Origin: an uncultured Hyphomicrobiales bacterium
Lineage (GTDB): Bacteria; Pseudomonadota; Alphaproteobacteria; Rhizobiales; Xanthobacteraceae
NCBI GenBank assembly: GCA_903885555.1
Contig: CAISIV010000018.1
Location: 49,049 to 113,048 of the forward strand
Direction of reading: 5' to 3'
Length of the DNA stretch: 64,000 bases
Below the pieces are notes generated by a model that was not told where the DNA came from, searched no databases, and worked only from the letters and a program-made list of their open reading frames with translations. Numbering within the stretch: position 1 is the first letter of the stretch; every line of letters starts with the position of its first letter. A program made the translations under genes and the position numbers. This document shows positions 1 through 64,000 of this stretch, in pieces.

Positions 1-434
1 GGCGACGCCACGATCGCGATCGTGGTTGGGACCAGTCCGTGCCACACGATCGCGCTGATGCCGGCCTTTGCCATTCCGGCGCCAACCAGGCCGCCGACCA
101 GCGCATGCGAGCTGCTCGACGGAATACCCAAGCCCCAGGTGATGAGGTTCCAGACAATCGCGCCCATCAGCGCGCCAAAAATCACGTTTGGATCGACCAC
201 GCTCGCCGAAATGATGCCGGTGCCGAGTGTGTTGGCGACGTGCAGGCCGAAAAACATGAAGGCGATGAAATTGAAGAACGCCGCCCAGGCCACTGCGTAT
301 TGCGGCCGCAGCACGCGGGTAGAGACGATGGTCGCGATCGAATTCGCGGCATCGTGCAAGCCGTTGAGAAAATCAAACAACAGCGCAACGGCAATGAGCC
401 CGAACAGCACCGGCGTGGACAGGACAGCATCCAT
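1..434 (-). CDS. pit: Inorganic phosphate transporter, PiT family (N-terminal part, cut by window edge)
   Basis: Low-affinity phosphate permease of the inner membrane that moves phosphate (often as a metal-phosphate complex) with protons. About 144 residues are visible and the frame stays open to base 1, so the C-terminal part lies outside the window. The PiT hallmark NGLHDAANSIAT is at residues 24-35, and a second family motif, GIPSSSSHAL, lies near residue 105; the segments between are hydrophobic helices. The ATG at 434 directly opens the conserved N-terminus MDAVLSTPVLFG. It sits 24 bases after the DUF47 gene on the same strand, the usual regulator-transporter pairing, so the two are probably cotranscribed. 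Family assignment is firm; kinetic properties and metal preference cannot be read from this fragment. Confidence 0.93.
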   Translation of the reverse strand, partial: MDAVLSTPVLFGLIAVALLFDFLNGLHDAANSIATIVSTRVLRPQYAVAWAAFFNFIAFMFFGLHVANTLGTGIISASVVDPNVIFGALMGAIVWNLITWGLGIPSSSSHALVGGLVGAGMAKAGISAIVWHGLVPTTIAIVAS

Positions 435-458
435 GGTCGCGCTACTCCGGAACGACGC

Positions 459-1103
459 TTAAACGTGCTCGATGACGATGCCGTGCAGATCATTGGCAAC
501 GTCGTCGAAGCGATCGACGACCTTTTCCAGGTGATCGTAAACTTCATTGCCTATGAAGAAGGCCATCGGATCGGCCTTGGCACAGCGCAGGTACAGCGCC
601 CGCAGACCGATATCGTGCAACTCATCGGCGCGGCCTTCGAGCGCCGACATCTGCGCCGTCAGATCGCTAATACGCACCGCGTGCGTGCTGATCGAGCGCA
701 GAAGCGGCACGGCTTCCTGCATCAACTGCGCGCATTTGACGATGGCATCAGCCATGTCCTTCATTTCCGTCGTGAACTCGGTCACGTCGAACAGCTTGAT
801 GCCCTTGGCGGTCTTCTGCATCTGATCGATGGTGTTGTCCATCGAGGTGATCAGGTCGCGGATATTGCCGCGGTCGAATGGGGTGATGAAGGTGCGGCGG
901 ACAGCGATCAGCACTTCACGGGTGACGTCGTCGGCATCCTGCTCGCGGTCCATCACGATCTGATAGTTACGCTGGATCGCATCGCCGCCTTCGAGCATCG
1001 CCCGCAGCGCCTCGGCGCCCGCCAGAACCGCTTGGGAATGCCGCGCGAAGAGATCGAAAAACCGCTCCTCCTTCGGCATCAAAGCCTGAAACCAACGCAT
1101 CAT
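459..1103 (-). CDS. DUF47 / PhoU-like phosphate transport accessory protein
   Basis: A 214-residue, mostly helical cytoplasmic protein of the DUF47 family (TIGR00153, distant PhoU relative), full length for the family. Features seen: N-terminal MPKEERFFDLF, the acidic DREQDADDVTREVL segment near residues 55-68 and FITPFDRGNIRDL near 74-86, typical of the metal-binding PhoU-like helical bundle. Members pair with PiT permeases and are thought to gate or regulate them. Two ATG codons (1103 and 1100) are in tandem; GGGGAG lies 7 bases before the first, supporting 1103. It is the first gene of a two-gene unit with the PiT gene. The roughly 257 bases between it and the divergent flavin oxidoreductase should hold both promoters; I saw no clear Pho box. 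Confidence 0.9.
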   Translation of the reverse strand: MMRWFQALMPKEERFFDLFARHSQAVLAGAEALRAMLEGGDAIQRNYQIVMDREQDADDVTREVLIAVRRTFITPFDRGNIRDLITSMDNTIDQMQKTAKGIKLFDVTEFTTEMKDMADAIVKCAQLMQEAVPLLRSISTHAVRISDLTAQMSALEGRADELHDIGLRALYLRCAKADPMAFFIGNEVYDHLEKVVDRFDDVANDLHGIVIEHV

Positions 1104-1360
1104 GGCGGAACTCCCCGGCCGAATCGATTGCTGCCGGCGGTCAACCTATTCCGTTGCCGGGCCGATCCGAAACCCGGCAAAAGGCGGCTGTGGGTACAAT
1201 GGGAACAACTCGCATGACGGGAAAACTTGCGGGCCGAAAACCCTTGCGCCGCTTGTGGTTTTCGCCCCGTCAAAATGGACAGGGGCCGCACAAAGCGCTT
1301 AAACATCCCCGGCGCCATGGGCTGGCTCGCGGGGCGCAGTAGCAATAAGCGGAGACGACA

Positions 1361-2479
1361 ATGCGGTTGGGTTACTTCACGATGCCGGTGCACCCGATGG
1401 GCCGGAGCTGGGCGGAAACGCTGCAGGAAGACCGCGAGCAGATTATCCTGTGCGACAAGCTCGGCTTCCATGACGCCTTCGTCGGCGAACATCTGACCGA
1501 TGCCTGCGAGACGGTTACCAGCAGTTCCCTGTTTCTCGCCACGCTGATCTCCGAGACCAAGACCATCAAGCTTGCCACCGGCACCACCAACCTGTCGCAG
1601 ATTCACCCGGTCGTAGTCGCGGCCAACGCCGCGATGTTCGACCACCTCTCGAAAGGCCGCTTCATTTTCGGCATCAGCCCGGGCGCGCTGACCTCCGACG
1701 CCGAAGCGCTCGGCCTGCTGGACGAAGACCGCAACAAGATTTTCGCCGAAGCGATCGACGTCATTCTGGAAATCTGGTCGCGCGATCCGCCCTACAACAT
1801 CGATCTGCCGAACAACCGCTTCAAGGTCTCGACCGCGCGCACCGCGACGCTCGACCTCGGCATCGGCATCATGGCCAAGCCGTATCAGAAGCCGCGGCCG
1901 GAAATCGTCGGCACCGTGGTGGCGCCGTTCTCGCCGGGCGTTGTGCTGATGGGCAAACGCGACTTCCATCCGCTGTCGGCGAACTTCCTGTTGCCGAACC
2001 ATCTCAAATCGCACTGGACCAACTACGCCAAGGGCAAGGCCGAGGCCGGCACCAAAGCCAGCATCAATGACTGGCGTGTCGCGCGTAACATCTTCGTTGC
2101 CGATGACGACAAGACCGCACTGCGTTACGGCCGCGAGGACGCCAAGAGCCCCTATCGGTTCTACTTCGAGCAGATGGGCGCCAAGATGCGCCGCGGCGGC
2201 CGCATCTATGTGTTCAAGAGCCACAAGGAACAGCCGGACGAAGAGATCACGCACGACTACATCATGGACAATTGCGTGATCCACGGCACCGTCAACAAAG
2301 TGGTCGACGAGATCCTCAAGCTGCACGAGATGACCGGCGATTTCGGCGAACTGGTCTATGCCGGCATGGAGTGGGTCGATCCCGCGCTCGGCAAGCGGTC
2401 GATGCAGTTGCTGGCCGAACAGGTCATGCCGCGCGTCAACGAGGCGATCGGCAAGAAGACGAGCGCCGCGGCGGAGTAA
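1361..2479 (+). CDS. LLM-class flavin-dependent oxidoreductase (bacterial luciferase-like monooxygenase)
   Basis: A 372-residue protein of the luciferase-like monooxygenase family, a TIM-barrel that uses reduced FMN (or F420 in some members) supplied by a partner reductase to oxidise an organic substrate. Seen: N-terminal MRLGYFTMPVHP strand, GFHDAFVGEHL near residues 33-43 (family pattern with an EH pair), KLATGTTNLSQIHPVVVA near 70-87 and FDHLSKGRFIFGISPG near 93-108. Start ATG at 1361 has AGCGGAG upstream. It converges with the FAD hydroxylase (stops 4 bases apart) and diverges from the phosphate genes. Long LLM members of this type often act in breakdown of aromatic or terpenoid compounds; the actual substrate is unknown, and no flavin reductase is adjacent. 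Confidence 0.88.
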   Translation: MRLGYFTMPVHPMGRSWAETLQEDREQIILCDKLGFHDAFVGEHLTDACETVTSSSLFLATLISETKTIKLATGTTNLSQIHPVVVAANAAMFDHLSKGRFIFGISPGALTSDAEALGLLDEDRNKIFAEAIDVILEIWSRDPPYNIDLPNNRFKVSTARTATLDLGIGIMAKPYQKPRPEIVGTVVAPFSPGVVLMGKRDFHPLSANFLLPNHLKSHWTNYAKGKAEAGTKASINDWRVARNIFVADDDKTALRYGREDAKSPYRFYFEQMGAKMRRGGRIYVFKSHKEQPDEEITHDYIMDNCVIHGTVNKVVDEILKLHEMTGDFGELVYAGMEWVDPALGKRSMQLLAEQVMPRVNEAIGKKTSAAAE

Positions 2480-2483
2480 CGGC

Positions 2484-4010
2484 CTAGAAGGTGCCCGCGA
2501 TCAGCGCGGTCACCTTCGCTGCCTCCTGCTCCAGTTCATCCACCTTCATGCACACCGCGACATAACGGTCGGGCCGCAGCAAAAAGACGTGGTCGTTGTA
2601 TTGCGCGAGCCGCGGGGCGCCGACGTCGAGCGGCATTGCGACAACACGCGCTTTGAGCTGCGCCCAAGGCGCACCTGACAGTCGCGGCATCACCATCTCG
2701 GCGTGCGCGCTGCGGACGACCAGAGAAAACCCCTCGCCCAGCAGATCGTCCAGCAAAACGCCGCCGATGCGTGGCTGCGGAAACAGCCGGCCGACCAGCG
2801 TTTTCCGCGCATTTTCGCCGTCGGGTACGATGAAGCCCTGCGCAAAACGCGGCGGCGGCTTGAACTTCATCTGCGCGATGTAGTCGCGCGCTTTCGGCAC
2901 CAGCGACAGCGCGCGGAATGCATTCTCGATCGCCCAGGCGACAGCCGCGTTCGGCGGCGCCAGCACGCGCCCGATGTTGAGCGCGAACTCGATCATGGCC
3001 CAGGCGTGATCGCGGCGTTCCGGCTCGTAACTTGCCAAAAGCTTCGGCCCCAGATCGCCCCGCGTCACCGCGGCCAGTTTCCAGGCCAGATTATTGGCGT
3101 CGCGCAAGCCGCTGTTCATGCCTTGGCCGGCAAACGGCGGCGTCAGATGCGCGGCATCGCCCGCGAGAAATACGCGGCCGTTCGACCATTGCTCCGCCAG
3201 CCGGGCGTGGAAGGTATAGACCGTCTTGCGCACGATACGGCTCTGTGGCGCGGCCTCATGCGTCTGCATCAAATGCGCGATCATATTCGGCGCCAGCATT
3301 TCGGCGTCGGTCTCGTGATCGTGCAGCATGAATTCATAACGCCGCGTATTTTCCGGCCCTGGCAAGGCAATGCAGGGGCGCTTGGGATTGGAATACACCT
3401 TAGTGTGCGGCGACGGGCTCGGCGAATTTTCCAGATCGACAATCAGCCAGCGTTCGCGGAAGGTCGATCCGCTCATCGCGATGCCGAGCTGCTTGCGCAC
3501 GGGGCTCGAGGCGCCGTCGCAGGCAATCAGATAATCGCAGCTGAATTCGAGTTCGCCGCCCCAGGGATCCCGCACCCGCAACAAGACGCCGTCGGAAGCC
3601 TGCTCGAATGACGTCAATTCATGGCGGAACGCGGTCGTGACATGCGCAAAGCGGTCGAGCGCCTCGCGCAACTGCCGCTCCAGAATGGGCTGGCGAAAGG
3701 CATTGCGGCGCGGGAAGCCGAACGGCTCTTCGGTCGGCTGCACTTTGGCGAAGCAGCGGCCCTTGGCGGAAAAATAATGCGAGCCATATCCGGCGACCGT
3801 CTGCGACATCACCTCGCCGGCAAGTCCCGCGGCCTGCATGGTGCGCAGCGATTCATCGTCGATCGACACCGCGCGCGGCTCATGCACGGTCGCCGCATTG
3901 CGCTCGAGCAAAAACGTTTCGACGCCGTAGACGCCGAGCAGATTGGCAAGCGTCAGTCCGGTCGGTCCACCGCCGACGATCGCAACGGGAAAGTGTGTTT
4001 TAGCCGCCAT
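2484..4010 (-). CDS. FAD-dependent aromatic hydroxylase (class A, MhpA-like)
   Basis: A 508-residue single-component flavoprotein monooxygenase of the PHBH/MhpA type, using NAD(P)H and O2 to hydroxylate an aromatic ring. Seen: the Rossmann FAD motif VAIVGGGPTGLTLANLLG at residues 9-26, the DG motif YLIACDGASSPVR near 160-172, and the GD motif VFLAGDAAHLTPPFAGQGMN near 276-295; a thioredoxin-like C-terminal region follows, as in MhpA/TetX-like long members. ATG 4010 starts inside the end of the MAPEG gene (11-base overlap), so this is the last gene of the minus-strand operon that begins at 6824. Closest functional guess is a 3-(3-hydroxyphenyl)propionate-type or related phenol hydroxylase, but no ring-cleavage dioxygenase is adjacent. 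Confidence 0.88.
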   Translation of the reverse strand: MAAKTHFPVAIVGGGPTGLTLANLLGVYGVETFLLERNAATVHEPRAVSIDDESLRTMQAAGLAGEVMSQTVAGYGSHYFSAKGRCFAKVQPTEEPFGFPRRNAFRQPILERQLREALDRFAHVTTAFRHELTSFEQASDGVLLRVRDPWGGELEFSCDYLIACDGASSPVRKQLGIAMSGSTFRERWLIVDLENSPSPSPHTKVYSNPKRPCIALPGPENTRRYEFMLHDHETDAEMLAPNMIAHLMQTHEAAPQSRIVRKTVYTFHARLAEQWSNGRVFLAGDAAHLTPPFAGQGMNSGLRDANNLAWKLAAVTRGDLGPKLLASYEPERRDHAWAMIEFALNIGRVLAPPNAAVAWAIENAFRALSLVPKARDYIAQMKFKPPPRFAQGFIVPDGENARKTLVGRLFPQPRIGGVLLDDLLGEGFSLVVRSAHAEMVMPRLSGAPWAQLKARVVAMPLDVGAPRLAQYNDHVFLLRPDRYVAVCMKVDELEQEAAKVTALIAGTF

Positions 4011-4395
4011 GCATCATGCGCAGCACGATGGCGCCCAGCGCACCGAGCCAGAGCACGGCACAGGCGCCCATCTGCACGAAGAAGCCGGCATGACGCTTCT
4101 CGGCCGCGTCGGCATAGCCGCGCATGTAAATGATGCGCCCAACAATCCAGACCAGCCCCAGCGCCGCCGCCCCAATATCGCTGACGTACAGCGCGAACAG
4201 CCACAGCGACGGCAGGAAAATGGGCATCCACTCGAGCGTATTCTGCTGCACGCGGAACACGCGCTCGAAATCGGTATGGCCGGTGGTGGCGGGCAGCACG
4301 ACCCCGAACTTCTGCCGCGCCTTCGCGACCATCAGCCCGGTCGAGAAATAGAGCGCGATCGCCAATAGCGTCACAAATGCTGTGTAGTTCGGCAT
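4000..4395 (-). CDS. MAPEG family membrane protein
   Basis: A 131-residue protein with four predicted membrane helices, the size and topology of MAPEG proteins (microsomal glutathione S-transferase-like). The family signature FERVFRVQQNTLEWMP lies at about residues 43-58, with the Glu-Arg, Gln, Asn and Glu positions that bind glutathione in characterised members. Start ATG 4395; the 3' end overlaps the FAD hydroxylase by 11 bases. In this operon it could conjugate or isomerise a reactive intermediate or protect the membrane from lipid peroxides. That role is inference: bacterial MAPEG members are mostly uncharacterised. Confidence 0.87.
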   Translation of the reverse strand: MPNYTAFVTLLAIALYFSTGLMVAKARQKFGVVLPATTGHTDFERVFRVQQNTLEWMPIFLPSLWLFALYVSDIGAAALGLVWIVGRIIYMRGYADAAEKRHAGFFVQMGACAVLWLGALGAIVLRMMHGG

Positions 4396-4470
4396 AGATG
4401 ATTTCTCCGTGCCTCCTTAAAGCCGGAAGCAAGGGAAAAAGCTAGACGCCAAGTATGCCGCGGCCGAAAA

Positions 4471-4812
4471 CTACTTCAACAACGGGATGCTGTTGGGGTC
4501 TTTCGGCTTCGGCACGGTGTGCAAAAAGGCATAGATGTCCGCGAGATCCGCGCTCGGCAGGATGGCTTCCCGGTAAGGCGGCATCGCCCGGTTCGTGCCG
4601 CGCACGAAGCCTTCGAAAGCTTCAAACGGCAGCTCTGTATTGGACAGAACCGCGCCATTGCTGGTGACGGCTGAGCCCTGGCCCTCGAAACCGTGGCACT
4701 GCCAGCAACCGTGGGCGACAAAAGCCTTGCGGCCGTTCTCCGGCGACGCCGCCTGCGCCGCGCCGGCGGCAAACGCACAAGCAGCGACGATCAATGCAAC
4801 GCGAATTTTCAT
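4471..4812 (-). CDS. Periplasmic class I c-type cytochrome
   Basis: A 113-residue exported monohaem cytochrome c. Residues 1-22 form a Sec signal peptide ending AQA/AS; the haem motif CWQCH is at residues 36-40 and the likely axial methionine is Met77 in RAMPPY. A C-terminal helix (SADLADIYAFLHTV) completes the class I fold. The frame continues upstream of 4812, but only the ATG at 4812 gives a signal peptide at the N-terminus, so I chose it. The gene lies 26 bases after the Tat-exported TPP enzyme on the same strand, which makes it the obvious candidate electron acceptor for that enzyme in the periplasm; physical partnership is inference. Confidence 0.9.
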   Translation of the reverse strand: MKIRVALIVAACAFAAGAAQAASPENGRKAFVAHGCWQCHGFEGQGSAVTSNGAVLSNTELPFEAFEGFVRGTNRAMPPYREAILPSADLADIYAFLHTVPKPKDPNSIPLLK

Positions 4813-4838
4813 GGCGTTTCTCTTTTTTCTTCTTCGCG

Positions 4839-6824
4839 CTAGCGCGGCTGCGTCCATACGTTGAGCAATGCAGGCTGGCCGGATTTGACCACCGCGATTG
4901 CTTCTTTGAGGGCGGGTCCGAGATCCGCCGGATCCTTGATCGGCCCCTTCGCCCACCAGCCCATCGATTCCGCGAGCTTGTGATATTCAATGTCGGGATT
5001 TTCGATCGAGGTGCCGAGCGGCGACAGGTCGTTGCCATTGTAGACGACGCGGTTGCGGAAATTCGCCAGCCGCTGCACGTGCATCACTTCCTGATGATAG
5101 CCGCGGTTGTTGTGCATGACGGACAGCAGCGGAATCTTGTGCCGCGCCGCCGTCCACAACACGCCCGGTGCATACATCAGATCGCCGTCGCCCTGGATAG
5201 AGACCGAGAAGCGGCCGAGGTCGCGGTTCGCCAAAGCCGCGCCGACGGACGCGGGCGCGCCGTAGCCGACGCCGTAGCCGCCGGAGCGGCCGAGCCAATG
5301 ATGGTGCTTCTCCATCGGCCACAGCCGGTTCGGCCAGTTGCTGACATTGCCTTCGGAAGCCACCAGCGACCAGTCGAGATCCTTGATCTGGCCCCACAGT
5401 TCCATACAGAGGCGCGCGGTGCTGATCGGGCTCGCATCCCACGAAAGCGCCGCGGCTTTGCGCACGTTCTCGCGGCCATTGGCGGAAGCCTTGCGGAAAG
5501 CTTCGCCGCGCTTGGCGATGGCATCCTTGCGGCTGTCGGGAATGGCGGACTTCACCGCCTCGATCAGCGCCGGCAGCGTGGCTTCGGCGTCGGCCGGCAT
5601 CGACACATCGACGACCTGGAAGCGCTGGAAGTCCTGATAGTTCGATTTGGTGATCAGTTCGACCGAGTTGATGCTGATCAGCTTGGTGCCCGGCTTGATC
5701 TTGGTTTCGTTGAAACCGATGCCGTGATCGCCATTGTCGACGTAACCGTTCACCACGGCCCAGAAATCGGACAACTCCATGCCGATGATGACGTCGGCCG
5801 GCCCGATCACATTCGGCGGCCGATTAAGATAATGCGTCTTCGGGAAGTTCATCCGGCCGCCCTGATCGACGACGGCAGCCTGCAGCAATTCGGCAAGCTC
5901 GACGAGCAGCTTGATGCCGTTCGGCGTGCGCGCGGCGCGATCGACGACGATCACCGGGCGTTCTGCATTGACGAGCAGCTTCGCCGCCTCCTTGACCGCA
6001 CCGGTATCGCCCTGCGGCGGCGAACTCGGCACGTAGCGTGGAATGTAGAGCTTCTCGCCGCCGTAATCGCGCATCGGCTCCTGCTGCAGACCGGCGTCGA
6101 GCGACATCATCACCGGCCCGTAGGGCGGCGTCATCGCCGTCTTATACATACGCACCATCGACTGCGCGAAATGTTGCGGCGATGTCGGCGTGTCGTCCCA
6201 TTTGGTGAAGTCGCGCACCAGCGCATTGATGTCCTGCGCCGAATGGAAGGTCGGCACGCCCGGCGGGCGATGTGCAGCATCGAGATCGTTGCCGCCAACG
6301 ACAATCACCGGCACACGGTCGCACCAGGCATTGTAGATGCCCATCGCCGCGTGCTGCAGACCGACAGTGCCGTGCACCAGCGTCATCAGCGGCTTGCCGG
6401 CGATCTTGAAGTAGCCGTGCGCCATGCCGACGGCCGACTCTTCATGCATGCAGGTCAGGAATTCGGGGCTCGTGTTCTTGCCGTAGTCGATCAGCGACTC
6501 ATGCAGCGCGCGGAAGCTCGAGGCCGGATTGCAGGGCAGATATTTGATGTCGAGCGTCTTGATGACGTCGACCATGAAGTCGGAGCCGGGCTTACCGCCT
6601 TCGTGCTTGAGTTCTGCCGGCGTACCGGTCTCGGCGGCGGCCATTTTAGCGGTCGGTGGCAAGGCGGAAGGCCGCGGCGACGCGGCGGGCGTCTCGGCCG
6701 ATGTGGCAGCATTGGCGCCTGGAGCGGCCGTAACCGCCGCGCCTGCCACCGCCACGCCCGTCAGAAAATTACGTCGATTGAGTTTGGTCTGAGAATCGTC
6801 GCGTCCCAGATCTTTACGTGCCAT
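4839..6824 (-). CDS. Tat-exported thiamine-diphosphate-dependent enzyme (acetolactate synthase/benzoylformate decarboxylase fold)
   Basis: A 661-residue TPP enzyme. All three domains are present: PYR domain with the catalytic glutamate in CMHEESAVGMAHGY (near residues 126-139), a central domain, and the PP domain with GDGD near residue 545 and the paired Asn (VMHNNRG) about 27 residues later, the standard TPP/Mg motif. The N-terminus carries a twin-arginine signal, LNRRNFLTG at residues 15-23, followed by a hydrophobic alanine-rich stretch and a likely cleavage near GANA (39), so the folded holoenzyme should be exported. GGGAGG lies 5 bases before ATG 6824. Most relatives are cytoplasmic. Reaction is unknown; oxidative decarboxylation of a 2-oxo acid with electrons passed to the neighbouring cytochrome c is a reasonable hypothesis. 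Confidence 0.88.
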   Translation of the reverse strand: MARKDLGRDDSQTKLNRRNFLTGVAVAGAAVTAAPGANAATSAETPAASPRPSALPPTAKMAAAETGTPAELKHEGGKPGSDFMVDVIKTLDIKYLPCNPASSFRALHESLIDYGKNTSPEFLTCMHEESAVGMAHGYFKIAGKPLMTLVHGTVGLQHAAMGIYNAWCDRVPVIVVGGNDLDAAHRPPGVPTFHSAQDINALVRDFTKWDDTPTSPQHFAQSMVRMYKTAMTPPYGPVMMSLDAGLQQEPMRDYGGEKLYIPRYVPSSPPQGDTGAVKEAAKLLVNAERPVIVVDRAARTPNGIKLLVELAELLQAAVVDQGGRMNFPKTHYLNRPPNVIGPADVIIGMELSDFWAVVNGYVDNGDHGIGFNETKIKPGTKLISINSVELITKSNYQDFQRFQVVDVSMPADAEATLPALIEAVKSAIPDSRKDAIAKRGEAFRKASANGRENVRKAAALSWDASPISTARLCMELWGQIKDLDWSLVASEGNVSNWPNRLWPMEKHHHWLGRSGGYGVGYGAPASVGAALANRDLGRFSVSIQGDGDLMYAPGVLWTAARHKIPLLSVMHNNRGYHQEVMHVQRLANFRNRVVYNGNDLSPLGTSIENPDIEYHKLAESMGWWAKGPIKDPADLGPALKEAIAVVKSGQPALLNVWTQPR

Positions 6825-6999
6825 GCCGGCCTCCCATCGCTTCCAACTTTGAACGCTGGACTTGCCCGGTCAGATTCATGACCGGAGGCCAGCTGTTGGC
6901 GCGATGGTAGTGCAGGCGTCAGCGCCCCGCTACGGGGGCACCTATTCTTTTGTGCGCACGGCTTGATATCCGAAAAATATCCGTGTCGCGGCCGTGGAA

Positions 7000-8064
7000 C
7001 TAGCGAACCGGCGGCAACGGTTGCGACGAGATCGCCGGACCCGCGGCACCGGCAGAAGCCGGAGCGTTCGCGCGCGGCGGCGGCGCCATCGGGTTTGCCG
7101 GCTCCGGCGGCGCGCCGGAGTTTGCAATGGCATCGGGCGCCTTGCCCGGCAACACGACGACGCGGGTGCCAACCTGTACGCGGCTGAACAGATCCTCGAC
7201 ATCCTGATTGAGCATGCCGACGCAACCGGACGACACGTACTGGCCGATGGTCGACGGCTGGTTGGTGCCGTGAATGCGATACAGCGTCTTGCCGAGATAC
7301 ATCGCGCGCGCGCCGAGCGGATTGCCGGCACCACCGGCCATGAAGCGCGGCAGATAAGGCTGGCGCTCGATCATTTCCGCCGGCGGATGCCAATCGGGCC
7401 ATTCCGTCATCTTGCTGATACGTTCGGTGCCGGTCCAGGTGAACCCGTCGCGGCCGACGCGAACGCCGTAGCGCATCGCCTTGCCGCCGCCGAGCACGAG
7501 GTAGAGATACGTATTGGCCGTATCGACAACGATGGTGCCGGCCGGCTCCTTGGTCGAGAAGTCGACCAATTGTTTTTTCAGATGGGCCGGCAGTTCCTTC
7601 GGCGCGCCGGTTTCCGGCTGATCGTCCGGCGGCAGCGTCGCAACCGATGCCGGAGCAGCCGGTGCCGTCGCCGCGGGCGAATTTGCTGCGGGCCCGGGCA
7701 CAGCCGATCCGATAGCGCCCGGCGGACGCATCACAGGGTCGGCATCGAGCTGGTGACCGGACTGCGCGTCCGGCAGGATATTGCTCGGCATATTACCGGG
7801 CTGCTGGGCCTGCGCGGGCATCGGGTTCTGACTGAACTGCGGACGGCGCTGTGGCAACTGTCTCATCGGCGCCAGATCGTCATCGTCGTCTTCCATCAGA
7901 TAACCGGGAGCCGGCAGACGCTCGTCGCGATAGGTGCCGGGGAGCGGCGCGGCCCGGAAATAGGGCTCAGGCGCCGGACGATAAGTCTGCGCCAGCGCAG
8001 TGGTGGCCGGAACAGCCAAGAGCGCAGAACCTGCCAGCAGAAAGAAGCCGAGACGTCGGATCAT
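7000..8064 (-). CDS. L,D-transpeptidase (YkuD domain), secreted, with Pro/Ala-rich linker
   Basis: A 354-residue periplasmic peptidoglycan enzyme. Residues 1-25 form a signal peptide (LLAGSALLAVPATTALA). Residues 26-180 are a Pro/Ala/Gln-rich low-complexity linker. The YkuD catalytic domain spans about 185-315: it includes IRIHGTN-like His265 and the nucleophile Cys281 in YVSSGCVGML. The family normally has Arg two residues after the cysteine (SxGC[IV]RM); here the codon is GGC, glycine, which may impair substrate or oxyanion binding. A second Pro/Ala-rich tail ends the protein. Enzymes of this group make 3-3 cross-links or attach proteins to peptidoglycan. Monocistronic, 175 bases from the TPP gene. 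Confidence 0.88.
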   Translation of the reverse strand: MIRRLGFFLLAGSALLAVPATTALAQTYRPAPEPYFRAAPLPGTYRDERLPAPGYLMEDDDDDLAPMRQLPQRRPQFSQNPMPAQAQQPGNMPSNILPDAQSGHQLDADPVMRPPGAIGSAVPGPAANSPAATAPAAPASVATLPPDDQPETGAPKELPAHLKKQLVDFSTKEPAGTIVVDTANTYLYLVLGGGKAMRYGVRVGRDGFTWTGTERISKMTEWPDWHPPAEMIERQPYLPRFMAGGAGNPLGARAMYLGKTLYRIHGTNQPSTIGQYVSSGCVGMLNQDVEDLFSRVQVGTRVVVLPGKAPDAIANSGAPPEPANPMAPPPRANAPASAGAAGPAISSQPLPPVR

Positions 8065-8225
8065 ACTATTTTTACCTGTCAGCCAAATCGGGCCGAAAAA
8101 GCCCCGAAATCGTGCCTTGGATTGCCCAAGGATGAAGGCACATTCAAGACAAGATTGGGGCTATCTCAGTAACGTGATTCTGCCGTGACGCGTGAGCAAC
8201 ATCATTCCAGCGGCCCGGCCCTTCG

Positions 8226-8609
8226 TCAGGCCTTTTTGGCCTCCTCGGCCAGCACTTTCTTGGCGATGCGATGGGCGTCGACCGCAGCTGGAAACCCGCA
8301 ATAAATCGCGACTTGCCGCAGAATTGCAGCCAATTCGACCTCGGTGACCCCATTCCGCAGCGCGCCCTTAAAATGCGCCTCGAATTCGTGCATGCGGCCG
8401 AGGCAGGCGATCATGCCCATATTCAGGATGCTGCGGTCACGGGGTTTGAGGCGGTCGTCGCCCCAGACTGCCCCCCAAGCGAACTCGTTGAGCATATCCT
8501 GGAAGTCGCGATTGAAGTCGTCGGTATTAGCGACGGCCCGATCGACGTATTCATCGCCCAGCACTTGGCGCCGCATCTTCAGACCGCGGTCGTACATTGC
8601 CTTGTCCAT
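8226..8609 (-). CDS. Carboxymuconolactone decarboxylase family protein (PcaC-like)
   Basis: A 127-residue small helical protein of the CMD/AhpD superfamily, full length for PcaC-type 4-carboxymuconolactone decarboxylases. Seen: MYDRGLKMRRQVLGDEYVDRA at the N-terminus, WGAVWGDDRLKPRDRSILNMG near residues 45-65, and HFKGALRNGVTEVELAAILRQ near 79-99, all PcaC-like. It lacks the CxxC pair of AhpD, so peroxidase activity is unlikely. ATG 8609 is chosen over upstream in-frame codons because GGAGG sits 7 bases before it. It is divergent from the FAD monooxygenase at 8730 across about 120 bases, suggesting shared control. Other Pca genes are not present here, so a lactone-decarboxylase role on a different substrate is possible. 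Confidence 0.87.
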   Translation of the reverse strand: MDKAMYDRGLKMRRQVLGDEYVDRAVANTDDFNRDFQDMLNEFAWGAVWGDDRLKPRDRSILNMGMIACLGRMHEFEAHFKGALRNGVTEVELAAILRQVAIYCGFPAAVDAHRIAKKVLAEEAKKA

Positions 8610-8729
8610 GGTTTTTCCTCCGTTTTGGGCGGGTTGTTCCGCCGATCGGGGTGATGTTGACAGAAAATGGCCGATCCCGTCCATTCAGGCCAAACGCGAT
8701 GCGGCAAGGAAGTTTCCAAGGAAACCTGG

Positions 8730-9953
8730 ATGGAAGTAGCGATCATCGGCGGCGGGATTTGCGGCCTCGCTCTCGCACTCAATCTGCACAAGCGCGGCAT
8801 TGCCTCGCGCATTTACGAACGCGCGCCGGAGATCAAGCCGCTCGGGGTCGGCATCACGCTGCTGCCGCATGCGATGCGCGAATTCACCGCGTTGGGCGTT
8901 GGCGACCTGTTGCTCAAGGCCGGCATCGAGAACCGCGAGAGCGCTTTCTTCAATCGCTTCGGCCAACTGATCTACAAGGAAGAACGCGGACTGTTCGCCG
9001 GCTATCAATTTCCGGAAGTCGGTATCCATCGCGGCACGTTGCATCTCATATTGTTTGAAGCCGCAAAGACGAAGCTTGGCAGCGACGCCATCGTGCTCGA
9101 CCACGAGTGCACCAGCGTCGAGCAGGACGACAATGGCGTTACGATTCATTTCAAGGACCGCGACAGCGTGCGCGCCGACGTGGCCATCGCCTGCGACGGC
9201 ATCAACTCGCCGATCCGCAAACAATTTTATCCGGACGACAAGCTTGCCTTCGCCGGCATCAATACCTGGCGCGGCGTGACGCGGCGCAAACCGATCCTCG
9301 ATGGCCGGACTTACATGCGGGTCGGATCTATTTTCACCGGCAAGATGGTGATCTATCCGATCGTCGACAATATCGACGACGAGGGCCGCCAGCTCATCAA
9401 TTGGATGGCCGAGATCAAGGGGGATTCCCCACTTCAGAACGACTGGAATAAGCCCGGACAACTCACGGATTTCCTCTCGATCTACGAGAACTGGCGCTTC
9501 GACTGGCTCGACGTCGGCCAGATGATCCGCGACGCCGACCAGATCCTGGAATATCCGATGGTCGACAAGGACCCGATCGATACCTGGACATTCGGCCGGG
9601 TGACGCTGGCCGGCGACGCCGCCCACCCGATGTATCCGCGCGGCTCGAACGGCGCGGCGCAGGCCGCCATCGACGCCCGCACGCTGGCGGACCTGCTGCG
9701 CAACCACACCGACCCGCGCGACGCTCTCAAGGCCTACGAGGCCGAGCGCGCCCAGACGGCGGCCAAAGTGGTGCGCACCAACCGGGAATTCCCGCCGGAT
9801 TTCATTAATATCAAGGTCGAGGAACTGGTCGGCGACAAGCCCTTCGAGAACCTCGACAAATTCATCACCCAGGACGAATTGAAGGCGCTATCGGACAATT
9901 ACAAACGGATCGCCGGTTTCGCGCTTTCCGACGTCACGCCGCGGAACTTTTAG
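8730..9953 (+). CDS. FAD-dependent monooxygenase (PhzS/salicylate hydroxylase-like)
   Basis: A 407-residue class A flavoprotein monooxygenase. The N-terminal FAD motif MEVAIIGGGICGLALALNL starts the protein, the DG motif VAIACDGINSPIRKQF lies near residues 152-167, and the GD motif VTLAGDAAHPMYPRGSNGA near 291-309; the MYPRGSNGA wording is typical of the PhzS-like branch. In-frame sequence extends to 8667, but ATG 8730 places the Rossmann strand at the N-terminus and has AAGGA upstream, so it is preferred. Divergent from the PcaC-like gene. Expected to hydroxylate or oxidatively decarboxylate an aromatic acid using NAD(P)H; substrate unknown. Confidence 0.87.
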   Translation: MEVAIIGGGICGLALALNLHKRGIASRIYERAPEIKPLGVGITLLPHAMREFTALGVGDLLLKAGIENRESAFFNRFGQLIYKEERGLFAGYQFPEVGIHRGTLHLILFEAAKTKLGSDAIVLDHECTSVEQDDNGVTIHFKDRDSVRADVAIACDGINSPIRKQFYPDDKLAFAGINTWRGVTRRKPILDGRTYMRVGSIFTGKMVIYPIVDNIDDEGRQLINWMAEIKGDSPLQNDWNKPGQLTDFLSIYENWRFDWLDVGQMIRDADQILEYPMVDKDPIDTWTFGRVTLAGDAAHPMYPRGSNGAAQAAIDARTLADLLRNHTDPRDALKAYEAERAQTAAKVVRTNREFPPDFINIKVEELVGDKPFENLDKFITQDELKALSDNYKRIAGFALSDVTPRNF

Positions 9954-10119
9954 CCGGACATTTAGTTGAATTATCTCAATGGCTTGCGCTGCCGTTGATG
10001 ATTTGCCCCGGATTTCCCCGTAATCCCGGCAAGCACAGGTTTTCGCACCGCCACACGTTTATCGGATAGGCCAGGCATTACTATGGACGGACCTTCCGGA
10101 TGGCGGCATTCAAACCTCA

Positions 10120-10713
10120 ATGGCTGACAGCGACGACGCCACTGACCCAGCGCGCATCGACGAAGCGCGCAGAGACGAAGCGCTTATGGCCCAGGTCGCG
10201 CGTGGCGATGAGGCGGCGTTCCGCCAGCTCACCCGGCGCCATCTGCCGGCCATGGTCGGGCTTGCCCGGCGCGTTCTCGGCAATGCCGCCGACGCCGAAG
10301 ATGTCGCACAGGAAGCCATGCTGCGTGTCTGGACGCATGCACCGCATTGGCAGCCGCTCGCGGCATTCCGCACCTGGCTTACGCGCATCGTGGTCAACCT
10401 CTGTCTCGACCGCAAACGCCGCAAGCCCTGGGTCGCGCTCGACGCCGCCGGCGAAATCGTCGATCCGACACCAGGCATTCCGGAAATCGCCGAACGAAAT
10501 GAGCGCGAGCATGCCCTCACCGCGGCGATTGCCGAACTGCCGGACCGCCAGCGCACCGCCATCCTCCTCACCTACAGCGAGGGCATGAGCAATGCGCAGG
10601 TCGCCGAAGCGCTCGATACGTCGGTGTCCGCAGTGGAAACCTTATTGATACGCGGCAAAAAAAGTCTGCGCGCCAAACTGGGCGCCATGATCGACGGGGA
10701 CGAAGACCAATGA
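10120..10713 (+). CDS. ECF-family RNA polymerase sigma factor
   Basis: A 197-residue extracytoplasmic-function sigma factor. Region 2 spans about residues 30-95 (RRHLPAMVGLARRVLGNAAD, then AEDVAQEAMLRVW and the FRTWLTRIVVNLCLDRKRR core) and region 4 about 130-187 (LPDRQRTAILLTYSEGMSNA, then QVAEALDTSVSAVETLLIRG), so both promoter-binding domains are intact. It heads a three-gene unit with ATGA overlaps to a membrane protein and a periplasmic sensor, an arrangement like cnrYXH, although here sigma comes first. The efflux operon that starts about 60 bases after this unit is the likely target. No convincing ECF promoter pair could be fixed by eye in the 166 bases upstream. Confidence 0.92.
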   Translation: MADSDDATDPARIDEARRDEALMAQVARGDEAAFRQLTRRHLPAMVGLARRVLGNAADAEDVAQEAMLRVWTHAPHWQPLAAFRTWLTRIVVNLCLDRKRRKPWVALDAAGEIVDPTPGIPEIAERNEREHALTAAIAELPDRQRTAILLTYSEGMSNAQVAEALDTSVSAVETLLIRGKKSLRAKLGAMIDGDEDQ

Positions 10714-11078
10714 ACGAAAATAAAATGGACGACACACAGTTCGAGCAATTGCTCAAAACCGCCTTGAAGCCCGGTCCCTCCGCGCAGCGCGACGATCAGG
10801 CCGCGGCAGATCGCGTGCTCAAGCGTCTGGCCGGTCCGCTGCCGCGCCAGCAGATGGCGTGGTGGCGTCTGCCCGCGGTGCTGCTCGATTGGGAATTCGC
10901 CCCGGCCTGGCCGCGCGTCGCCGCGCTGGCCACCTGTGCCGCGCTTGGTTTTGCCATCGGCCTCATCGGCATCGACCGGCAGGTCGATACCGCCGACGCG
11001 GCGCTGGCCTATGTCAGCCGCGCCGACATCGCCGCCGGCCTGTTTGAAGGCGAATTGCCGCACGGAGAACGGCGATGA
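10710..11078 (+). CDS. Single-span membrane protein, probable anti-sigma factor
   Basis: A 122-residue protein with no family I can name with certainty. The first 70 residues are soluble and charged, with a helical DDTQFEQLLKTALKPGP segment at 7-23. One membrane helix lies at about 70-92 (VAALATCAALGFAIGLIGI), followed by about 30 periplasmic residues. That topology, its 4-base overlap with the sigma gene and with the following sensor gene, matches CnrY-like anti-sigma proteins: a cytoplasmic sigma-binding part tethered to the membrane. An alternative start exists at codon 6 (MDDTQ). The anti-sigma role is inference from context. Confidence 0.72.
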   Translation: MNENKMDDTQFEQLLKTALKPGPSAQRDDQAAADRVLKRLAGPLPRQQMAWWRLPAVLLDWEFAPAWPRVAALATCAALGFAIGLIGIDRQVDTADAALAYVSRADIAAGLFEGELPHGERR

Positions 11079-11557
11079 GCACCCTGCAACTGTCGCCATC
11101 GATGATGGCGCGCGGCTCGTCGCGCTGGCTGCTGCTCGGCTCGCTGGCGCTCAATTTGTTCTTCGTTGGTATCGCGGTAGCACTGGCGATCCGCGCTCCG
11201 GCGCCGCCATCCTGGGACCGCAATGTCTTCGTGCGTGTCGACCGTATCGCCGCCAGCTTGCCGCCGGCCGACGCCGACCTGTTGCGCGGCCAGATCAAGG
11301 CCAACCGCGACAATATCGAGACGACGCAATCCGGTTACCGGTCGGCTCAGGATACGATCCGCACCATGCTGCGCCAGGAGCCGTTCGATGTGGCGGCCGT
11401 GCAGGCGGCGATGGCGAAAGCCCGGCTCGCGCGGCAGAATTTCGACCAGTCCATCCAGGCTGTTTTCGCCACGACTGCGGCGCAAATGTCGCCTGCCGGA
11501 CGCCAGGCTCTGGCCGACTGGCCGCCAGGCCGGAAAACAGCGGGAAACCCACAATAA
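11075..11557 (+). CDS. Periplasmic sensor of the heavy-metal-resistance (CnrX/Spy-like) family
   Basis: A 160-residue membrane-anchored periplasmic protein. A single N-terminal helix at about 19-41 (WLLLGSLALNLFFVGIAVAL) anchors it; the rest is a long helical hairpin (ADADLLRGQIKANRDNIETT, then MLRQEPFDVAAVQAAMAKAR and LSP-type SPAGRQALADW), the pattern of Pfam Metal_resist proteins such as CnrX, and of the Spy/CpxP fold. No histidine or cysteine occurs anywhere in the protein, so the metal ligands of CnrX are absent. It overlaps the one-helix protein by 4 bases. I infer that it senses envelope stress or an efflux substrate and works through the anti-sigma protein. Confidence 0.8.
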   Translation: MSTLQLSPSMMARGSSRWLLLGSLALNLFFVGIAVALAIRAPAPPSWDRNVFVRVDRIAASLPPADADLLRGQIKANRDNIETTQSGYRSAQDTIRTMLRQEPFDVAAVQAAMAKARLARQNFDQSIQAVFATTAAQMSPAGRQALADWPPGRKTAGNPQ

Positions 11558-11621
11558 TTGCGATGCTTAAGCGACGTTCTGGGCTAGTTTCTCCCTCGCC
11601 CAAAGTGGCTTCAGTCAGTCT

Positions 11622-13112
11622 TTGAAAGTTTTCGTTATGCGTAGTTGTTGTGGTGTTGAGTGGCGGCAAGGAAAGCGGGATGGAACGCGAGATGGAACTC
11701 TTGCGGGCTCTCGCTCGTTGCGAACCATGCTGCTGGGTTTGTGCCTCACGCTGCCGCTCGGTGGCTGCCTTCTGACGGACAAGCCCGAACCCGGGCTCGA
11801 CATTCCGCAAACCTATGACCGCAGCTCGCCCAATCCGGCGATCGCCGAAGCGGCGCTGCCGCCGCTGGACTGGTGGCGCGGCTTCCGCTCACGTGAACTC
11901 TCCGAAATCATCGAAGAGGCGCGCGCCGCCAACCTCGACATTGCCGCAGCCGTCGCCCGCATCGTGCAGGCCGACGCGCAGGCGCGCATCGCCGGTTCGG
12001 CCCTGCTGCCGGTCGTCGACCTCGACGGCAACGCCACGCGCTCGCATGCCGCGGAGACCAATACCAAGGTGGTGCGCGCGTCCTTGACCGCAAGCTACGA
12101 GATTGATTTCTGGGGCAAGAACCGCGCGGCGCTGCGCGCTGCCGAACAAGCCGCCGTCGCCAGCCGCTACGATCGTGAAGTCATCGGCCTGTCCACCGTG
12201 GCTGCTGCCGCCAATGCCTATTTCCAGGTGCTCGCGGCGCAGGACCGCCTGCAGGTCAATCGCGAGAACGTCGCCAGCGCCAGCCGCGTGCTCAATCTGA
12301 TCCAGCAGCGGTTGAACGCCGGTACGGCGTCCGCGCTCGACACCGCGCAGCAGGAATCCCTGCTCAATACGCAGCGCGCTGCGCTGCCATCTCTCGAACA
12401 ATCACTGACGCAAAACCGCAACGCACTGGCCCTGTTGCTGGCGCGCTCACCGGAGAGCGTGCGCATCCGGGGCGGCTCATTACGCAGTATTTCGTATCCG
12501 CGTGTGACGCCCGGGTTGCCGTCCGAGCTTCTGGCACAACGCCCCGACATCCGTGAGGCCGAAGCCCTGCTCGCCGCCGCCAATGCCAATGTCGAGAATG
12601 CCCGCGCGCAATTCCTGCCCAGCATCTCCATCACCGGCGAAGGTGGCTATTCCAGTGCAGTGCTCAAGACGCTGCTGCGGCCGGAGTCCGCGCTGTACAA
12701 TGTCGGCGTCGGCCTGACGCAACCGATCTTTGACGGGCTGCGGCTTCAGGGAAATCTGGATCTGACAAAAGGCCGTCAAGACGAACTGCTGCAGAACTAT
12801 CGCAAGTCGGTCATTTCCGGTTTTGTCGACGTCGAAAATGCGCTCGATGCCGTTCGGCAGGCGAGTTTGCGTGAACGCCTGCAACGCGAGGTCGTCACCA
12901 GTTCGCAGCGCGCCTTCGACATTTCGGAACAGCGCCTGAACCAGGGCACCATCGATCTGGTCACCGTGCTGCAGACCCAGCAGACCCTGTTTCAGGCGCA
13001 AGACAATCTGGTGCAGGCGCGGCTCGCCCATGTGCAGGCGATCGTCAGCCTCTATCAGGCACTTGGCGGCGGCTGGCTGCCGAAGCCGGTGGAGGCTTTA
13101 AATGCACGGTGA
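11622..13112 (+). CDS. Outer-membrane efflux lipoprotein, NodT family
   Basis: TolC-like outer-membrane channel subunit for the RND pumps downstream. A lipobox LPLGGC puts the acylated cysteine at residue 49 if translation starts at TTG 11622; ATG 11637 and ATG 11727 are alternatives, and the last would put the hydrophobic signal sequence at the very start. None has a strong Shine-Dalgarno sequence, so the start is uncertain. Two OEP repeats follow (about residues 100-280 and 300-490); the family motif PSELLAQRPDIREAEALLAA lies near 305-324 and RAQFLPSISITGEGGYSS near 331-348. The stop overlaps the adaptor gene by 11 bases. First gene of a four-gene tripartite efflux operon. Confidence 0.9.
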   Translation: MKVFVMRSCCGVEWRQGKRDGTRDGTLAGSRSLRTMLLGLCLTLPLGGCLLTDKPEPGLDIPQTYDRSSPNPAIAEAALPPLDWWRGFRSRELSEIIEEARAANLDIAAAVARIVQADAQARIAGSALLPVVDLDGNATRSHAAETNTKVVRASLTASYEIDFWGKNRAALRAAEQAAVASRYDREVIGLSTVAAAANAYFQVLAAQDRLQVNRENVASASRVLNLIQQRLNAGTASALDTAQQESLLNTQRAALPSLEQSLTQNRNALALLLARSPESVRIRGGSLRSISYPRVTPGLPSELLAQRPDIREAEALLAAANANVENARAQFLPSISITGEGGYSSAVLKTLLRPESALYNVGVGLTQPIFDGLRLQGNLDLTKGRQDELLQNYRKSVISGFVDVENALDAVRQASLRERLQREVVTSSQRAFDISEQRLNQGTIDLVTVLQTQQTLFQAQDNLVQARLAHVQAIVSLYQALGGGWLPKPVEALNAR

Positions 13113-14442
13113 GCTGCCCAAGCAACTGATACAGGGTGCAACGCGGGATAAACGCCGCGTATTCGTCATTGGTCTGATCGTCATCGCGATCGCCGCGGCG
13201 CTGATCTATTACTTCACCGGTTCGACCGAAACGCAACGCCGCAGCCGCTTCGGTGGCGAAGGCGGTCCGGTGCCGGTGCTTGTCGCGCCGGCCGCCAAGG
13301 CCGACGTCCCGGTCTATCTCGACGCGGTCGGCACCACCAAGGCGCTCAACACCGTGACGGTGAAGGCGCAGGTCGACGGCAAGCTGATCGAAGTCGCCTT
13401 CAAGGAAGGTCAGGACGTCAAGCGCGGCGACGTGCTGGCCCGTATCGACCCGACCACCTACAAGGCCGCGCTCGATCAGGCCGTCGCCAAGAAGGCCCAG
13501 GATCAGGCGCTGCTCGCCAATGCCAAGAACGACCTGGCGCGTTACGAACAGCTCGCCGCCACCAACGCCATCAATCGCCAGCAGGCCGACACGCAGAAAT
13601 CGCTGGTCGCGCAATATACCGCGCAAGTCGATTCCGATCAGGGCGCGATCGAAAGCGCGCAGGCGACGTTGGCTTACGCCACCATCCGCTCGCCGCTCGA
13701 CGGCCGCACCGGCATCCGTCAGGTCGACGAAGGCAATATCGTGCGAGCATCCGACGCCACCGGCGTCGTGACGCTGACGCAGCTGCAACCGATCTCGGTG
13801 CTGTTCAACCTGCCGCAGCAGGAGATCAGCCGCGTCAACACTGCCTTCAGCAGAGGGCCGCTAACCGTCGACGCCTTGCGCTCCGATAATGACGCCGTGG
13901 TCGACAGCGGCACCTTGAGCGTGGTCGACAATCAGGTCGACTCCACCACCGGCACGGTCAAGCTCAAGGCCGAATTCCCCAATGCCACGCTGCAACTCTG
14001 GCCCGGCCAGTTCGTCAATATCCGGCTGCTGATCGACACGCTCAAGCAGGTCGTGACGATCCCGACCGGCGCGGTGCAGCGCGGGCCGACCGGCACTTTC
14101 GTCTACGTCGTCAAAGACGAAAACGCCGTAACGATCCGCCCGATCACCGTGCAAAAGCAGGACGAAAACCAGACCGTCGTGTCGAAGGGCCTGGAATCCG
14201 GCGAGCGCGTCGTCACCACCGGCTTCGCGCGCCTGACCGACAACGCCAAGATCGCAATCAGCAGCGGCGACGGCACGGCCGCGCCCGGCGTCAACCGCCA
14301 GCGCGGCACGCGCACACCGGGCGAAAAGAGCGACCGCAAACGGGGCAGCGGCGAGACATCACCGAACGCATTGCAAGGTGCGTCTCCTGGCGGCGCGGCA
14401 CCCGGCACCACACCGAGCGCACCGCCCGCCGCGCCGAAGTGA
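13102..14442 (+). CDS. RND efflux periplasmic adaptor (MdtA-like)
   Basis: A 446-residue membrane-fusion protein that links the RND pumps to the NodT channel. Membrane anchor at about 19-40 (VFVIGLIVIAIAAALIYYF); lipoyl half-motifs TVTVKAQVDGKLIEVAFKEG (about 87-106) and LAYATIRSPLDGRTGIRQVD (about 190-209) flank a helical hairpin; beta-barrel and membrane-proximal domains follow, ending near 390. Residues 393-446 are a Gly/Pro/Ala/Arg-rich tail unlikely to be folded. It overlaps the NodT gene by 11 bases and is 10 bases before the first pump, so it belongs to one mRNA with both. Confidence 0.93.
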   Translation: MHGELPKQLIQGATRDKRRVFVIGLIVIAIAAALIYYFTGSTETQRRSRFGGEGGPVPVLVAPAAKADVPVYLDAVGTTKALNTVTVKAQVDGKLIEVAFKEGQDVKRGDVLARIDPTTYKAALDQAVAKKAQDQALLANAKNDLARYEQLAATNAINRQQADTQKSLVAQYTAQVDSDQGAIESAQATLAYATIRSPLDGRTGIRQVDEGNIVRASDATGVVTLTQLQPISVLFNLPQQEISRVNTAFSRGPLTVDALRSDNDAVVDSGTLSVVDNQVDSTTGTVKLKAEFPNATLQLWPGQFVNIRLLIDTLKQVVTIPTGAVQRGPTGTFVYVVKDENAVTIRPITVQKQDENQTVVSKGLESGERVVTTGFARLTDNAKIAISSGDGTAAPGVNRQRGTRTPGEKSDRKRGSGETSPNALQGASPGGAAPGTTPSAPPAAPK

Positions 14443-14452
14443 GGGAGCGCGC

Positions 14453-17400
14453 ATGAGCGTCTCCTCGCCTTTCATTCATCGTCCGATCGCCACGTCGCTC
14501 CTTGGCGTCGCCGTCATGCTGGGCGGCGCGCTGGGCTACTGGTGGCTGCCGGTGTCGGCGCTGCCGCAGGTCGACTTCCCGTCGATCCAGGTGACGACGC
14601 AACTGCCGGGCGCCAATCCCGACACGATCTCCGCGCTGGTGACCTCGCCGCTGGAAACCCAGTTCGGCAAGATCCCAGCGATGCAGGCGATGACCTCGTC
14701 GAGCTCGTTCGGCATCAGCCAGATCACACTGCAATTCGACCTGTCGCGCGATATCGATGCCGCGGCGCAGGACGTGCAGTCTGCCATCAATGCCGCCGGT
14801 TCAACGCTGCCGAAAAACCTGCCCTACCCGCCGCTGTATTCGAAAGTGAACCCGGCTGACGCGCCGATCATCACGCTGGCGCTGACGTCGAAGACCGTCG
14901 ACCAGCGCAGTTTGAGCGACATGGCCGACACCATCATGGCGCCGCGGCTGTCGGAAGTGACCGGCGTCGGCCGCGTCTCGGTGCAAGGCGGCATCCGCCC
15001 GGCAATCCGCATCCAGGCCGATCTGTCGCGGCTCGCCGCCTACGGTATCGCGTTGGAGGATCTGCGCACGGCCATTGTCGGCGCCAACGTCGCCGGCGCC
15101 AAAGGAGCGCTCGACGGCGCGCATCAGTCCTACACCATCGCCGCCAACGACCAGATTACCAGCGCGGCGGCTTACAAGGCGATTACCGTGGCGTTCCGCA
15201 ACGGCGCGCCGGTTCTCCTCAGCGATGTCGCCGACGTGGTGGACGGGCTGGAGAACACCAAAGTCGGTGCCTCCTACGCTGGCGGGCCAGCCATCGTCAT
15301 CGACGTGCAGCGCCAGCCCGGCGCCAATGTGATCGAGACCGTGCAGCGCGTGCAGGCCGAATTGCCGCGGCTGCGGCGATCGATTCCCGCGGGCGCCCAG
15401 CTCACCGTCATCAACGACCGCACCACCACCATCCGCGCCTCGATCCACGACGTGCAGTTCACGCTGGTGCTGTCGATCGCGCTCGTCGTGCTGGTGGTTT
15501 TGGTGTTCCTGCGCACCATACGCGCCACCATCATCGCCGGCGTGGCGCTGCCGCTGTCGCTGATCGCGACCTTCGGCGTGATGTGGTTCTGCGGATTCTC
15601 GCTCGACAATTTGTCGCTGATGGCGCTGACCATCGGCACCGGCTTCGTGGTCGACGACGCCATCGTCATGATCGAGAACATCGTCCGCCATATCGAGGAC
15701 GGCGAAAGCCCGCTGGAAGCAGCCCTCAAAGGTGCCAAGGAAATCGGCTTTACGGTAATTTCGCTGACCTTATCGCTAATCGCGGTGTTCATCCCGCTGC
15801 TGTTCATGACGGGCCTCGTCGGCCGCATGTTCCGCGAATTCGCCCTGACCCTGACTATCGCCGTCGTTGCGTCAGCCGTCGTCTCGCTGACGCTGACGCC
15901 GATGATGTGCGGCCGGCTGCTGCGGTCGCACGGCACCGAGCGCAAACCTGGACCGTTGTCGGAACGCTTCAACGGCTACGTCGAACGCACCATCGAGCTC
16001 TATCACCAGAGCCTGCTGTGGGTGCTCAAGCGCCAGCGCGCGACGCTCTGGGTAACGCTGGCGACGCTGGCCGCTACGATCTTCCTCTACATCGTCATGC
16101 CGAAGGGCTTCCTGCCGCTGCAGGATACCGGCGTGATCACTGCGGTCACCGAAGCCGGCACCGACGTATCGTTCGCGGAAATGCAGCGCCGCCAGAAGCA
16201 GGTCGAGGACTTGCTCCGCGCCGACCCGGACGTCGTCAGCGTCGTGTCGGTGATCGGCGTCAGTACCCTGAATACGTCACCCAATGCCGGGCACATCTCG
16301 ATCACGCTGAAGCCGCGCGAAGAGCGCAGCAACCGCGTCGAGACCATCATCGGCCGGCTCAAGGACGCCGTCGGCCACCTGCCGGGCATGACGGTCTACT
16401 TCCAGGCGACGCAGGACATCCAGATTTCGACGCGTGCGGCCCGCGCGCAGTATCAGTACACGCTGGTCGGCACCGATTCCGCCGAAGTGGTCGAATGGGC
16501 CGACAGACTGACGCGCAAGCTGCGTAGCGAACCGCAATTCCGCGAAGTCGCATCCGAAGCGCAGGAAGGCGGGCCCCGCGTGCTGGTCGACGTCGACCGC
16601 GAACAGGCCGGCCGCCTTGGCGTGTCGATGCAGAGTATCACCGACACGCTCAACGATGCCTTCGGCCAGCGCCAGATTTCCACCATCTATGGCCAGGCCA
16701 ACCAGTATCGCGTCATCCTCGAGGCGCAGCCGCGCTATCTGCAGGACCCGACCTCGCTCGGCAAACTCTACGTCACCGGCGCCACCACCAGTAACGGCAC
16801 GGCGGCGACCGTGGCCAATACGGCGAGCGGTACGACGAATACCAACACCACCGCGACGCCGAACACCGTGACCGGCTCCAACCAGGTGCCGCTGTCGGCC
16901 TTTGCGCGCTTCACCTACACCTCGGCGCCGCTGACGATCGCGCATCAGGAGCAGTTCCCCTCCATCACCATCAGCTTCGACCTCGCGCCCGGCTATGCGC
17001 TGAGCGACGCAGTGACGCTGATCACCAAGGCACAGAATGACATCGGCATGCCGACCTCGGTGACCGGCACCTATTCGGGCGACGCCGCCGAATTCGCCAA
17101 ATCGCTGGCGGGCGAACCGTGGCTGCTGCTCGCCGCCGCCATCACGATCTACATCGTGCTCGGCGTGCTGTACGAAAGCTTCATCCACCCGCTGACCATT
17201 CTCTCCACGCTGCCTTCGGCCGGCGTCGGCGCGCTGCTGGCGCTGATGCTTTTTGGATATGATTTGTCGGTGATCGCGCTGATCGGCATCGTGCTGCTGA
17301 TGGGCATCGTGAAAAAGAACGCCATCCTGATGATCGACTTCGCGCTCGAGGCCGAGCGCAATGAAGGCATGTCGCCCGAGGAGTCCATCGTCCAGGCGGC

Positions 17401-17650
17401 GTTGCTGCGCTTCCGTCCGATCATGATGACGACGCTGGCCGCTCTGTTCGGCGCGCTGCCGCTGGCGCTGGAAGGCGGCACCGGCTCCGAACTGCGCAAT
17501 CCGCTCGGCGTCTCGATCGTCGGCGGCCTGCTGCTGAGCCAGTTGCTGACGCTCTACACCACGCCGGTGATCTACCTGTACATGGAACGGCTGCGCGCAC
17601 GGCTCAGCCCGTTGCCGCCGCGGGCGCCGCGCACTCAGCCGGCCGAGTAG
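14453..17650 (+). CDS. RND multidrug efflux permease, HAE-1 family (MdtB-like)
   Basis: A 1065-residue proton-driven inner-membrane pump with the full 12-helix, two-porter-domain RND layout. The proton-relay Asp pair of helix 4 is present in GFVVDDAIVMIEN near residues 398-410, and the matching helix 10 motif MGIVKKNAILMIDFA near 952-966. Start ATG 14453 follows the adaptor by 10 bases; the in-frame extension to 14378 lies inside the adaptor gene. Odd feature: residues about 777-810 are a Thr/Asn/Ala-rich low-complexity stretch in the second periplasmic region, absent from the second pump. With the second permease it likely forms an MdtBC-type heterotrimer exporting hydrophobic or bile-salt-like compounds. 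Confidence 0.94.
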   Translation: MSVSSPFIHRPIATSLLGVAVMLGGALGYWWLPVSALPQVDFPSIQVTTQLPGANPDTISALVTSPLETQFGKIPAMQAMTSSSSFGISQITLQFDLSRDIDAAAQDVQSAINAAGSTLPKNLPYPPLYSKVNPADAPIITLALTSKTVDQRSLSDMADTIMAPRLSEVTGVGRVSVQGGIRPAIRIQADLSRLAAYGIALEDLRTAIVGANVAGAKGALDGAHQSYTIAANDQITSAAAYKAITVAFRNGAPVLLSDVADVVDGLENTKVGASYAGGPAIVIDVQRQPGANVIETVQRVQAELPRLRRSIPAGAQLTVINDRTTTIRASIHDVQFTLVLSIALVVLVVLVFLRTIRATIIAGVALPLSLIATFGVMWFCGFSLDNLSLMALTIGTGFVVDDAIVMIENIVRHIEDGESPLEAALKGAKEIGFTVISLTLSLIAVFIPLLFMTGLVGRMFREFALTLTIAVVASAVVSLTLTPMMCGRLLRSHGTERKPGPLSERFNGYVERTIELYHQSLLWVLKRQRATLWVTLATLAATIFLYIVMPKGFLPLQDTGVITAVTEAGTDVSFAEMQRRQKQVEDLLRADPDVVSVVSVIGVSTLNTSPNAGHISITLKPREERSNRVETIIGRLKDAVGHLPGMTVYFQATQDIQISTRAARAQYQYTLVGTDSAEVVEWADRLTRKLRSEPQFREVASEAQEGGPRVLVDVDREQAGRLGVSMQSITDTLNDAFGQRQISTIYGQANQYRVILEAQPRYLQDPTSLGKLYVTGATTSNGTAATVANTASGTTNTNTTATPNTVTGSNQVPLSAFARFTYTSAPLTIAHQEQFPSITISFDLAPGYALSDAVTLITKAQNDIGMPTSVTGTYSGDAAEFAKSLAGEPWLLLAAAITIYIVLGVLYESFIHPLTILSTLPSAGVGALLALMLFGYDLSVIALIGIVLLMGIVKKNAILMIDFALEAERNEGMSPEESIVQAALLRFRPIMMTTLAALFGALPLALEGGTGSELRNPLGVSIVGGLLLSQLLTLYTTPVIYLYMERLRARLSPLPPRAPRTQPAE

Positions 17651-17690
17651 ACAGATGTCTGCAATCGCCAAGCGCCGAACTCTGAAGACT

Positions 17691-17786
17691 CCCCTCCCCC
17701 TTGTGGGGAGGGGTTGGGGGCGGGGGTCCGCAATGCGACCCTCGCAGCTACCCCCCTCCCTAACCTTCTCCCACAAGGGGAGAGGG
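17691..17786. repeat. Intergenic palindromic repeat between the two RND genes
   Basis: Two 37-base arms (17691-17727 and 17750-17786) are imperfect reverse complements of each other: C/G-rich blocks around the shared core TTGTGGGGAG / CTCCCACAA. Each arm also contains a smaller hairpin of its own. A related element occurs at 63141-63253, so this is a dispersed repeat of the REP-like kind common in Hyphomicrobiales. Here it separates two genes of one efflux operon and may act as an mRNA stability or attenuation element. Confidence 0.75.
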
Positions 17787-17836
17787 AATAGACCGGGGTT
17801 GCCTATCCGCTTTTCCTCTAGCGGCAGCCGCACGTC

Positions 17837-20800
17837 ATGAACTTCTCATACCCCTTCATCCGGCGGCCGATCGGCACCACGCTGCTGGCGATCGGGCTGT
17901 TCATGACCGGCGCGGTGGCTTACGGATTCTTGCCGGTCGCCAGCCTGCCCTCCGTCGATTTCCCGACCATCAATATCAGTGCCAGCCGGCCCGGCGCCGA
18001 TCCCAACATCATGGCGGCGACGGTCGCAGCGCCGCTGGAGCGGCGGCTCGGCGAAATCTCCGGCGTCACCGAAATCACCTCGACCAGTTCGCTCGGCTCC
18101 ACCCGCATCACCGTGCAGTTCGACCTGAAGCGCAGCATCGAAGGCGCCGCGCGCGACGTGCAGGCAGCCCTCAATGCCGCGCTGACCGACCTGCCCGGCG
18201 ACATGCCGACGCTGCCGAACTTCCGCAAAGCCAATCCCGCCGCGGCGCCGATCCTGATCCTGGCGCTGACGTCGAAAACCATGCAGGGCAGTGCCATCTA
18301 CGACGCTGCCGACAGCGTGATCGCGCAGCGCCTGAGCCAGGTCGACGGCGTCGCCGACGTTTCCGTCGCCGGTTCCGAGCAACCGGCCTTGCGCGTGCGG
18401 GTCGATCCGGCCCGGCTGTCATCGATGGGCCTGTCGATGGAGGACGTACGCACCGCGATTGCCAATTCCAATGCGGTTGGCCCGCTCGGCACTTTCGACG
18501 GGGCCAAGCGCGCCGTCACCATCGGCATCAACGATCAACTGACCAACGCCACCGACTACGATCCGCTGGTGGTCAAGACCGTCGACGGCACCGTCATCCG
18601 GCTCTCCACCGTCGCCACGATCAGGCCCAGCGTGCGCAACAGCCGCTCGGCCGGCTGGTTCAACCGCGATCCATCGGTACTGCTGATCATCACCAAGCAG
18701 GCCGACGCCAATGTCATCGACACCGTCGACCGTATCTACGCGCTGTTGCCCGAATTGCGGCAGTGGATTCCGGCCGGGCTCGACATCTCGGTGCTGACCG
18801 ACCGCACCCAGACCATCCGCGCCAGCGTGCACGACATGCAGCTGACGCTCGCCGCCACCGCCGTGCTGGTGATGCTGGTGGTATTCCTGTTTCTGCGGCG
18901 TACCGCGGCGACCATTGCCGCCGGCGTGACCGTACCGCTGTCGCTCGCCGGCACTTGCGCGCTGATGTGGGCGGCGGGATTCTCCATCGACAACCTGTCG
19001 CTGATGGCGCTGGCGGTCAGCATCGGCTTCGTCGTCGACGACGCCATCGTCATGATCGAGAACGTGTTCCGCAATCTGGAGAACGGCCATTCGCCGTTGC
19101 GCGCGGCGCTGATGGGCGCCAAGCAGATCGGCTTCACGGTGGTGTCGATCTCGGTGTCGTTGATCGCGGCCTTCATTCCGCTGCTGTTCATGGGCGGCAT
19201 TGTTGGCCGCCTGTTCCGCGAATTCTCGGTAACGCTCGCCTTTGCCATCGCCGTCTCGACCGTGGTGTCGCTATCGGTGACGCCGATGATCTGCGCCTAC
19301 TTTGTCAAGCAAGGCCCGAGCCCGGACGCGACCTGGCTCGACCGCCGCGTCGAAGGCATCCTGTCGCGCATGATCCGATTCTACGACCGGTCGCTTGCCT
19401 TCGTGCTGGAGCAACGCGCGCTGGCAATGATGACCTTCGTCGCCACCATCGCGCTCACTGCCTTCCTCTACGTGAAGGTGCCAAAGGGTTATTTTCCGCA
19501 GGACGACACCGGCCTGATCTTCGGCGGCACGCAGGCCTCGACCGATATTTCCTACGAAGCCATGCTGGTGCTGCAGCAGCAGGCGATGGATATCGTGCTG
19601 GCGGATCCGGCGGTGTCGGGCCTCGGCTCATCGGCCGGCGGCGGTGGCGGGCCCGGCGGCGCTTCGGTCAATCGCGGGCGGCTGTTCATCAGTCTGAAGC
19701 CGCTGGCCGAACGCGACAACGTCACCACCCAGCAGGTGATCAACCGCCTTCGTACAAAACTATCGAACATCCCCGGCGTGCGCGTTTTCATGTTCCCGGC
19801 GCAGGATCTGCGGGTCGGCGGCCGGCAGAGCGACTCGCAATATCAGTTCACGTTGTGGAGCGCCGATATCGACCAGTTGCAGAGCTGGGTGCCGAAGGTG
19901 GTCGACCGCGTGAAGCAGTTGTCGCAGGTGACCGATCTCAACACCGACCGCGAGCAAGGCGGTCTGCAGGCCAATATCTCTATCGACCGGCCTGCCGCCG
20001 CAAGGTTCGGCGTGCGTATTCAGGATATCGACAACGCGCTCAACAACGCCTTCTCGCAGCGCCAGATCTCGACCATTTACGGCCCGCGCAATCAGTATCG
20101 CGTCATTCTCGAGGTCGACCAGAAATACCAGCGCGATCCAGGCGATCTCAGCCAGGTCTATGTGCCCGGTAGCGGCCGCACGCAGGTGCCGCTATCGGGA
20201 CTGGTGAAGGTCGAACGCGGCATCGCGCCGCTGGTGGTCAACCATCAGGGTCAATTCCCCTCGACCACCATCACCTACAATCTTGCGCCCGGCATCACCA
20301 TCGAGGAGGCCACCGCGGCGATTTCCCAGGCCGTCGCCGAAATGCATATTCCCGATATCGTGCATGCGGATTTCTCCGGCGATGTGCAGGCCTTCAAACA
20401 GGCCACCAGCGCACAACCGCTGTTGCTGCTGGCGGCCTTGATCGCGGTCTATATCGTGCTCGGCGTTCTCTATGAGAGCCTGGCGCATCCGCTGACCATC
20501 ATCTCGACGCTGCCCTCGGCGGGCCTCGGCGCCCTGCTGGCGCTGCAGGTCTCCGGCACCGAACTGACGGTGATCGCCTTCATCGGCATCATCCTGCTGA
20601 TCGGCATCGTCAAGAAGAACGGCATCATGATGGTGGACTTCGCGCTGGAGGGCGAGCGCAAGCGCGGGCTGTCGCCGATGCAGGCGATTCACGAAGCCTG
20701 CATGGAGCGCTTCCGGCCGATTCTGATGACGACGATGGCGGCCATGCTCGGCGCCGTGCCGCTGGTGATCGCCTCCGGGCCCGGCTCGGAACTGCGGCGC

Positions 20801-20971
20801 CCGCTCGGCATCACCATCATCGGCGGCTTGCTGGTGTCGCAGTTTCTGACGCTGTACACGACGCCGGTGATCTATTTGCTGCTCGACAAGCTTCATCGCA
20901 AACTCGGCGGTGCCAGCCCGACCTTCGTCTGGCGCAAATCGCCGCCGCCAACGCAGCAGCCGGCGGAATAA
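17837..20971 (+). CDS. RND multidrug efflux permease, HAE-1 family (MdtC-like)
   Basis: A 1044-residue RND pump, full length. Helix 4 carries the Asp pair in GFVVDDAIVMIENVF near residues 397-411; helix 10 carries IGIVKKNGIMMVDFA near 919-933. The first porter region begins with LPSVDFPTINISASRPGADP near 36-55, and a glycine-rich loop (SSAGGGGGPGG) lies near 598-608. It follows its paralogue by 186 bases that contain the palindromic repeat and is on the same strand. It ends exactly where the convergent ABC gene ends (20971/20972). Paired unequal RND subunits suggest an MdtBC-like heteromeric pump. Confidence 0.94.
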   Translation: MNFSYPFIRRPIGTTLLAIGLFMTGAVAYGFLPVASLPSVDFPTINISASRPGADPNIMAATVAAPLERRLGEISGVTEITSTSSLGSTRITVQFDLKRSIEGAARDVQAALNAALTDLPGDMPTLPNFRKANPAAAPILILALTSKTMQGSAIYDAADSVIAQRLSQVDGVADVSVAGSEQPALRVRVDPARLSSMGLSMEDVRTAIANSNAVGPLGTFDGAKRAVTIGINDQLTNATDYDPLVVKTVDGTVIRLSTVATIRPSVRNSRSAGWFNRDPSVLLIITKQADANVIDTVDRIYALLPELRQWIPAGLDISVLTDRTQTIRASVHDMQLTLAATAVLVMLVVFLFLRRTAATIAAGVTVPLSLAGTCALMWAAGFSIDNLSLMALAVSIGFVVDDAIVMIENVFRNLENGHSPLRAALMGAKQIGFTVVSISVSLIAAFIPLLFMGGIVGRLFREFSVTLAFAIAVSTVVSLSVTPMICAYFVKQGPSPDATWLDRRVEGILSRMIRFYDRSLAFVLEQRALAMMTFVATIALTAFLYVKVPKGYFPQDDTGLIFGGTQASTDISYEAMLVLQQQAMDIVLADPAVSGLGSSAGGGGGPGGASVNRGRLFISLKPLAERDNVTTQQVINRLRTKLSNIPGVRVFMFPAQDLRVGGRQSDSQYQFTLWSADIDQLQSWVPKVVDRVKQLSQVTDLNTDREQGGLQANISIDRPAAARFGVRIQDIDNALNNAFSQRQISTIYGPRNQYRVILEVDQKYQRDPGDLSQVYVPGSGRTQVPLSGLVKVERGIAPLVVNHQGQFPSTTITYNLAPGITIEEATAAISQAVAEMHIPDIVHADFSGDVQAFKQATSAQPLLLLAALIAVYIVLGVLYESLAHPLTIISTLPSAGLGALLALQVSGTELTVIAFIGIILLIGIVKKNGIMMVDFALEGERKRGLSPMQAIHEACMERFRPILMTTMAAMLGAVPLVIASGPGSELRRPLGITIIGGLLVSQFLTLYTTPVIYLLLDKLHRKLGGASPTFVWRKSPPPTQQPAE

Positions 20972-21688
20972 TCAGACGCCGAGATAGCGGTGTTGTATTT
21001 CCGGCGCCGCGGCAAGCTCGGCCGACAGTCCGCTCCACACCACGCGGCCGCGCTCGATCAGGAAATGCCGGTCGGCGACCTTCGTCAGCGCACCGACATT
21101 CTTGTCGATCACCAGAATGGCGAGACCTGACTCCTTCAGCCGCGCCAGACAGCGCCAGATTTCGGCGCGGATCAGCGGCGCCAGACCTTCGGTCGCCTCG
21201 TCGAGGATCAGCAGCCGCGGATTGGTCATCAGCGCGCGGCCGATCGCCAACATCTGCTGCTCGCCGCCGGACAGTTGATTGCCCATACTCGACGCACGCT
21301 CGGCGAGCCGCGGAAACAATGCGTGGACCCGGTCAAGCGTCCAGCCGCTGCTCTCGCGCGCCACCGCCGTCGCCAGCAAATTCTCGCGCACCGTCAAGTT
21401 CGGGAAAATCTGGCGGCCTTCCGGCACCAGGCCGATGCCGAGCTGCGCGATCTTGTAAGACGGCAGGCCGCGGATTTCGGTGCCGAGAAAGCGGATGCTG
21501 CCGGCGCGCGCCGGCGTCAGGCCCATGACCGAACGCACGGTCGTTGTCTTGCCCATACCGTTGCGCCCCATCAGCGTCACCATCTCGCCGGGCGCGATGG
21601 TGAGCGACAGGCCGAACAGCACTTGGCTGAGGCCGTAGCAGGTCTCGATGCCATCGACGGCGAGGACGTCAGACTTACTGTCAGACAT
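20972..21688 (-). CDS. LIV-type ABC transporter ATP-binding protein (LivF-like)
   Basis: A 238-residue ATPase of the branched-chain amino acid importer class. Walker A GRNGMGKTT near residues 39-47, signature LSGGEQQML near 138-146 and Walker B RLLILDEATEGL near 157-168 are intact. The start ATG 21688 overlaps the end of the LivG-like gene by 8 bases; an upstream in-frame extension lies inside that gene. Last gene of the operon 25621-20972 (receptor, two permeases, two ATPases). LIV-type systems import branched-chain amino acids but also aromatic acids and amides, so the substrate is open. Confidence 0.93.
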   Translation of the reverse strand: MSDSKSDVLAVDGIETCYGLSQVLFGLSLTIAPGEMVTLMGRNGMGKTTTVRSVMGLTPARAGSIRFLGTEIRGLPSYKIAQLGIGLVPEGRQIFPNLTVRENLLATAVARESSGWTLDRVHALFPRLAERASSMGNQLSGGEQQMLAIGRALMTNPRLLILDEATEGLAPLIRAEIWRCLARLKESGLAILVIDKNVGALTKVADRHFLIERGRVVWSGLSAELAAAPEIQHRYLGV

Positions 21689-22442
21689 GCGTCGCCTCCG
21701 CCTCGCCGAGATAGGCTTCGCGCACCGCGGCGTTGGCACGGATTTCGGCGGGGTTGCCGGAGGCAATCGCGGAACCATAGACCAGCACCGTAATGCGGTC
21801 GGCCAGCGCGAACACCGCTTCCATGTCGTGCTCGACCAGCAGAATGGTAAGCTCGCCCTTGAGCGCGCGCAGCATCTCGACCATGCGAGCGGATTCTTCC
21901 GGCCCCAGGCCGGCCATAGGCTCGTCGAGCAACAGCATGCGCGGGCTGCCCGCCAGCGCCATCGCCAGTTCGAGCTGGCGATGCTCGCCGTGACTGAGCA
22001 GCGAAGCCGGCAGCTCGGCGCGATCTCTCAAACCGGCGCGGGTCAAGGCCGCACGGGCCGGATCGCGCAATTCCGGCTCCGATCGCGCATCGCGCCAGAA
22101 CCGGAACGAATGACCGGCATGGGCCTGCACGGCGAGCGCAACGTTGTCGAGCACGCTGAGATCGAGAAACAGCGACGTGATCTGGAACGAGCGCGCCAAC
22201 CCCAGCGCGCTGCGCCTGTACATCGGCAGCGTGGTGATATCGCTGCCGGCAAAATGAATGCGCCCAGTGTCCGGAGTCAGTTGTCCGGAAAGCTGCGCGA
22301 TCAACGTGGTCTTGCCGGCGCCGTTCGGACCGATGACGGCGTGCAGCTCGCCCGGCGCGACGCTCAGCGACAGATCGTCGGTCGCGACGATGCCGCCGAA
22401 ACGCTTGCCGAGGTGATCCACGGTAAGAAGCGGCTCGCTCAT
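21681..22442 (-). CDS. LIV-type ABC transporter ATP-binding protein (LivG-like)
   Basis: A 253-residue ATPase with the LivG-specific long first half. Walker A GPNGAGKTTLI near residues 37-47, signature LLSHGEHRQLELA near 152-164 (an HGE form instead of SGG) and Walker B MLLLDEPMAGLGPEES near 174-189. The LSHGE signature is a known LivG-branch variant. ATG 22442 overlaps the LivM-like stop by 4 bases; the long in-frame extension upstream is in the permease gene. Works with the LivF-like ATPase as the heterodimeric motor. Confidence 0.92.
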   Translation of the reverse strand: MSEPLLTVDHLGKRFGGIVATDDLSLSVAPGELHAVIGPNGAGKTTLIAQLSGQLTPDTGRIHFAGSDITTLPMYRRSALGLARSFQITSLFLDLSVLDNVALAVQAHAGHSFRFWRDARSEPELRDPARAALTRAGLRDRAELPASLLSHGEHRQLELAMALAGSPRMLLLDEPMAGLGPEESARMVEMLRALKGELTILLVEHDMEAVFALADRITVLVYGSAIASGNPAEIRANAAVREAYLGEAEATHV

Positions 22443-23440
22443 GCGCGCTCCTTGCTGAGCTTGCGCAGCAAGCCGTCGATGCCGCCCCGCGCGAACAGCA
22501 CGACCAGCAGCAGCAGCGGCCCCATGACGATCTGCCAGTATTCCGAGGCGCGCGCCGCCTGCTCGCCGAACATCGGCGTGCCGAGCAGTTTTATCAAAGT
22601 CGGCAACAGTTCCTCGAACACCAGCAGCGCCACCGCGCCGAACACCGGGCCGAACAGCGTGCCCATGCCGCCGAGCACGACCATGATGATGAGATCGCCG
22701 GAGCGCGTCCAATACATGATCGACGGACTGACAAAATCGTTGTGATTGGCCAGCAGCGCGCCCGACAGGCCACAGAGCGTACCGGCGACAACGAAACACA
22801 CGAGCTTGTAGCGGTAGGTCGGAAAGCCGATGGCCCGCATGCGCACGTCGTTGGAGCGCGCGCCTTGAATCACCATGCCGAAACGCGAATTCACCAACCG
22901 CCAGACCAGATAGATCGCGGCCAACAGCAGCGCCAGGCAGATGTAATAAAACTGCACCTTGTTAGACAGATTGACCGGCGCGACGAATTCGCTGCGTTTA
23001 TAGATGGTCAGGCCGTCGTCGCCGCCGTAACGCGCAATGCCGGCGCAGATGTAATAGGCCATCTGTGCGAAGGCGAAGGTGATCATGATGAAGTAAACGC
23101 CGCGTGTGCGCAGGCTCAGCGCACCGATCACCAGCGCGAACAGCGCCGACGCCGCCAGCGCCGCCGGCCATTGCACGAAGCCGCTGGCGATGCCCTCGTG
23201 CGCCAGAATGCCGACGGCGTAACCACCGATACCGAGATAGGCGGCGTGGCCGAAGCTCATCATGCCGCCATAGCCGAGCATGAGGTTGAGGCTGACCGCA
23301 GCGAGTGCCAGGATGACGATGCGGGTGAACAGCGTCAGCATGAAACGATTGCCGGACAGGCCCGTATAAAGCGGCAGCAGCACCAGCGCGGCCAGCAGGA
23401 CGAATATCGCGATGTTACGCGGGGTGAGTTGGGCCGTCAT
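22439..23440 (-). CDS. LIV-type ABC transporter permease (LivM-like)
   Basis: A 333-residue inner-membrane permease with about nine to ten hydrophobic segments. The LivM signature region LNLMLGYGGMMSFGHAAYLG (near residues 51-70) is well conserved, as is the coupling-helix area RSNDVRMRAIGFPTYRYK near 200-217. It overlaps both neighbours by 4 bases (LivH-like upstream, LivG-like downstream), pointing to translational coupling and balanced subunit synthesis. Confidence 0.92.
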   Translation of the reverse strand: MTAQLTPRNIAIFVLLAALVLLPLYTGLSGNRFMLTLFTRIVILALAAVSLNLMLGYGGMMSFGHAAYLGIGGYAVGILAHEGIASGFVQWPAALAASALFALVIGALSLRTRGVYFIMITFAFAQMAYYICAGIARYGGDDGLTIYKRSEFVAPVNLSNKVQFYYICLALLLAAIYLVWRLVNSRFGMVIQGARSNDVRMRAIGFPTYRYKLVCFVVAGTLCGLSGALLANHNDFVSPSIMYWTRSGDLIIMVVLGGMGTLFGPVFGAVALLVFEELLPTLIKLLGTPMFGEQAARASEYWQIVMGPLLLLVVLFARGGIDGLLRKLSKERA

Positions 23441-24354
23441 TTCTGGCCCGCCGAAAACAGACCTTCGGGCTTCACCACCAGCACGATTGCCATCAGCAGA
23501 TAGATCAGCATCGACGACAGCGCCGGCGCGGCGGTCGCCGCCGCTTCCTTGCTCAGGATCATGCGCAGCAGGTCGGGGAAAAAGGCGCGGCCGAGCGTGT
23601 CGATGAAGCCGACGAAAATCGCCGCCACCAGCGCGCCGCGGATCGAGCCGACACCCCCGATCACGGTGATGACGAAGGCGAGGATGACAATGTTCTCACC
23701 CATCCCAATTTGGACCGTGAGAATCGGCGCCTGCATCAGGCCGGCGAAGCCAGCGAGCGCGGCGCCAAGGCCGAAAACCAGCGTGTAGAGCAGCTTGATG
23801 TTGACGCCGAGTGCGCCGACCATCTCTCTGTTTGAAGCTCCCGCCCGGATCAGCATGCCGATGCGCGTACGCATGACCAGCACGTAGAGAAAACCCGCGA
23901 CCAGTAGCGTCACCACGATGATGGCGAGCCGGTAGCCGGAATAGAACACGCCGGGCAGGATCTGCACCGGCTGGCTCAGCCACGGTGGCAACGGCAGGCT
24001 CAAGCCGGCAGGACCCCAGATCAACCGCACCGATTCATCGAAAAACAGAATCAACCCGAAAGTCGCCAGTACGTGGTCGATATGGTCGCGGCCATAAAGC
24101 CTACGCATCGCCACGACTTCCACCACCATGCCGACCAGCAAGGTGGCGACCAGCGCCAGCACGGCGCCGAGCACGAAGCTGCCGGTCCAGGCCGCAAAGG
24201 TCGCGGCGAAATAGGCGCCGATCATGTAGAGCGAACCGTGCGCCAGGTTCACCAGATCCATGATGCCGAACACCAGCGTCAGGCCCGCCGCCAGCAGAAA
24301 CAGCAGCAGGCCGAACTGCAATCCGTTCAGGCACTGTTCGATGAAAAGCGTCAT
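23437..24354 (-). CDS. LIV-type ABC transporter permease (LivH-like)
   Basis: A 305-residue inner-membrane permease. The LivH pattern LTLVFGIMDLVNLAHGSLYM lies near residues 23-42, and GASNREMVGALGVN near 190-203 is the coupling-helix region. ATG 24354 (MTLFIEQCLNGLQ) is preferred over the upstream in-frame codons because family N-termini begin there. About 90 bases separate it from the receptor gene, and these contain a strong hairpin (24400-24427), which may lower permease relative to receptor expression. Confidence 0.92.
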   Translation of the reverse strand: MTLFIEQCLNGLQFGLLLFLLAAGLTLVFGIMDLVNLAHGSLYMIGAYFAATFAAWTGSFVLGAVLALVATLLVGMVVEVVAMRRLYGRDHIDHVLATFGLILFFDESVRLIWGPAGLSLPLPPWLSQPVQILPGVFYSGYRLAIIVVTLLVAGFLYVLVMRTRIGMLIRAGASNREMVGALGVNIKLLYTLVFGLGAALAGFAGLMQAPILTVQIGMGENIVILAFVITVIGGVGSIRGALVAAIFVGFIDTLGRAFFPDLLRMILSKEAAATAAPALSSMLIYLLMAIVLVVKPEGLFSAGQK

Positions 24355-24399
24355 GATCTCAAATGGTGCAAGACTGATGCCGGACCGCAAACAAGCAAA

Positions 24400-24427
24400 C
24401 GGCGGCAGCGCACAAGCGCCGCCGCCG
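24400..24427 (-). promoter_or_regulatory. Intercistronic hairpin between LIV receptor and permease genes
   Basis: Arms 24400-24411 and 24416-24427 pair over 12 bases with one mismatch around a 4-base ACAA loop (CGGCGGCAGCGC against GCGCCGCCGCCG). No U-tract follows on the transcribed strand, so it looks like an mRNA-stabilising or partial-attenuation structure, not a full terminator. Its position after the receptor gene matches hairpins in two other transporter operons here. Confidence 0.65.
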
Positions 24428-24445
24428 TGATCGCCTAGCGCCCGA

Positions 24446-25621
24446 TCACTTCATCGAACATTTGCTGAAGTGGATGTCCTGGTTGTCCTTGACGATGGTG
24501 GCGACGGTTTTGAGCGACAACTGACCGTCGGCATCCTTCACGACATCCTGGAGATAGAAGTTCTGGATCGGAACGTGGTTGGGTCCGAACTTGAAGCCGC
24601 CGCGCACCGACTTGAAGTCGGCCTTTTCCATCGCCTTCTGCACCGCGACCTTGTCGTCGAGCTTGCCTTTGGTGAGCACCACCGCCGAGTTGATCAGCTG
24701 CGCGGCGTCATAAGACTGCGCGCCATAGTAGGTCGGACGCAGGCCGGTGTATTTCTTGCGATAGTCGGCGACGAACTTCTTGTTCTGCTCGTTGGGAAGA
24801 TCGTTGACCCATTCCTGCGCGCCGGGAACGCCGATGGCGTTTTCCTTCTGCAGCGGCAGCGACAGCTCGTCGATCGTGAACGCGGTGTAGAGCGGGATCG
24901 TACCCTTGAGGCCGGCCGCGGCGTATTGGTTGAGGAACTGCACGCCGGCGGCACCCGGATAGAACACGAACACGGCTTCGGCGCCCGAGGCTTTCGCCTT
25001 GGCGAGTTCGGCCGAGAAGTCGAGCTGCGACGGCCAGGTGGTGAGCTCTTGCCCGATCACCTTGCCTTTGAAAGTCGAGGCGACGCCCGCCAGCATGTCC
25101 TTGCCGGCCGCGTAGTTCGGCCCGATGAGGAACACCGACTTCACGCCCTTCTGGTTCATGTAGGTGCCCATAGCCTGCGGCGTCTGGTCGTTGTTCCACG
25201 ACGTCGAGAACACCGTCGGCGAGCACATTTCACCGGCGACCTGCGACGGGCCGGCGTTGGAAATCACCAGGAAGGTCTTGGAGTCGACGATCGGCTTGAG
25301 CGACGCCAGCAGCACGTTCGACCAGATATAACCGGCGATGAAATCGACCTTGTCGGATTCGATCAGCTTCTCGGTCTTCTGCTTGCCGACGTCCGGCTTC
25401 TGCCCGTCGTCTTCATAGATCACTTCGACCGGAATGCCGCCCATCTTGCGGCCCATGTGGTCGAGCGCCAATTCGAACGAATTGCGCATGTCGTTGCCGA
25501 TCACGGCGGTCGGACCGCTGAAGGTCGAGACGAAACCGATCTTGATGGTTTTCTGCTGGGCCGCAGCGGGACCCGCCGCGAGCAACAAGGCCGTACTGGC
25601 GGCCAACAACGCTTTGCGCAT
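24446..25621 (-). CDS. LIV-type ABC transporter substrate-binding protein (LivK-like)
   Basis: A 391-residue periplasmic receptor. Signal peptide 1-21 (LLAASTALLLAAGPAAAQQ); mature part begins KTIKIGFVSTFSGPTAVIGN, the type I periplasmic-binding fold (PF13458) typical of LIV receptors. GGGGAGG lies 7 bases before ATG 25621. It heads the operon 25621-20972. The mature receptor belongs to a group often linked to aromatic acid uptake in soil alphaproteobacteria; ligand not deducible from sequence. Confidence 0.92.
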   Translation of the reverse strand: MRKALLAASTALLLAAGPAAAQQKTIKIGFVSTFSGPTAVIGNDMRNSFELALDHMGRKMGGIPVEVIYEDDGQKPDVGKQKTEKLIESDKVDFIAGYIWSNVLLASLKPIVDSKTFLVISNAGPSQVAGEMCSPTVFSTSWNNDQTPQAMGTYMNQKGVKSVFLIGPNYAAGKDMLAGVASTFKGKVIGQELTTWPSQLDFSAELAKAKASGAEAVFVFYPGAAGVQFLNQYAAAGLKGTIPLYTAFTIDELSLPLQKENAIGVPGAQEWVNDLPNEQNKKFVADYRKKYTGLRPTYYGAQSYDAAQLINSAVVLTKGKLDDKVAVQKAMEKADFKSVRGGFKFGPNHVPIQNFYLQDVVKDADGQLSLKTVATIVKDNQDIHFSKCSMK

Positions 25622-25729
25622 GATTATTCCTCCCCATGATTTCGTAGCCTTGGCCGTTCCGGCCTATTTGTGCAGTCTAGTGTAGCGGCACGTCTTCCAA
25701 AAGGTCCATCTCCGCTAGAGCCGCAGCGC

Positions 25730-25741
25730 GAATTATAATTC
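25730..25741. promoter_or_regulatory. 12-base perfect palindrome between divergent LIV operon and SDR gene
   Basis: GAATTATAATTC is its own reverse complement and stands out in a GC-rich intergenic stretch between starts at 25621 (minus) and 25805 (plus). It may be an operator or part of an AT-rich promoter core. No regulator gene is adjacent, so this is a weak call. Confidence 0.35.
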
Positions 25742-25804
25742 CAAGGTATAGGGCAAGATATAGACTTGGACGCACCAAACCTGCCCATTCAAGCAAGGGT
25801 TGCC

Positions 25805-26596
25805 ATGACGACAGATGCCGATCTCCAGAACATCGTGTTTCCCTCGCTGAAGGACCGGGTGGTCATCATCACCGGTGCCGGCCAGGGCATCGGCCGGGTC
25901 TTTGCCAAGGCCTTCGCACTGGCCGGGGCCAAAGTCGTCATCGCCGAGCGTAACGAGGCCACGGCCGCAGCGGTCGCCGGCGAAATCCTCAAAGCCGACG
26001 GCCAGGCACTGGCGATCACCACCGACGTCGCTGACGAAGCGTCGATCAAGGAGATGGTCCAGCTTGTCGAGGATGAATACGGGCGTATCGATGTGCTGAT
26101 CAACAACGCCGGGATTTTCTCGACATTGCAGATGCGGCCGTTCGACCAGATTCCGCTGGACGAATGGGAACAGGTCTTGAAGGTCAATCTGACCGGGCCG
26201 TTTTTGTGCGCGCGGGCAGTGCTGCCGGCGATGCGGCGCGCCAAATGGGGCCGCATCATCAATATCGCCTCGGGCGCGGTGCGGCTCGGCCGCCCGAACT
26301 ATCTGCATTACATCGCGACGAAATCCGCGCTGATGGGCATGAGCCTGTCGATGGCGCGCGAACTGTGCCCGGACAACATCACCGTCAACGCCATCCTGCC
26401 GGGCGCGACCTTCACCGAGATCGAGCGCAAGACCGTGACGCCGGCGCAGAAGGAACGCATCGTCGCGATGCAGTGCATTCCACGGCCGGAGACGCCGCAG
26501 GATCTGGTCGGCGCGGCGCTGTTTCTCGCCTCCGAAGCCTCCGGCTTCGTCACCGGACAAAGCATCAACCTCGACGGCGGCGTGACGCCGAGCTGA
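25805..26596 (+). CDS. Short-chain dehydrogenase/reductase (SDR)
   Basis: A 263-residue classical SDR. Cofactor motif TGAGQGIG near residues 23-30, NNAG near 101-104, catalytic Ser in NIASG near 155-159 and Tyr/Lys in YIATK 13 residues after the serine, so the triad is complete; LDGGVTPS ends the protein. The motif D/E position after strand 2 (VVIAERNEA) suggests NAD(H) preference. ATG 25805 has AGGG about 6 bases upstream; a TTG 39 bases earlier is also in frame. Divergent from the LIV operon, so it may oxidise or reduce a compound that operon imports. Confidence 0.88.
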   Translation: MTTDADLQNIVFPSLKDRVVIITGAGQGIGRVFAKAFALAGAKVVIAERNEATAAAVAGEILKADGQALAITTDVADEASIKEMVQLVEDEYGRIDVLINNAGIFSTLQMRPFDQIPLDEWEQVLKVNLTGPFLCARAVLPAMRRAKWGRIINIASGAVRLGRPNYLHYIATKSALMGMSLSMARELCPDNITVNAILPGATFTEIERKTVTPAQKERIVAMQCIPRPETPQDLVGAALFLASEASGFVTGQSINLDGGVTPS

Positions 26597-26599
26597 CGG

Positions 26600-27649
26600 C
26601 TAGGCCGTCTGCGCCGACATCATGCGGCGCATGTCGCGGAACGAGATCAGCTTTCTGGCGCTCTCATCCCACAGCACCAGACGCACGCATTTGATGCTCT
26701 CCCACAGCGTCAGGCGGCCGATGGTGCCGAGCTCGGGATTTTCGCGCAGCACTTTGGGCAGCCGATAATACGGAATCTTGCTGCACAGATGGTGCACGTG
26801 GTGGATGCCGATATTGGCGGTGAACCAGCTCAGGAAACTCGGCAGCACGTAGTAAGAACTACCGTGCAGCGCGACCTCGTGCAGATCCCAGGTCTCGTTA
26901 TGGGCCCACTGCGTGTGCTCGAACTGATGCTGCACGTAGAACAGCCAGACGCCCATGGTCGCGGCCAACAGAATGATCGGCAGATGCACAGTGACGAAAG
27001 CGGCAGGGCCGATCAGCCAGATCAGGCCCGCGGCGATGAGCGCAATCGCGGCATTGGTGCCGAGCGTCGAGAGCCATGGCACCAGACCGGCGCGCATCAG
27101 ACCGACCGGCAACCGGTGCTGCACGATAAACAGATAAGCGGGACCGATGCCAAACATCACGGCCGGATGGCGATAAAGCCGGTATTTCAGACGGCCGAAT
27201 CGCGACAGCGCCAGATATTCGTTGACCGTCAGCGTATCGATATCGCCGATGCCGCGCTTTTCCAGGTTGCCCGAGGTCATGTGATGTATCGAATGCGTGC
27301 GGCGCCAGAAATCGTAGGGCGTGAAGGTCAGCACGCCGAGCGCGCGGCCGGTCCAGTCATTGGCCAGCTTGTGGCGGAAGAAGGCGCCGTGCCCGCAGTC
27401 GTGCTGGATCATGAACAGACGCACCAGAAAGCCCGCAGCCGGCACCGCCAGCAGCAAGGTCACCCACCAAAAGCCGAACGAATAGAACAGCCACATCACC
27501 ACCCACAGCGCCGCCAGCGGCGCGAAAGTGATGGCAAGCTCAACGATGCTGCGCAGATGGCTGGGCTCGCGGTAACGCAGCAATTTCTGCGTCCATCCGC
27601 GCGCCTCACCCACCCCGGCTATCTCGGCTGCGCCTTGTGCGTTATTCAA
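26600..27649 (-). CDS. Membrane fatty acid desaturase
   Basis: A 349-residue integral membrane di-iron desaturase. All three histidine boxes are present: HDCGHGAFF near residues 79-87, HSIHH near 115-119 and HHVHH near 278-282, with four hydrophobic segments between them. This spacing resembles DesA/omega-6-type acyl-lipid desaturases. The TTG at 27649 is chosen because AAGGA lies 7 bases upstream and no in-frame ATG precedes the conserved region. Converges with the SDR (3-base gap) and diverges from the catabolic operon at 27836. Likely alters membrane phospholipid unsaturation; an electron-donor gene is not adjacent. Confidence 0.9.
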   Translation of the reverse strand: MNNAQGAAEIAGVGEARGWTQKLLRYREPSHLRSIVELAITFAPLAALWVVMWLFYSFGFWWVTLLLAVPAAGFLVRLFMIQHDCGHGAFFRHKLANDWTGRALGVLTFTPYDFWRRTHSIHHMTSGNLEKRGIGDIDTLTVNEYLALSRFGRLKYRLYRHPAVMFGIGPAYLFIVQHRLPVGLMRAGLVPWLSTLGTNAAIALIAAGLIWLIGPAAFVTVHLPIILLAATMGVWLFYVQHQFEHTQWAHNETWDLHEVALHGSSYYVLPSFLSWFTANIGIHHVHHLCSKIPYYRLPKVLRENPELGTIGRLTLWESIKCVRLVLWDESARKLISFRDMRRMMSAQTA

Positions 27650-27835
27650 GCGGACGTCCTTTATGGCTATGGAAGGGGCGTTAAGGTCCGCTCAGCCGCC
27701 ACGGCTGGCGCGGTTACGCAATTCTGCAAGGGAATGTTGAGTCTCGGCAGACTATTGAGGTTTTCTTATGTTGGATACCGGACTTAGTGTCATTGGGGTA
27801 CGGCGATCACACGAAAAGACCCTGGGAGCCTCGAT

Positions 27836-28699
27836 ATGAACTCACATGCGACGCCAACCGTCGCCCTGATTGCACCGGGCAACATGGGTGCGGCGGTAGC
27901 AAAGCGGCTGACGGAAAACAAGGTCAGCGTGCTGACATCGCTGGCCGGCCGCAGTGCAGCAAGCAGCAAACGCGCGCAGGACGCCGGAATGCGCGGCGCC
28001 GAAGACCGCGAACTGGCGGAAGCCGACTTCCTCCTTTCCATTGTACCGCCGGGCGATGCACTGGCGCTGGCTAAGCGGCTGGCGAGCGTGCTGAGCGCCG
28101 CCAACAAGAAGCCGATTTATGTCGAATGCAACGCGGTCAGTCCGCAGACCATGAACCACATCGCCGACGTGGTGAAAGCGACCGGCTGTGAATTTGTCGG
28201 CGCCGCCATCATCGGTCCGCCGCCGAAGCCGGGCAGCACCAACACCAAATTCTATGCGGCAGGTCCAGCCGCCGCCAACTTCGCGATCTTCAATGACTAC
28301 GGCCTGATCGTGCGCGTGCTCGACGGACCGATCACCGCCGCGTCAGCGCTGAAGATGTCCTACGCCGGCATCACCAAAGGCTTCACCGCGCTCGGCGCTT
28401 CGATGATGCTCGCCGCCACGCGCGGCGGTTCGGCGGAAGCGCTGCGCGCCGAACTCGCCGAAAGCCAGCCGGCTTTGTTCGGCTACCTGACGCGGCAAGT
28501 GCCGACGATGTATTCGAAGGCCTATCGCTGGGTCGCCGAGATGAACGAGATTTCGGATTTCATCGGCGACGATAAGTCCGAGCACGCCATGCTGGATGCG
28601 GCAGGCCTGTTGTACGAACGTCTGGCCGCCGACTTCGACGGCGGCAAGCAGGAGATCGGCGCGCTGGAGACCTTCGTCGCCGGAGCCAAAAAGGAATGA
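27836..28699 (+). CDS. NAD(P)-dependent oxidoreductase, 6-phosphogluconate-dehydrogenase-like with DUF1932 C-domain
   Basis: A 287-residue beta-hydroxyacid-dehydrogenase relative. N-terminal Rossmann motif ALIAPGNMGAAVAKRL at residues 10-25 (GNMG retained, first glycine replaced by Ala), then the DUF1932 helical domain (about 165-270, KMSYAGITKGFTALGASMML). The catalytic lysine of the superfamily corresponds to Lys in KMSYAG. Start ATG 27836 has GGGAG upstream. It opens a five-gene plus-strand operon and overlaps the PaaG-like gene by 4 bases (ATGA). Probably oxidises a hydroxy-acid or diol intermediate of the pathway; the substrate is not known. Confidence 0.85.
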   Translation: MNSHATPTVALIAPGNMGAAVAKRLTENKVSVLTSLAGRSAASSKRAQDAGMRGAEDRELAEADFLLSIVPPGDALALAKRLASVLSAANKKPIYVECNAVSPQTMNHIADVVKATGCEFVGAAIIGPPPKPGSTNTKFYAAGPAAANFAIFNDYGLIVRVLDGPITAASALKMSYAGITKGFTALGASMMLAATRGGSAEALRAELAESQPALFGYLTRQVPTMYSKAYRWVAEMNEISDFIGDDKSEHAMLDAAGLLYERLAADFDGGKQEIGALETFVAGAKKE

Positions 28700-29487
28700 C
28701 CGAGCAACCGATCCTTCTCGAGCAGCGCGCCGGCTATAGCGTTATTACCCTCAACCGGCCGGACAAGCTCAACGCCTTCAACGATGCCATGCACGAGGCG
28801 CTGCGCGAAGCCGTAGCCGCCGTTGATGCCGACGAAAACTGCCGTGCCCTTCTCATCACCGGCAGCGGCAAAGCTTTTTGCGCCGGGCAAGATCTCAATG
28901 ACCGCTTGCCGAAGGACGGCAAGCCTGTCGTGCTCGGCGAGACGCTGGAGAAATATTACAATCCGCTGGTGAAGAAGCTGCGCACGTTGCGCTTCCCCGT
29001 GGTCGCCGCGGTCAACGGCGTTGCCGCCGGCGCCGGCTGCAACATCGCGCTGGCCTGCGACATCGTCATCGCCGCGCAATCGGCCCGCTTCATCCAGTCC
29101 TTCGCCCGCATCGGCATCATCCCGGACGCCGGCGGCACCTGGATGCTGCCACGGCTGGTCGGCGACGCTCGCGCACGCGGACTGGCGCTGCTGGCGCAGG
29201 ACCTGACTGCCGAAAAAGCCGCGGAATGGGGCCTGATCTGGCGCGCCGTCGGCGACAAGGCGCTGGTCTATGAATCGACCCGGATCTGCGAACACTTCGC
29301 CACCGCGCCGACACAGGGCCTCGCGCTCATCAAGCAGGCGCTCAATGCCTCGGTCGGCAATACGCTCGAACAGCAACTCGATCTCGAGCGGGGATTGCAG
29401 CGCGCCGCCGGGCAAACGCCGGATTATGCCGAAGGGGTGCGCGCCTTCATGGAAAAGCGCAAACCGAACTTCACCGGCCGCAAATGA
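28696..29487 (+). CDS. Enoyl-CoA hydratase/isomerase, PaaG-like
   Basis: A 263-residue crotonase. Resemblance to PaaG (1,2-epoxyphenylacetyl-CoA isomerase of phenylacetate breakdown) is close along the length: LNRPDKLNAFNDAMHEAL near 16-33, FCAGQDLNDR near 65-74, YYNPLVKKLRTLRFPVVAAV near 90-109, GVAAGAG oxyanion loop near 111-117 and GIIPDAGGTWMLPRLVG near 139-155 with the acidic residue used for isomerisation. The C-terminus (KRKPNFTGRK) also ends as in PaaG. The other paa genes are absent in this window, so it may serve a related CoA-thioester pathway. It overlaps both neighbours by 4 bases. Confidence 0.87.
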   Translation: MTEQPILLEQRAGYSVITLNRPDKLNAFNDAMHEALREAVAAVDADENCRALLITGSGKAFCAGQDLNDRLPKDGKPVVLGETLEKYYNPLVKKLRTLRFPVVAAVNGVAAGAGCNIALACDIVIAAQSARFIQSFARIGIIPDAGGTWMLPRLVGDARARGLALLAQDLTAEKAAEWGLIWRAVGDKALVYESTRICEHFATAPTQGLALIKQALNASVGNTLEQQLDLERGLQRAAGQTPDYAEGVRAFMEKRKPNFTGRK

Positions 29488-30494
29488 ACGCCATCGACAT
29501 CCACACCCATATCGTGCCGGCGGAGTTTCCGGCTTACGCCGGCAAGCACGTCACCGAATTCGGCGGCAAGCAATGGCCGCAGATGTGCGCGGGCCGCGAT
29601 TGCCACCACAAGAACGTGATGATCGACGGCAAAAACTTCCGCACCGTCACCGATGAATGCTGGGACGTCGAGCGCCGTCAGGAAGCCATGACGCGCATGG
29701 GCATCGCGCGCCAGGTGCTCTCACCCATGCCGGAACTACTGTCGTACTGGCTGCCGCTTGAGGACGCCGTGCCGCTGACGCGCCACGTCAACGACACCAT
29801 CGCCGCCATGGTGGCGCGCGCGCCGGACAAGTTCGCGGGCCTCGGCGGCGTGCCACTGCAGGACCCCGACGCCGCCACGCGCGAACTCGAACGTCTCATG
29901 GCCGACGGCTTCAAGGGCGTCGAACTCGGCAGCAACATCAACGGCGCAGCGCTCGGCGATCCGAAATTCGAAGGCTTCTTTGCCCGCGCCGAAGAACTCG
30001 GCGCCGCGGTGTTCGTGCATGCGCTGCATCCCAGCGGCAAGGAACGCATCGTCGGTCCGCCCGGCCTGATGGCCTTCATCGGCTTTCCGCTGGAGACGGC
30101 CTATTGCATTGCCTCGCTGATGACCGGCGGCACGCTGACGCGCCACCCTCGCCTGCGGCTGGCCTTCAGCCATGGCGGCGGCGCTTTCGCCTCGATCCTG
30201 CCGCGGCTGACGCATGGCTGGAAATCACGGCCTGAAGTCACCGAACGCATCGGCATCTCGCCGCGCGAGCATGCCAAAAATCTCTATTACGACACGCTGA
30301 CCTACGACCCGCACACGCTGGGACATCTGATCGAAACCTTCGGGGTGCGCCAGCTTTGCCTCGGCACCGATTTTCCGTTCGACATTTATGACCGTGACCC
30401 GCGCGGCAATGTGGCGGCACTCAAACTTTCAGACGGCGATGTGAAGCTGCTGCACCACGACAACGCCGCGCGTTTTCTGGGTGAGACCATATGA
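29484..30494 (+). CDS. Amidohydrolase family protein (ACMSD-like metal-dependent decarboxylase/hydrolase)
   Basis: A 336-residue TIM-barrel protein of the amidohydrolase-2 family. Metal ligands visible: HTH at residues 7-9, His in FVHALHPSG near 176-184, His in FSHGGGAF near 225-232, and Asp in CLGTDFPFD near 289-297. This resembles aminocarboxymuconate-semialdehyde decarboxylase (ACMSD) and gamma-resorcylate decarboxylase, non-oxidative Zn-dependent decarboxylases. It overlaps the PaaG-like and VOC genes by 4 bases each. In a pathway with an extradiol-type dioxygenase, decarboxylation or hydrolysis of a ring-cleavage product is a fair inference. Confidence 0.86.
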   Translation: MNAIDIHTHIVPAEFPAYAGKHVTEFGGKQWPQMCAGRDCHHKNVMIDGKNFRTVTDECWDVERRQEAMTRMGIARQVLSPMPELLSYWLPLEDAVPLTRHVNDTIAAMVARAPDKFAGLGGVPLQDPDAATRELERLMADGFKGVELGSNINGAALGDPKFEGFFARAEELGAAVFVHALHPSGKERIVGPPGLMAFIGFPLETAYCIASLMTGGTLTRHPRLRLAFSHGGGAFASILPRLTHGWKSRPEVTERIGISPREHAKNLYYDTLTYDPHTLGHLIETFGVRQLCLGTDFPFDIYDRDPRGNVAALKLSDGDVKLLHHDNAARFLGETI

Positions 30495-31414
30495 GCAAGG
30501 CTAAAGTGACTGCGCTGCGCAGCGTAGATCTCGGGTTCACCGATCTCGACAAGGCGGCCAGGTTTTTCACCAATGTCTGGAACCTCGCGCCCGTTGGCGA
30601 AACGTCCGGCGTGCATTATTTCCGCGCCACCGGGCCTTTTCACCACGTCCTCAGCATCCAGCAGACGGCGCAGCCAGTGATGATCCGCATGGTGTTCGAC
30701 GCTGCCGACAGCGCCACCGTCGACGCGCTACACGCACAGGTGAAGGCGCACGGCATTACGACCATCGATCCACCCGGCAAACTGAAACAGCCGCACGGCG
30801 AGTATGGCTTCGGCTTCAAGGACCCGGAAGGCCGCAACATCGCCATCGTCTGCGGCGTCAAGGATCACGCCGACGGCGCCGACCAGCCCGACCGGCCGCG
30901 CAAGGTCAGCCACGTCAATATCAATGCCGGCGAGAGCGACGCCACGCTCGCCTGCTACCGCGACGCGCTCGGCTTCAAGGTGTCCGATACGACGCGGAAG
31001 TTCCATTTCATGACGGTCAACGCCGACCACCACAATATCGTGCTAGGCTTTTCCGGCGGGCCGACGCTCAATCACATCGCCTTCGAGATGCCCGATCTGG
31101 AATCGGTCATGAAAGGCGCCGGCCGTATGCGCGACGACGGCCGCGGCATCGAATGGGGGCCGGGCCGCCACGGCCCCGGGAACAATGTGTTCTGTTATTT
31201 CCTCGGCCCCGACGATATGCCGATTGAATACACTGCGGAAATGCAGCAAGTGGACGCCAGCTACCGGACCGGCAAGCCGGAAGACTGGAAATGGCCGCCG
31301 GGCCGGCTCGACCATTGGGGCATCACCAAGGGGCCGAGCGAGCGGATCGAAACCGCCGGGCTGAAGATCAACTTCACGGATGACGGCCATCGCCTCGACG
31401 CGTGGCGCGCCTAA
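30491..31414 (+). CDS. VOC-family protein, type I extradiol dioxygenase-like
   Basis: A 307-residue two-domain vicinal-oxygen-chelate protein. Domain 1 (about 5-130) is the degenerate copy; domain 2 (about 138-260) keeps the likely Fe ligands: His in KVSHVNI near 139, His in LNHIAFEM near 194 and Glu in PIEYTAE near 246. Two-domain architecture and ligand spacing match catechol/homoprotocatechuate-type extradiol dioxygenases, but the protein is also like VOC lyases, so ring cleavage is not proven. Overlaps the amidohydrolase gene by 4 bases; 15 bases precede the next gene. Confidence 0.83.
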   Translation: MSKAKVTALRSVDLGFTDLDKAARFFTNVWNLAPVGETSGVHYFRATGPFHHVLSIQQTAQPVMIRMVFDAADSATVDALHAQVKAHGITTIDPPGKLKQPHGEYGFGFKDPEGRNIAIVCGVKDHADGADQPDRPRKVSHVNINAGESDATLACYRDALGFKVSDTTRKFHFMTVNADHHNIVLGFSGGPTLNHIAFEMPDLESVMKGAGRMRDDGRGIEWGPGRHGPGNNVFCYFLGPDDMPIEYTAEMQQVDASYRTGKPEDWKWPPGRLDHWGITKGPSERIETAGLKINFTDDGHRLDAWRA

Positions 31415-31429
31415 CGAACGGAACATCGA

Positions 31430-32248
31430 ATGACTGGTAAAAAGGATTTGCGCGTCGGTATTGCAGGGCTCGGCGCGGTCGGACTCGACGTGGCGCGGCG
31501 CCTGATCGACGGCGATGTGCCCGGCCTGGTGCTCACCGCCGTCGCGGTGCGCGACGCCGACAAGGCGCGTAAAGCCCTGCCGCAAATCGGCGATCTCGTT
31601 GCGCTGCGCACTGCCACCTCGCTGGCCGACGACTGCGATATCGTCGTGGAATGCCTGCCGCCGGCGCTGTTCCGCGACGTCGCGATCGCGGCGATCGACA
31701 AAGGCCGTATCTTCGTGCCGCTTTCCGTCGCGCAACTGCTCAACAACGGCGATCTGGTCGAACGCGCCAAGGCGAACGGCGCGCGTATTATCGTGCCGAC
31801 CGGCGCGCTGCTCGGGCTCGACGCCGTGCGCGCCGCCGCCGAAGGCACCATCCATTCGGTCAAGATGGTGACGCGCAAGCCGCCCGCCGGCCTCGAAGGC
31901 GCGCCCTATCTGCTGGAAGGCAACATCTCGGTCGCCGGTTTGACCGAGCCGATGAAGGTGTTCGACGGCTCGGCGCGCGACGGCGCGCGCGGCTTCCCAA
32001 CCAACGTCAATGTCGCTGCCGCGCTCAGCCTCGCCGGCATTGGCCCGGACAAGACGAAGCTGGAAATCTGGGCCGACCCGACCGTCACCCGCAACACCCA
32101 CACCATCACGGTCGATGCCGACGCCATGCGTTTCACCATGACAATCGAGAACGTGCCGTCGGAAAATCCGCGCACGGGAAAAAGCGTCGCACCATCGACC
32201 ATCGCCGCGCTGCGCGGCCTGGTGTCGGAACTCAAGGTCGGCAGCTAG
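31430..32248 (+). CDS. Aspartate dehydrogenase-like NAD(P)-dependent enzyme (NadX/DUF108 family)
   Basis: A 272-residue two-domain dehydrogenase. N-terminal Rossmann motif GIAGLGAVGLDVARRLIDG lies near residues 9-27; the C-terminal DUF108 domain has FPTNVNVAAALSLAGIG near 189-205 and the presumed catalytic His in RNTHTITVDAD near 223-233. True aspartate dehydrogenases make iminoaspartate for NAD synthesis; in this catabolic operon a related amino or imino acid intermediate seems more likely. Last gene of the 27836-32248 unit. Confidence 0.85.
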   Translation: MTGKKDLRVGIAGLGAVGLDVARRLIDGDVPGLVLTAVAVRDADKARKALPQIGDLVALRTATSLADDCDIVVECLPPALFRDVAIAAIDKGRIFVPLSVAQLLNNGDLVERAKANGARIIVPTGALLGLDAVRAAAEGTIHSVKMVTRKPPAGLEGAPYLLEGNISVAGLTEPMKVFDGSARDGARGFPTNVNVAAALSLAGIGPDKTKLEIWADPTVTRNTHTITVDADAMRFTMTIENVPSENPRTGKSVAPSTIAALRGLVSELKVGS

Positions 32249-32300
32249 CGCTGCCCCTGGAGATTTTTGAGTCTTTTTTGCTGCGGTGAGCGCGGCTAGG

Positions 32301-32319
32301 GTCTCCTCGGAATGGAGAC
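32301..32319 (+). promoter_or_regulatory. Leader hairpin covering the ribosome binding site of the small secreted protein
   Basis: GTCTCC (32301-32306) and GGAGAC (32314-32319) pair over 6 bases with a 7-base loop. GGAGA is the Shine-Dalgarno sequence of the gene at 32326, so the structure would hide the ribosome binding site when folded. Regulatory effect is inference. Confidence 0.5.
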
Positions 32320-32325
32320 TCACTC

Positions 32326-32535
32326 ATGAAAGTTCGCACGATCATCGCCGCCACCTGTCTGGCCATCTTCGGCTTTGCGCAGATCGCCGACGCTCGCCCT
32401 CACCGCGCCAGACACCACGCGGCAAAGAAGACCCTTAAATCGATCCAGACCGGGGTAAACACCTCGACGACCGACGTGAATGGTGATGGCACATCCGATG
32501 TCGTGACGACGAAGCCGAAGCGAAAGCCGAAGTAG
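32326..32535 (+). CDS. Small secreted basic protein with a calcium-loop-like motif
   Basis: A 69-residue protein. Residues 1-23 form a signal peptide (IIAATCLAIFGFAQIADA). The mature part is His/Arg/Lys-rich, then has DVNGDGTSDVV near 50-60, which matches a dockerin/EF-hand calcium loop (D-x-N-x-D-G-x-x-D), and ends in a KPKRKPK tail. No named family. It stands alone: 77 bases after the aspartate-dehydrogenase-like gene, convergent with the amine oxidase gene. GGAGA lies 7 bases before the ATG inside a hairpin. Possibly a periplasmic calcium- or nucleic-acid/polyanion-binding peptide; function not known. Confidence 0.72.
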   Translation: MKVRTIIAATCLAIFGFAQIADARPHRARHHAAKKTLKSIQTGVNTSTTDVNGDGTSDVVTTKPKRKPK

Positions 32536-32538
32536 ATT

Positions 32539-33783
32539 TCAGCGCGAGCGCTTGCGCGCGGCGATCGCCTGATCGGCGGCGGCAACGCCGGTGAGATAGC
32601 CGCCATGCGCGGTGGAGAAGTCGTTTTCCGAACAGGCCTCGCCGGCAAAGAACAGACGCCCGTCGACAGGTTCCGCCAGCGTGGCGCGGCAGTCGGCGTG
32701 GCCGGGCTTGGCGTAGGAGTAGGAGCCGAGCGCGAACGGGTCCGCGCCCCAGCGATGAATCCGTACCGGCGTCACACGCTGGCGGAAGTCGTTGCCGAGC
32801 AAGCCGGCCAGTTCGGCAATGGCGTAATCGGCAAAAGCATCGTCGCCGCCGGCTTCGAGTTCCTTGGCAAACCGGCCGCCGAAATAGACCTCGACCAAAG
32901 GCTGTCCCAGTGCGTGCAGATTATAGGCCGCGGTCGAGGTGCGGTCGGTGCGGCCGAACAAACGGCTGTCAGGCGCGAATTCTTCCGCGCCGCTCAGCGA
33001 CAGAAACAGTTTGTCGGCAAGGCCGAGCGGCAGGCCCGCCGCCGCTTCGGTTTTGTCAGGCAAGGCCGGTGTGAACAGGAATTCCTTTTCCGCGAGAACG
33101 GCGCTCGGCAGCGTCACAATGACCTGATCGGCGCTGATCGTGCCCTTGGCGGTTTCGATCTTCAATCGCCGGCCGCTGTGATCGATCTGCAGCACCGGGC
33201 AATCGAGCAGCACGGGCAATCCGTCGCCATGCGCGGCGATCGCCGTGCCGTAGCCTTCGCGCACCCGCCAATTGATTTCAGTGTCGGCGTAGTTGGCGAA
33301 ATCCAGCGCCGAAACGAGGTCCATCTCGGCGCCGCTGATATAGGTGCCGACAGCGTTGATCATGTTGTTCCAGCGGCAACCGGGATCGAACGCAGCGGAT
33401 GCCGGCACATCGGGGCTCGTCTGGCCGATCGCTTCAAGACGGTCGAAGAAGGCTCGCTGCGCTCTGCCGAAGTCGGTCTGCTCTTCTGCCGAAAAGCCGG
33501 TCGTCAACGCCGGCTTCTGCCAGGGCGGTGTCGAACGGTCGATGACGCAACCTTGCGCCCGCGCGATCGCCGTCCACGGATTGCGTTCGGCGGAATGCAG
33601 CCAGCCGCAGCCGAGATCGAGCGTATTGCCCGCATCGTCGGCGACGGTCCAGGCGCGCCCGCCAAGCCGCGGCCGCGCCTCGATCACCAGGCATTCAATG
33701 GCGGCCTTCGCCAGCCGCCGGCCCGCGGCAATGCCCGCCGCCCCGCCACCGATAATGGCGACTTCGGTGTCGCTTTTCGCCAT
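32539..33783 (-). CDS. Flavin-containing amine oxidase / NAD(P)-FAD oxidoreductase
   Basis: A 414-residue flavoprotein of the amine oxidase family (PF01593). FAD Rossmann motif VAIIGGGAAGIAAGRRL near residues 8-24, the family motif IEARPRLGGRAWT near 34-46, then DLGCGWLHS near 56-64. The C-terminal FAD loop is GRLFFAGEACSENDFSTAHG near 377-396. It lacks a signal peptide, so it acts in the cytoplasm. Monoamine oxidases of this type oxidise amines or polyamines with O2. The stop lies 3 bases from the convergent small secreted protein. A 30-codon membrane peptide gene sits 63 bases upstream on the same strand and may be cotranscribed. Confidence 0.88.
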   Translation of the reverse strand: MAKSDTEVAIIGGGAAGIAAGRRLAKAAIECLVIEARPRLGGRAWTVADDAGNTLDLGCGWLHSAERNPWTAIARAQGCVIDRSTPPWQKPALTTGFSAEEQTDFGRAQRAFFDRLEAIGQTSPDVPASAAFDPGCRWNNMINAVGTYISGAEMDLVSALDFANYADTEINWRVREGYGTAIAAHGDGLPVLLDCPVLQIDHSGRRLKIETAKGTISADQVIVTLPSAVLAEKEFLFTPALPDKTEAAAGLPLGLADKLFLSLSGAEEFAPDSRLFGRTDRTSTAAYNLHALGQPLVEVYFGGRFAKELEAGGDDAFADYAIAELAGLLGNDFRQRVTPVRIHRWGADPFALGSYSYAKPGHADCRATLAEPVDGRLFFAGEACSENDFSTAHGGYLTGVAAADQAIAARKRSR

Positions 33784-33846
33784 GGATGCCCGCGCAAAAC
33801 CTTGAACTGTGGTTCCGCCGGAACCTGTCGTGAAACTTATATCGGC

Positions 33847-33939
33847 CTATCTTGGACCAAAGAAACGTGACCCCACCAAGACAGTGGCCCAGGTCAACAT
33901 GTAGACAGCCGCCGCGAGCGCCAGAATTTCAATTCCCAT
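33847..33939 (-). CDS. Predicted 30-residue membrane peptide
   Basis: A short open frame with a strong ribosome binding site: GGGAGG lies 5 bases before ATG 33939 and the stop is TAG at 33847-33849. The peptide begins MGIEILALAAAVYMLTWATV and ends LVGSRFFGPR: a single hydrophobic helix of about 20 residues followed by a short basic tail, typical of bacterial small membrane proteins. It lies 63 bases before the amine oxidase gene on the same strand. No family recognised and no proof of translation; the Shine-Dalgarno and composition are the evidence. Confidence 0.55.
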   Translation of the reverse strand: MGIEILALAAAVYMLTWATVLVGSRFFGPR

Positions 33940-34172
33940 CGTCGCCTCCCCTGTCGCATTTTTTTCTTATCTTAGACCGATCGGTGGCGAGTTCCAGCAA
34001 GTTCCGGGCACTCAAAAACCTCCTGAAATACAGGGAATTGGCCGCAATATCCGGTTTCGGACATTGCGGCGCCGTTCCTTAATGCCTTTTCAACCACCAA
34101 AGCACACGCCCTCGCCGTATTAACCCAACCGGCAGCGGAGGCGTGCAACGTGACCTTAGAAAAGGTTCGCGA
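33940..34172. other. Divergent intergenic region before the diguanylate cyclase
   Basis: Non-coding by eye. It has an AT-rich tract (TTTTTTCTTAT near 33960-33970), a 10-base palindrome ACCGATCGGT at 33976-33985, and should contain promoters for the minus-strand peptide/amine oxidase unit and for the cyclase. No terminator or RNA gene recognised. Confidence 0.4.
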
Positions 34173-35705
34173 ATGAGGCCCGACGACGGCAAAGCGAGAA
34201 TGATGACGATACCGCGCCCGACGCGGCGCGTGATCGCACCCATTCTTCTGGTCGTGCTCTGCTTCTGCGCGCTCTGCGGCTACATTCTGTTTGAAGCGCG
34301 TCGCGCCACTTACGACCGCGCCGCCGACGTCGCCAAGGGCCTCATCACCGCCATCGAAGCGGACATCGGCCGCAACATCGAGACGGTCGATTTATCGCTG
34401 CAAGGCGTCATCGACGGTCTGGCCCTGCCGGAGTTCGACCGGTTCGATCCGATGGTACGCAATATGATCCTGTTCGATCGTTCGGCGACCGCGCGGCACC
34501 TCGGGAAAATGTTCGTGCTCGACGAGACCGGCACGGTGCGGCTCGATTCCAAGGATCTTCACCCATCACCGGTGAATTTGGCGGACCGCGATTATTTCCT
34601 GGCGCACAAGAACGACCCGAACGTCGGGCTCTATATCAGCCGTCCGGTATTCTCGCGCATGAGCAGCGACCGTGTGATCGGCCTGAGCCGCCGCGTCACA
34701 AAAGCCGACGGTTCGTTCGGCGGCATCGTCGTCGCAAGCCTGCGGCTTTCTTATTTCGAGGACATGTTCAAGAAAATATCGCTTGGTCCGGACGGCAGCA
34801 TCACATTGCTGCGCAGCGATGGCGTCGCGCTGATGCGCTGGCCGCAACCCGGCGACTTTATTGGACAGGATCTGCGGCGCGCCAAGCTGTTCGAGGAACT
34901 GTCGCGCGAACGCGACGGCAGATTCGATACCACTTCCGTTACCGACGGTCGCCGGCGCCTGTTCGTCTATAGCCAGATCGCCGACCTGCCGCTGGTCGTC
35001 AGCATCGGGCAATCGACCGCCGACATCTTTTTGCGGTGGAACGAATATGCCTTCGGCATCGTATTCATGATCGCGCTGCTGTGTGCCATTACCTATATGG
35101 TGGTGATGTATCTGATGCATGACCTGCACCGGCGCGGCATCGCGGAAAATCAGCTTTCAATCATGGCCGCCACCGACACTTTAAGCGGTCTGTCCAACCG
35201 CAGGCATTTCAACGAAAGCCTTGCCCGCGAATGGCAACGCGGGATGCGCGACAAGGAGCCGCTGGCTTTGCTGATGATCGATGCCGACCATTTCAAATCC
35301 TACAACGACGTGCACGGCCACCCGGCCGGCGATCACATGATCAGGATCCTGGGTGCGGCGATGACCAGCGCGCTCGAGCGCGGCGGCGACCTCGGTGCGC
35401 GCTATGGCGGCGACGAATTCGCCATTCTGCTGCCCGGCACGTCGGTCGACGGCGCCCGGAGCGTCGCCGGAAAAATCCGCCAGTGCTTCGAAATTCTCTG
35501 TGAAGGCGAAGGCGTCAAGAACCTGGGTTTGAGTATCGGCATCGGCTGCGTCACACCGGTCAAGGGCATGCACGCCAGCGAACTCGTCCTGCTTGCCGAC
35601 CACGCGCTCTATCGCGCCAAGGAGCTTGGCCGCAACCGGACCGAAGCGCTCGAATTGCCGGTTCAACTAGCCGCGGCGCGCCCGGGTCACGAACGCGCCG
35701 CGTGA
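34173..35705 (+). CDS. Membrane diguanylate cyclase with dCache-like sensor and GGDEF domain
   Basis: A 510-residue c-di-GMP synthase. Helix 1 at about 17-40, a periplasmic PAS/Cache sensor (about 45-280, with [20 protein letters not shown] typical of dCache_1), helix 2 about 290-312, then GGDEF domain 335-495. The active site reads GGDEF at 412-416, so it should be catalytic, and RGGD at 403-406, five residues before it, is a product-inhibition I-site. ATG 34173 is preferred (AAAGG 7 bases upstream); GTG 34143 and ATG 34200 are alternatives. Cache domains bind small organic acids or amino acids, fitting the uptake-rich surroundings. Converges with the Bug receptor gene. Confidence 0.92.
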
Positions 35706-35708
35706 TCT

Positions 35709-36677
35709 CTACTGCGCGGTGATGCCGCCTTCCTTGACGACGCGCGTCCATTTCACGATTTCGGTCTTGATGTATTCGTTGAACTCGGCCGAGCTCATCG
35801 AAGCCACCGCCGCGCCTTCGCGGTCGAACTGTGCCTTCAGCTCAGGCGACTCCAACGCCGCCTGCACATCCTTGTAGATCTTCTGGGCCAGCGGCGCCGG
35901 CAGACCGGCGGGCGCGACGATGCCCCACCAGTTATCGGCGACGTAACCGGGCACGCCGGCTTCGGCGATGGTCGGCACATCCGGCAGCACCGGATTGCGC
36001 TTGGCGCCGCCGGTGCCGAGCGCGATGAGCTGGCCGGACTTGATGAAGGGCGTGGTCTGCACCAGCGACGAGAACATGATCTTGACGTGACCCGCGACGA
36101 CGTCCTGCATGGCCGGCCCGCCGCCTTTGTAGGGCACGTGCACGATGTTGACGCCCGCCGTCAGCTTGAACAATTCGGCACCGAGATGCTGGAAGCTGCC
36201 GACACCCGCCGAGGCGTAGTTGAGTTCGCCGGGCTTTTCCTTCGCCAGCTTCAGCAGATCCTTTACCGTCTTGATCGGCGAATCCGGATTAACGACCAGC
36301 ACGTTCGGGCCGGTGGCCAGAATCGAAATCGGCGTGAACGACGTAATCGGATCGTAATGCAGCTTGTACAGCGCCGGATTGACCGCGTGCGCGATCGAGA
36401 TGATGCCGAGTGTGTAGCCGTCGGGCGCCGACACGGCCAAGGCTTCGGTGCCGATCGTGCCGCCGGCGCCGCCGCGGTTGTCGACGTAAACCTGCGCGCC
36501 GATTTTCTCGCTGAGCTGCTTGGCGACCATGCGGCCGACCACGTCGTTGCTGCCACCCGGCGGGAACGGAATGATCAGCTTGATGGGCCGGTTTGGATAA
36601 TCCTGGGCAAAGGCGGGAGCCGCTAGCGCCAGCAGCAATACGGCGGCTTTGATCAGCCGCGACGGCAGGTTCAACAT
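35709..36677 (-). CDS. Bug/TctC-family periplasmic solute-binding receptor
   Basis: A 322-residue receptor of the tripartite tricarboxylate transporter class. Signal peptide 1-24 (LIKAAVLLLALAAPAFAQ), then DYPNRPIKLIIPFPPGGSND near 25-44 and RGGAGGTIGTEALA near 69-82, both Bug hallmarks; these proteins hold carboxylated ligands such as citrate, aspartate, terephthalate or nicotinate. ATG 36677 is chosen because it begins the signal peptide; the frame extends further upstream without a plausible leader. No TctA/TctB permease genes are nearby, as is common for orphan Bug genes, so it would need a permease elsewhere or act as a sensor subunit. Confidence 0.9.
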   Translation of the reverse strand: MLNLPSRLIKAAVLLLALAAPAFAQDYPNRPIKLIIPFPPGGSNDVVGRMVAKQLSEKIGAQVYVDNRGGAGGTIGTEALAVSAPDGYTLGIISIAHAVNPALYKLHYDPITSFTPISILATGPNVLVVNPDSPIKTVKDLLKLAKEKPGELNYASAGVGSFQHLGAELFKLTAGVNIVHVPYKGGGPAMQDVVAGHVKIMFSSLVQTTPFIKSGQLIALGTGGAKRNPVLPDVPTIAEAGVPGYVADNWWGIVAPAGLPAPLAQKIYKDVQAALESPELKAQFDREGAAVASMSSAEFNEYIKTEIVKWTRVVKEGGITAQ

Positions 36678-36823
36678 GATTGCACTCACTTTTGTTTTTA
36701 AGGCTTGTTGGGCGTTATCCTCAGGCCCGATTAAAGGCGATTTCGCGCGCCAAGCCAATACGAGATTGCCAACCCGGCTCCCCGGAAATGGCGACTGAAA
36801 GCGGCCGGTTCGCCCAATTCGGG

Positions 36824-37456
36824 CTAGCGCAGATTCAGCCGCGCCGTCTGCCGGTCGATGACGCCGCGAATCATGATGTTGAAGGCAACCACGATGCGGT
36901 CTTCGTTCTCGGCGGCGCGGCCGATCTCGACACCGTGCGACAGGTAGCTCGGCCACATCACCATGCGGCCTTTTTCCGGCATCGAATAGAAGGTGCTGGA
37001 ATTATGGACGTTCTGCTCGGTGAAATCCGGCTCGATCATGCGCGCGTGCAGGCGCGGATCGCCAAAAATGGTGGGCCCGCAGTTTTTCGGTGTCTTGACG
37101 TAGAAAATGCCGCTCAGCAGGCAATTGGGATGAATGTGCATGTGGTGGCGATGATTGGGGTGCGTGATGTTCGCCCACATATTGGTGATGTAGTGGGACT
37201 CGCGCTTGATCCGATAGACGTTGAGAATCTCATGCGACTCCAGCAGCGCGAGATCGGACAGTTCCTTGAACTCCGGCAGCGTCTGCAGGTCGTCCTGCGA
37301 AATGAAAACCCGGTCCGAATCGCGGGTGCCCTGCCCGGCGGCCTTGAGGTCATACAGCTTCTTCTCGATGCGGTCCGCCACCGACAGATCGGGAATCTGT
37401 CCAGTAAACAGCGCCGTCGGAAACAGCATGTGCATTTCTTTATTGAGCAATTCCAT
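36824..37456 (-). CDS. Putative 2OG-Fe(II) oxygenase (TIGR02466 family)
   Basis: A 210-residue protein matching the TIGR02466/PF13759 double-stranded beta-helix group. Histidines in HPNHRHHMHIHPNCLLSG near residues 98-115 supply one end of the iron site, His in MWPSYLSHGVE near 165-175 the other, and Arg in DRIVVAFNI near 187-195 would bind 2-oxoglutarate. ATG 37456 (MELLNKEMHMLFPTAL) begins the conserved region. Relatives are often next to phage or photosynthesis genes and lack assigned substrates. It diverges from the molybdenum hydroxylase operon across 171 bases that include a repeated operator-like motif. Confidence 0.82.
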   Translation of the reverse strand: MELLNKEMHMLFPTALFTGQIPDLSVADRIEKKLYDLKAAGQGTRDSDRVFISQDDLQTLPEFKELSDLALLESHEILNVYRIKRESHYITNMWANITHPNHRHHMHIHPNCLLSGIFYVKTPKNCGPTIFGDPRLHARMIEPDFTEQNVHNSSTFYSMPEKGRMVMWPSYLSHGVEIGRAAENEDRIVVAFNIMIRGVIDRQTARLNLR

Positions 37457-37594
37457 ATCGGTCCCCGGACAGCTGCGTGGATTGAACGGCCGCGACACTA
37501 ATTGAAAGACGACAACCCTGCTACTGAGGGGCCGGACGCTTTGTCCTTGCTACGCCCATGCGCCCGTTTGACAATTCGGCGCCGTGGCATATCG

Positions 37595-37607
37595 TTTGCA
37601 TACATAT
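37595..37607 (+). promoter_or_regulatory. Operator-like motif, copy A (upstream of molybdenum hydroxylase operon)
   Basis: TTTGCATACATAT, one of three copies in the window matching TTTGYAYACAWAT. It ends 20 bases before the FAD-subunit ATG and overlaps TATAAT (37605-37610), a good -10 hexamer, so a bound protein would probably block transcription. Confidence 0.5.
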
Positions 37608-37627
37608 AATCGGACCGAAACCGCCGC

Positions 37628-38485
37628 ATGAAACCCGCGCCCTTCATCCGCCACGTGCCGAAAACGCTCGATGAGGCGCTGAAAGTGCTCGCCGAAGTGG
37701 CGCCCGAGGATGGCCGGATTCTCGCCGGCGGGCAGAGCCTGGTGCCGATCATGGCGTTCCGGCTGGCAAAGCCGGCGCATCTGGTCGACATCAACGAAGT
37801 CGAGGGGCTCGACCGACTCCATAGCGACGGCAAGACCCTGAGCATCGGCGCGCGGGTTCGGCATGGCGCCTTTCACAAGAACGTCGTCGATAATCCGCTC
37901 GGCAAGCTGCTGACCTTCGTCGGGCACCACATCGCGCATTATCCGATCCGCATGCGCGGCACCTTCTGCGGCAGCTTGGCACACGCCGACCCGTCGTCGG
38001 AATGGTGTCTGGTGTCGGCCACGCTCGATGCCACCATGATCGCCAAGAGCGCGCGCGGCGAGCGTACGATCAAGGCCACGGATTATTTCCAAGGCATCAT
38101 GTCGACAGCTTTGGCCGAGGACGAGTTGCTGGCGGAGGTTCGCCTGCCCTTGCTCGCGGCCGACGCCAAATTCGGCTTCAACGAATTCAGCCGCCGCGCC
38201 GGCGATTTCGCCATGAGCGCGTCGCTGGTCACGTACACTGTGAAGAACGGCAAGATTGCCGACGCCCATGTTGGTGTCGGCGGCGCAGAGCCGAGCCCGC
38301 GCCGTATTGCCGAGGCCGAAACAGCGCTCAATGGCCAGACGCCAGGCGATGCCGCGTTCCGTGCCGCCGCCGAAGCTGCCGCAAGCGCCATCGAGCCGCT
38401 GGAAGATCACCAGACCACCGGCGAATACCGGCGCGATCTGGTGCGCGCGGTGGTGCGGCGCGCGCTGGAAAATTCTCAATCATGA
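37628..38485 (+). CDS. Molybdenum hydroxylase FAD-binding subunit (CoxM-like)
   Basis: A 285-residue medium subunit of the xanthine dehydrogenase/CO dehydrogenase family. FAD-binding motifs: AGGQSLVPIMAFRL near residues 37-50 and GSLAHADPSSEW near 117-128; the C-terminal CO_deh_flav_C domain runs about 175-280. It passes electrons from the Fe-S subunit to an acceptor. No clear Shine-Dalgarno precedes ATG 37628, and the leader from the predicted -10 box is short. The gene overlaps the first large subunit by 4 bases (ATGA). Confidence 0.92.
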   Translation: MKPAPFIRHVPKTLDEALKVLAEVAPEDGRILAGGQSLVPIMAFRLAKPAHLVDINEVEGLDRLHSDGKTLSIGARVRHGAFHKNVVDNPLGKLLTFVGHHIAHYPIRMRGTFCGSLAHADPSSEWCLVSATLDATMIAKSARGERTIKATDYFQGIMSTALAEDELLAEVRLPLLAADAKFGFNEFSRRAGDFAMSASLVTYTVKNGKIADAHVGVGGAEPSPRRIAEAETALNGQTPGDAAFRAAAEAAASAIEPLEDHQTTGEYRRDLVRAVVRRALENSQS

Positions 38486-40833
38486 GCGCCCCGGAAACCA
38501 AAGGCACCGGGCTGAAATGGGTCGGCCGCGCCATCCGCCGGCTGGAAGATCCGGCACTGGTGCGCGGCCAGGGCCACTTCACCGCCGATCTCTCTGCGAC
38601 GCATTGGGTACGCTTCGTGCGGAGCGCGGATGCTGCCGGGAAGATCGTCAACATCGGCAAGCCCGGCGGGAAAATGGTGATCACCGCCGCGGATCTGACG
38701 GGCGTGAAAAAGATCACGCCCATGCTGCACAAGTTCTCCTACCGGCCGATCGGCCAGCCGATTCTCGCCGACGGCGTGGTGCGCTTTGTCGGCGAAGCGG
38801 TGGCCGCCGTCGTCGCGCCGAGTGAAGAAGAAGCCGAAGACATCGCCGATCTGGTCGAGATCGAGATCGACGCCACCGCGCCGCTCACCGATGCCCGCGA
38901 TGCATTGAAAACCGGCGCACCGCAAATTCATGCCGAAGCGCCCGGCAACATCATCCTCGAAGGCAAGGTCAAGACGCCCGGCTTCGACGCGGTCTGGGAT
39001 GGCGCCGCGAAGACCATCATGCTCGACGCGCGCTCGCATCGCCAGAACGCCACGCCGATGGAAGCGCGCGCCGGCCACGCCGTCTATGACGCCGCCTCAG
39101 GCCGCGTGACATTGAACTGCACAACGCAGATGCCGCATTTGATGCGCACCGCCATCGCGGACGTGCTCGGCATGCCGGAGTCGGATCTGCGCGTCATCGC
39201 GCCCGATGTCGGCGGCGGCTTCGGCCAGAAGATGTCGCTGTGCGCCGAATATGTCGTGCTGGTCTGGCTGGCGCGCAAACTGAAATCGTCCGTGGCCTGG
39301 ACCGAAGACCGCCGTGAAAATCTGATCGCCTCGTTTCATTCGCGCGACCAGTACATCACGCTGGAAGCCGCCTTCGACAAGGACGCCAAACTGTTGGCGC
39401 TGCGCGCCGACGTCGTCTCCAACATCGGCGCCTATTCCTGCTTCCCCACCACCAGCGGCGTCGAACCGCTGATGGCGATGGCGGAAATGCCCGGCCCCTA
39501 CGACGTGCAGCAGTATCAATGCTTGGCGCGCGGCGTCATAACCAATACCTGCACCATGGCGGCCTATCGCGGCGTGTCTCGGCCGGTCATCACCTTCACG
39601 CTCGAACGGTTGATGGACAAGGCGGCCCTGGCCTTCGGCATCGACCCGGTCGACATCCGCCGCCGCAACCTGATCGACAAATTTCCTTACAAGTCAGCGA
39701 TGGGGCTGGAATACGACGAGGCGACCTATAAAGAAACGCTGGAGATGGCCGTGAAGGCCATCGACGTGCCGGCGTTCCGCGCCCGGCAGAAGGCGGCGCG
39801 CGCCAAAGGCCAATATCTCGGCATCGGCTTCGCGACCTTCTCCGAGCGCACCGGTTATGGCAGTCCCGCCTTTGCGGCGCGCGGCATGGAGATCACGCCC
39901 GGCTGGGAGACGGTTCATCTCACCATCGATCCGTCCGGCTTCGTCGAGGCGCGCATCGGCTCGTCGCCGCACGGCCAGGGCCTGCGCACCACGCTGGCGC
40001 AGATCATCGCCGACGAAATCGGCGTCACGCCCGACATCATCAAGGTCATCCACGGCGACACCGACACTTCTCCCTATGGTTGGGGCACTTTCGCCAGCCG
40101 TTCGCTGGTGATTTCCGGCGGCGCTACGCTGATTGCGGCGCGGAAAATCCGGGCGAAGCTGATCAAGATCGCCAGCCATCTGCTGGAAGCCGCGCCCGAG
40201 GACATCGTGCTGGAAGCGGGCAGCGCCAAGGTGGCCGGCACCGACCGCTCCATCACCATCGCAAAAATGGCGCGCGAGGCCTACACGCAGACCCACAAGT
40301 TCAAGGGCGAGATCGAGCCCGGCATGACCGAGAGCGGTACTTACGATCCGCCGGGCACTTTCTCCAACGCCTGCCACGTCGCCATTGTCGAAGTCGACAC
40401 CGAGACCGGGCACGTCAGGATGGAGAAGTTTCTCGTTGCCGAAGACGCCGGCAAGATCATTAATCCGATGATCGCCGACGGCCAGGTGCATGGCGGCATC
40501 GCGCAAGGCATCGGCAACGCGCTGCTGGAAGAGATCATCTACGACGACAATGGCGGCATTCTCACCGCCAATCTCGCCGACTACATGCCGCCGACCGCGC
40601 GTGAAATTCCGGAAATCGAGTTGCATCATATCGAAACGCCGAGCACGCAGTCGATCACCAAGGCCAAGGGGCTGGGCGAAGGCGGCTGCATCGGCGCGCC
40701 GGCCGCGATCATCAACGCCATCAACGATGCGCTGACGCCCTTTGGCGTGGGGATCGACGAGATCCCGGCGACGCCGCAGCGCATCCGCGCGGCGCTGCGC
40801 GAAGTAGAGAAAGCCGCAAGGAAAACGGCATGA
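38482..40833 (+). CDS. Molybdenum hydroxylase large (molybdopterin-binding) subunit 1
   Basis: A 783-residue CoxL/XdhB-type catalytic subunit. The N-terminal a/b hammerhead domain begins KWVGRAIRRLEDPALVRGQG near 10-29. The Moco pocket includes DVGGGFGQKMS near 243-253, the active-site loop AYRGVSRP near 360-367 (not the AYRCSFR of true CO dehydrogenase) and the catalytic Glu in GLGEGGCIGAP near 731-741. Therefore CO oxidation is unlikely and hydroxylation of an aromatic or N-heterocyclic substrate is more probable. ATG 38482 overlaps the previous stop; the upstream in-frame extension lies in that gene. Overlaps the Fe-S subunit by 4 bases. Confidence 0.92.
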   Translation: MSAPETKGTGLKWVGRAIRRLEDPALVRGQGHFTADLSATHWVRFVRSADAAGKIVNIGKPGGKMVITAADLTGVKKITPMLHKFSYRPIGQPILADGVVRFVGEAVAAVVAPSEEEAEDIADLVEIEIDATAPLTDARDALKTGAPQIHAEAPGNIILEGKVKTPGFDAVWDGAAKTIMLDARSHRQNATPMEARAGHAVYDAASGRVTLNCTTQMPHLMRTAIADVLGMPESDLRVIAPDVGGGFGQKMSLCAEYVVLVWLARKLKSSVAWTEDRRENLIASFHSRDQYITLEAAFDKDAKLLALRADVVSNIGAYSCFPTTSGVEPLMAMAEMPGPYDVQQYQCLARGVITNTCTMAAYRGVSRPVITFTLERLMDKAALAFGIDPVDIRRRNLIDKFPYKSAMGLEYDEATYKETLEMAVKAIDVPAFRARQKAARAKGQYLGIGFATFSERTGYGSPAFAARGMEITPGWETVHLTIDPSGFVEARIGSSPHGQGLRTTLAQIIADEIGVTPDIIKVIHGDTDTSPYGWGTFASRSLVISGGATLIAARKIRAKLIKIASHLLEAAPEDIVLEAGSAKVAGTDRSITIAKMAREAYTQTHKFKGEIEPGMTESGTYDPPGTFSNACHVAIVEVDTETGHVRMEKFLVAEDAGKIINPMIADGQVHGGIAQGIGNALLEEIIYDDNGGILTANLADYMPPTAREIPEIELHHIETPSTQSITKAKGLGEGGCIGAPAAIINAINDALTPFGVGIDEIPATPQRIRAALREVEKAARKTA

Positions 40834-41309
40834 GTGAAAAGACAGACATCACACTGACCATCAACGGCAACGACCACGCCATCAAGGTCGAGCCGCGCCG
40901 TACGCTGGTGGACGCCATCCGCGAGGATTGCGGGCAGACCGGCACGCACATCGGCTGCGAGCATGGCATCTGCGGCGCCTGCACCGTGATCGTCGACGGC
41001 GAACCGGTGCGCTCCTGCCTGATGTTTGCCGTACAGGCGGCGGGCAAGAAAATCCGCACCGTCGAAGGCCTCGCCACAGACGACACACTGCATCCGATGC
41101 AGCAGGCCTTCATGGACCACCACGGCCTGCAGTGCGGCTTCTGCACACCGGGCTTCCTGATGCTGGCGGTCGGCGTGCTGGAGCGCGAGCCCAACATCAG
41201 CGACGACGACCTGCTCGACGTGCTGTCGTCGAATCTGTGCCGCTGCACCGGCTATCAAGGCATCATCAAAGCCGTGCGCGCGGCCGCGATCGAGATGCGC
41301 GGGAAATGA
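40830..41309 (+). CDS. Molybdenum hydroxylase 2Fe-2S subunit (CoxS-like)
   Basis: A 159-residue small subunit with two [2Fe-2S] clusters. Plant-ferredoxin-type cluster ligands are Cys43, Cys48, Cys51 and Cys63; the second cluster uses Cys102, Cys105, Cys137 and Cys139 in QCGFCTPG and LCRCTG. It relays electrons from the molybdenum centre to the FAD subunit. It is bracketed by two large-subunit genes, overlapping each by 4 bases, and is the only Fe-S subunit gene in the operon, so both large subunits presumably share it. Confidence 0.94.
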   Translation: MSEKTDITLTINGNDHAIKVEPRRTLVDAIREDCGQTGTHIGCEHGICGACTVIVDGEPVRSCLMFAVQAAGKKIRTVEGLATDDTLHPMQQAFMDHHGLQCGFCTPGFLMLAVGVLEREPNISDDDLLDVLSSNLCRCTGYQGIIKAVRAAAIEMRGK

Positions 41310-43561
41310 CAGAGAAATTCGTCGGACGTTCCGTTCCGCGATTGGAAGACCGGCCTCTTTTGACCGGCCAGGGCAAGTTTGCCGCCGACGTTTGCTTTCG
41401 CGGTCAGTGGACCATGCGCGTGGTGCGCTCGCCTATCGCGCACGGCACGATCAAGTCGATCGACGCCAGTGCCGCGCTGGCGCTGCCCGGCGTTCATGCG
41501 GTGTGGACCGCCGACGACGTCGCGCACATCCCGCCGATCCCGTTCCGCCTTACCGGCTTGAAGGCGCTGGAGCCGTACCGGCAGCCGGTGCTGGCGAGTA
41601 ACACCGTGCGCTACGTCGGCGAGCCGGTCGCGGTTGTGTTCGCGGACGATCAATATGTCGCCGAAGACGCCGCCGATCTGGTCGAGCTCGATATAGAACC
41701 TCTTCCGGCTCTGACCGACGCCACGGACGAAGCGGGAATTTACGAAGCGGGCCTGACCACAGAGCCGAGTGTCGTTCGCAAAGGCTACGGCGACATCGAC
41801 GTCGCCTTCCGCAACGCCCACGCCGTCGTTTCGCTGGAGCTTTCGGTCGGTCGCCACACCGGCGTGCCGATGGAGACGCGCGGCGCCATCGCGCGCTACG
41901 ACGCCGCCCGCGACGTGCTGGAAATGCATGGCGCGGCCAAGGTGCCGCACTGGAATCGCGACACCATGGCGAAAATGCTGGGACGGAAAAGAGATTCCGT
42001 CCAGCTTTACGAGGGCCACGTCGGCGGCGGCTTCGGCATTCGCGGCGAAATCTATCCGGAGGACGTGCTGGTCTGTGCCGCCGCGCTCAAGTTCAAGAAG
42101 CCGATCAAGTGGATCGAAGACCGTCGCGAGCATCTCATCGCCGCCAACCATTCGCGCCAACAGCGCCACAAAATCAGAGCCGCCATCGACGCTGATGGGC
42201 TCATCCTCGGCATCGACAACGAGTTTTTCCACGACAACGGCGCCTACATGCGCACGCACGCGGCAACGGTGCCCGATCTCGCCGCCGCCATGCTGCCGGG
42301 ACCGTACAAGGTGCCGGCCTATCGCGCCGTGGGCCACATACGGCTGACCAACAAAACGCCCTGCGGCACCTATCGCGCGCCCGGCCGCTACGAGAGCACG
42401 TTCGTGCGCGAAAGGTTGCTGGACGCCATCGCGGCCAAGGTCGGCGTCGACACCGTCGAAATCCGCCGCCGCAATCTGATCGGCAAGACGGCGATGCCCT
42501 ATACGCTCGGGCTCGAAACGCTCGGCACCCATATCGTCTACGACTCCGGCGACTACGCAAGACTGCTCGACAAGGCGCTGGCCGCCGCCGACTGGCCGAA
42601 ATTGCAAACCGATTTACGCGCGCGCCGTGCCAAAGGCGAAAAAGTCGGCTGTGGCGTCGCCATGTTCGTCGAGAAAAGCGGCCTCGGCCCGTTCGACACC
42701 GTGCGCGTTGAAGTCAAAGCGACCGGTGGCGTCGAAGTCATCACCGGCGTTGCCTCGATCGGGCAAGGCGTCGAAACCGTCATCGCGCAGATCTGCGCCG
42801 ATGCACTGGGTGTCGATTACAAGACGATCAACGTCATCCACGGCCAGACCGACCGCATCGACAAAGGCATGGGCGCCTTCGCTTCGCGCGTCACCGTGAT
42901 GTGCGGCGAAGCGACAAGGCTTGCCGCTACCAAATTGCGCGACAAGGCGCTGAATCACGCCGCACAACTGATGCAAACCAGCGCCGACAGACTCGACATT
43001 ATCGACGGCGATGTCGTGCGCATTGGCGGCGGTCCGTCCATGCCGCTCAGCGAAGTCGCCCGCGCGCTGCCGGAGGGCCTAAACGCCGAAGACACGTTTG
43101 AGTCCGCGCACATGGTCTACCCCTACGGCGTCCACGTCGCCGCCGTGCGTGTCGATCCGGAAACCGGCGGCGTGGCGATCGAGCGTTATGTCATGGCCTA
43201 CGACATCGGCAAGGCGGTGAACCCGAAGCTGGTCGAGGGCCAGATCGCCGGCGGCCTCGCGCAAGGCATCGGCGGCGCGCTGCTCGAGGAGTTTCTCTAC
43301 GACGACAGCGGCGAGCCGCTGTCGGTGACCTTCGCCGACTATCTTATGCCGACGGCGCACGAAGTTCCGCCCTCCACCATCCTCATTACCGAGGATGCGC
43401 CAAGCCCGCTCAATCCGCTGGGCCTGAAGGGCGCCGGAGAAGGCGGCACCAATCCGGTCGGTGCCGTGATTGCGTCCGCCATCGATGACGCCATCGGCAT
43501 CCCCGGCGCCGTCACCGTATTGCCGGTGACGCCGCAGCGTCTGAAGGCCCTTCTCAAGTAG
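41306..43561 (+). CDS. Molybdenum hydroxylase large (molybdopterin-binding) subunit 2
   Basis: A 751-residue CoxL/XdhB-type subunit, clearly a distant paralogue of subunit 1 and not a duplicate. N-terminus FVGRSVPRLEDRPLLTGQGK near 5-24, Moco motif GHVGGGFGIRGEIYPED near 237-253, active-site loop GTYRAPGRYE near 354-363 and catalytic Glu in KGAGEGGTNPVGA near 711-723. The loop differs from both CO dehydrogenase forms and from subunit 1. ATG 41306 overlaps the Fe-S gene by 4 bases. No maturation genes (coxDEFG, xdhC) follow. It could be a second catalytic chain with its own substrate or form a mixed complex. Confidence 0.92.
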   Translation: MTEKFVGRSVPRLEDRPLLTGQGKFAADVCFRGQWTMRVVRSPIAHGTIKSIDASAALALPGVHAVWTADDVAHIPPIPFRLTGLKALEPYRQPVLASNTVRYVGEPVAVVFADDQYVAEDAADLVELDIEPLPALTDATDEAGIYEAGLTTEPSVVRKGYGDIDVAFRNAHAVVSLELSVGRHTGVPMETRGAIARYDAARDVLEMHGAAKVPHWNRDTMAKMLGRKRDSVQLYEGHVGGGFGIRGEIYPEDVLVCAAALKFKKPIKWIEDRREHLIAANHSRQQRHKIRAAIDADGLILGIDNEFFHDNGAYMRTHAATVPDLAAAMLPGPYKVPAYRAVGHIRLTNKTPCGTYRAPGRYESTFVRERLLDAIAAKVGVDTVEIRRRNLIGKTAMPYTLGLETLGTHIVYDSGDYARLLDKALAAADWPKLQTDLRARRAKGEKVGCGVAMFVEKSGLGPFDTVRVEVKATGGVEVITGVASIGQGVETVIAQICADALGVDYKTINVIHGQTDRIDKGMGAFASRVTVMCGEATRLAATKLRDKALNHAAQLMQTSADRLDIIDGDVVRIGGGPSMPLSEVARALPEGLNAEDTFESAHMVYPYGVHVAAVRVDPETGGVAIERYVMAYDIGKAVNPKLVEGQIAGGLAQGIGGALLEEFLYDDSGEPLSVTFADYLMPTAHEVPPSTILITEDAPSPLNPLGLKGAGEGGTNPVGAVIASAIDDAIGIPGAVTVLPVTPQRLKALLK

Positions 43562-43708
43562 CGCCCTGCCCACGCGCGATGCTGCAGAGCGGCAAAAGAC
43601 AACCATTCATTGACAATGCCGCACCCTCAATGGGAGGCTCAAAGAAAAAGGACGCCGGCCTCGCACAGCCGAAGGGTCCTTCAACAAACAAAAGATCGGG
43701 GAGCCCAA

Positions 43709-44710
43709 GTGAACAAACAAACCTTCAGGACAATTGCGTCCGTTTTGATAGCGGGTCTAGCGCTTGCAACAAGCGCCAGCGCGCAGGACACCAAGCACTA
43801 TCGCTTCGCGCACGATCAGCAGCTCAACTCCGGCTACAGCATCGCTTACGACATCTTTTCCGCGAAGCTGAAGGAGTTGAGCGGCGGCAAGATGCTGGTC
43901 GACCAGTTTCCCGGCGCTCAACTCGGCCAGGAGCCGCAGCTTCTGCAACTGGTGAAGGCGGGCGATCTCGACTTCGCCATCGTCTCTTCGGCCAACACCG
44001 CGACCATCTCGCCCCAAGCCGGTGTGATGTCGCTGCACTTTCTGTTCCGCGGCTCCGACCACATGGTCAAGGCGCTCGGCGACGAGAAGGTGTTTGAAGC
44101 CATCCGCGACATGATCGATCAAACGACGCAGGGCATCCACGTGATCGGTCTCGGCACGCAAGGCCTGCGCAACATGTACAGCAAGAAAGAGATCCGCAAG
44201 ATCGAGGACATCAAAGGCCTCAAGATCCGCGTGCAGGCAACCGCGACCGAAGACGCGACTTTCGCAGCCTACGGTTCGCAGACCGTCCATATGCCGTTCG
44301 GCAGCGTCTACACCTCGCTGCAGACCGGCGTCGTCGATGTCGGCGAGAATTCGGTCAACGTCTACCTGATCAACAAGCATTACGAGCCCGCGCCGGTGCT
44401 CAATATGACCGAACACGAAGCTAACAACGCCATTCTCTGGATCAGCGACAAGCTCTGGCAGAGCCTCAACGCCGATCAGAAGAAATGGGTTCTGGCCGCC
44501 GGCAAGGACGTCAGCACGCAGGAGCCGAAGAAAGCCTTCGCGCTCGAAGACGCGGCCGCCGCCAAGCTCAAATCGATCGGCGTCAAGATCGTGACTGATG
44601 TCGACAAGTCGGGCTTCCAAAAAATCTCTAACCCGATGCTCGACAAGCTCGCCAAGGAGCTCGGGCCGCACGCCGACAAGATCAAGAGCCTGATCGTCTC
44701 GATCAAGTAA
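43709..44710 (+). CDS. dctP: TRAP transporter solute receptor (DctP/TAXI-like DctP family)
   Basis: A 333-residue periplasmic receptor. GTG 43709 is chosen because GGGGAG lies about 5 bases upstream and the signal peptide (TIASVLIAGLALATSASA, then QD) begins there; an in-frame ATG 99 bases earlier has no leader. The DctP pattern includes LSGGKMLVDQFPGAQLGQEP near 47-66 and the ligand-binding Arg region IKGLKIRVQATATE near 168-181. The Arg in this segment normally salt-bridges the carboxylate of the ligand, so an organic acid is expected. A perfect hairpin terminator follows before the permease genes. Confidence 0.92.
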   Translation: MNKQTFRTIASVLIAGLALATSASAQDTKHYRFAHDQQLNSGYSIAYDIFSAKLKELSGGKMLVDQFPGAQLGQEPQLLQLVKAGDLDFAIVSSANTATISPQAGVMSLHFLFRGSDHMVKALGDEKVFEAIRDMIDQTTQGIHVIGLGTQGLRNMYSKKEIRKIEDIKGLKIRVQATATEDATFAAYGSQTVHMPFGSVYTSLQTGVVDVGENSVNVYLINKHYEPAPVLNMTEHEANNAILWISDKLWQSLNADQKKWVLAAGKDVSTQEPKKAFALEDAAAAKLKSIGVKIVTDVDKSGFQKISNPMLDKLAKELGPHADKIKSLIVSIK

Positions 44711-44729
44711 CGCCTTCTGGTGGTTAAAC

Positions 44730-44759
44730 GGAGAGGCCGGGAAACCGGCCTCTCCTTTT
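44730..44759 (+). terminator. Intrinsic terminator/attenuator between dctP and dctQ
   Basis: An 11-base perfect stem (GGAGAGGCCGG with CCGGCCTCTCC), GAAA tetraloop and TTTT immediately after. It lies between the receptor gene and the permease genes of the same transporter, so it probably ends most transcripts after dctP and lets a minority read through. Confidence 0.85.
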
Positions 44760-44774
44760 CGACGGAATGACAGT

Positions 44775-45353
44775 ATGAGTGTCGCCGACCAGCTGGTGCT
44801 GCCGCGCCAGCGTCATTTGAAATGGAAAGCCCTCGACCCGCTCGAGATGATCCTGATGATCGTCTGCGGCCTGACACTGTTCGGGTTTTCGGTTTCGGTG
44901 TGCTGCGACATCATCACCCGGCAACTCGGTTCCCCCTGGCTGTGGCTGCAGGAAGTCACCTCGACGCTGTTCATCTACGGCATCTTCATCGGCGCCTCGG
45001 TGGCGACCCGGCGTAACGACCATCTCTACCTCACGGCGCTTGCCGAGGCCCTGCATGGCCCCGCGCGCACCGCGGCGGAAATCGTCATTCGGCTTGTCGT
45101 GCTCGCCGTCGCGATCTGCCTGATCTATTTCGGCTACATCAATTTCCTTCGCGGCTTCGGCAGCTTCCGCCTGCCGTCCAACACGCCGATTGCCTCGCTC
45201 TATGCGGCAATCCCGCTCTGTGGCGTGCTGATCGCGCTGTTCACAATCGAGCAAATCGTCAACGGCTGGCGCAACGGTTTCGACCACCCCGAGCCGGAAG
45301 CACCGGAACTGACGACCGCCTTCGGCGCCACCCGGCCGGGAGAGCCGACATGA
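44775..45353 (+). CDS. dctQ: TRAP transporter small permease (DctQ)
   Basis: A 192-residue integral membrane protein with four hydrophobic helices (about 28-50, 60-80, 100-122 and 138-158). The DctQ family pattern around WLQEVTSTLFIYGIFIGASV near residues 57-76 and ATRRNDHLYLTAL near 77-89 is present. ATG 44775 follows the terminator by 15 bases; only a weak CGGA precedes it. It overlaps dctM by 4 bases. Confidence 0.9.
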   Translation: MSVADQLVLPRQRHLKWKALDPLEMILMIVCGLTLFGFSVSVCCDIITRQLGSPWLWLQEVTSTLFIYGIFIGASVATRRNDHLYLTALAEALHGPARTAAEIVIRLVVLAVAICLIYFGYINFLRGFGSFRLPSNTPIASLYAAIPLCGVLIALFTIEQIVNGWRNGFDHPEPEAPELTTAFGATRPGEPT

Positions 45354-46687
45354 GCTCGCCGGTCATTCTCGGGCTGATGACATTCTGCTTCCTGTCTTTC
45401 GGCTATCTCGGCGTACCGGTGCCCTTCGCCTTGCTGGCCGGCGTCTTCGTCGGCGCGCTGCTCGCGGACGTCTCGCTCGCGGCCATCATCCAGAAGATGT
45501 TCGACGGCGTCGACAACGAGGCGCTGCTGGCGATCCCGTTCTTCCTGCTGGTCGGCGAACTGATGAGTTCGTCCAATGTCGTGATCCGCGTCGCCAATCT
45601 GGCGCTGGCACTGGTCGGACATATTCGCGGCGGCCTCAGTCAGGTTGTCACTGTCTTCAGCATGATGTTTTCGGAAATGTCGGGGTCGACCACAGCCGAC
45701 GTCGCCGTCATCAGCCGCGCCTTGAGCGGGCCGATGAAGAGAGAAGGCTACAAAGGGCCTTTCATCGCCGCCATCATCGCCGCCGCCTCGACCATCGCCG
45801 CTTTGGTGCCGCCGAGCATAACCGCCGTCGTCTACGGCGCGGTCGGCAACGTATCGATCGCGGGTCTGTTCATGGCCGGCGTGGTGCCGGGCCTCATGAT
45901 CGGCTTCGGCCTGATGATCTACTGCTATTTCTTCGGGCCGGTCGGCGCACGGCGGCCCCGCGCATCGTTTTTCATGGTCGCACACGCCGCCAAGGACGCC
46001 GTGCTGCCGCTGATGATCCCGATCATTCTGCTCGGCGGCATTCTGAGTGGCTGGTTCACACCGACCGAAGCCGGCGTCGTCGCGGCCGCGTGGATTTTGC
46101 TGGTCATCATCCCGGCGCTGAACCCGCAGCACATCTGGAGATTGCCCTATGATTTCTGTCTGGCCGGGCTGATCTTCTCCCTGCCGCTCATCACCATCGG
46201 CGCCGCCAATGCCTTCGGCTGGATGCTCGCCTATCTGCGCGGCGCCAGCGTCATCGCCGACTGGATCACGGCCATTGCGGGCACCGATCCGCATCTCATC
46301 ATGCTCTTGATGGTGCTGCTGTTCACCATCATCGGCGACTTCATCGAGCCGGTGCCGACCATCATCATCTTCATGCCGCTGGTGAATGCGCTGACGCAGA
46401 TCGGCGACATCAATCCGGTGCACATGGGTGTCGTGCTGATCGCCACGCTTGCGTTCGGGCTGATCACGCCGCCCTACGGGCTCGTTCTGCTGATGGCGTC
46501 TAAATTCGTCGGCGTGAGGTTCTCGCAAGCCTTGCGCGCGGCGTTGCCGATCTATGTCGTGTTCCTGGTCACGATCACGTTCTGCATCTATTTCCCGAAG
46601 GTCGTGCTCTGGCTGCCGAAACAGGTCATTCCAACAGCTGTCGGCTGCTTCCAGAACCCGAGCGGCACCGGCTATATCTGTCCTTGA
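45350..46687 (+). CDS. dctM: TRAP transporter large permease (DctM)
   Basis: A 445-residue, roughly 12-helix permease that uses the sodium or proton gradient to carry ligand handed over by DctP. The conserved DctM segments AIPFFLLVGELMSSSNVVIR near 61-80, EMSGSTTADVAVISRALSGP near 109-128 and LVPPSITAVVYGAVGNVSIA near 152-171 (PPS motif) are present. It overlaps dctQ by 4 bases. With dctP and dctQ the TRAP system is complete. Confidence 0.93.
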   Translation: MSSPVILGLMTFCFLSFGYLGVPVPFALLAGVFVGALLADVSLAAIIQKMFDGVDNEALLAIPFFLLVGELMSSSNVVIRVANLALALVGHIRGGLSQVVTVFSMMFSEMSGSTTADVAVISRALSGPMKREGYKGPFIAAIIAAASTIAALVPPSITAVVYGAVGNVSIAGLFMAGVVPGLMIGFGLMIYCYFFGPVGARRPRASFFMVAHAAKDAVLPLMIPIILLGGILSGWFTPTEAGVVAAAWILLVIIPALNPQHIWRLPYDFCLAGLIFSLPLITIGAANAFGWMLAYLRGASVIADWITAIAGTDPHLIMLLMVLLFTIIGDFIEPVPTIIIFMPLVNALTQIGDINPVHMGVVLIATLAFGLITPPYGLVLLMASKFVGVRFSQALRAALPIYVVFLVTITFCIYFPKVVLWLPKQVIPTAVGCFQNPSGTGYICP

Positions 46688-46714
46688 GGCGCAGCGTTCA
46701 CGTCAGGAATTGCA

Positions 46715-47551
46715 ATGGTACAAGATAAGAGCCTGCCGCGACTCAAGGCGCCACCGGGGGCCTGCGACACGCATATGCACATCTACGACTCGCGTTATCC
46801 GAAGGCGGCAACCGCCAAGATCGATCCACCCGATGCCTCGCTGACCGATTATCTCAAAGCGCGCGCCAGGCTCGGCATCGACCGCACCGTGGTGGTGCAA
46901 CCTTCCGTGTACGGCAAGGACAATAGCTGCCTGCTCGACGTCATGGCCGCCATTGGGCCGAGCGCGCGGGGTGTCGCCGTGGTCGACCACACCGTTTCCG
47001 ACGCGGAGCTGGAGCGGCTGACAAAGCTCGGCATTCGCGGCATCCGGTTCTTCATGCTGGCCGGCGCGCCGTTGCCACTGGGCATCCTGGAGACGATGGC
47101 GGCGCGGATCGCGACATTCGGTTGGCATGTGCAGTTTCAGACCGACGGCCGGGTGCTGGGCGACCTTGAGCCGATGCTGCAGCGGTTGCCCACGACCTTG
47201 ACCATCGATCACGTCGGTAAATTTCTCGAACCGGTCGAGCCGGACCATCCGGGCTTCCGCGCGTTGCTGCGTCTGCTGGACAACGGCCGCACCTGGATCA
47301 AGCTGGCGGCGCCCTACGAGACATCAAAGCTCGGCCCGCCCTATTACGACGACGTCGGCAAGCTCGCGAAGCTTCTGGTGAAGGCCGCGCCGGAACGCAC
47401 GATCTGGGCGAGCAACTGGCCACATCCGATGGCGGGCGAACGAACGCCGCAGGACGCCTGGATGCTCGACATGCTGCTCGACTGGGTGCCGGACGAAGCG
47501 ACGCGCCACAAGGTGCTGGTCGACAACCCCGCGCGGCTCTACGGGTTTTAG
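46715..47551 (+). CDS. Amidohydrolase family protein (2-pyrone-4,6-dicarboxylate lactonase-like)
   Basis: A 278-residue amidohydrolase-2 protein. Metal-site HMH in CDTHMHIYDSRYPK near residues 17-30, His in LTIDHVGKFL near 165-174 and the terminal motif IWASNWPHPM near 229-238, all as in LigI-like lactonases that hydrolyse 2-pyrone-4,6-dicarboxylate in lignin-derived aromatic breakdown. AGGA lies 7 bases before the ATG. It follows dctM by 27 bases, so the TRAP system may import its substrate or a precursor. Its stop overlaps that of the convergent MarR gene by 4 bases. Confidence 0.87.
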   Translation: MVQDKSLPRLKAPPGACDTHMHIYDSRYPKAATAKIDPPDASLTDYLKARARLGIDRTVVVQPSVYGKDNSCLLDVMAAIGPSARGVAVVDHTVSDAELERLTKLGIRGIRFFMLAGAPLPLGILETMAARIATFGWHVQFQTDGRVLGDLEPMLQRLPTTLTIDHVGKFLEPVEPDHPGFRALLRLLDNGRTWIKLAAPYETSKLGPPYYDDVGKLAKLLVKAAPERTIWASNWPHPMAGERTPQDAWMLDMLLDWVPDEATRHKVLVDNPARLYGF

Positions 47552-48033
47552 GACAGCTTTTTCAGCAGCAGCGCGACGGCGCGCCGTTCGTCGGCCGTCA
47601 GCGGCGCTAGCGTGGCCGCGGTGATTTCCGTGGCAACTTTCATCGCGGCTTCGGTGACATCGCGGCCGCGGTCGGTGAGCGCCACGGCGCGGCGGCGGCG
47701 GTCGGTCGGATCGGCCAGCGCGGTGACGAAGCCGCGGATGCCCAGGCGATCGACCACGCCCTTGATGGTGGCGGCGTCGAGAAAGATCAGACGGCCGAGG
47801 TGATTCTGCGAGCAGGGACCAACCTCGTGCAGCTTGGACAGCGCCGCGAACTGGGTCTGGGTCAGCCCATCGATCATCCGCGCGGTGAAGATCGACGTGT
47901 GCCGCTGCATCGCGACGCGGAGCAGAAAGCCGACCTGCTCGTCGAGCACATAGCGGCCCGGTTCGGCCGCATCCGCCGCAGGCGCCACAACCTTCAATTT
48001 ATCGCGCGGCATCGGTCGGCTACTTTCGTTCAC
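47548..48033 (-). CDS. MarR-family transcriptional regulator
   Basis: A 161-residue winged-helix regulator. The MarR core runs about 30-150: TQTQFAALSKLHEVGPCSQN near 55-74, recognition helix LIFLDAATIKGVVDRLGIRG near 79-98, and wing FVTALADPTDRRRRAVALTD near 99-118 with the DxRRR signature. GTG 48033 is the start with AGGGTGA upstream; an inverted repeat at 48030-48048 overlaps the start and could be its own operator. MarR proteins of this type sense aromatic acids; targets may be the adjacent LIV operon, the TRAP-amidohydrolase unit or itself. Confidence 0.88.
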   Translation of the reverse strand: MNESSRPMPRDKLKVVAPAADAAEPGRYVLDEQVGFLLRVAMQRHTSIFTARMIDGLTQTQFAALSKLHEVGPCSQNHLGRLIFLDAATIKGVVDRLGIRGFVTALADPTDRRRRAVALTDRGRDVTEAAMKVATEITAATLAPLTADERRAVALLLKKLS

Positions 48034-48048
48034 AGTTTCACCCTGTGA
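48030..48048. promoter_or_regulatory. Inverted repeat overlapping the MarR start codon
   Basis: TCACAG (48030-48035) and CTGTGA (48043-48048) are perfect reverse complements with a 7-base spacer. The position over the MarR start and leader fits autorepression, but it may equally be an mRNA structure. Confidence 0.45.
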
Positions 48049-48105
48049 GAATGACCGGGAAAATGGGTGAGCGATAGCCCCCTCGCTCTCGTCTGTGAAT
48101 CGCGG

Positions 48106-48846
48106 TCAGACTGTCAAATAAGCCCGCTGGACCTCGAGATTTCCGGCCAGATCCATCATCGAGCCCTGCCAGTGAATCTGCCCCTTTTCGAGTACGTAGA
48201 CCCGATCGGAAACGAGCCGGGCAAAGTGGATGTTCTGCTCCGACAGCAGGATCGACAGGCCTTCTTTCTTCAATTCGATAATGGTGTTGGCCATCTGCTC
48301 GACGATGAGCGGCGCCACGCCCTCCGACGGTTCGTCGAGCAGCACCAGCAGCGGATTGCCCATCAGCGTGCGTGCGACCGTGAGCATCTGCTGCTCGCCG
48401 CCGCTCATGCGGTTGCCGAGCCGGTCCGGCATCTCGCCGAGATTGGGAAAAAGCTTGAACAGTTTTTCCGGCGTCCAGGACGGCGCCGGCGTGCCATCCG
48501 GAAAACTGCGCGGCGCCTGGCGGCCGATATCGAGGTTTTCCGTAACGGTCAGATCGACGAAGATGCGGCGGTCCTCCGGCGTAAAGCCGAGGCCGAGGCG
48601 CGCGATCTCGAACGGCTTGAGGCGGGATATATCGTGGCCGTTGAATTTCACCGCACCCTGACGCTCGGCGATCAAGCCCATGATCGTCTTCATGGTGGTG
48701 GATTTGCCGGCGCCGTTGCGGCCCATCAGCGCCACCACCTCGCCACGGCCGACATTGAAATTCAGGTCGTAGAGAATGCGCGCGGCACCATACCAGGCGC
48801 TGAGATTTTCGACCGACAGCATGGTATCGCTCATGGTGTCGCTCAT
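48106..48846 (-). CDS. LIV-type ABC transporter ATP-binding protein (LivF-like), second cluster
   Basis: A 246-residue ATPase: Walker A GRNGAGKSTT near residues 39-48, signature MSGGEQQMLTVA near 146-157, Walker B LLVLLDEPSEGV near 166-177. The N-terminus carries a 12-base tandem repeat encoding MSDT MSDT M, giving three possible ATG starts (48846, 48834, 48822); 48846 forms an ATGA overlap with the preceding gene and is chosen. Last gene of the operon 52750-48106. Confidence 0.92.
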   Translation of the reverse strand: MSDTMSDTMLSVENLSAWYGAARILYDLNFNVGRGEVVALMGRNGAGKSTTMKTIMGLIAERQGAVKFNGHDISRLKPFEIARLGLGFTPEDRRIFVDLTVTENLDIGRQAPRSFPDGTPAPSWTPEKLFKLFPNLGEMPDRLGNRMSGGEQQMLTVARTLMGNPLLVLLDEPSEGVAPLIVEQMANTIIELKKEGLSILLSEQNIHFARLVSDRVYVLEKGQIHWQGSMMDLAGNLEVQRAYLTV

Positions 48847-49616
48847 GGCGTCACCCCGTGCTGCTCGGCGAAGGTTTTTCCGGTGCCGAAATAGACTTCC
48901 TGCACTTTGGCATTGTCGCGGATGTCGCCGGCATTGCCGTCGGCGATGACGCGGCCGCGCGCCAGCACGATGATGCGGTCGGCATAGGCGAACACCACGT
49001 CCATCGAGTGTTCCGTAAAGAGAACGGAAATGCCGCGCTCCACGACCAGCCGCTTGACCAGTTCGATCAGGCCGTTGCGTTCGCGCGCGCCCATGCCGGC
49101 CGTGGGTTCGTCCATCAGCAGAAGTTTCGGCTCGTTGGCGAGCGCAATCGCAAGTTCGATGCGTTTGACGTCGCCATAGGCAAGTTCGCGGCTTGGCCGG
49201 TCGGCGGCATCCTGCATGCCCACCTGCCCCAGCAGATCGAGCGCGCGGGCGCGGTGCATCGCGGCGACCGGACGCCAGAGCTTGTAGGTTTGCCCGCTAT
49301 GCGACAGCAGGGCCATCTGCACGTTTTCGATCACCGTCATCGAACTGAACGTGGCGGCCACCTGGAAGGTGCGGCCGACGCCGCGCCGCCAGATCGCGCG
49401 CGGCGCAAGGCCGGCGATGTTCTGGCCGTCGAGTAATATCTCGCCGGAATCCGGCGGAAGCTGGCCGTTGATCATGTTGAAGCAGGTCGACTTGCCGGCG
49501 CCGTTCGGCCCGATCATGGCGAGGAATTCGCCGGGCTGGATGGCGAAGTCGACTTCGTTGACGGCGCGCACACCACCGAAGGCCTTGGACAGTTTACGCA
49601 GTTCGAGCACGCTCAT
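48843..49616 (-). CDS. LIV-type ABC transporter ATP-binding protein (LivG-like), second cluster
   Basis: A 257-residue ATPase with Walker A GPNGAGKSTCF near residues 36-46, signature LAYGDVKRIELAIAL near 147-161 (the LivG-type degenerate YGD form) and Walker B KLLLMDEPTAGMG near 166-178. ATG 49616 overlaps the fused permease stop by 4 bases; the long in-frame extension upstream is within that gene. Pairs with the LivF-like protein to power the importer. Confidence 0.92.
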   Translation of the reverse strand: MSVLELRKLSKAFGGVRAVNEVDFAIQPGEFLAMIGPNGAGKSTCFNMINGQLPPDSGEILLDGQNIAGLAPRAIWRRGVGRTFQVAATFSSMTVIENVQMALLSHSGQTYKLWRPVAAMHRARALDLLGQVGMQDAADRPSRELAYGDVKRIELAIALANEPKLLLMDEPTAGMGARERNGLIELVKRLVVERGISVLFTEHSMDVVFAYADRIIVLARGRVIADGNAGDIRDNAKVQEVYFGTGKTFAEQHGVTP

Positions 49617-51499
49617 GGGCCACCCCCGCGCTTGCGCCACAGCGCGGCGAACGCGCCGACGATGCCCTGCGGGAAGGCCAATACCAGCACCAGGATGATG
49701 ATGCCGAGCAGCGCGCGCCAGTATTCGGTCTGGCGCATCACGGTGTCCTGGAGAATGGCGTACAGCGATCCGCCGACGATGGGGCCGGTGAGCGTCTGGA
49801 TGCCACCGAGCAGCACCATCACCAGACCGTCGATGGAGCGGCCGACACTGATGGTTTCCGGCGAGATCGAGCCCTTGGCGAAAGCGAACAGACCGCCGCC
49901 GATGCCGCAGATGCCGCCGGCAATCGCGAAAGCCAGCCAGTGCACGCGCTTGACGTCGATGCCGATAGCTTCGGCACGCAGCGGCGAGTCGCGCCCGGCC
50001 CGCATGGCGTAACCGAACGGCGCAAATAGAAACCGCCGCAACAGCAGCACGGCAATGACCGTCAACAGCAGCGTGAGCACGAAATAGACCCAGGCTTTGT
50101 CGAATGGCGGCGGCGGCCAGACGCCGATGACGCCGTTGGAGCCGCCGGTGAAGCCTTCCCACTGGAACACCGCGGCCCAGACGATCTGCGCGAAGGCCAG
50201 CGTCAGCATCGCCAGATAGACGCCGGACAGCCGCACCGCGAACCAGCCGAACAACAGCGCACCCGCGAGCGCGACCAAGGGCGCCGCGGCAATGGCAATA
50301 CCCATCGGTACCGCCAGCCATTTTACCAGAAGCGCCGCGCCATAGGCGCCGAGGCCGAAGTAAGCAGCATGACCGAACGAATGCATGCCGCCCGGCCCCA
50401 TGATGAAATGCAGCGAGGTGGCAAAGATCACCGCAATCAGCACGTCGATGCCGAGGATCAGCAGATAAGGCTGCGTCTGCGCCAATAGCGGCAGACCCAT
50501 CAGTCCCGCCAGCACGATGACAGCGAGCATCTTGAGCATCGGCGTCGCCGGACGGATCGGCTCTTCGGGCTCGGCAATAGAGCGCACCGCGCCTTGCGGC
50601 TTGCCGAGCAGGCCATAAGGCCGCGCGATCAGCACGGCAGCCATCACCAAAAATTCAGCGACAAGTGTGAACTTGGAGAAATTCACCGTAATGAAACCGA
50701 AATCGACCACGCCGATGCCGATGCACAGCGCCTTGACCTCGGCGATGATCACCGCGGCGAGATACGCGCCGCTGATCGAGCCCATGCCGCCGACCACGAC
50801 GACGACAAAGGCGTCGCCAATGGCGACCAGATCGGTCGCGAGGTTGGCCGGCTCTCGCGCCACCTGCAGTGCGCCGCCGAGACCGGCGAGCGCCGCGCCG
50901 AGCGCGAACACCGAGGTGAACAAAATCGCCTGATTGACGCCGAGCGCGCCGACCATTTCACGGTCCTGCGTCGCGGCGCGGATGAGGCGGCCGAAGCGTG
51001 TCTTGGCCAGCGCGAAATGCAGGATCAGCAGCACCGCCGGCCCGATCAACGCCAAAAACAGATCGTATTCCGGCAGTCGGCGGCCGAGCACTTCGATCGA
51101 GCCGCGCAAGCCGGGCGCGCGCGGGCCGAGCAGATCCTCCGGCCCCCAGATCCAGAGCGCCATGTCATTGAACACCAGCACCAGCGCAAAGGTCGCGAGC
51201 AGCTGGAACAGTTCGGGCGCGCGGTAAATCCGTCGCAAGAGTAGAATTTCTATCAGCGCGCCGATAACGCCGACGATCAGCGCGGTGGCGACGATGCCGC
51301 CCCAGAAGCCGAACACGCCGCCGATTTTCGTGGCGAAGGAGTAAGCAATGTAGGTCCCCAGCATATAGAGGGACCCGTGCGCGATATTGATGATGCGGGT
51401 GACGCCGAAAATCAGCGACAGGCCGACGGCGATAAAGAACAGCCCGGAGGCGGTCGAAAGCCCGTTGAGCGCCTGAAACAGGAATGCGCTGAAGGTCAT
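49613..51499 (-). CDS. Fused LivH-LivM-type ABC permease, second cluster
   Basis: A 628-residue permease joining both channel halves. The LivH half spans about 1-290 (LSLIFGVTRIINIAHGSLYM near 27-46, ATQDREMVGALGVNQ near 188-202), a linker 291-320 contains VRSIAEPEEPIRPATP, and the LivM half about 322-625 (MGPGGMHSFGHAAYFGLGAY near 366-385, SPLRAEAIGIDVKR near 508-521). In the first LIV cluster these halves are two genes. Such fusions are known in other proteobacteria. The stop overlaps the LivG-like start by 4 bases; 48 bases with a hairpin separate it from the receptor gene. Confidence 0.92.
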   Translation of the reverse strand: MTFSAFLFQALNGLSTASGLFFIAVGLSLIFGVTRIINIAHGSLYMLGTYIAYSFATKIGGVFGFWGGIVATALIVGVIGALIEILLLRRIYRAPELFQLLATFALVLVFNDMALWIWGPEDLLGPRAPGLRGSIEVLGRRLPEYDLFLALIGPAVLLILHFALAKTRFGRLIRAATQDREMVGALGVNQAILFTSVFALGAALAGLGGALQVAREPANLATDLVAIGDAFVVVVVGGMGSISGAYLAAVIIAEVKALCIGIGVVDFGFITVNFSKFTLVAEFLVMAAVLIARPYGLLGKPQGAVRSIAEPEEPIRPATPMLKMLAVIVLAGLMGLPLLAQTQPYLLILGIDVLIAVIFATSLHFIMGPGGMHSFGHAAYFGLGAYGAALLVKWLAVPMGIAIAAAPLVALAGALLFGWFAVRLSGVYLAMLTLAFAQIVWAAVFQWEGFTGGSNGVIGVWPPPPFDKAWVYFVLTLLLTVIAVLLLRRFLFAPFGYAMRAGRDSPLRAEAIGIDVKRVHWLAFAIAGGICGIGGGLFAFAKGSISPETISVGRSIDGLVMVLLGGIQTLTGPIVGGSLYAILQDTVMRQTEYWRALLGIIILVLVLAFPQGIVGAFAALWRKRGGGP

Positions 51500-51511
51500 G
51501 GCCTGCTTTTT

Positions 51512-51539
51512 ATCCCTCCCCTCGTTTGAGGGGAGGGAT
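51512..51539 (-). promoter_or_regulatory. Intercistronic hairpin between second LIV receptor and fused permease
   Basis: A perfect 12-base stem (ATCCCTCCCCTC with GAGGGGAGGGAT) around a 4-base loop. On the transcribed minus strand it is followed by AAAAA, not U residues, so it is unlikely to terminate; it may protect the receptor mRNA from 3' decay. Confidence 0.7.
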
Positions 51540-51547
51540 CAAGGAGA

Positions 51548-52750
51548 TCAATTAGCCTCGGCGGGACGCAGCTTCTTCACGTCGGCGTCGCTCGGCAGCA
51601 CGTCTTTGCCGTCGACATATTTGAAATCGACCATGGTGCCCTTGCCGCCTTCAAGCGCGAGCTTGCCGACGTAGGCGCCCATCGTCGCCTGATGATCGCT
51701 GGCGCGATAGCTGAACGGTCCGAACGGCGAGTCGAGCTGCAGACCTGCGAAGGCCTCGACCAGCTTCTCAGTCTCGGTCGACTTCGCCTTGGCGATGCCC
51801 GCCGCGATCGACTTGATGGTGACGTAGCCGACGACCGAGCCGAGCCGCGGATAGTCGCTGAACTTCTTCTGGTAGGCGTCGACGAAGGCGGTGTGCGCCG
51901 GCGTCTTGATCTTGTCCCAGGGATAACCGGTGACGACCCAGCCGACCGGCGTTTCGTCCTTGAGCGGATCGAGATATTCCGGCTCGCCCGACAGCAGGCT
52001 GACAACCGGACGGTCCTTGAACACGCCGCGGGTGTTGCCTTCGCGCACGAACTTGGCGAGATCGCCGCCGAACAGCACGTTGAAGATCGCGTCCGGTTTG
52101 GCGTCATCGATGGCCTGCGCCACGGCGCCGGCGTCGATCTTGCCGAGCGGCGGCGCCTGCTCGGTGACAAACTCGACGTCGGGCTGCGCTTTCTTCAAGA
52201 GCGTCTTGAAGTTTTCCGCCGCCGACTGACCATATTCGAAGTTCGGATAGACCAGCGCCCAACGCTTCTTCTTGGCGGCGATCGCAGCCGGCATCAGCAT
52301 CGCGGTCTGCATGTAGGTCGTGGCGCGCAGACGGTAGGTGTAGCGGTTGCCGTTCTGCCAGGTGATCTTGTCGGTGAGCGGTTCGGCGGCGAGGAAGAAC
52401 ACCTTCTTCTGCGCCGCGAAGTTCGTCACCGCGAGACCGATGTGTGAGAGGAAGGTGCCGGCGATCATCACCACGCCTTCGCGGGTGACGAGTTCCTCGG
52501 CGACGCGGACCGCCTCGCCCGGATTGGTGCCGTCGTCACGCACGACCAGCTCCAGCTTTTTGCCGAGCACGCCGCCCTTGGAGTTGATCTCGTCAAGCGC
52601 CAGCTCCATGCCCTTCTTGTAAGGGTCAAGGAAGGCGGACTGCGTCTTGTAGCTGTTGAGCTCGCCGATCTTGATGGTGTCTTGCGCGGAAGCCTGCGAA
52701 GCAAGACCGACAGCGACGGCGAGTGCGAGATAGAGATGCCTAGTGCTCAT
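51548..52750 (-). CDS. LIV-type ABC transporter substrate-binding protein, second cluster
   Basis: A 400-residue periplasmic receptor. ATG 52750 opens a signal peptide (YLALAVAVGLASQASAQ, cleavage about residue 22-23); the mature protein begins DTIKIGELNSYKTQSAFLDP, a type I binding fold with the E-x-N-x-Y variant often seen in receptors next to aromatic-acid genes. Residues LVVRDDGTNPGEAVRVAEEL lie near 72-91. It leads the operon 52750-48106. An operator-like motif sits 109 bases upstream. Confidence 0.91.
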   Translation of the reverse strand: MSTRHLYLALAVAVGLASQASAQDTIKIGELNSYKTQSAFLDPYKKGMELALDEINSKGGVLGKKLELVVRDDGTNPGEAVRVAEELVTREGVVMIAGTFLSHIGLAVTNFAAQKKVFFLAAEPLTDKITWQNGNRYTYRLRATTYMQTAMLMPAAIAAKKKRWALVYPNFEYGQSAAENFKTLLKKAQPDVEFVTEQAPPLGKIDAGAVAQAIDDAKPDAIFNVLFGGDLAKFVREGNTRGVFKDRPVVSLLSGEPEYLDPLKDETPVGWVVTGYPWDKIKTPAHTAFVDAYQKKFSDYPRLGSVVGYVTIKSIAAGIAKAKSTETEKLVEAFAGLQLDSPFGPFSYRASDHQATMGAYVGKLALEGGKGTMVDFKYVDGKDVLPSDADVKKLRPAEAN

Positions 52751-52858
52751 GACTAAAACTCCCTGAGAGCGGCTCACCGCAGTTCTTCAGCGCGGGTCCG
52801 CGATTGTCAAACTCTGCACGGTCTCGTCGCCTCCGGATTGGCGACCTTGCTAAACTTG

Positions 52859-52871
52859 TTTGTACACAAAT
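52859..52871. promoter_or_regulatory. Operator-like motif, copy B (upstream of second LIV operon)
   Basis: TTTGTACACAAAT; within it TTTGT-AC-ACAAA is a perfect inverted repeat with a 2-base spacer, the most symmetric of the three copies. It lies 109 bases before the receptor start at 52750. Confidence 0.55.
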
Positions 52872-52957
52872 AGTCCGTCCGCACGCCCGAACTTGTCAAG
52901 CATAAGACCTGCCCAAGCGTGCGGCATTTGCGCGTCATTTTTAGCCTTTTCGCCTGC

Positions 52958-53002
52958 GCATGAGCCTTTCCGAAAACCGGTATCCACTTTTCGGGCTTAT
53001 GC
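52958..53002. repeat. Rhizobiales-type palindromic repeat overlapping the SDR stop codon
   Basis: An imperfect inverted repeat with GCATGAGCC and GGCTTATGC ends and CGAAAA / TTTTCG inner arms around CCGGTATCC. It looks like a degenerate copy of the short GCATGATC...CCGGTTTTCCGAAAA repeat widespread in Bradyrhizobium-type genomes (from memory). It covers the last codon and stop of the SDR gene, and could form its 3' hairpin. Confidence 0.6.
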
Positions 53003-53815
53003 GGTCGGCCTGTCACGGAAGCGGTCCATCAGCGCCTTGTCCTGTCCGCCGTCGACTTCGATCATGGTGCCGTTGACCATTTCCATCAGCGGCGACGCCA
53101 GCATGACAACGAGGTTGGCGACCTCCTCGACTTCGGCGATGCGGCCCATCGGGATCGAGGCCGGCGCCAGTTTGTCGGCCTGTTCGCGCGGGATTTTCAT
53201 GTCGCGCGCCATGGCGTCGACGAGGCCCGCCCAGCGCTCGGTGCGCACCGGGCCCGGATTGACCGCGACGAAGGAGATGTTGTCGCGGCCATATTGGCCA
53301 GCCAGCGACAGCGTCAGGTTCTGACCGGCGGCGTTGGCCGCACCGGGGCAGATTTCCCAATAGGACGGTTTCACGCCGTCATTGCCGATGAGGTTCACGA
53401 CACGGCCGCCGCCCTGCTTCACCATTAGCGGCAGCACGTAGCGCAGGCAGCGCACGTAGCCCATGAACTTGAGCTGCAGCCCCTTTTCCCAGTCGTCTTC
53501 GGTCAGATGCTCGATCACGCCGCCGGCGGCGGAGCCCGCATTGTTGACCATGATGTCAACGCGGCCGAGCGCCTTGGCGCCCTGCTCGATGAAATTCTTC
53601 GCGTCCGCGTCCTTGCGCAGATCACAGGCGATCGGGACGATCTTGCGGCCGGTCGCGGCGGCGATTTCCTTGGCCGCGGCTTCGAGCGGCTCCATGCGCC
53701 GCGCGCAGATCGCGACATCGACGCCTTCCTTGGCGAGCGCGAGCGCGATGCCCTTGCCGATGCCTTCGCTGCCGCCGGTGACGAGCGCGGTTTTGCCCTT
53801 GAGCTTGAGATCCAT
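52997..53815 (-). CDS. SDR-family protein with degenerate active site
   Basis: A 272-residue Rossmann protein of the SDR fold: cofactor motif TGGSEGIG near residues 13-20, NNAG near 90-93, and the conserved NPGPVRTERW near 187-196. However, at the place of the catalytic Ser-Tyr-Lys triad the protein reads NLIGNDGVKPSYWEICPGAA near 139-158, with no YxxxK and no serine after the strand, so normal SDR chemistry looks impossible. Either it uses another mechanism or it is a binding/regulatory protein. GGAGG lies 7 bases before ATG 53815. It follows the alpha/beta hydrolase by 13 bases in one operon. Confidence 0.85.
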   Translation of the reverse strand: MDLKLKGKTALVTGGSEGIGKGIALALAKEGVDVAICARRMEPLEAAAKEIAAATGRKIVPIACDLRKDADAKNFIEQGAKALGRVDIMVNNAGSAAGGVIEHLTEDDWEKGLQLKFMGYVRCLRYVLPLMVKQGGGRVVNLIGNDGVKPSYWEICPGAANAAGQNLTLSLAGQYGRDNISFVAVNPGPVRTERWAGLVDAMARDMKIPREQADKLAPASIPMGRIAEVEEVANLVVMLASPLMEMVNGTMIEVDGGQDKALMDRFRDRPTA

Positions 53816-53828
53816 TGCAAATCCTCCG

Positions 53829-54707
53829 TTACGATTTTGAAGCGGCGCGGTGCGACATCCAACGGCCGGCTTCGGCGTTGGCAAACAGATCAGCGAGCGC
53901 GGCATTGAATGCCGCCGGCTCCTCGCTGGTGATGGTGTGGCCGGAACGCGGAATGACCAGAAGGCCGGCGGTCGGCGCGGTGCGCTTGAGGAAGATGCTG
54001 GCGTCGAGGCACCAACCGTCTTCGTCGCCGACGATGATCAAGAGCGGCGGGGCAAATTTCTTCAGGTCGGCTTCCATGTCCCACAATGTCGGCCGTTTGG
54101 CCTGCAAATGCAGCATGGTGAGCGCGTGGCCGGTCGCCGAATGCTCGCTCAGCATCTTGGCGAACTCGGCAAAGCCGCGTGGATCCTTGTTTTTGTGGGT
54201 CTGGCGCGTGGCGCCGTCGGCATAGATCGGCGCGGTGACTTCGATGCCCTTTTCGGCAAACATCTTGCCGGTCTGGCGCGATTGCTCGCGGCCTTCCTCG
54301 ACCAGTTTGGGATCGGCGCTGGAGCCGTAGCCGCAGCTCGCAGCCGTGACCGAAATGCAGCGTTTGGCGTGATGAATGCCGACATGCAGCGCGGTGGCCG
54401 CGCCCATCGAGTGGCCGACCACATGGGCTTTGTCGACTTTCAGCGCGTCCATGACCGCGATGACGTCGTCCCGGGCGATATCCTGGCTGTATTTGTTGCC
54501 ATCCTCGGGGATGTCGGACGGCGGATAACCGCGCTGGCTGTAGGTGATGCAGCGATGGGAGCGCGAGAAATGCCGCATCTGCGGCTCCCACGTGCGGTAG
54601 TCGCCGGCATATTCATGCACGAAGACGACCGGCGTCCCTTGGCCGTCTTTTTGGCCCGCCTCTTCGTAGTACAGACGGGTGCCATCCCGCGCGGCAATAT
54701 GCGGCAT
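53829..54707 (-). CDS. Alpha/beta hydrolase
   Basis: A 292-residue cytoplasmic serine hydrolase. Nucleophile elbow GHSMG with Ser100, acid in IIVGDEDGWC near 234-243 and His in IPRSGHTI near 260-267 give a complete triad. Ring-cleavage (C-C) hydrolases, esterases and haloperoxidase-like proteins share this form. ATG 54707 (MPHIAARDGTRLYYEE) is preferred over an upstream in-frame codon. First gene of a two-gene unit with the SDR-like protein; diverges from the SsuABC-type importer and has an operator-like motif 30 bases upstream. Confidence 0.87.
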   Translation of the reverse strand: MPHIAARDGTRLYYEEAGQKDGQGTPVVFVHEYAGDYRTWEPQMRHFSRSHRCITYSQRGYPPSDIPEDGNKYSQDIARDDVIAVMDALKVDKAHVVGHSMGAATALHVGIHHAKRCISVTAASCGYGSSADPKLVEEGREQSRQTGKMFAEKGIEVTAPIYADGATRQTHKNKDPRGFAEFAKMLSEHSATGHALTMLHLQAKRPTLWDMEADLKKFAPPLLIIVGDEDGWCLDASIFLKRTAPTAGLLVIPRSGHTITSEEPAAFNAALADLFANAEAGRWMSHRAASKS

Positions 54708-54736
54708 CGCGTACTCCAACAAAGCGAGCTCAATTA

Positions 54737-54749
54737 TTTGCACACATAT
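54737..54749. promoter_or_regulatory. Operator-like motif, copy C (between hydrolase and SsuABC-type importer)
   Basis: TTTGCACACATAT, differing from copy A in one base. It lies 30 bases before the hydrolase start (minus) and about 130 bases before the receptor start at 54879 (plus), so it could serve both directions. Confidence 0.5.
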
Positions 54750-54878
54750 GAAAGCAGAGTAAAGTCGCGGCGGGAAGATCAATTGCTTTATCTCTTCAGA
54801 CTAGGCCCAATGGCCCAAGTCCGGAGCAAAAAGATCATAGCGGCAACGACCGCACCGGAAATTCAGGGGGAAGTGTGA

Positions 54879-55862
54879 ATGTCTAATCTGTCTCGGCGCG
54901 GTTTGGCCGCGTTCGCCGCCGCTCTCATCCTTGCCGCCGCTGGTGTTTTCTCAGCCGCGCAGGCGCAGCAGAAGCCCGTCATCAAGGTCTCCAGCCTGAC
55001 GCTGCCGGTGTTCAACCCGCTGGTCTGGAACATCATGAAGGCGCGCGGCTTCGACGCCAAGAACGGCTTCGAGCTCGATATTCACCCTTATCCTTCGATC
55101 TCGGCGTTCTACGCGGCCTTCGCCACCGGCGAGACCGACGTGCTGATCGGTGGCCCGACGATTTTCCAGAAGCTCTATCAGGAAGGCGTGCCGCTGCGGA
55201 TCATCGGCACCGGCTTCACGCTCGCCGACCTCGTGATCTTCGCCAAGGATCCGGCGATCAAGACCTTCGCCGACCTCAAGGGCAAGCAGCTCGCCGCCGA
55301 CATGGGTGGCTCGCAGTTCCAGGTGGTGAAGATCTACGCCGCCGCCAAGGGACTCGACCTGACCAAGGACATCACCATCGTCAATGCCAACTTCGCGGTG
55401 GCGCGCGCCCAGCTTGAGGCCAGCCGCGTCGATGCCGCTTTGGTGATCGAGCCGCTCGCCAGCATCATCGCCAAGCAGAACCCGGACTGGAAGGTGATCT
55501 TCAACGGCGCCGAAGGCTGGCGGGAAATCGCCGGCGTCGATGGCTGGGAAATCGTGCCGGCGATGCGCACCGACGCCATCGCAAAAAATCCGAACGGTCC
55601 GAAGATGCTGCTGGCGGCATTGCAGGACGTCGCCGACTTCATGCGCAACGAAACCGCCGCCGCCGACAAGATCGCCAACGAGACGCTCAAGCTGCCGCCC
55701 GGCATTCTGACCGCCGCGGTCGAGAGCAAGCGGCTGAGCATGATCGTGAAACCGGCCTGGGATCCCGCCACCAAGAAGTCCATCACCGACATGATGGAAC
55801 GCGCGGTGAAGGCCGGGTTCTACGAGAAGATGCCCGACGACAAGATCATCTATGCGCCATAG
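54879..55862 (+). CDS. ABC transporter substrate-binding protein, NMT1/SsuA-TauA-like
   Basis: A 327-residue periplasmic receptor of the nitrate/sulfonate/taurine group. Signal peptide 1-30 (AAFAAALILAAAGVFSAAQA, with an N-terminal SRR that might also suit Tat). Mature part begins KPVIKVSSLTLPVFNPLVWN, with FATGETDVLIGGPTIFQKL near 84-102 and ADLKGKQLAADMGGS near 131-145 as in NMT1-like folds. Related proteins bind sulfonates, thiamine precursors, phthalate or other aromatic acids. First gene of a complete three-gene importer. Confidence 0.9.
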   Translation: MSNLSRRGLAAFAAALILAAAGVFSAAQAQQKPVIKVSSLTLPVFNPLVWNIMKARGFDAKNGFELDIHPYPSISAFYAAFATGETDVLIGGPTIFQKLYQEGVPLRIIGTGFTLADLVIFAKDPAIKTFADLKGKQLAADMGGSQFQVVKIYAAAKGLDLTKDITIVNANFAVARAQLEASRVDAALVIEPLASIIAKQNPDWKVIFNGAEGWREIAGVDGWEIVPAMRTDAIAKNPNGPKMLLAALQDVADFMRNETAAADKIANETLKLPPGILTAAVESKRLSMIVKPAWDPATKKSITDMMERAVKAGFYEKMPDDKIIYAP

Positions 55863-55884
55863 ACCGCTGATTGATCGCGTTTAA

Positions 55885-56664
55885 ATGACCGCATCGAACG
55901 ACGAGTTGCGAGAGCCTGTCCGGTCTTTCACCTTTCCGCGGCATACTCTCGTTTCTCTGCTGGTCTTCTGCGTTTTCTGGGAAGTGTTGTCGCATCTCGC
56001 GCCGACGCTCGGGATTCCGCCGTTCGCGATTCCCAGCCTGCTGAAGATCGCCAAGAGCATCGCCACCATCACCTGGATCGATATCGTCGTGACGCTAGCC
56101 CGTGTCATCGGCGCGCTGATCGCGTCCTTCGTGCTCGGCCTCGCACTGGCGATGGCGATGTATCGCTCAGAAAGCCTCGAGAAATACGTCTATCCGATCA
56201 TCCGCCTGTTCATGGCGGTGCCGGTGGTGTCGTGGATTCTGTTCGCGGTGCTGTGGTTTCCCGGCGTCGAATTCCGCATCGGCTTCGTGCTGGTGGTGGT
56301 GTGCGGACCGGTGTTTCTGGTCGATACGCTCGATGCCATGAGGAGTGTGCCCAGAGAACTTCGTCACATGATGCAGTCGTTCCGGCCGACCTCGTTACAG
56401 TTCTTCATCAAATTGATGCTGCCAGCGATCGTGCCGACCATCTTCACCAGCTGGAAAGTCAACATCAGCCTCGCCATCCGCGTCGTCACCATCGCCGAAC
56501 TGGTCGGCGCGGTGACCGGTATCGGTCATCAATTGTCGGTGGCGCAGGAATTGTTCTCGGTCGCCGACGTGTTTGCCTGGACCATCGTGCTGGTCGCCCT
56601 GCTCTTCATGATGGAAGCCATCGTTTCCCGCGTCGAACACCGGCTGCTGCGGTGGCGCGCATGA
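55885..56664 (+). CDS. ABC transporter permease, SsuC/TauC-like
   Basis: A 259-residue permease with six hydrophobic segments. The binding-protein-dependent transport motif region is RSVPRELRHMMQSFRPTSLQ near 153-172, coupling to the ATPase. It follows the receptor by 22 bases and overlaps the ATPase gene by 4 bases. Confidence 0.9.
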   Translation: MTASNDELREPVRSFTFPRHTLVSLLVFCVFWEVLSHLAPTLGIPPFAIPSLLKIAKSIATITWIDIVVTLARVIGALIASFVLGLALAMAMYRSESLEKYVYPIIRLFMAVPVVSWILFAVLWFPGVEFRIGFVLVVVCGPVFLVDTLDAMRSVPRELRHMMQSFRPTSLQFFIKLMLPAIVPTIFTSWKVNISLAIRVVTIAELVGAVTGIGHQLSVAQELFSVADVFAWTIVLVALLFMMEAIVSRVEHRLLRWRA

Positions 56665-57458
56665 CCGCCATCGTGAAAAACGGTCCGCCGCCGATCGAAG
56701 TGCGCGGCCTGCGCAAGCTGTTTTGGCAGGCCACGACCGGCCAGGCCGTCGTGGCCATCGACCGGCTCGATCTGACCATCGCGCCCAAGGAAATCATCGC
56801 CATTGTAGGTCAGACCGGCTGCGGCAAGTCCACTTTCTTCGACATGATGATCGGGCTGGAGCCGCCGACCGAAGGAACCTTGCGCATCGGCGACAAAAGC
56901 CCGCACGGCGACTTCGATTATTTCCGCGGCAAGATCGCCACCGTGTTCCAGCAGGACCGTTTGTTGCCGTGGCGCTCGGCACTCGACAACGCGAAGCTGC
57001 CGCTGGAACTGATCGGTCTGCCCGAGGCGGAGCAGCGCGAACGCGCCATGACGTGGCTCAAGCGGCTCGGCCTCGGTAATTTCATCAACGCCTATCCGCA
57101 CGAACTGTCCGGCGGCATGCGCCAGCGCGTCGCCATCGCGCGCGCCTTCGTGGTGCAGCCCGACATTCTGCTGGCCGACGAGGCCTTCGGCCATCTCGAC
57201 GAAGTGACGGCGGCCGAATTGCGCGAGACCTTCCTGGCGCTGGCACGCGAATGCGGCTCGACCGCGATTTTAATTACGCATCAGCTCGAGGAAGCCATCG
57301 GCGTCGGCGACCGCGTCGTCGTGTTCGGCAAATCGGCGAAACTGCTCGCCGATATCCGCGTCGCGGCGTGGCCCAAGGAAAAATACGCCGTGCTGCGCGA
57401 AGCGATCCAGTTCACGCTGCAGAACAACGCAGCAGATCCGCGGTTGGCGCAGGATTAA
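56661..57458 (+). CDS. ABC transporter ATP-binding protein, SsuB/TauB-like
   Basis: A 265-residue ATPase. Walker A GQTGCGKST near residues 50-58, signature LSGGMRQRVAIARAF near 151-165 and Walker B ILLADEAFGHLDEVT near 172-186; the SGGMRQR form is typical of the nitrate/taurine group. ATG 56661 overlaps the permease stop; the longer in-frame extension upstream is shadow sequence in the permease gene. Closes the importer operon. Confidence 0.92.
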   Translation: MTAIVKNGPPPIEVRGLRKLFWQATTGQAVVAIDRLDLTIAPKEIIAIVGQTGCGKSTFFDMMIGLEPPTEGTLRIGDKSPHGDFDYFRGKIATVFQQDRLLPWRSALDNAKLPLELIGLPEAEQRERAMTWLKRLGLGNFINAYPHELSGGMRQRVAIARAFVVQPDILLADEAFGHLDEVTAAELRETFLALARECGSTAILITHQLEEAIGVGDRVVVFGKSAKLLADIRVAAWPKEKYAVLREAIQFTLQNNAADPRLAQD

Positions 57459-57541
57459 CCTCGCGACTTCACAATTCTTCAACAACGTCAGTATTTGGTG
57501 CTATCGTTAGAGTTGTAGCTGATAAGCGTTGTGAGGGGCGT

Positions 57542-57991
57542 ATGAATAAAGCAATTTTGGCTTTCGGTATCCTGTGTTTTTTAAGTTTGACTGGCTGCAT
57601 ATCCACGCAAGAAATGCCGCTCGCTCCTAACGTTGTCCGCATTGACACCCAAGCCAGGGGCTTTCTGTTTACAGGTCAAACTGTGCCGCAGACGATGCGC
57701 GCCGCAGCAAAGGCAACTTTAGACAGGGGCTACACCCACTTCAAATTTGCAGACGCGGGATTAAACCAAGGATCGGTTGTCACCGGCGTAGTCTCGAACA
57801 GCAACAGCAATTTCAGCGGAACTTACGGCCAAGGATTCGTGAGCGGCAACTCGAACTCTTTTGGCACGGCTAGCGTAGTTCGCGCTCCGACGGCTAGCGC
57901 GGCAGCAACAGTTATAATGTTCCGCGCTAACGAACCTGGCGCACAAGGCGCCTTTGAAGCCGATCAGGTACTGCGACAGTATGCGGAATGA
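57542..57991 (+). CDS. Lipoprotein, CC0125/CC1285-like
   Basis: A 149-residue lipoprotein. Lipobox LTGC puts the acylated Cys at 19. After TVPQTMRAAAKATLDRGYTH (about 52-71), the pattern of CC0125-type lipoproteins (repeated Ala-x-x-Thr-x-x-x-Gly-Tyr), a Ser/Asn/Gly-rich stretch runs at about 82-106. GAGGGG is close before ATG 57542. The gene is visibly AT-richer than its neighbours, with TTA, AGG and GTT codons that are rare around it, which suggests transfer or relaxed selection. It stands alone between an ABC operon and the convergent cyclase gene. Confidence 0.75.
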   Translation: MNKAILAFGILCFLSLTGCISTQEMPLAPNVVRIDTQARGFLFTGQTVPQTMRAAAKATLDRGYTHFKFADAGLNQGSVVTGVVSNSNSNFSGTYGQGFVSGNSNSFGTASVVRAPTASAAATVIMFRANEPGAQGAFEADQVLRQYAE

Positions 57992-58022
57992 CGTGAGGAT
58001 GTCGCCCCCTTACGGCGAAACA

Positions 58023-58871
58023 CTAACCGTGTAAAATCGCCTTCGCGGCGTCGCCCATGGCTTCGACCGACTCGCCGGCGTCGAGGAAACACACAATACG
58101 GCACGGACAGCCCTCGAGACCTTCGTAGCGCCACGGGAAGGCGCCGATCAGGCAGCGCTTGCCAAGCATCAACTCGATATCGCCGCCGATATTCTCGGCA
58201 TGCAACAGGCCTTCCTGGAAGGCCCAGTTGTGGAACGGGAACACGTCGGCCGACACCTGACGGCCGGACTTTTTATGCGTGTAATTGAAGGTGCCGAAGA
58301 ACTCGGCCGGCGTCTTGCCGTGCTTCTTGGTGAACTCCTCGGCGAGATCGGGCCGCATGTAGCGGATCGAGGTGTTCATGGCGTGGTCGCAGGACCCCGT
58401 GTCCATGCCCCACCACTTGATCTTCTTTTTCAACATCCAGTGCAGCGTGTCGAGGTTCGGGCCGGGGTGGTAGCAGAAGTACTTCACCAGATCCTGCTGG
58501 GACTGGCCTTCGTAATACTTGTGCCAGCCAGTGTGCAAAATAAGGATATCGCCTTCGCGAATGTCGGCACCCGTCGACTCGATCATCTCGGGCGTGATCA
58601 CCGCCCAGTCGTGCATGTGCTTGGAAATGTCGACGACGACGCCGCGGTTCATCAGATAATCCAGCGGCAGATGCGCCATGTCGCCCTTGCGGTTGTCGGT
58701 GGCGTGCATCGCCCCGTCGAAATGCGTGCCGACATGCAGCGCGGTGTCGATGCGTTGCGCCACTATCCGCACGGTCTGCAGATTCTGTGCGTAATACATC
58801 TTGTTACCGGCGTAGCCGACCCAGCCGGGCGTGTGCACGTTCATGACATGGGTGAGATCGACGATTTTCAT
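58023..58871 (-). CDS. Cyclase-family metal-dependent hydrolase (kynurenine formamidase-like, PF04199)
   Basis: A 282-residue protein with the family metal motif HVGTHFDGAMH at residues 46-56 (His46, His50, Asp52, His56). Later histidines in KWWGMDTGSCDHAMN and FPFHNWAFQEG regions complete the fold. Members hydrolyse N-formylkynurenine, isatin or cyclic amides/lactones. It ends convergently with the lipoprotein gene and has the TauE-like permease upstream (33 bases) on the same strand, so they form a likely two-gene unit. Confidence 0.88.
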   Translation of the reverse strand: MKIVDLTHVMNVHTPGWVGYAGNKMYYAQNLQTVRIVAQRIDTALHVGTHFDGAMHATDNRKGDMAHLPLDYLMNRGVVVDISKHMHDWAVITPEMIESTGADIREGDILILHTGWHKYYEGQSQQDLVKYFCYHPGPNLDTLHWMLKKKIKWWGMDTGSCDHAMNTSIRYMRPDLAEEFTKKHGKTPAEFFGTFNYTHKKSGRQVSADVFPFHNWAFQEGLLHAENIGGDIELMLGKRCLIGAFPWRYEGLEGCPCRIVCFLDAGESVEAMGDAAKAILHG

Positions 58872-58904
58872 GGGGCAGATCCTGTTGGCGATTGAGCTAG
58901 TCCA

Positions 58905-59645
58905 TCACAGCAGGCCGCGCAGCGCCAGATGCACGCCAAGCGCGAGCAGGCCGAGGAAAAAGCACAGGCGGAACGTCTCGGCCTTGACCTTGTTGCGGAT
59001 GATCTGCCCGAACCACATGCCGATTAGCGCGACGCCGAGTGCCAGAAGCGCCGGCCAGGCCACTTCGGTGTGGAACTGGCCCTGATAGGCCAACGCCAGA
59101 GCGAGCGTGATGGTCGACACCGTAAACGACAGGCCGAGCGCCTGCACCATGCGGTTGCGGTCGAATTCGAGCGCTGTGATGTAAGGCACGCCGGGAATGA
59201 CAAACACGCCGGTCGCCACCGTCGCCACGCCGGTGAGAAATCCGACGATCAAACCGAGCCAGGTTTCGGACTGCGGCGGCACCTTGAACTGCACCTTCAC
59301 CAGGCCGAGCGCGGCGTAGGCGATCAGCGCAACGCCGAGCCAGATGCCCGCCTGCCCGCTGTTAGGCGGCAGTGTCACGGCACCAATCAAGGTGCCGACG
59401 CAGACGCCGATGAGCATCGGCCACAGCCGCCTCGTCAGCAGCAGCACGTCGCCGCCGGTGACGAGTTGCCAGATATTGGTGACCAGCGATGGCACCACCA
59501 GAATGGCGGCGGCCTGCGACGGCGACATCACGAGGCCGAGCAGGCCGATGGCGACCGTCGGTAGGCCGAGGCCGATGACGCCTTTGACGAAGCCCGCCAG
59601 CAGAAAGGCTGCGGCGGTCACGCTGAGAATGAGAAAGGAGTTCAC
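58905..59645 (-). CDS. TauE/SafE-family membrane permease
   Basis: A 246-residue permease with about eight hydrophobic helices. The family begins with AAFLLAGFVKGVIGLGLPTV near residues 10-29, and the second repeat has GLIVGFLTGVATVATGVFVI near 138-157. GTG 59645 is the start: AAGGA lies 6 bases upstream, and upstream in-frame ATGs would add a non-hydrophobic leader. TauE/SafE proteins move organic or sulfur-containing anions (sulfoacetate, sulfite). Upstream of the cyclase gene in one transcript. Confidence 0.87.
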   Translation of the reverse strand: MNSFLILSVTAAAFLLAGFVKGVIGLGLPTVAIGLLGLVMSPSQAAAILVVPSLVTNIWQLVTGGDVLLLTRRLWPMLIGVCVGTLIGAVTLPPNSGQAGIWLGVALIAYAALGLVKVQFKVPPQSETWLGLIVGFLTGVATVATGVFVIPGVPYITALEFDRNRMVQALGLSFTVSTITLALALAYQGQFHTEVAWPALLALGVALIGMWFGQIIRNKVKAETFRLCFFLGLLALGVHLALRGLL

Positions 59646-59742
59646 GTCGCGTCCTTTGCGGGGACCGCGACCATGCGGCAAGCCGCGCGCCGCTTCAATG
59701 CGGATTGGCGCAACCCTGACTCCAGAAATTGCGAAGGCAATC

Positions 59743-60234
59743 TCAGCGTTCGAGATTCTGGATGACCTTTTCCAGCAGGCGGCGAAGCTCAAGCGTCTCG
59801 GCCTCGGTCATGCCGCGCGTCGCCTTGCGGTTTATTCTTGCCGCGTGCGGCAAAAGTTGCGGCTTCAGGCGGCGGCCCTGCGCCGTCAGCGTGATGTTGA
59901 TCTTGCGGCGGTCCTCGGCGTTGCGTTCGCGAATGATCAGCCCCCGCCGCTCCATGCCTTCCAGCACGCCAGTCAAGGATGCCTTTTCAACCCGCATCCG
60001 CTCAGCCAGTTCGACCTGCGTCAGCCCCTCGATGTCCCACAGGATGCGCAGCACCGACCATTGCGCGGTGAGAATGCCGTGCGGCTCGAGCTCATCCGCC
60101 AGTGCCTTGACGGAAGCGCGGTGCGAATAGCGCGTCAGATAACCGACGCTAAGCGAATCCGCGCCGTCGTCCGGCACCGCGGACGATCTGGCGTCCCCCC
60201 CTGTTTTGGCAGGCTTTTTCGCATTCATCGGCAT
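59743..60234 (-). CDS. MarR-family transcriptional regulator, divergent from Rieske operon
   Basis: A 163-residue winged-helix regulator. The core spans about 35-160: ILWDIEGLTQVELAERMRVE near 79-98, GVLEGMERRGLIIRERNAED near 105-124 with the ERxxxxxDRR-type wing. ATG 60234 or 60228 are both possible; neither has a good Shine-Dalgarno sequence. A perfect 20-base palindrome (60258-60277) lies 23 bases upstream, in the promoter area shared with the divergent Rieske gene. It is thus very probably an autoregulated repressor of the Rieske-amidohydrolase operon. Confidence 0.88.
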   Translation of the reverse strand: MPMNAKKPAKTGGDARSSAVPDDGADSLSVGYLTRYSHRASVKALADELEPHGILTAQWSVLRILWDIEGLTQVELAERMRVEKASLTGVLEGMERRGLIIRERNAEDRRKINITLTAQGRRLKPQLLPHAARINRKATRGMTEAETLELRRLLEKVIQNLER

Positions 60235-60257
60235 CGGGCAAACCGCGATTGACTCTA

Positions 60258-60277
60258 ATCGTATGGAACCATACGAT
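60258..60277. promoter_or_regulatory. 20-base MarR-type operator palindrome
   Basis: ATCGTATGGAACCATACGAT: 9-base arms ATCGTATGG and CCATACGAT around a central AA. Length and symmetry match MarR operators and it sits between the divergent MarR (60234) and Rieske (60331) starts. Confidence 0.8.
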
Positions 60278-60330
60278 TTTGCCATGCTTGGCGCTACAGC
60301 CGCCGGCTCATCAATTCGGACCTGAACGCC

Positions 60331-60696
60331 ATGCCGGAAATTCACGTCGCCAAGCTTGCGCAATTCGCCGACGGCGAACGCCGCATCGTTGCCCATGAGG
60401 GCAAGGAAATCGGCGTGTTCCACTGGCAGGGGAAATTCTACGCGTACGAGAACCTATGTGTTCATCAGGGCGGCCCCGCCTGCGAGGGCGTCATGATGCA
60501 CAAGGTCGAGGACGTCATCGCGCCCGACAAGACCTGGAGCGGGCAGAAGTTCTCCAAGGACGAAATCCACTTCGTCTGTCCCTGGCACGGCTACGAATAC
60601 GATCTGAAAACCGGCGAATGCGCGGCCGACCGCAAGCTGAAGCTCAAGAGCTTCGAGGTCGTGAAACGCGGGGAGGATGTCTATGTCGTTGCATGA
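60331..60696 (+). CDS. Rieske [2Fe-2S] ferredoxin-like protein
   Basis: A 121-residue soluble Rieske domain. Cluster ligands Cys43-His45 (CVHQGGPACEG) and Cys83-His86 (CPWHGYEYDLKTGEC) are all present. There is an insertion of about 25 residues between the two motifs (VMMHKVEDVIAPDKTWSGQK). This size suits an electron-transfer ferredoxin of a Rieske oxygenase or a nitrite-reductase-small-subunit-like protein, but no oxygenase alpha subunit or reductase is adjacent; instead an unknown 81-residue protein and an amidohydrolase follow. The next gene starts inside it (14-base overlap). Confidence 0.9.
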   Translation: MPEIHVAKLAQFADGERRIVAHEGKEIGVFHWQGKFYAYENLCVHQGGPACEGVMMHKVEDVIAPDKTWSGQKFSKDEIHFVCPWHGYEYDLKTGECAADRKLKLKSFEVVKRGEDVYVVA

Positions 60697-60928
60697 TGAG
60701 ATCGCGCAGGCCGAGTTGCACTTAAGCGACGCTGAAATTCAATCCATGCTGGCAACGGCCGTGAAGATGTTTGCCGGACGCGCGGCCGAACGGGAAGGCG
60801 CCCTGCCCGCCTTCGGGCCGCAAGACGCCAACGCCACCGAAGTGATGGTCGCGGTCACCGCGATGATGAAGGCCGTCAACGTGCAGGTGTTCGAGCTCGG
60901 CATGTGGCAAGCCTGGAGCGGGAAATAA
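60683..60928 (+). CDS. Unknown 81-residue protein between Rieske and amidohydrolase genes
   Basis: A small, mostly helical, acidic cytoplasmic protein. ATG 60683 is preferred because GGGGAGG lies 6 bases upstream; ATG 60677 would leave no spacing. Visible parts: DEIAQAELHLSDAEIQSML at the N-terminus, a central Met/Ala helix, a conserved-looking PQDANATEVMVAVTAMMKAV near 46-65, and a Trp-rich end GMWQAWSGK. No signal peptide, membrane segment or metal motif. It overlaps the Rieske gene by 14 bases and ends 3 bases before the amidohydrolase, so all three are probably made together and may form a complex. I do not recognise the family. Confidence 0.78.
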   Translation: MSLHDEIAQAELHLSDAEIQSMLATAVKMFAGRAAEREGALPAFGPQDANATEVMVAVTAMMKAVNVQVFELGMWQAWSGK

Positions 60929-60931
60929 CCA

Positions 60932-62122
60932 ATGGAACTGCCCCTCTCCGACTTCCGCCGCATGGCGGTCGAGGAATTCGATACCTCAAAGCTGCTGGCG
61001 CACGCCGCCAAGCAGGCAGCCGATCGCAACTACAAGGGCTTCCCGATCGTCGACGTTGATTCGCATCACTACGAAAGCGAAGCGATCGACGAGATTCTCG
61101 AATACATGGACGATCCGGTGCTGCAACAACTGGCGCGCAGCGCGCGACAGGCCAGCGCCAAGAGCGTCGGCGTACTGCCGTCGGGCGTCGGCTATCAGGA
61201 CATGGGCGGCCGCGTCATGCGCTATTCGACGCGCGGCATGGAGAAGACTCCCGCCGGGACCCAACGCGACATCTCGCTGGCGCGGCGCTGGATGGACGCC
61301 ATCGGCATCAATATCGCGGTGATGTTTCCGACGCCGATGCTGCAGCTCGGCCTGCATCCGCAGGTCGAGGTCGAGGTCGCCCTGGCGCGCGCCTATAACC
61401 GCTGGCTCTGCGAACGCGTGCTGGCGCACGAGCAGCGCATCCGCTCGATGCTGTACCTGCCGTTCAACGACTCCGAAGCGTCGTACAAGATGGTGCAGGA
61501 ATTCGGCGGCAAGCCGGGCGTGGTCGGCTTCATGGTGACGTCGGCGCGCTACCGGCCAGTGCATCACAATTCCTACATGAAGACCTACGCGCTGATGGAA
61601 GAGATGAACCTGCCGCTGGCGTTCCACGCCGGCTACAACTGGGAAGACCGCACCGTCGGCCTGATGAACCAGTTCATCTCGGTGCACGCGCTCGGCTTCG
61701 TGTTCTACAACATGGTTCATCTCGCCAACTGGGTGATGAACGGCATTCCGGAGCGGTTCCCCAAGCTGAAAGTGCTGTGGGTCGAAAGCGGGCTCGCCTG
61801 GGTTCCCTTCATGATGCAGCGCTTCGACAACGAATACATGATGCGCTCGTCGGAAGCCCCCGCGCTCAAAAAGATGCCGAGCGACTACATGCGCGACATG
61901 TTCTACTCGTCGCAGCCGATGGAAATGACCGACATGGCGATGCTGGAGCAGACCTTTCGCATGCTCAAAGCCGATACTCAGCTGCTTTATTCATCGGATT
62001 ATCCGCACTGGGACTTCGACCTGCCCTCGACGATCTACGACCTGCCGTTCCTCGATGAACAGGCCAAGCGCAATATCCTTGGCGGTAATGCGATGCGCGT
62101 GTTTAATATGACCCTGCCATAA
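60932..62122 (+). CDS. Amidohydrolase family protein (amidohydrolase-2, ACMSD-like)
   Basis: A 396-residue TIM-barrel metal enzyme. Metal site: D-x-H-x-x-E type VDVDSHHYESE near residues 40-50, His in LAFHAGYNW near 229-237, His in FYNMVHLANW near 258-267, and terminal YSSDYPHWDFD near 352-362. The N-terminal 35 residues are an extra helical segment compared with ACMSD. It follows the 81-residue protein by 3 bases. Expected to hydrolyse or decarboxylate an organic acid; coupling to a Rieske protein is unusual. Confidence 0.88.
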   Translation: MELPLSDFRRMAVEEFDTSKLLAHAAKQAADRNYKGFPIVDVDSHHYESEAIDEILEYMDDPVLQQLARSARQASAKSVGVLPSGVGYQDMGGRVMRYSTRGMEKTPAGTQRDISLARRWMDAIGINIAVMFPTPMLQLGLHPQVEVEVALARAYNRWLCERVLAHEQRIRSMLYLPFNDSEASYKMVQEFGGKPGVVGFMVTSARYRPVHHNSYMKTYALMEEMNLPLAFHAGYNWEDRTVGLMNQFISVHALGFVFYNMVHLANWVMNGIPERFPKLKVLWVESGLAWVPFMMQRFDNEYMMRSSEAPALKKMPSDYMRDMFYSSQPMEMTDMAMLEQTFRMLKADTQLLYSSDYPHWDFDLPSTIYDLPFLDEQAKRNILGGNAMRVFNMTLP

Positions 62123-62144
62123 GCGCCGCCACCAAGAGCGGCGC
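62123..62144 (+). promoter_or_regulatory. Intercistronic hairpin before the second Bug receptor
   Basis: GCGCCGC (62123-62129) and GCGGCGC (62138-62144) form a 7-base stem with an 8-base loop. No U-tract follows; it lies just before the GGGAGGG ribosome binding site of the receptor gene. Confidence 0.5.
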
Positions 62145-62156
62145 AGGGAGGGCTTC

Positions 62157-63134
62157 GTGCGTATCGTTCTTGCTCAGATTCTTGCTCTGATTTCGGCGCT
62201 TTTGTTGGCTTCGGGCGCGTTTGCGCAAGGCGCGGCGGACTACCCCAATCGGCCAATTCGGCTGGTCGTCTGCGTGCCGCCCGGCGGCGGCGTCGACACC
62301 GTGGCGCGCATTGTCGCAGAAGGCCTGCAGCGCAAACTCGGCCAGCCGGTGATCGTGGAAAACCGCGGCGGCGTTGCCGGCAATCTCGGCACCGAGGTCG
62401 TGTTCAACGCAGAACCCGACGGCTACACGTTGCTGGCGGCGCAGCCGGCGCCGCTCACCATCAATCCGCTGCTATACAAGAAATTGAACTTCGATCCGAC
62501 GCAGCTCGTACCGGTCACGATCATGACCACGGTCGACAATGTCCTGCTGGTGCGGAAGGATTTCCCCGCACAGACGCCGCAGGAATTCATCCAATACGTC
62601 AAGAACAGTCCCGGCGCGGTCAACTACGCCTCGCAGGGTATCGGCACCACCTCGCATCTGAGTGGCGCCTTGTTCGAGACCATGACCGGCTCCAAGCTGG
62701 TGCATGTGCCGTACAAAGGCACGTCGCCGGCGCTCAACGACATCATCGCCAGCCACGTCGACATCATTTTCATGGAACTGGCCTCGGCGATCAAACTGCA
62801 CGAATCCGGCTTTGCCCGTATTCTCGCGGTGGCGACCACCAAGCGCATTGCGAGCCTGCCGAATATTCCGACGCTCGATGAGTCCGGTGTGAAAGGCTTT
62901 GAGTCCAGCACCTGGAACGCCATCGCGGCGCCGCCGAAGACGCCGGACGCGATCGTGCAAAAGCTCAACAAGGCGATCGTCGAGGTGCTCAACAGCCCCG
63001 AAGCGGCCGAGCATTTCACCAAGCTCAATTTGCGTGCTTCGAGAAGTACGCCGGAAGAAGCCGCCGCTTTCATCAAGCACGAGACCGAAGTCTGGGGCGG
63101 CGTCATCAAGGCCGCCGGGGTTCAGGCGAACTAG
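62157..63134 (+). CDS. Bug/TctC-family periplasmic solute-binding receptor, second copy
   Basis: A 325-residue receptor with signal peptide 1-23 (LAQILALISALLLASGAFAQ), then DYPNRPIRLVVCVPPGGGVD near 27-46 and NRGGVAGNLGTEVVF near 70-84. GTG 62157 follows GGGAGGG at good spacing. It is 34 bases after the amidohydrolase and probably cotranscribed, so it likely delivers that pathway's carboxylate substrate. TctA/TctB permease genes are again absent. Confidence 0.9.
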   Translation: MRIVLAQILALISALLLASGAFAQGAADYPNRPIRLVVCVPPGGGVDTVARIVAEGLQRKLGQPVIVENRGGVAGNLGTEVVFNAEPDGYTLLAAQPAPLTINPLLYKKLNFDPTQLVPVTIMTTVDNVLLVRKDFPAQTPQEFIQYVKNSPGAVNYASQGIGTTSHLSGALFETMTGSKLVHVPYKGTSPALNDIIASHVDIIFMELASAIKLHESGFARILAVATTKRIASLPNIPTLDESGVKGFESSTWNAIAAPPKTPDAIVQKLNKAIVEVLNSPEAAEHFTKLNLRASRSTPEEAAAFIKHETEVWGGVIKAAGVQAN

Positions 63135-63140
63135 TCTCAT

Positions 63141-63253
63141 CCCTCCCCCGCAGGGGGAGGGTGGCGAACGCAGTGAGCCGGGTGGGGGCGTACTCACTCG
63201 TGGCAATACCCCACCCCGGCGCTACGCGCCGACCCTCCCCGTTCAGGGGAGGG
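63141..63253. repeat. Intergenic palindromic repeat, second copy
   Basis: Arms 63141-63188 and 63209-63253 are imperfect reverse complements: CCCTCCCCC...GGGGGAGGG outer parts with their own small hairpins, and CCGGGTGGGGG / CCCCACCCCGG inner parts. Same class as 17691-17786. It fills the gap between the Bug receptor stop and the convergent SRPBCC stop and could act as a two-way terminator-like structure. Confidence 0.7.
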
Positions 63254-63254
63254 A

Positions 63255-63692
63255 TTAAGACGGCGCCATGAACTTCCGGAGCGCGGCGAGCCACACCGCA
63301 AATCCCTTGTTCTCGAACTGATCGATCATCCGCTCGTAGTCCGGCGTGGCGCAATCGAAGGTCGCCCACCACTCGACGAAAGCCTTGCCGCTATCGACTA
63401 CCGGCGTGATGCGGATCGTCGCCGCGTAATTTCGCACCGGAAACGGCGGCTCGCTGGCGAAAGCGTAACTGTAGGAACGATCGATGTCGGAATGCGCCAG
63501 CAGGATTTGCCGGAGCGTTTTGTCGCCGACGATGACGCGGCGGACGCTGCCGACCTGATCGCCTTTGCGGCCGTCTTCGATCGTGGTCTCGGAAACAACG
63601 CCGGCCCAGGCGTAATGATCGAACGGCCGGATCACCGACCAGACTTTGCCGGCGGCATGATCGAGCACGGTGCTGTAATAGGCCTTGGCCAT
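63255..63692 (-). CDS. SRPBCC-family protein (polyketide cyclase/START-like)
   Basis: A 145-residue protein of the START/Bet v1-like fold that encloses hydrophobic ligands. It begins MAKAYYSTVLDHAAGKVWSV and has IRPFDHYAWAG near 21-31, EDGRKGDQVGSVRRV near 39-53 and ITPVVDSGKAFVEWWATFD near 99-117, typical of polyketide-cyclase-2 domains. ATG 63692 is chosen: the in-frame sequence upstream to 63899 contains a tandem repeat and no family similarity. The role may be binding or transport of an aromatic or lipid molecule; it is unknown. Confidence 0.85.
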   Translation of the reverse strand: MAKAYYSTVLDHAAGKVWSVIRPFDHYAWAGVVSETTIEDGRKGDQVGSVRRVIVGDKTLRQILLAHSDIDRSYSYAFASEPPFPVRNYAATIRITPVVDSGKAFVEWWATFDCATPDYERMIDQFENKGFAVWLAALRKFMAPS

Positions 63693-64000
63693 TGTTGATG
63701 TCCCGCATGTGAGGAGGTTGCCGCTGTGTGGGCGCACCGCGCGGTTCCAGCCACCCGATTCCTGCAGACAAGCATCGTCAAGACATGCGTCATCAAGACA
63801 TGCGTCATCGCCCGTATTCTTTACCGGCCCCGGGCAGGCCGTATTCCAAATTCGCCTTTCCGCCTTCGCCCTTTGGGCTTCGGCGGACGAGCCTTCCATC
63901 GCCCTCCAAGAACGAGGGCGCGCGGAACGCCGGGGCCACGACGACCCCGCAGCCTCGTGAGAGAGTTGAGTTTGTTCTCACGAGCATAGTCACCACGAAG
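63693..64000. other. Right-edge non-coding region with short tandem repeat and hairpin
   Basis: No supported gene. It contains three imperfect copies of a 15-base unit (GACATGCGTCATCAA type) at 63767-63810 and an imperfect 27-base palindrome at 63860-63886 (CCGCC...GGCGG ends around CCCTTTGGG). The region should include the promoter of the SRPBCC gene; the rest to base 64000 gave no recognisable RNA gene or open frame. Confidence 0.5.

Follow-up and report, generated by a model that had tools for sequence, protein, structure and literature searches.

A Rieske-coupled amidohydrolase, probably a dinuclear oxygenase, and its conserved small companion protein in an uncultured Hyphomicrobiales bacterium

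The window analyzed here, a 64,000-nucleotide stretch of a contig from an uncultured Hyphomicrobiales bacterium, contains three tightly coupled genes that raise the question of why a Rieske protein should be encoded together with an amidohydrolase. All three genes are on the + strand. The first encodes a 121-aa Rieske [2Fe-2S] ferredoxin (60331..60696), recognized by its PF00355 match (47.9 bits), its ligand spacing, and its conservation beside the amidohydrolase gene; the second encodes a small protein of 81 aa (60683..60928), which belongs to a conserved family with no Pfam model; and the third encodes a PF04909 (Amidohydro_2) 'amidohydrolase' of 396 aa (60932..62122; 75.1 bits versus a cut-off of 26.4). 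The Rieske gene overlaps the small gene by 14 nt, and the stop codon of the small gene (TAA, 60926-60928, + strand) lies 3 nt ahead of the amidohydrolase ATG at 60932, exactly the coupling described in the initial annotation of the locus. A Shine-Dalgarno-like GGGGAGG, read from the sequence, is located at 60670..60676 on the + strand, 6 nt before the ATG of the small gene at 60683. A 161-aa MarR-family regulator (59743..60228, - strand; PF01047, 63.2 bits) is encoded divergently from the triplet.

The initial annotation saw no oxygenase or reductase nearby and proposed that either the Rieske protein serves an oxygenase elsewhere or the three proteins form a redox-linked decarboxylase or hydrolase. 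We indeed found no reductase gene in the operon; however, an oxygenase is probably present in the form of the amidohydrolase. Our analysis points to an inducible multicomponent monooxygenase that is fed by the Rieske ferredoxin, has a dedicated small partner, and is repressed by the MarR regulator, and we estimate the probability of this reading as a whole at about 0.8.

Relation of the amidohydrolase to dinuclear oxygenases

The amidohydrolase-related dinuclear oxygenases (AROs) are a recently recognized class, of which few members have been studied and which can use Mn/Fe or Fe2. According to the main text of Liu et al. 2024 (PMC10811679), the class was itself found through small Rieske genes located beside PF04909 genes, and the idea of a separate oxygenase as the necessary partner of the Rieske protein was not supported.

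The closest PDB relatives of the window amidohydrolase were 8SM7 (E = 7e-40), 8SM6, which is SfbO (3e-35), 8SM9, and AibH2, and decarboxylases matched at 2e-10 or weaker. PtmU3 (PDB 6OMP), a diiron hydroxylase of the amidohydrolase superfamily that acts in the biosynthetic pathway of platensimycin, gave a weaker match (6e-12) and is more distant in sequence. The six putative metal ligands of the window protein (D43, H45, H232, E285, D356, and H359) and a second-sphere Asp (D361) align with those of the AROs and were invariant across all full-length relatives checked. The metal ligands of AibH2 are D25, H27, H211, E265, D337, and H340, and its second-sphere Asp, D342, is needed for activity (PMC7782822, PMC10401708); D25 and H27 fall outside the local alignment, and for the first ligand pair SfbO and 8SM7-8SM9 served as the reference. 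Since no metal ligand is missing from the protein when it is aligned with AibH2, SfbO, and 8SM7-8SM9, its initial description as a hydrolase or redox-linked decarboxylase was not upheld. The locus combines the PF04909 fold, the six ligands, and the second-sphere Asp with a same-strand small Rieske ferredoxin gene in the transcription unit, the features of an ARO that can be read from sequence. As judged from its sequence, the window amidohydrolase is very probably an oxygenase, namely a dinuclear (Fe2 or Mn/Fe) monooxygenase.

PF04909 proteins at three other loci (L094, L096, and L097) have the same six ligand letters with no Rieske gene detected nearby. Either they are AROs with distant donors or the ligand set is insufficient, and because of these three proteins we do not regard the ligand set alone as proof of oxygenase function.

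In a maximum-likelihood tree, the AROs accompanied by the small protein grouped into a single clade (support 100/100) that is distinct from both the characterized AROs and the Rieske-linked AROs without the small gene; the tree was rooted at its midpoint and has several long branches, so that its deeper relations are unsure, and AibH2 was represented by its locally aligned part only. SfbO, 8SM7, 8SM8, and 8SM9 have the same fold, six ligands, second-sphere Asp, and adjacent small Rieske ferredoxin as the window; however, their identity to the window protein is only 24-29%, and the window protein is in the separate clade. Furthermore, the window has a small third protein, whereas none is described for these four systems in the main text of PMC10811679.

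The AibH1H2-AibG-AibF system of Rhodococcus, a 2-aminoisobutyrate hydroxylase, resembles the window in combining an amidohydrolase-type hydroxylase, a Rieske ferredoxin, and a transporter in one operon; however, two amidohydrolases make up the AibH1H2 heterotetramer, and its operon includes a reductase gene (PMC7782822, PMC10401708), whereas the window has one oxygenase, the 81-aa protein, and no such reductase gene. AibH1H2 requires both AibG and AibF (PMC7782822); the AibF-like NADH reductase, although encoded in the aib operon, is outside the definition of the ARO class. At three related loci (L015 3607-5328, L018 8275-10723, and L021 8276-10727), two tandem amidohydrolase genes of the clade follow the small gene, and both proteins in L018 and L021 retain all ligands, in contrast to AibH1 with its mononuclear site.

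The small protein and its link to the oxygenase clade

Of 100 related genomes, 27 encode a relative of the 81-aa protein, and relatives were also detected on 24 contigs from other genomes. Because the small gene is conserved in dozens of loci and shows pairwise dN/dS values of 0.12-0.40 among close relatives, we regard it as a real coding gene, as the initial annotation had assumed. Neither of the two outcomes that were named there as refuting, a non-conserved triplet or a non-coding small gene, was seen: the Rieske, small, and amidohydrolase genes are kept together in all 24 loci on contigs of other genomes and in nearly all of the relatives fetched, and in our first locus set every locus with the small gene has adjoining Rieske and amidohydrolase genes. 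The gene order varies among Rieske-small-ARO, Rieske-ARO-small (L051 and L052), ARO-Rieske-small (L064-L066), and ARO-small-Rieske (L072, Aminobacter). Despite this reordering the linkage of the three genes is nearly always kept, the exception being L059, where the nearest amidohydrolase gene of the clade is about 6 kb away. An apparent lack of the small gene at L043 in a BLAST search was rejected when a profile search recovered it. On plasmids of Phaeobacter, Thioclava, Neorhizobium, and Aminobacter, the small gene is annotated as 'hypothetical protein' and lies between or beside the other two genes. A tblastn search of plasmids with the 81-aa protein at E 0.01 gave no match and was thus too insensitive, since its relatives do adjoin amidohydrolase genes on plasmids. 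With annotations of only 'amidohydrolase', 'Rieske protein', and 'hypothetical protein' for the three genes, probable catabolic oxygenases go unnoticed.

The distribution of the small protein follows that of the oxygenase clade. In a class sample of 385 alphaproteobacterial genomes, the ARO clade (defined here by 48% identity or more) was present in 17, and the small protein was present in the same 17 and absent from all six genomes with only distant ARO homologs. In a phylum sample of 398 genomes, both occurred in the same three genomes, the window's own included, and the small protein was absent from the ten with only distant homologs. As the two samples share the window's genome, the small protein was found in exactly 19 clade-carrying genomes; these counts are not independent, since the genomes are related, but the pattern is without exception.

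The family comprises about 65 non-redundant rows, mostly of 75-130 aa, and has a conserved C-terminal block, TAT-x-VM...AVN-x-x-x-FELGMWQAWSG. Searches with the small protein, singly and as a profile, gave no significant match in Pfam, NCBIfam, or PDB sequences, and a search of Pfam with 33 family members identified no family at a meaningful E-value; in particular, no homology to effectors of the MmoB/TmoD type was recognizable in Pfam (33 members) or with the PDB profile. An AlphaFold model contained four helices with low confidence (pLDDT 69, pTM 0.39), and we therefore claim no fold for the protein; the best Foldseek match of the model had an E-value of 2.3, which is meaningless at this pLDDT.

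These results suggest that the small protein is probably a subunit or effector of the oxygenase, and the genetic evidence makes binding to the oxygenase the most likely form of the association. We tentatively propose, at slightly less than even odds, that the AROs of this distinct alphaproteobacterial clade depend on an undescribed small helical family. Its members would serve as obligate subunits or effectors, gating either the transfer of electrons or the activation of O2 in an oxygenase of the amidohydrolase fold, and would have arisen separately from the classical diiron monooxygenase effectors. The strict co-occurrence with the ARO clade, the small size, and the helical prediction would fit equally well with a maturation factor, that is, a metal-loading or folding chaperone for the clade rather than a working subunit. 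We consider such a role rather unlikely: in the wider set of relatives, T52 and W75 never vary and L72 hardly does, with no conserved Cys/His cluster that would suggest metal handling, and characterized AROs, although of another clade, were metallated in Escherichia coli with added metal, according to the main text of PMC10811679.

The subunit or effector reading has an analogy in toluene 4-monooxygenase (TmoC/TmoD), which has the same general layout of a dinuclear hydroxylase, a Rieske ferredoxin, and a small third protein. The likeness is one of layout only, since the hydroxylase fold in systems of this type is unrelated to that of the window protein, and the small protein of the window has no Pfam match to effectors and an all-helical prediction of low confidence. 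Should the small protein turn out to be an effector, its role may help to explain the weak substrate binding of the characterized AROs (Km above 80 mM, with surrogate reductants), and the protein would be a convergent counterpart of the effectors that act in methane and toluene monooxygenases. The initial annotation had called the locus an undescribed system. This no longer holds for the pairing of Rieske and amidohydrolase genes, which was already known; however, it does hold, as far as the main texts of the ARO papers show, for this ARO clade and its obligate small partner, since the clade is separate from every characterized ARO compared and has an extra third component.

Electron supply and the Rieske proteins of the genome

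Both ligand pairs of the Rieske ferredoxin, C43-x-H45 and C83-x2-H86 (window 60457-60588), are present, in agreement with the initial annotation, and are located 37 residues apart. This distance is 36-38 residues within the clade and 32 in ferredoxins beside distant AROs (loci compared: L092-L095, L109, and L112); it is 16 both in the one Rieske oxygenase of the same genome, on contig C320, and in its bc1-type protein. The spacing of 36-38 residues suggests a ferredoxin type specialized for AROs and could be used as a search signature. An extra Cys, C51 in the window protein, is common to the clade ferredoxins. The window ferredoxin is the probable electron donor, with a role like that of AibG.

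A different account would make the amidohydrolase an ordinary mononuclear PF04909 hydrolase or nonoxidative decarboxylase and would have the Rieske protein feed an unrelated Rieske oxygenase elsewhere. The genome is 95% complete and gave no match to the PF00848 ring-hydroxylating catalytic domain. The genome does have one Rieske oxygenase-like protein, encoded on contig C320 (L109 517-1827), which was missed by the PF00848 model, and the statement that it has no Rieske oxygenase was dropped. The C320 protein is similar to oxygenases of the phthalate/vanillate type, and these usually receive their electrons directly from a reductase; this counts against the window ferredoxin serving the C320 protein, as does the difference in the Rieske loop between the two (37 versus 16 residues). 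PF04909 also includes decarboxylases, hydratases, and hydrolases, according to the main text of PMC10811679; however, the complete dinuclear ligand set and the persistence of the Rieske-amidohydrolase adjacency across Alphaproteobacteria in varied orders make this account improbable. It is hardly credible that the Rieske cluster tunes a reaction without oxygen in a redox-linked complex of the decarboxylase or hydrolase type, since the precedents for pairing Rieske and PF04909 proteins are oxygenations (PMC7782822, PMC10401708, and the main text of PMC10811679) and the ligand set agrees with oxygenating enzymes.

For the proposed monooxygenase, a candidate reductase is encoded on contig C257: a stand-alone PDR/VanB-type protein with Fer2, NAD-binding, and FAD-binding domains that is 44% identical to a reductase encoded near the Phaeobacter triplet, although it could equally serve the C320 Rieske oxygenase. 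An FAD protein encoded beside the Aminobacter triplet was rejected as a reductase because it is of the FAD_binding_3 aromatic hydroxylase type. In the proposed scheme, NADH would supply electrons to a reductase from another locus, which would hand them to the Rieske ferredoxin and, through it, to the oxygenase. The latter, a TIM-barrel protein, would coordinate a pair of metals (Fe2 or Mn/Fe) with D43, H45, H232, E285, D356, and H359 and would spend O2 and two electrons on the hydroxylation of a C-H bond. The 81-aa protein, predicted to be helical, would most likely use its conserved C-terminal segment FELGMWQAW to contact either the oxygenase or the complex of oxygenase and ferredoxin.

Regulation and neighboring genes

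Between the divergent MarR and Rieske genes is an inverted repeat, AATCGTATGG-AA-CCATACGATT (60257..60278), with 10-bp arms and a 2-nt center, which is a probable MarR operator. The initial annotation had described it as a perfect 20-base palindrome at 60258-60277; the repeat is real and slightly longer, with perfect arms, but its AA center is not self-complementary, and the perfect match is confined to the arms. The motif occurs only once in the 4.27-Mb genome, with up to 2 mismatches allowed. A promoter-like TTGACT-17-TACGAT (60249..60277, + strand) matches the consensus at 9 of 12 positions (expectation from shuffled sequence, 0.1), and its -10 box is covered by the right arm of the repeat. 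Divergent MarR homologs are encoded at loci L002, L004, L006, L012, L013, L035, and L044; similar sites are located 5' of the Rieske gene in L002, L004, L006, and L012 and, in weaker form, in L035, all five with divergent MarR genes. MarR-family regulators usually repress their targets until a small molecule releases them, and we infer the same for the window operon: MarR would cover the -10 box and repress the operon until released by an inducer, probably the organic acid that is imported or something formed from it. The divergent MarR gene with its own, genomically unique operator thus points to the inducible control that was originally suggested.

Several neighbors of the triplet recur in related loci. 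A gene for a TctC-type periplasmic binding protein (62157..63134, + strand; PF03401, 252 bits) begins 35 nt 3' of the oxygenase gene and is probably in the same operon; its cluster occurs in 8 related loci and is downstream of the ARO gene in at least 7. Beyond it, a Polyketide_cyc2 (SRPBCC-type) protein is encoded on the - strand (window 63255-63899). On the other side of the triplet are genes for a TauE/SafE-type membrane protein (58905..59657, - strand, start codon uncertain; PF01925, 104.6 bits; cluster in 9 loci), a PF04199 cyclase of the arylformamidase-like type (58023..58871, - strand; 107 bits; cluster in 6 loci), an ABC importer (54879..57458, + strand), and a short-chain dehydrogenase (SDR; 53000..53905, - strand; PF00106), which is kept in some of the genus loci, with a similar SDR cluster in 4 loci. 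The importer consists of an NMT1/SsuA-like binding protein (54879-55862), a permease (55885-56664), and an ATPase within the ORF ending at 57458; it was recognized by PF09084, PF00528, and ATPase motifs read from the sequence, and an equivalent importer is encoded near many relatives. In marine and Defluviicoccus relatives, the neighboring genes encode alpha-hydroxyacid oxidases, TPP enzymes, and MmgE/PrpD and PEP mutase-family enzymes. Together, the NMT1/SsuA-like and TctC importers, the TauE/SafE protein, the cyclase, the SDR, and the neighbors in relatives fit a catabolic route for an imported organic acid, with hydroxylation as its probable first step. The neighbors define the substrate no more closely than this, and a sulfonate would likewise be compatible with TauE and the SsuA-like importer. 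Farther upstream in the window (43610-47548), a complete TRAP transporter (DctP, DctQ, and DctM) is followed by another Amidohydro_2 gene. The Aminobacter triplet (L072 10615-15131) is located beside genes for a second amidohydrolase, an RraA-type protein, 4-carboxy-4-hydroxy-2-oxoadipate aldolase, and 4-hydroxybenzoate 3-monooxygenase, which suggests a role in aromatic acid catabolism at that locus.
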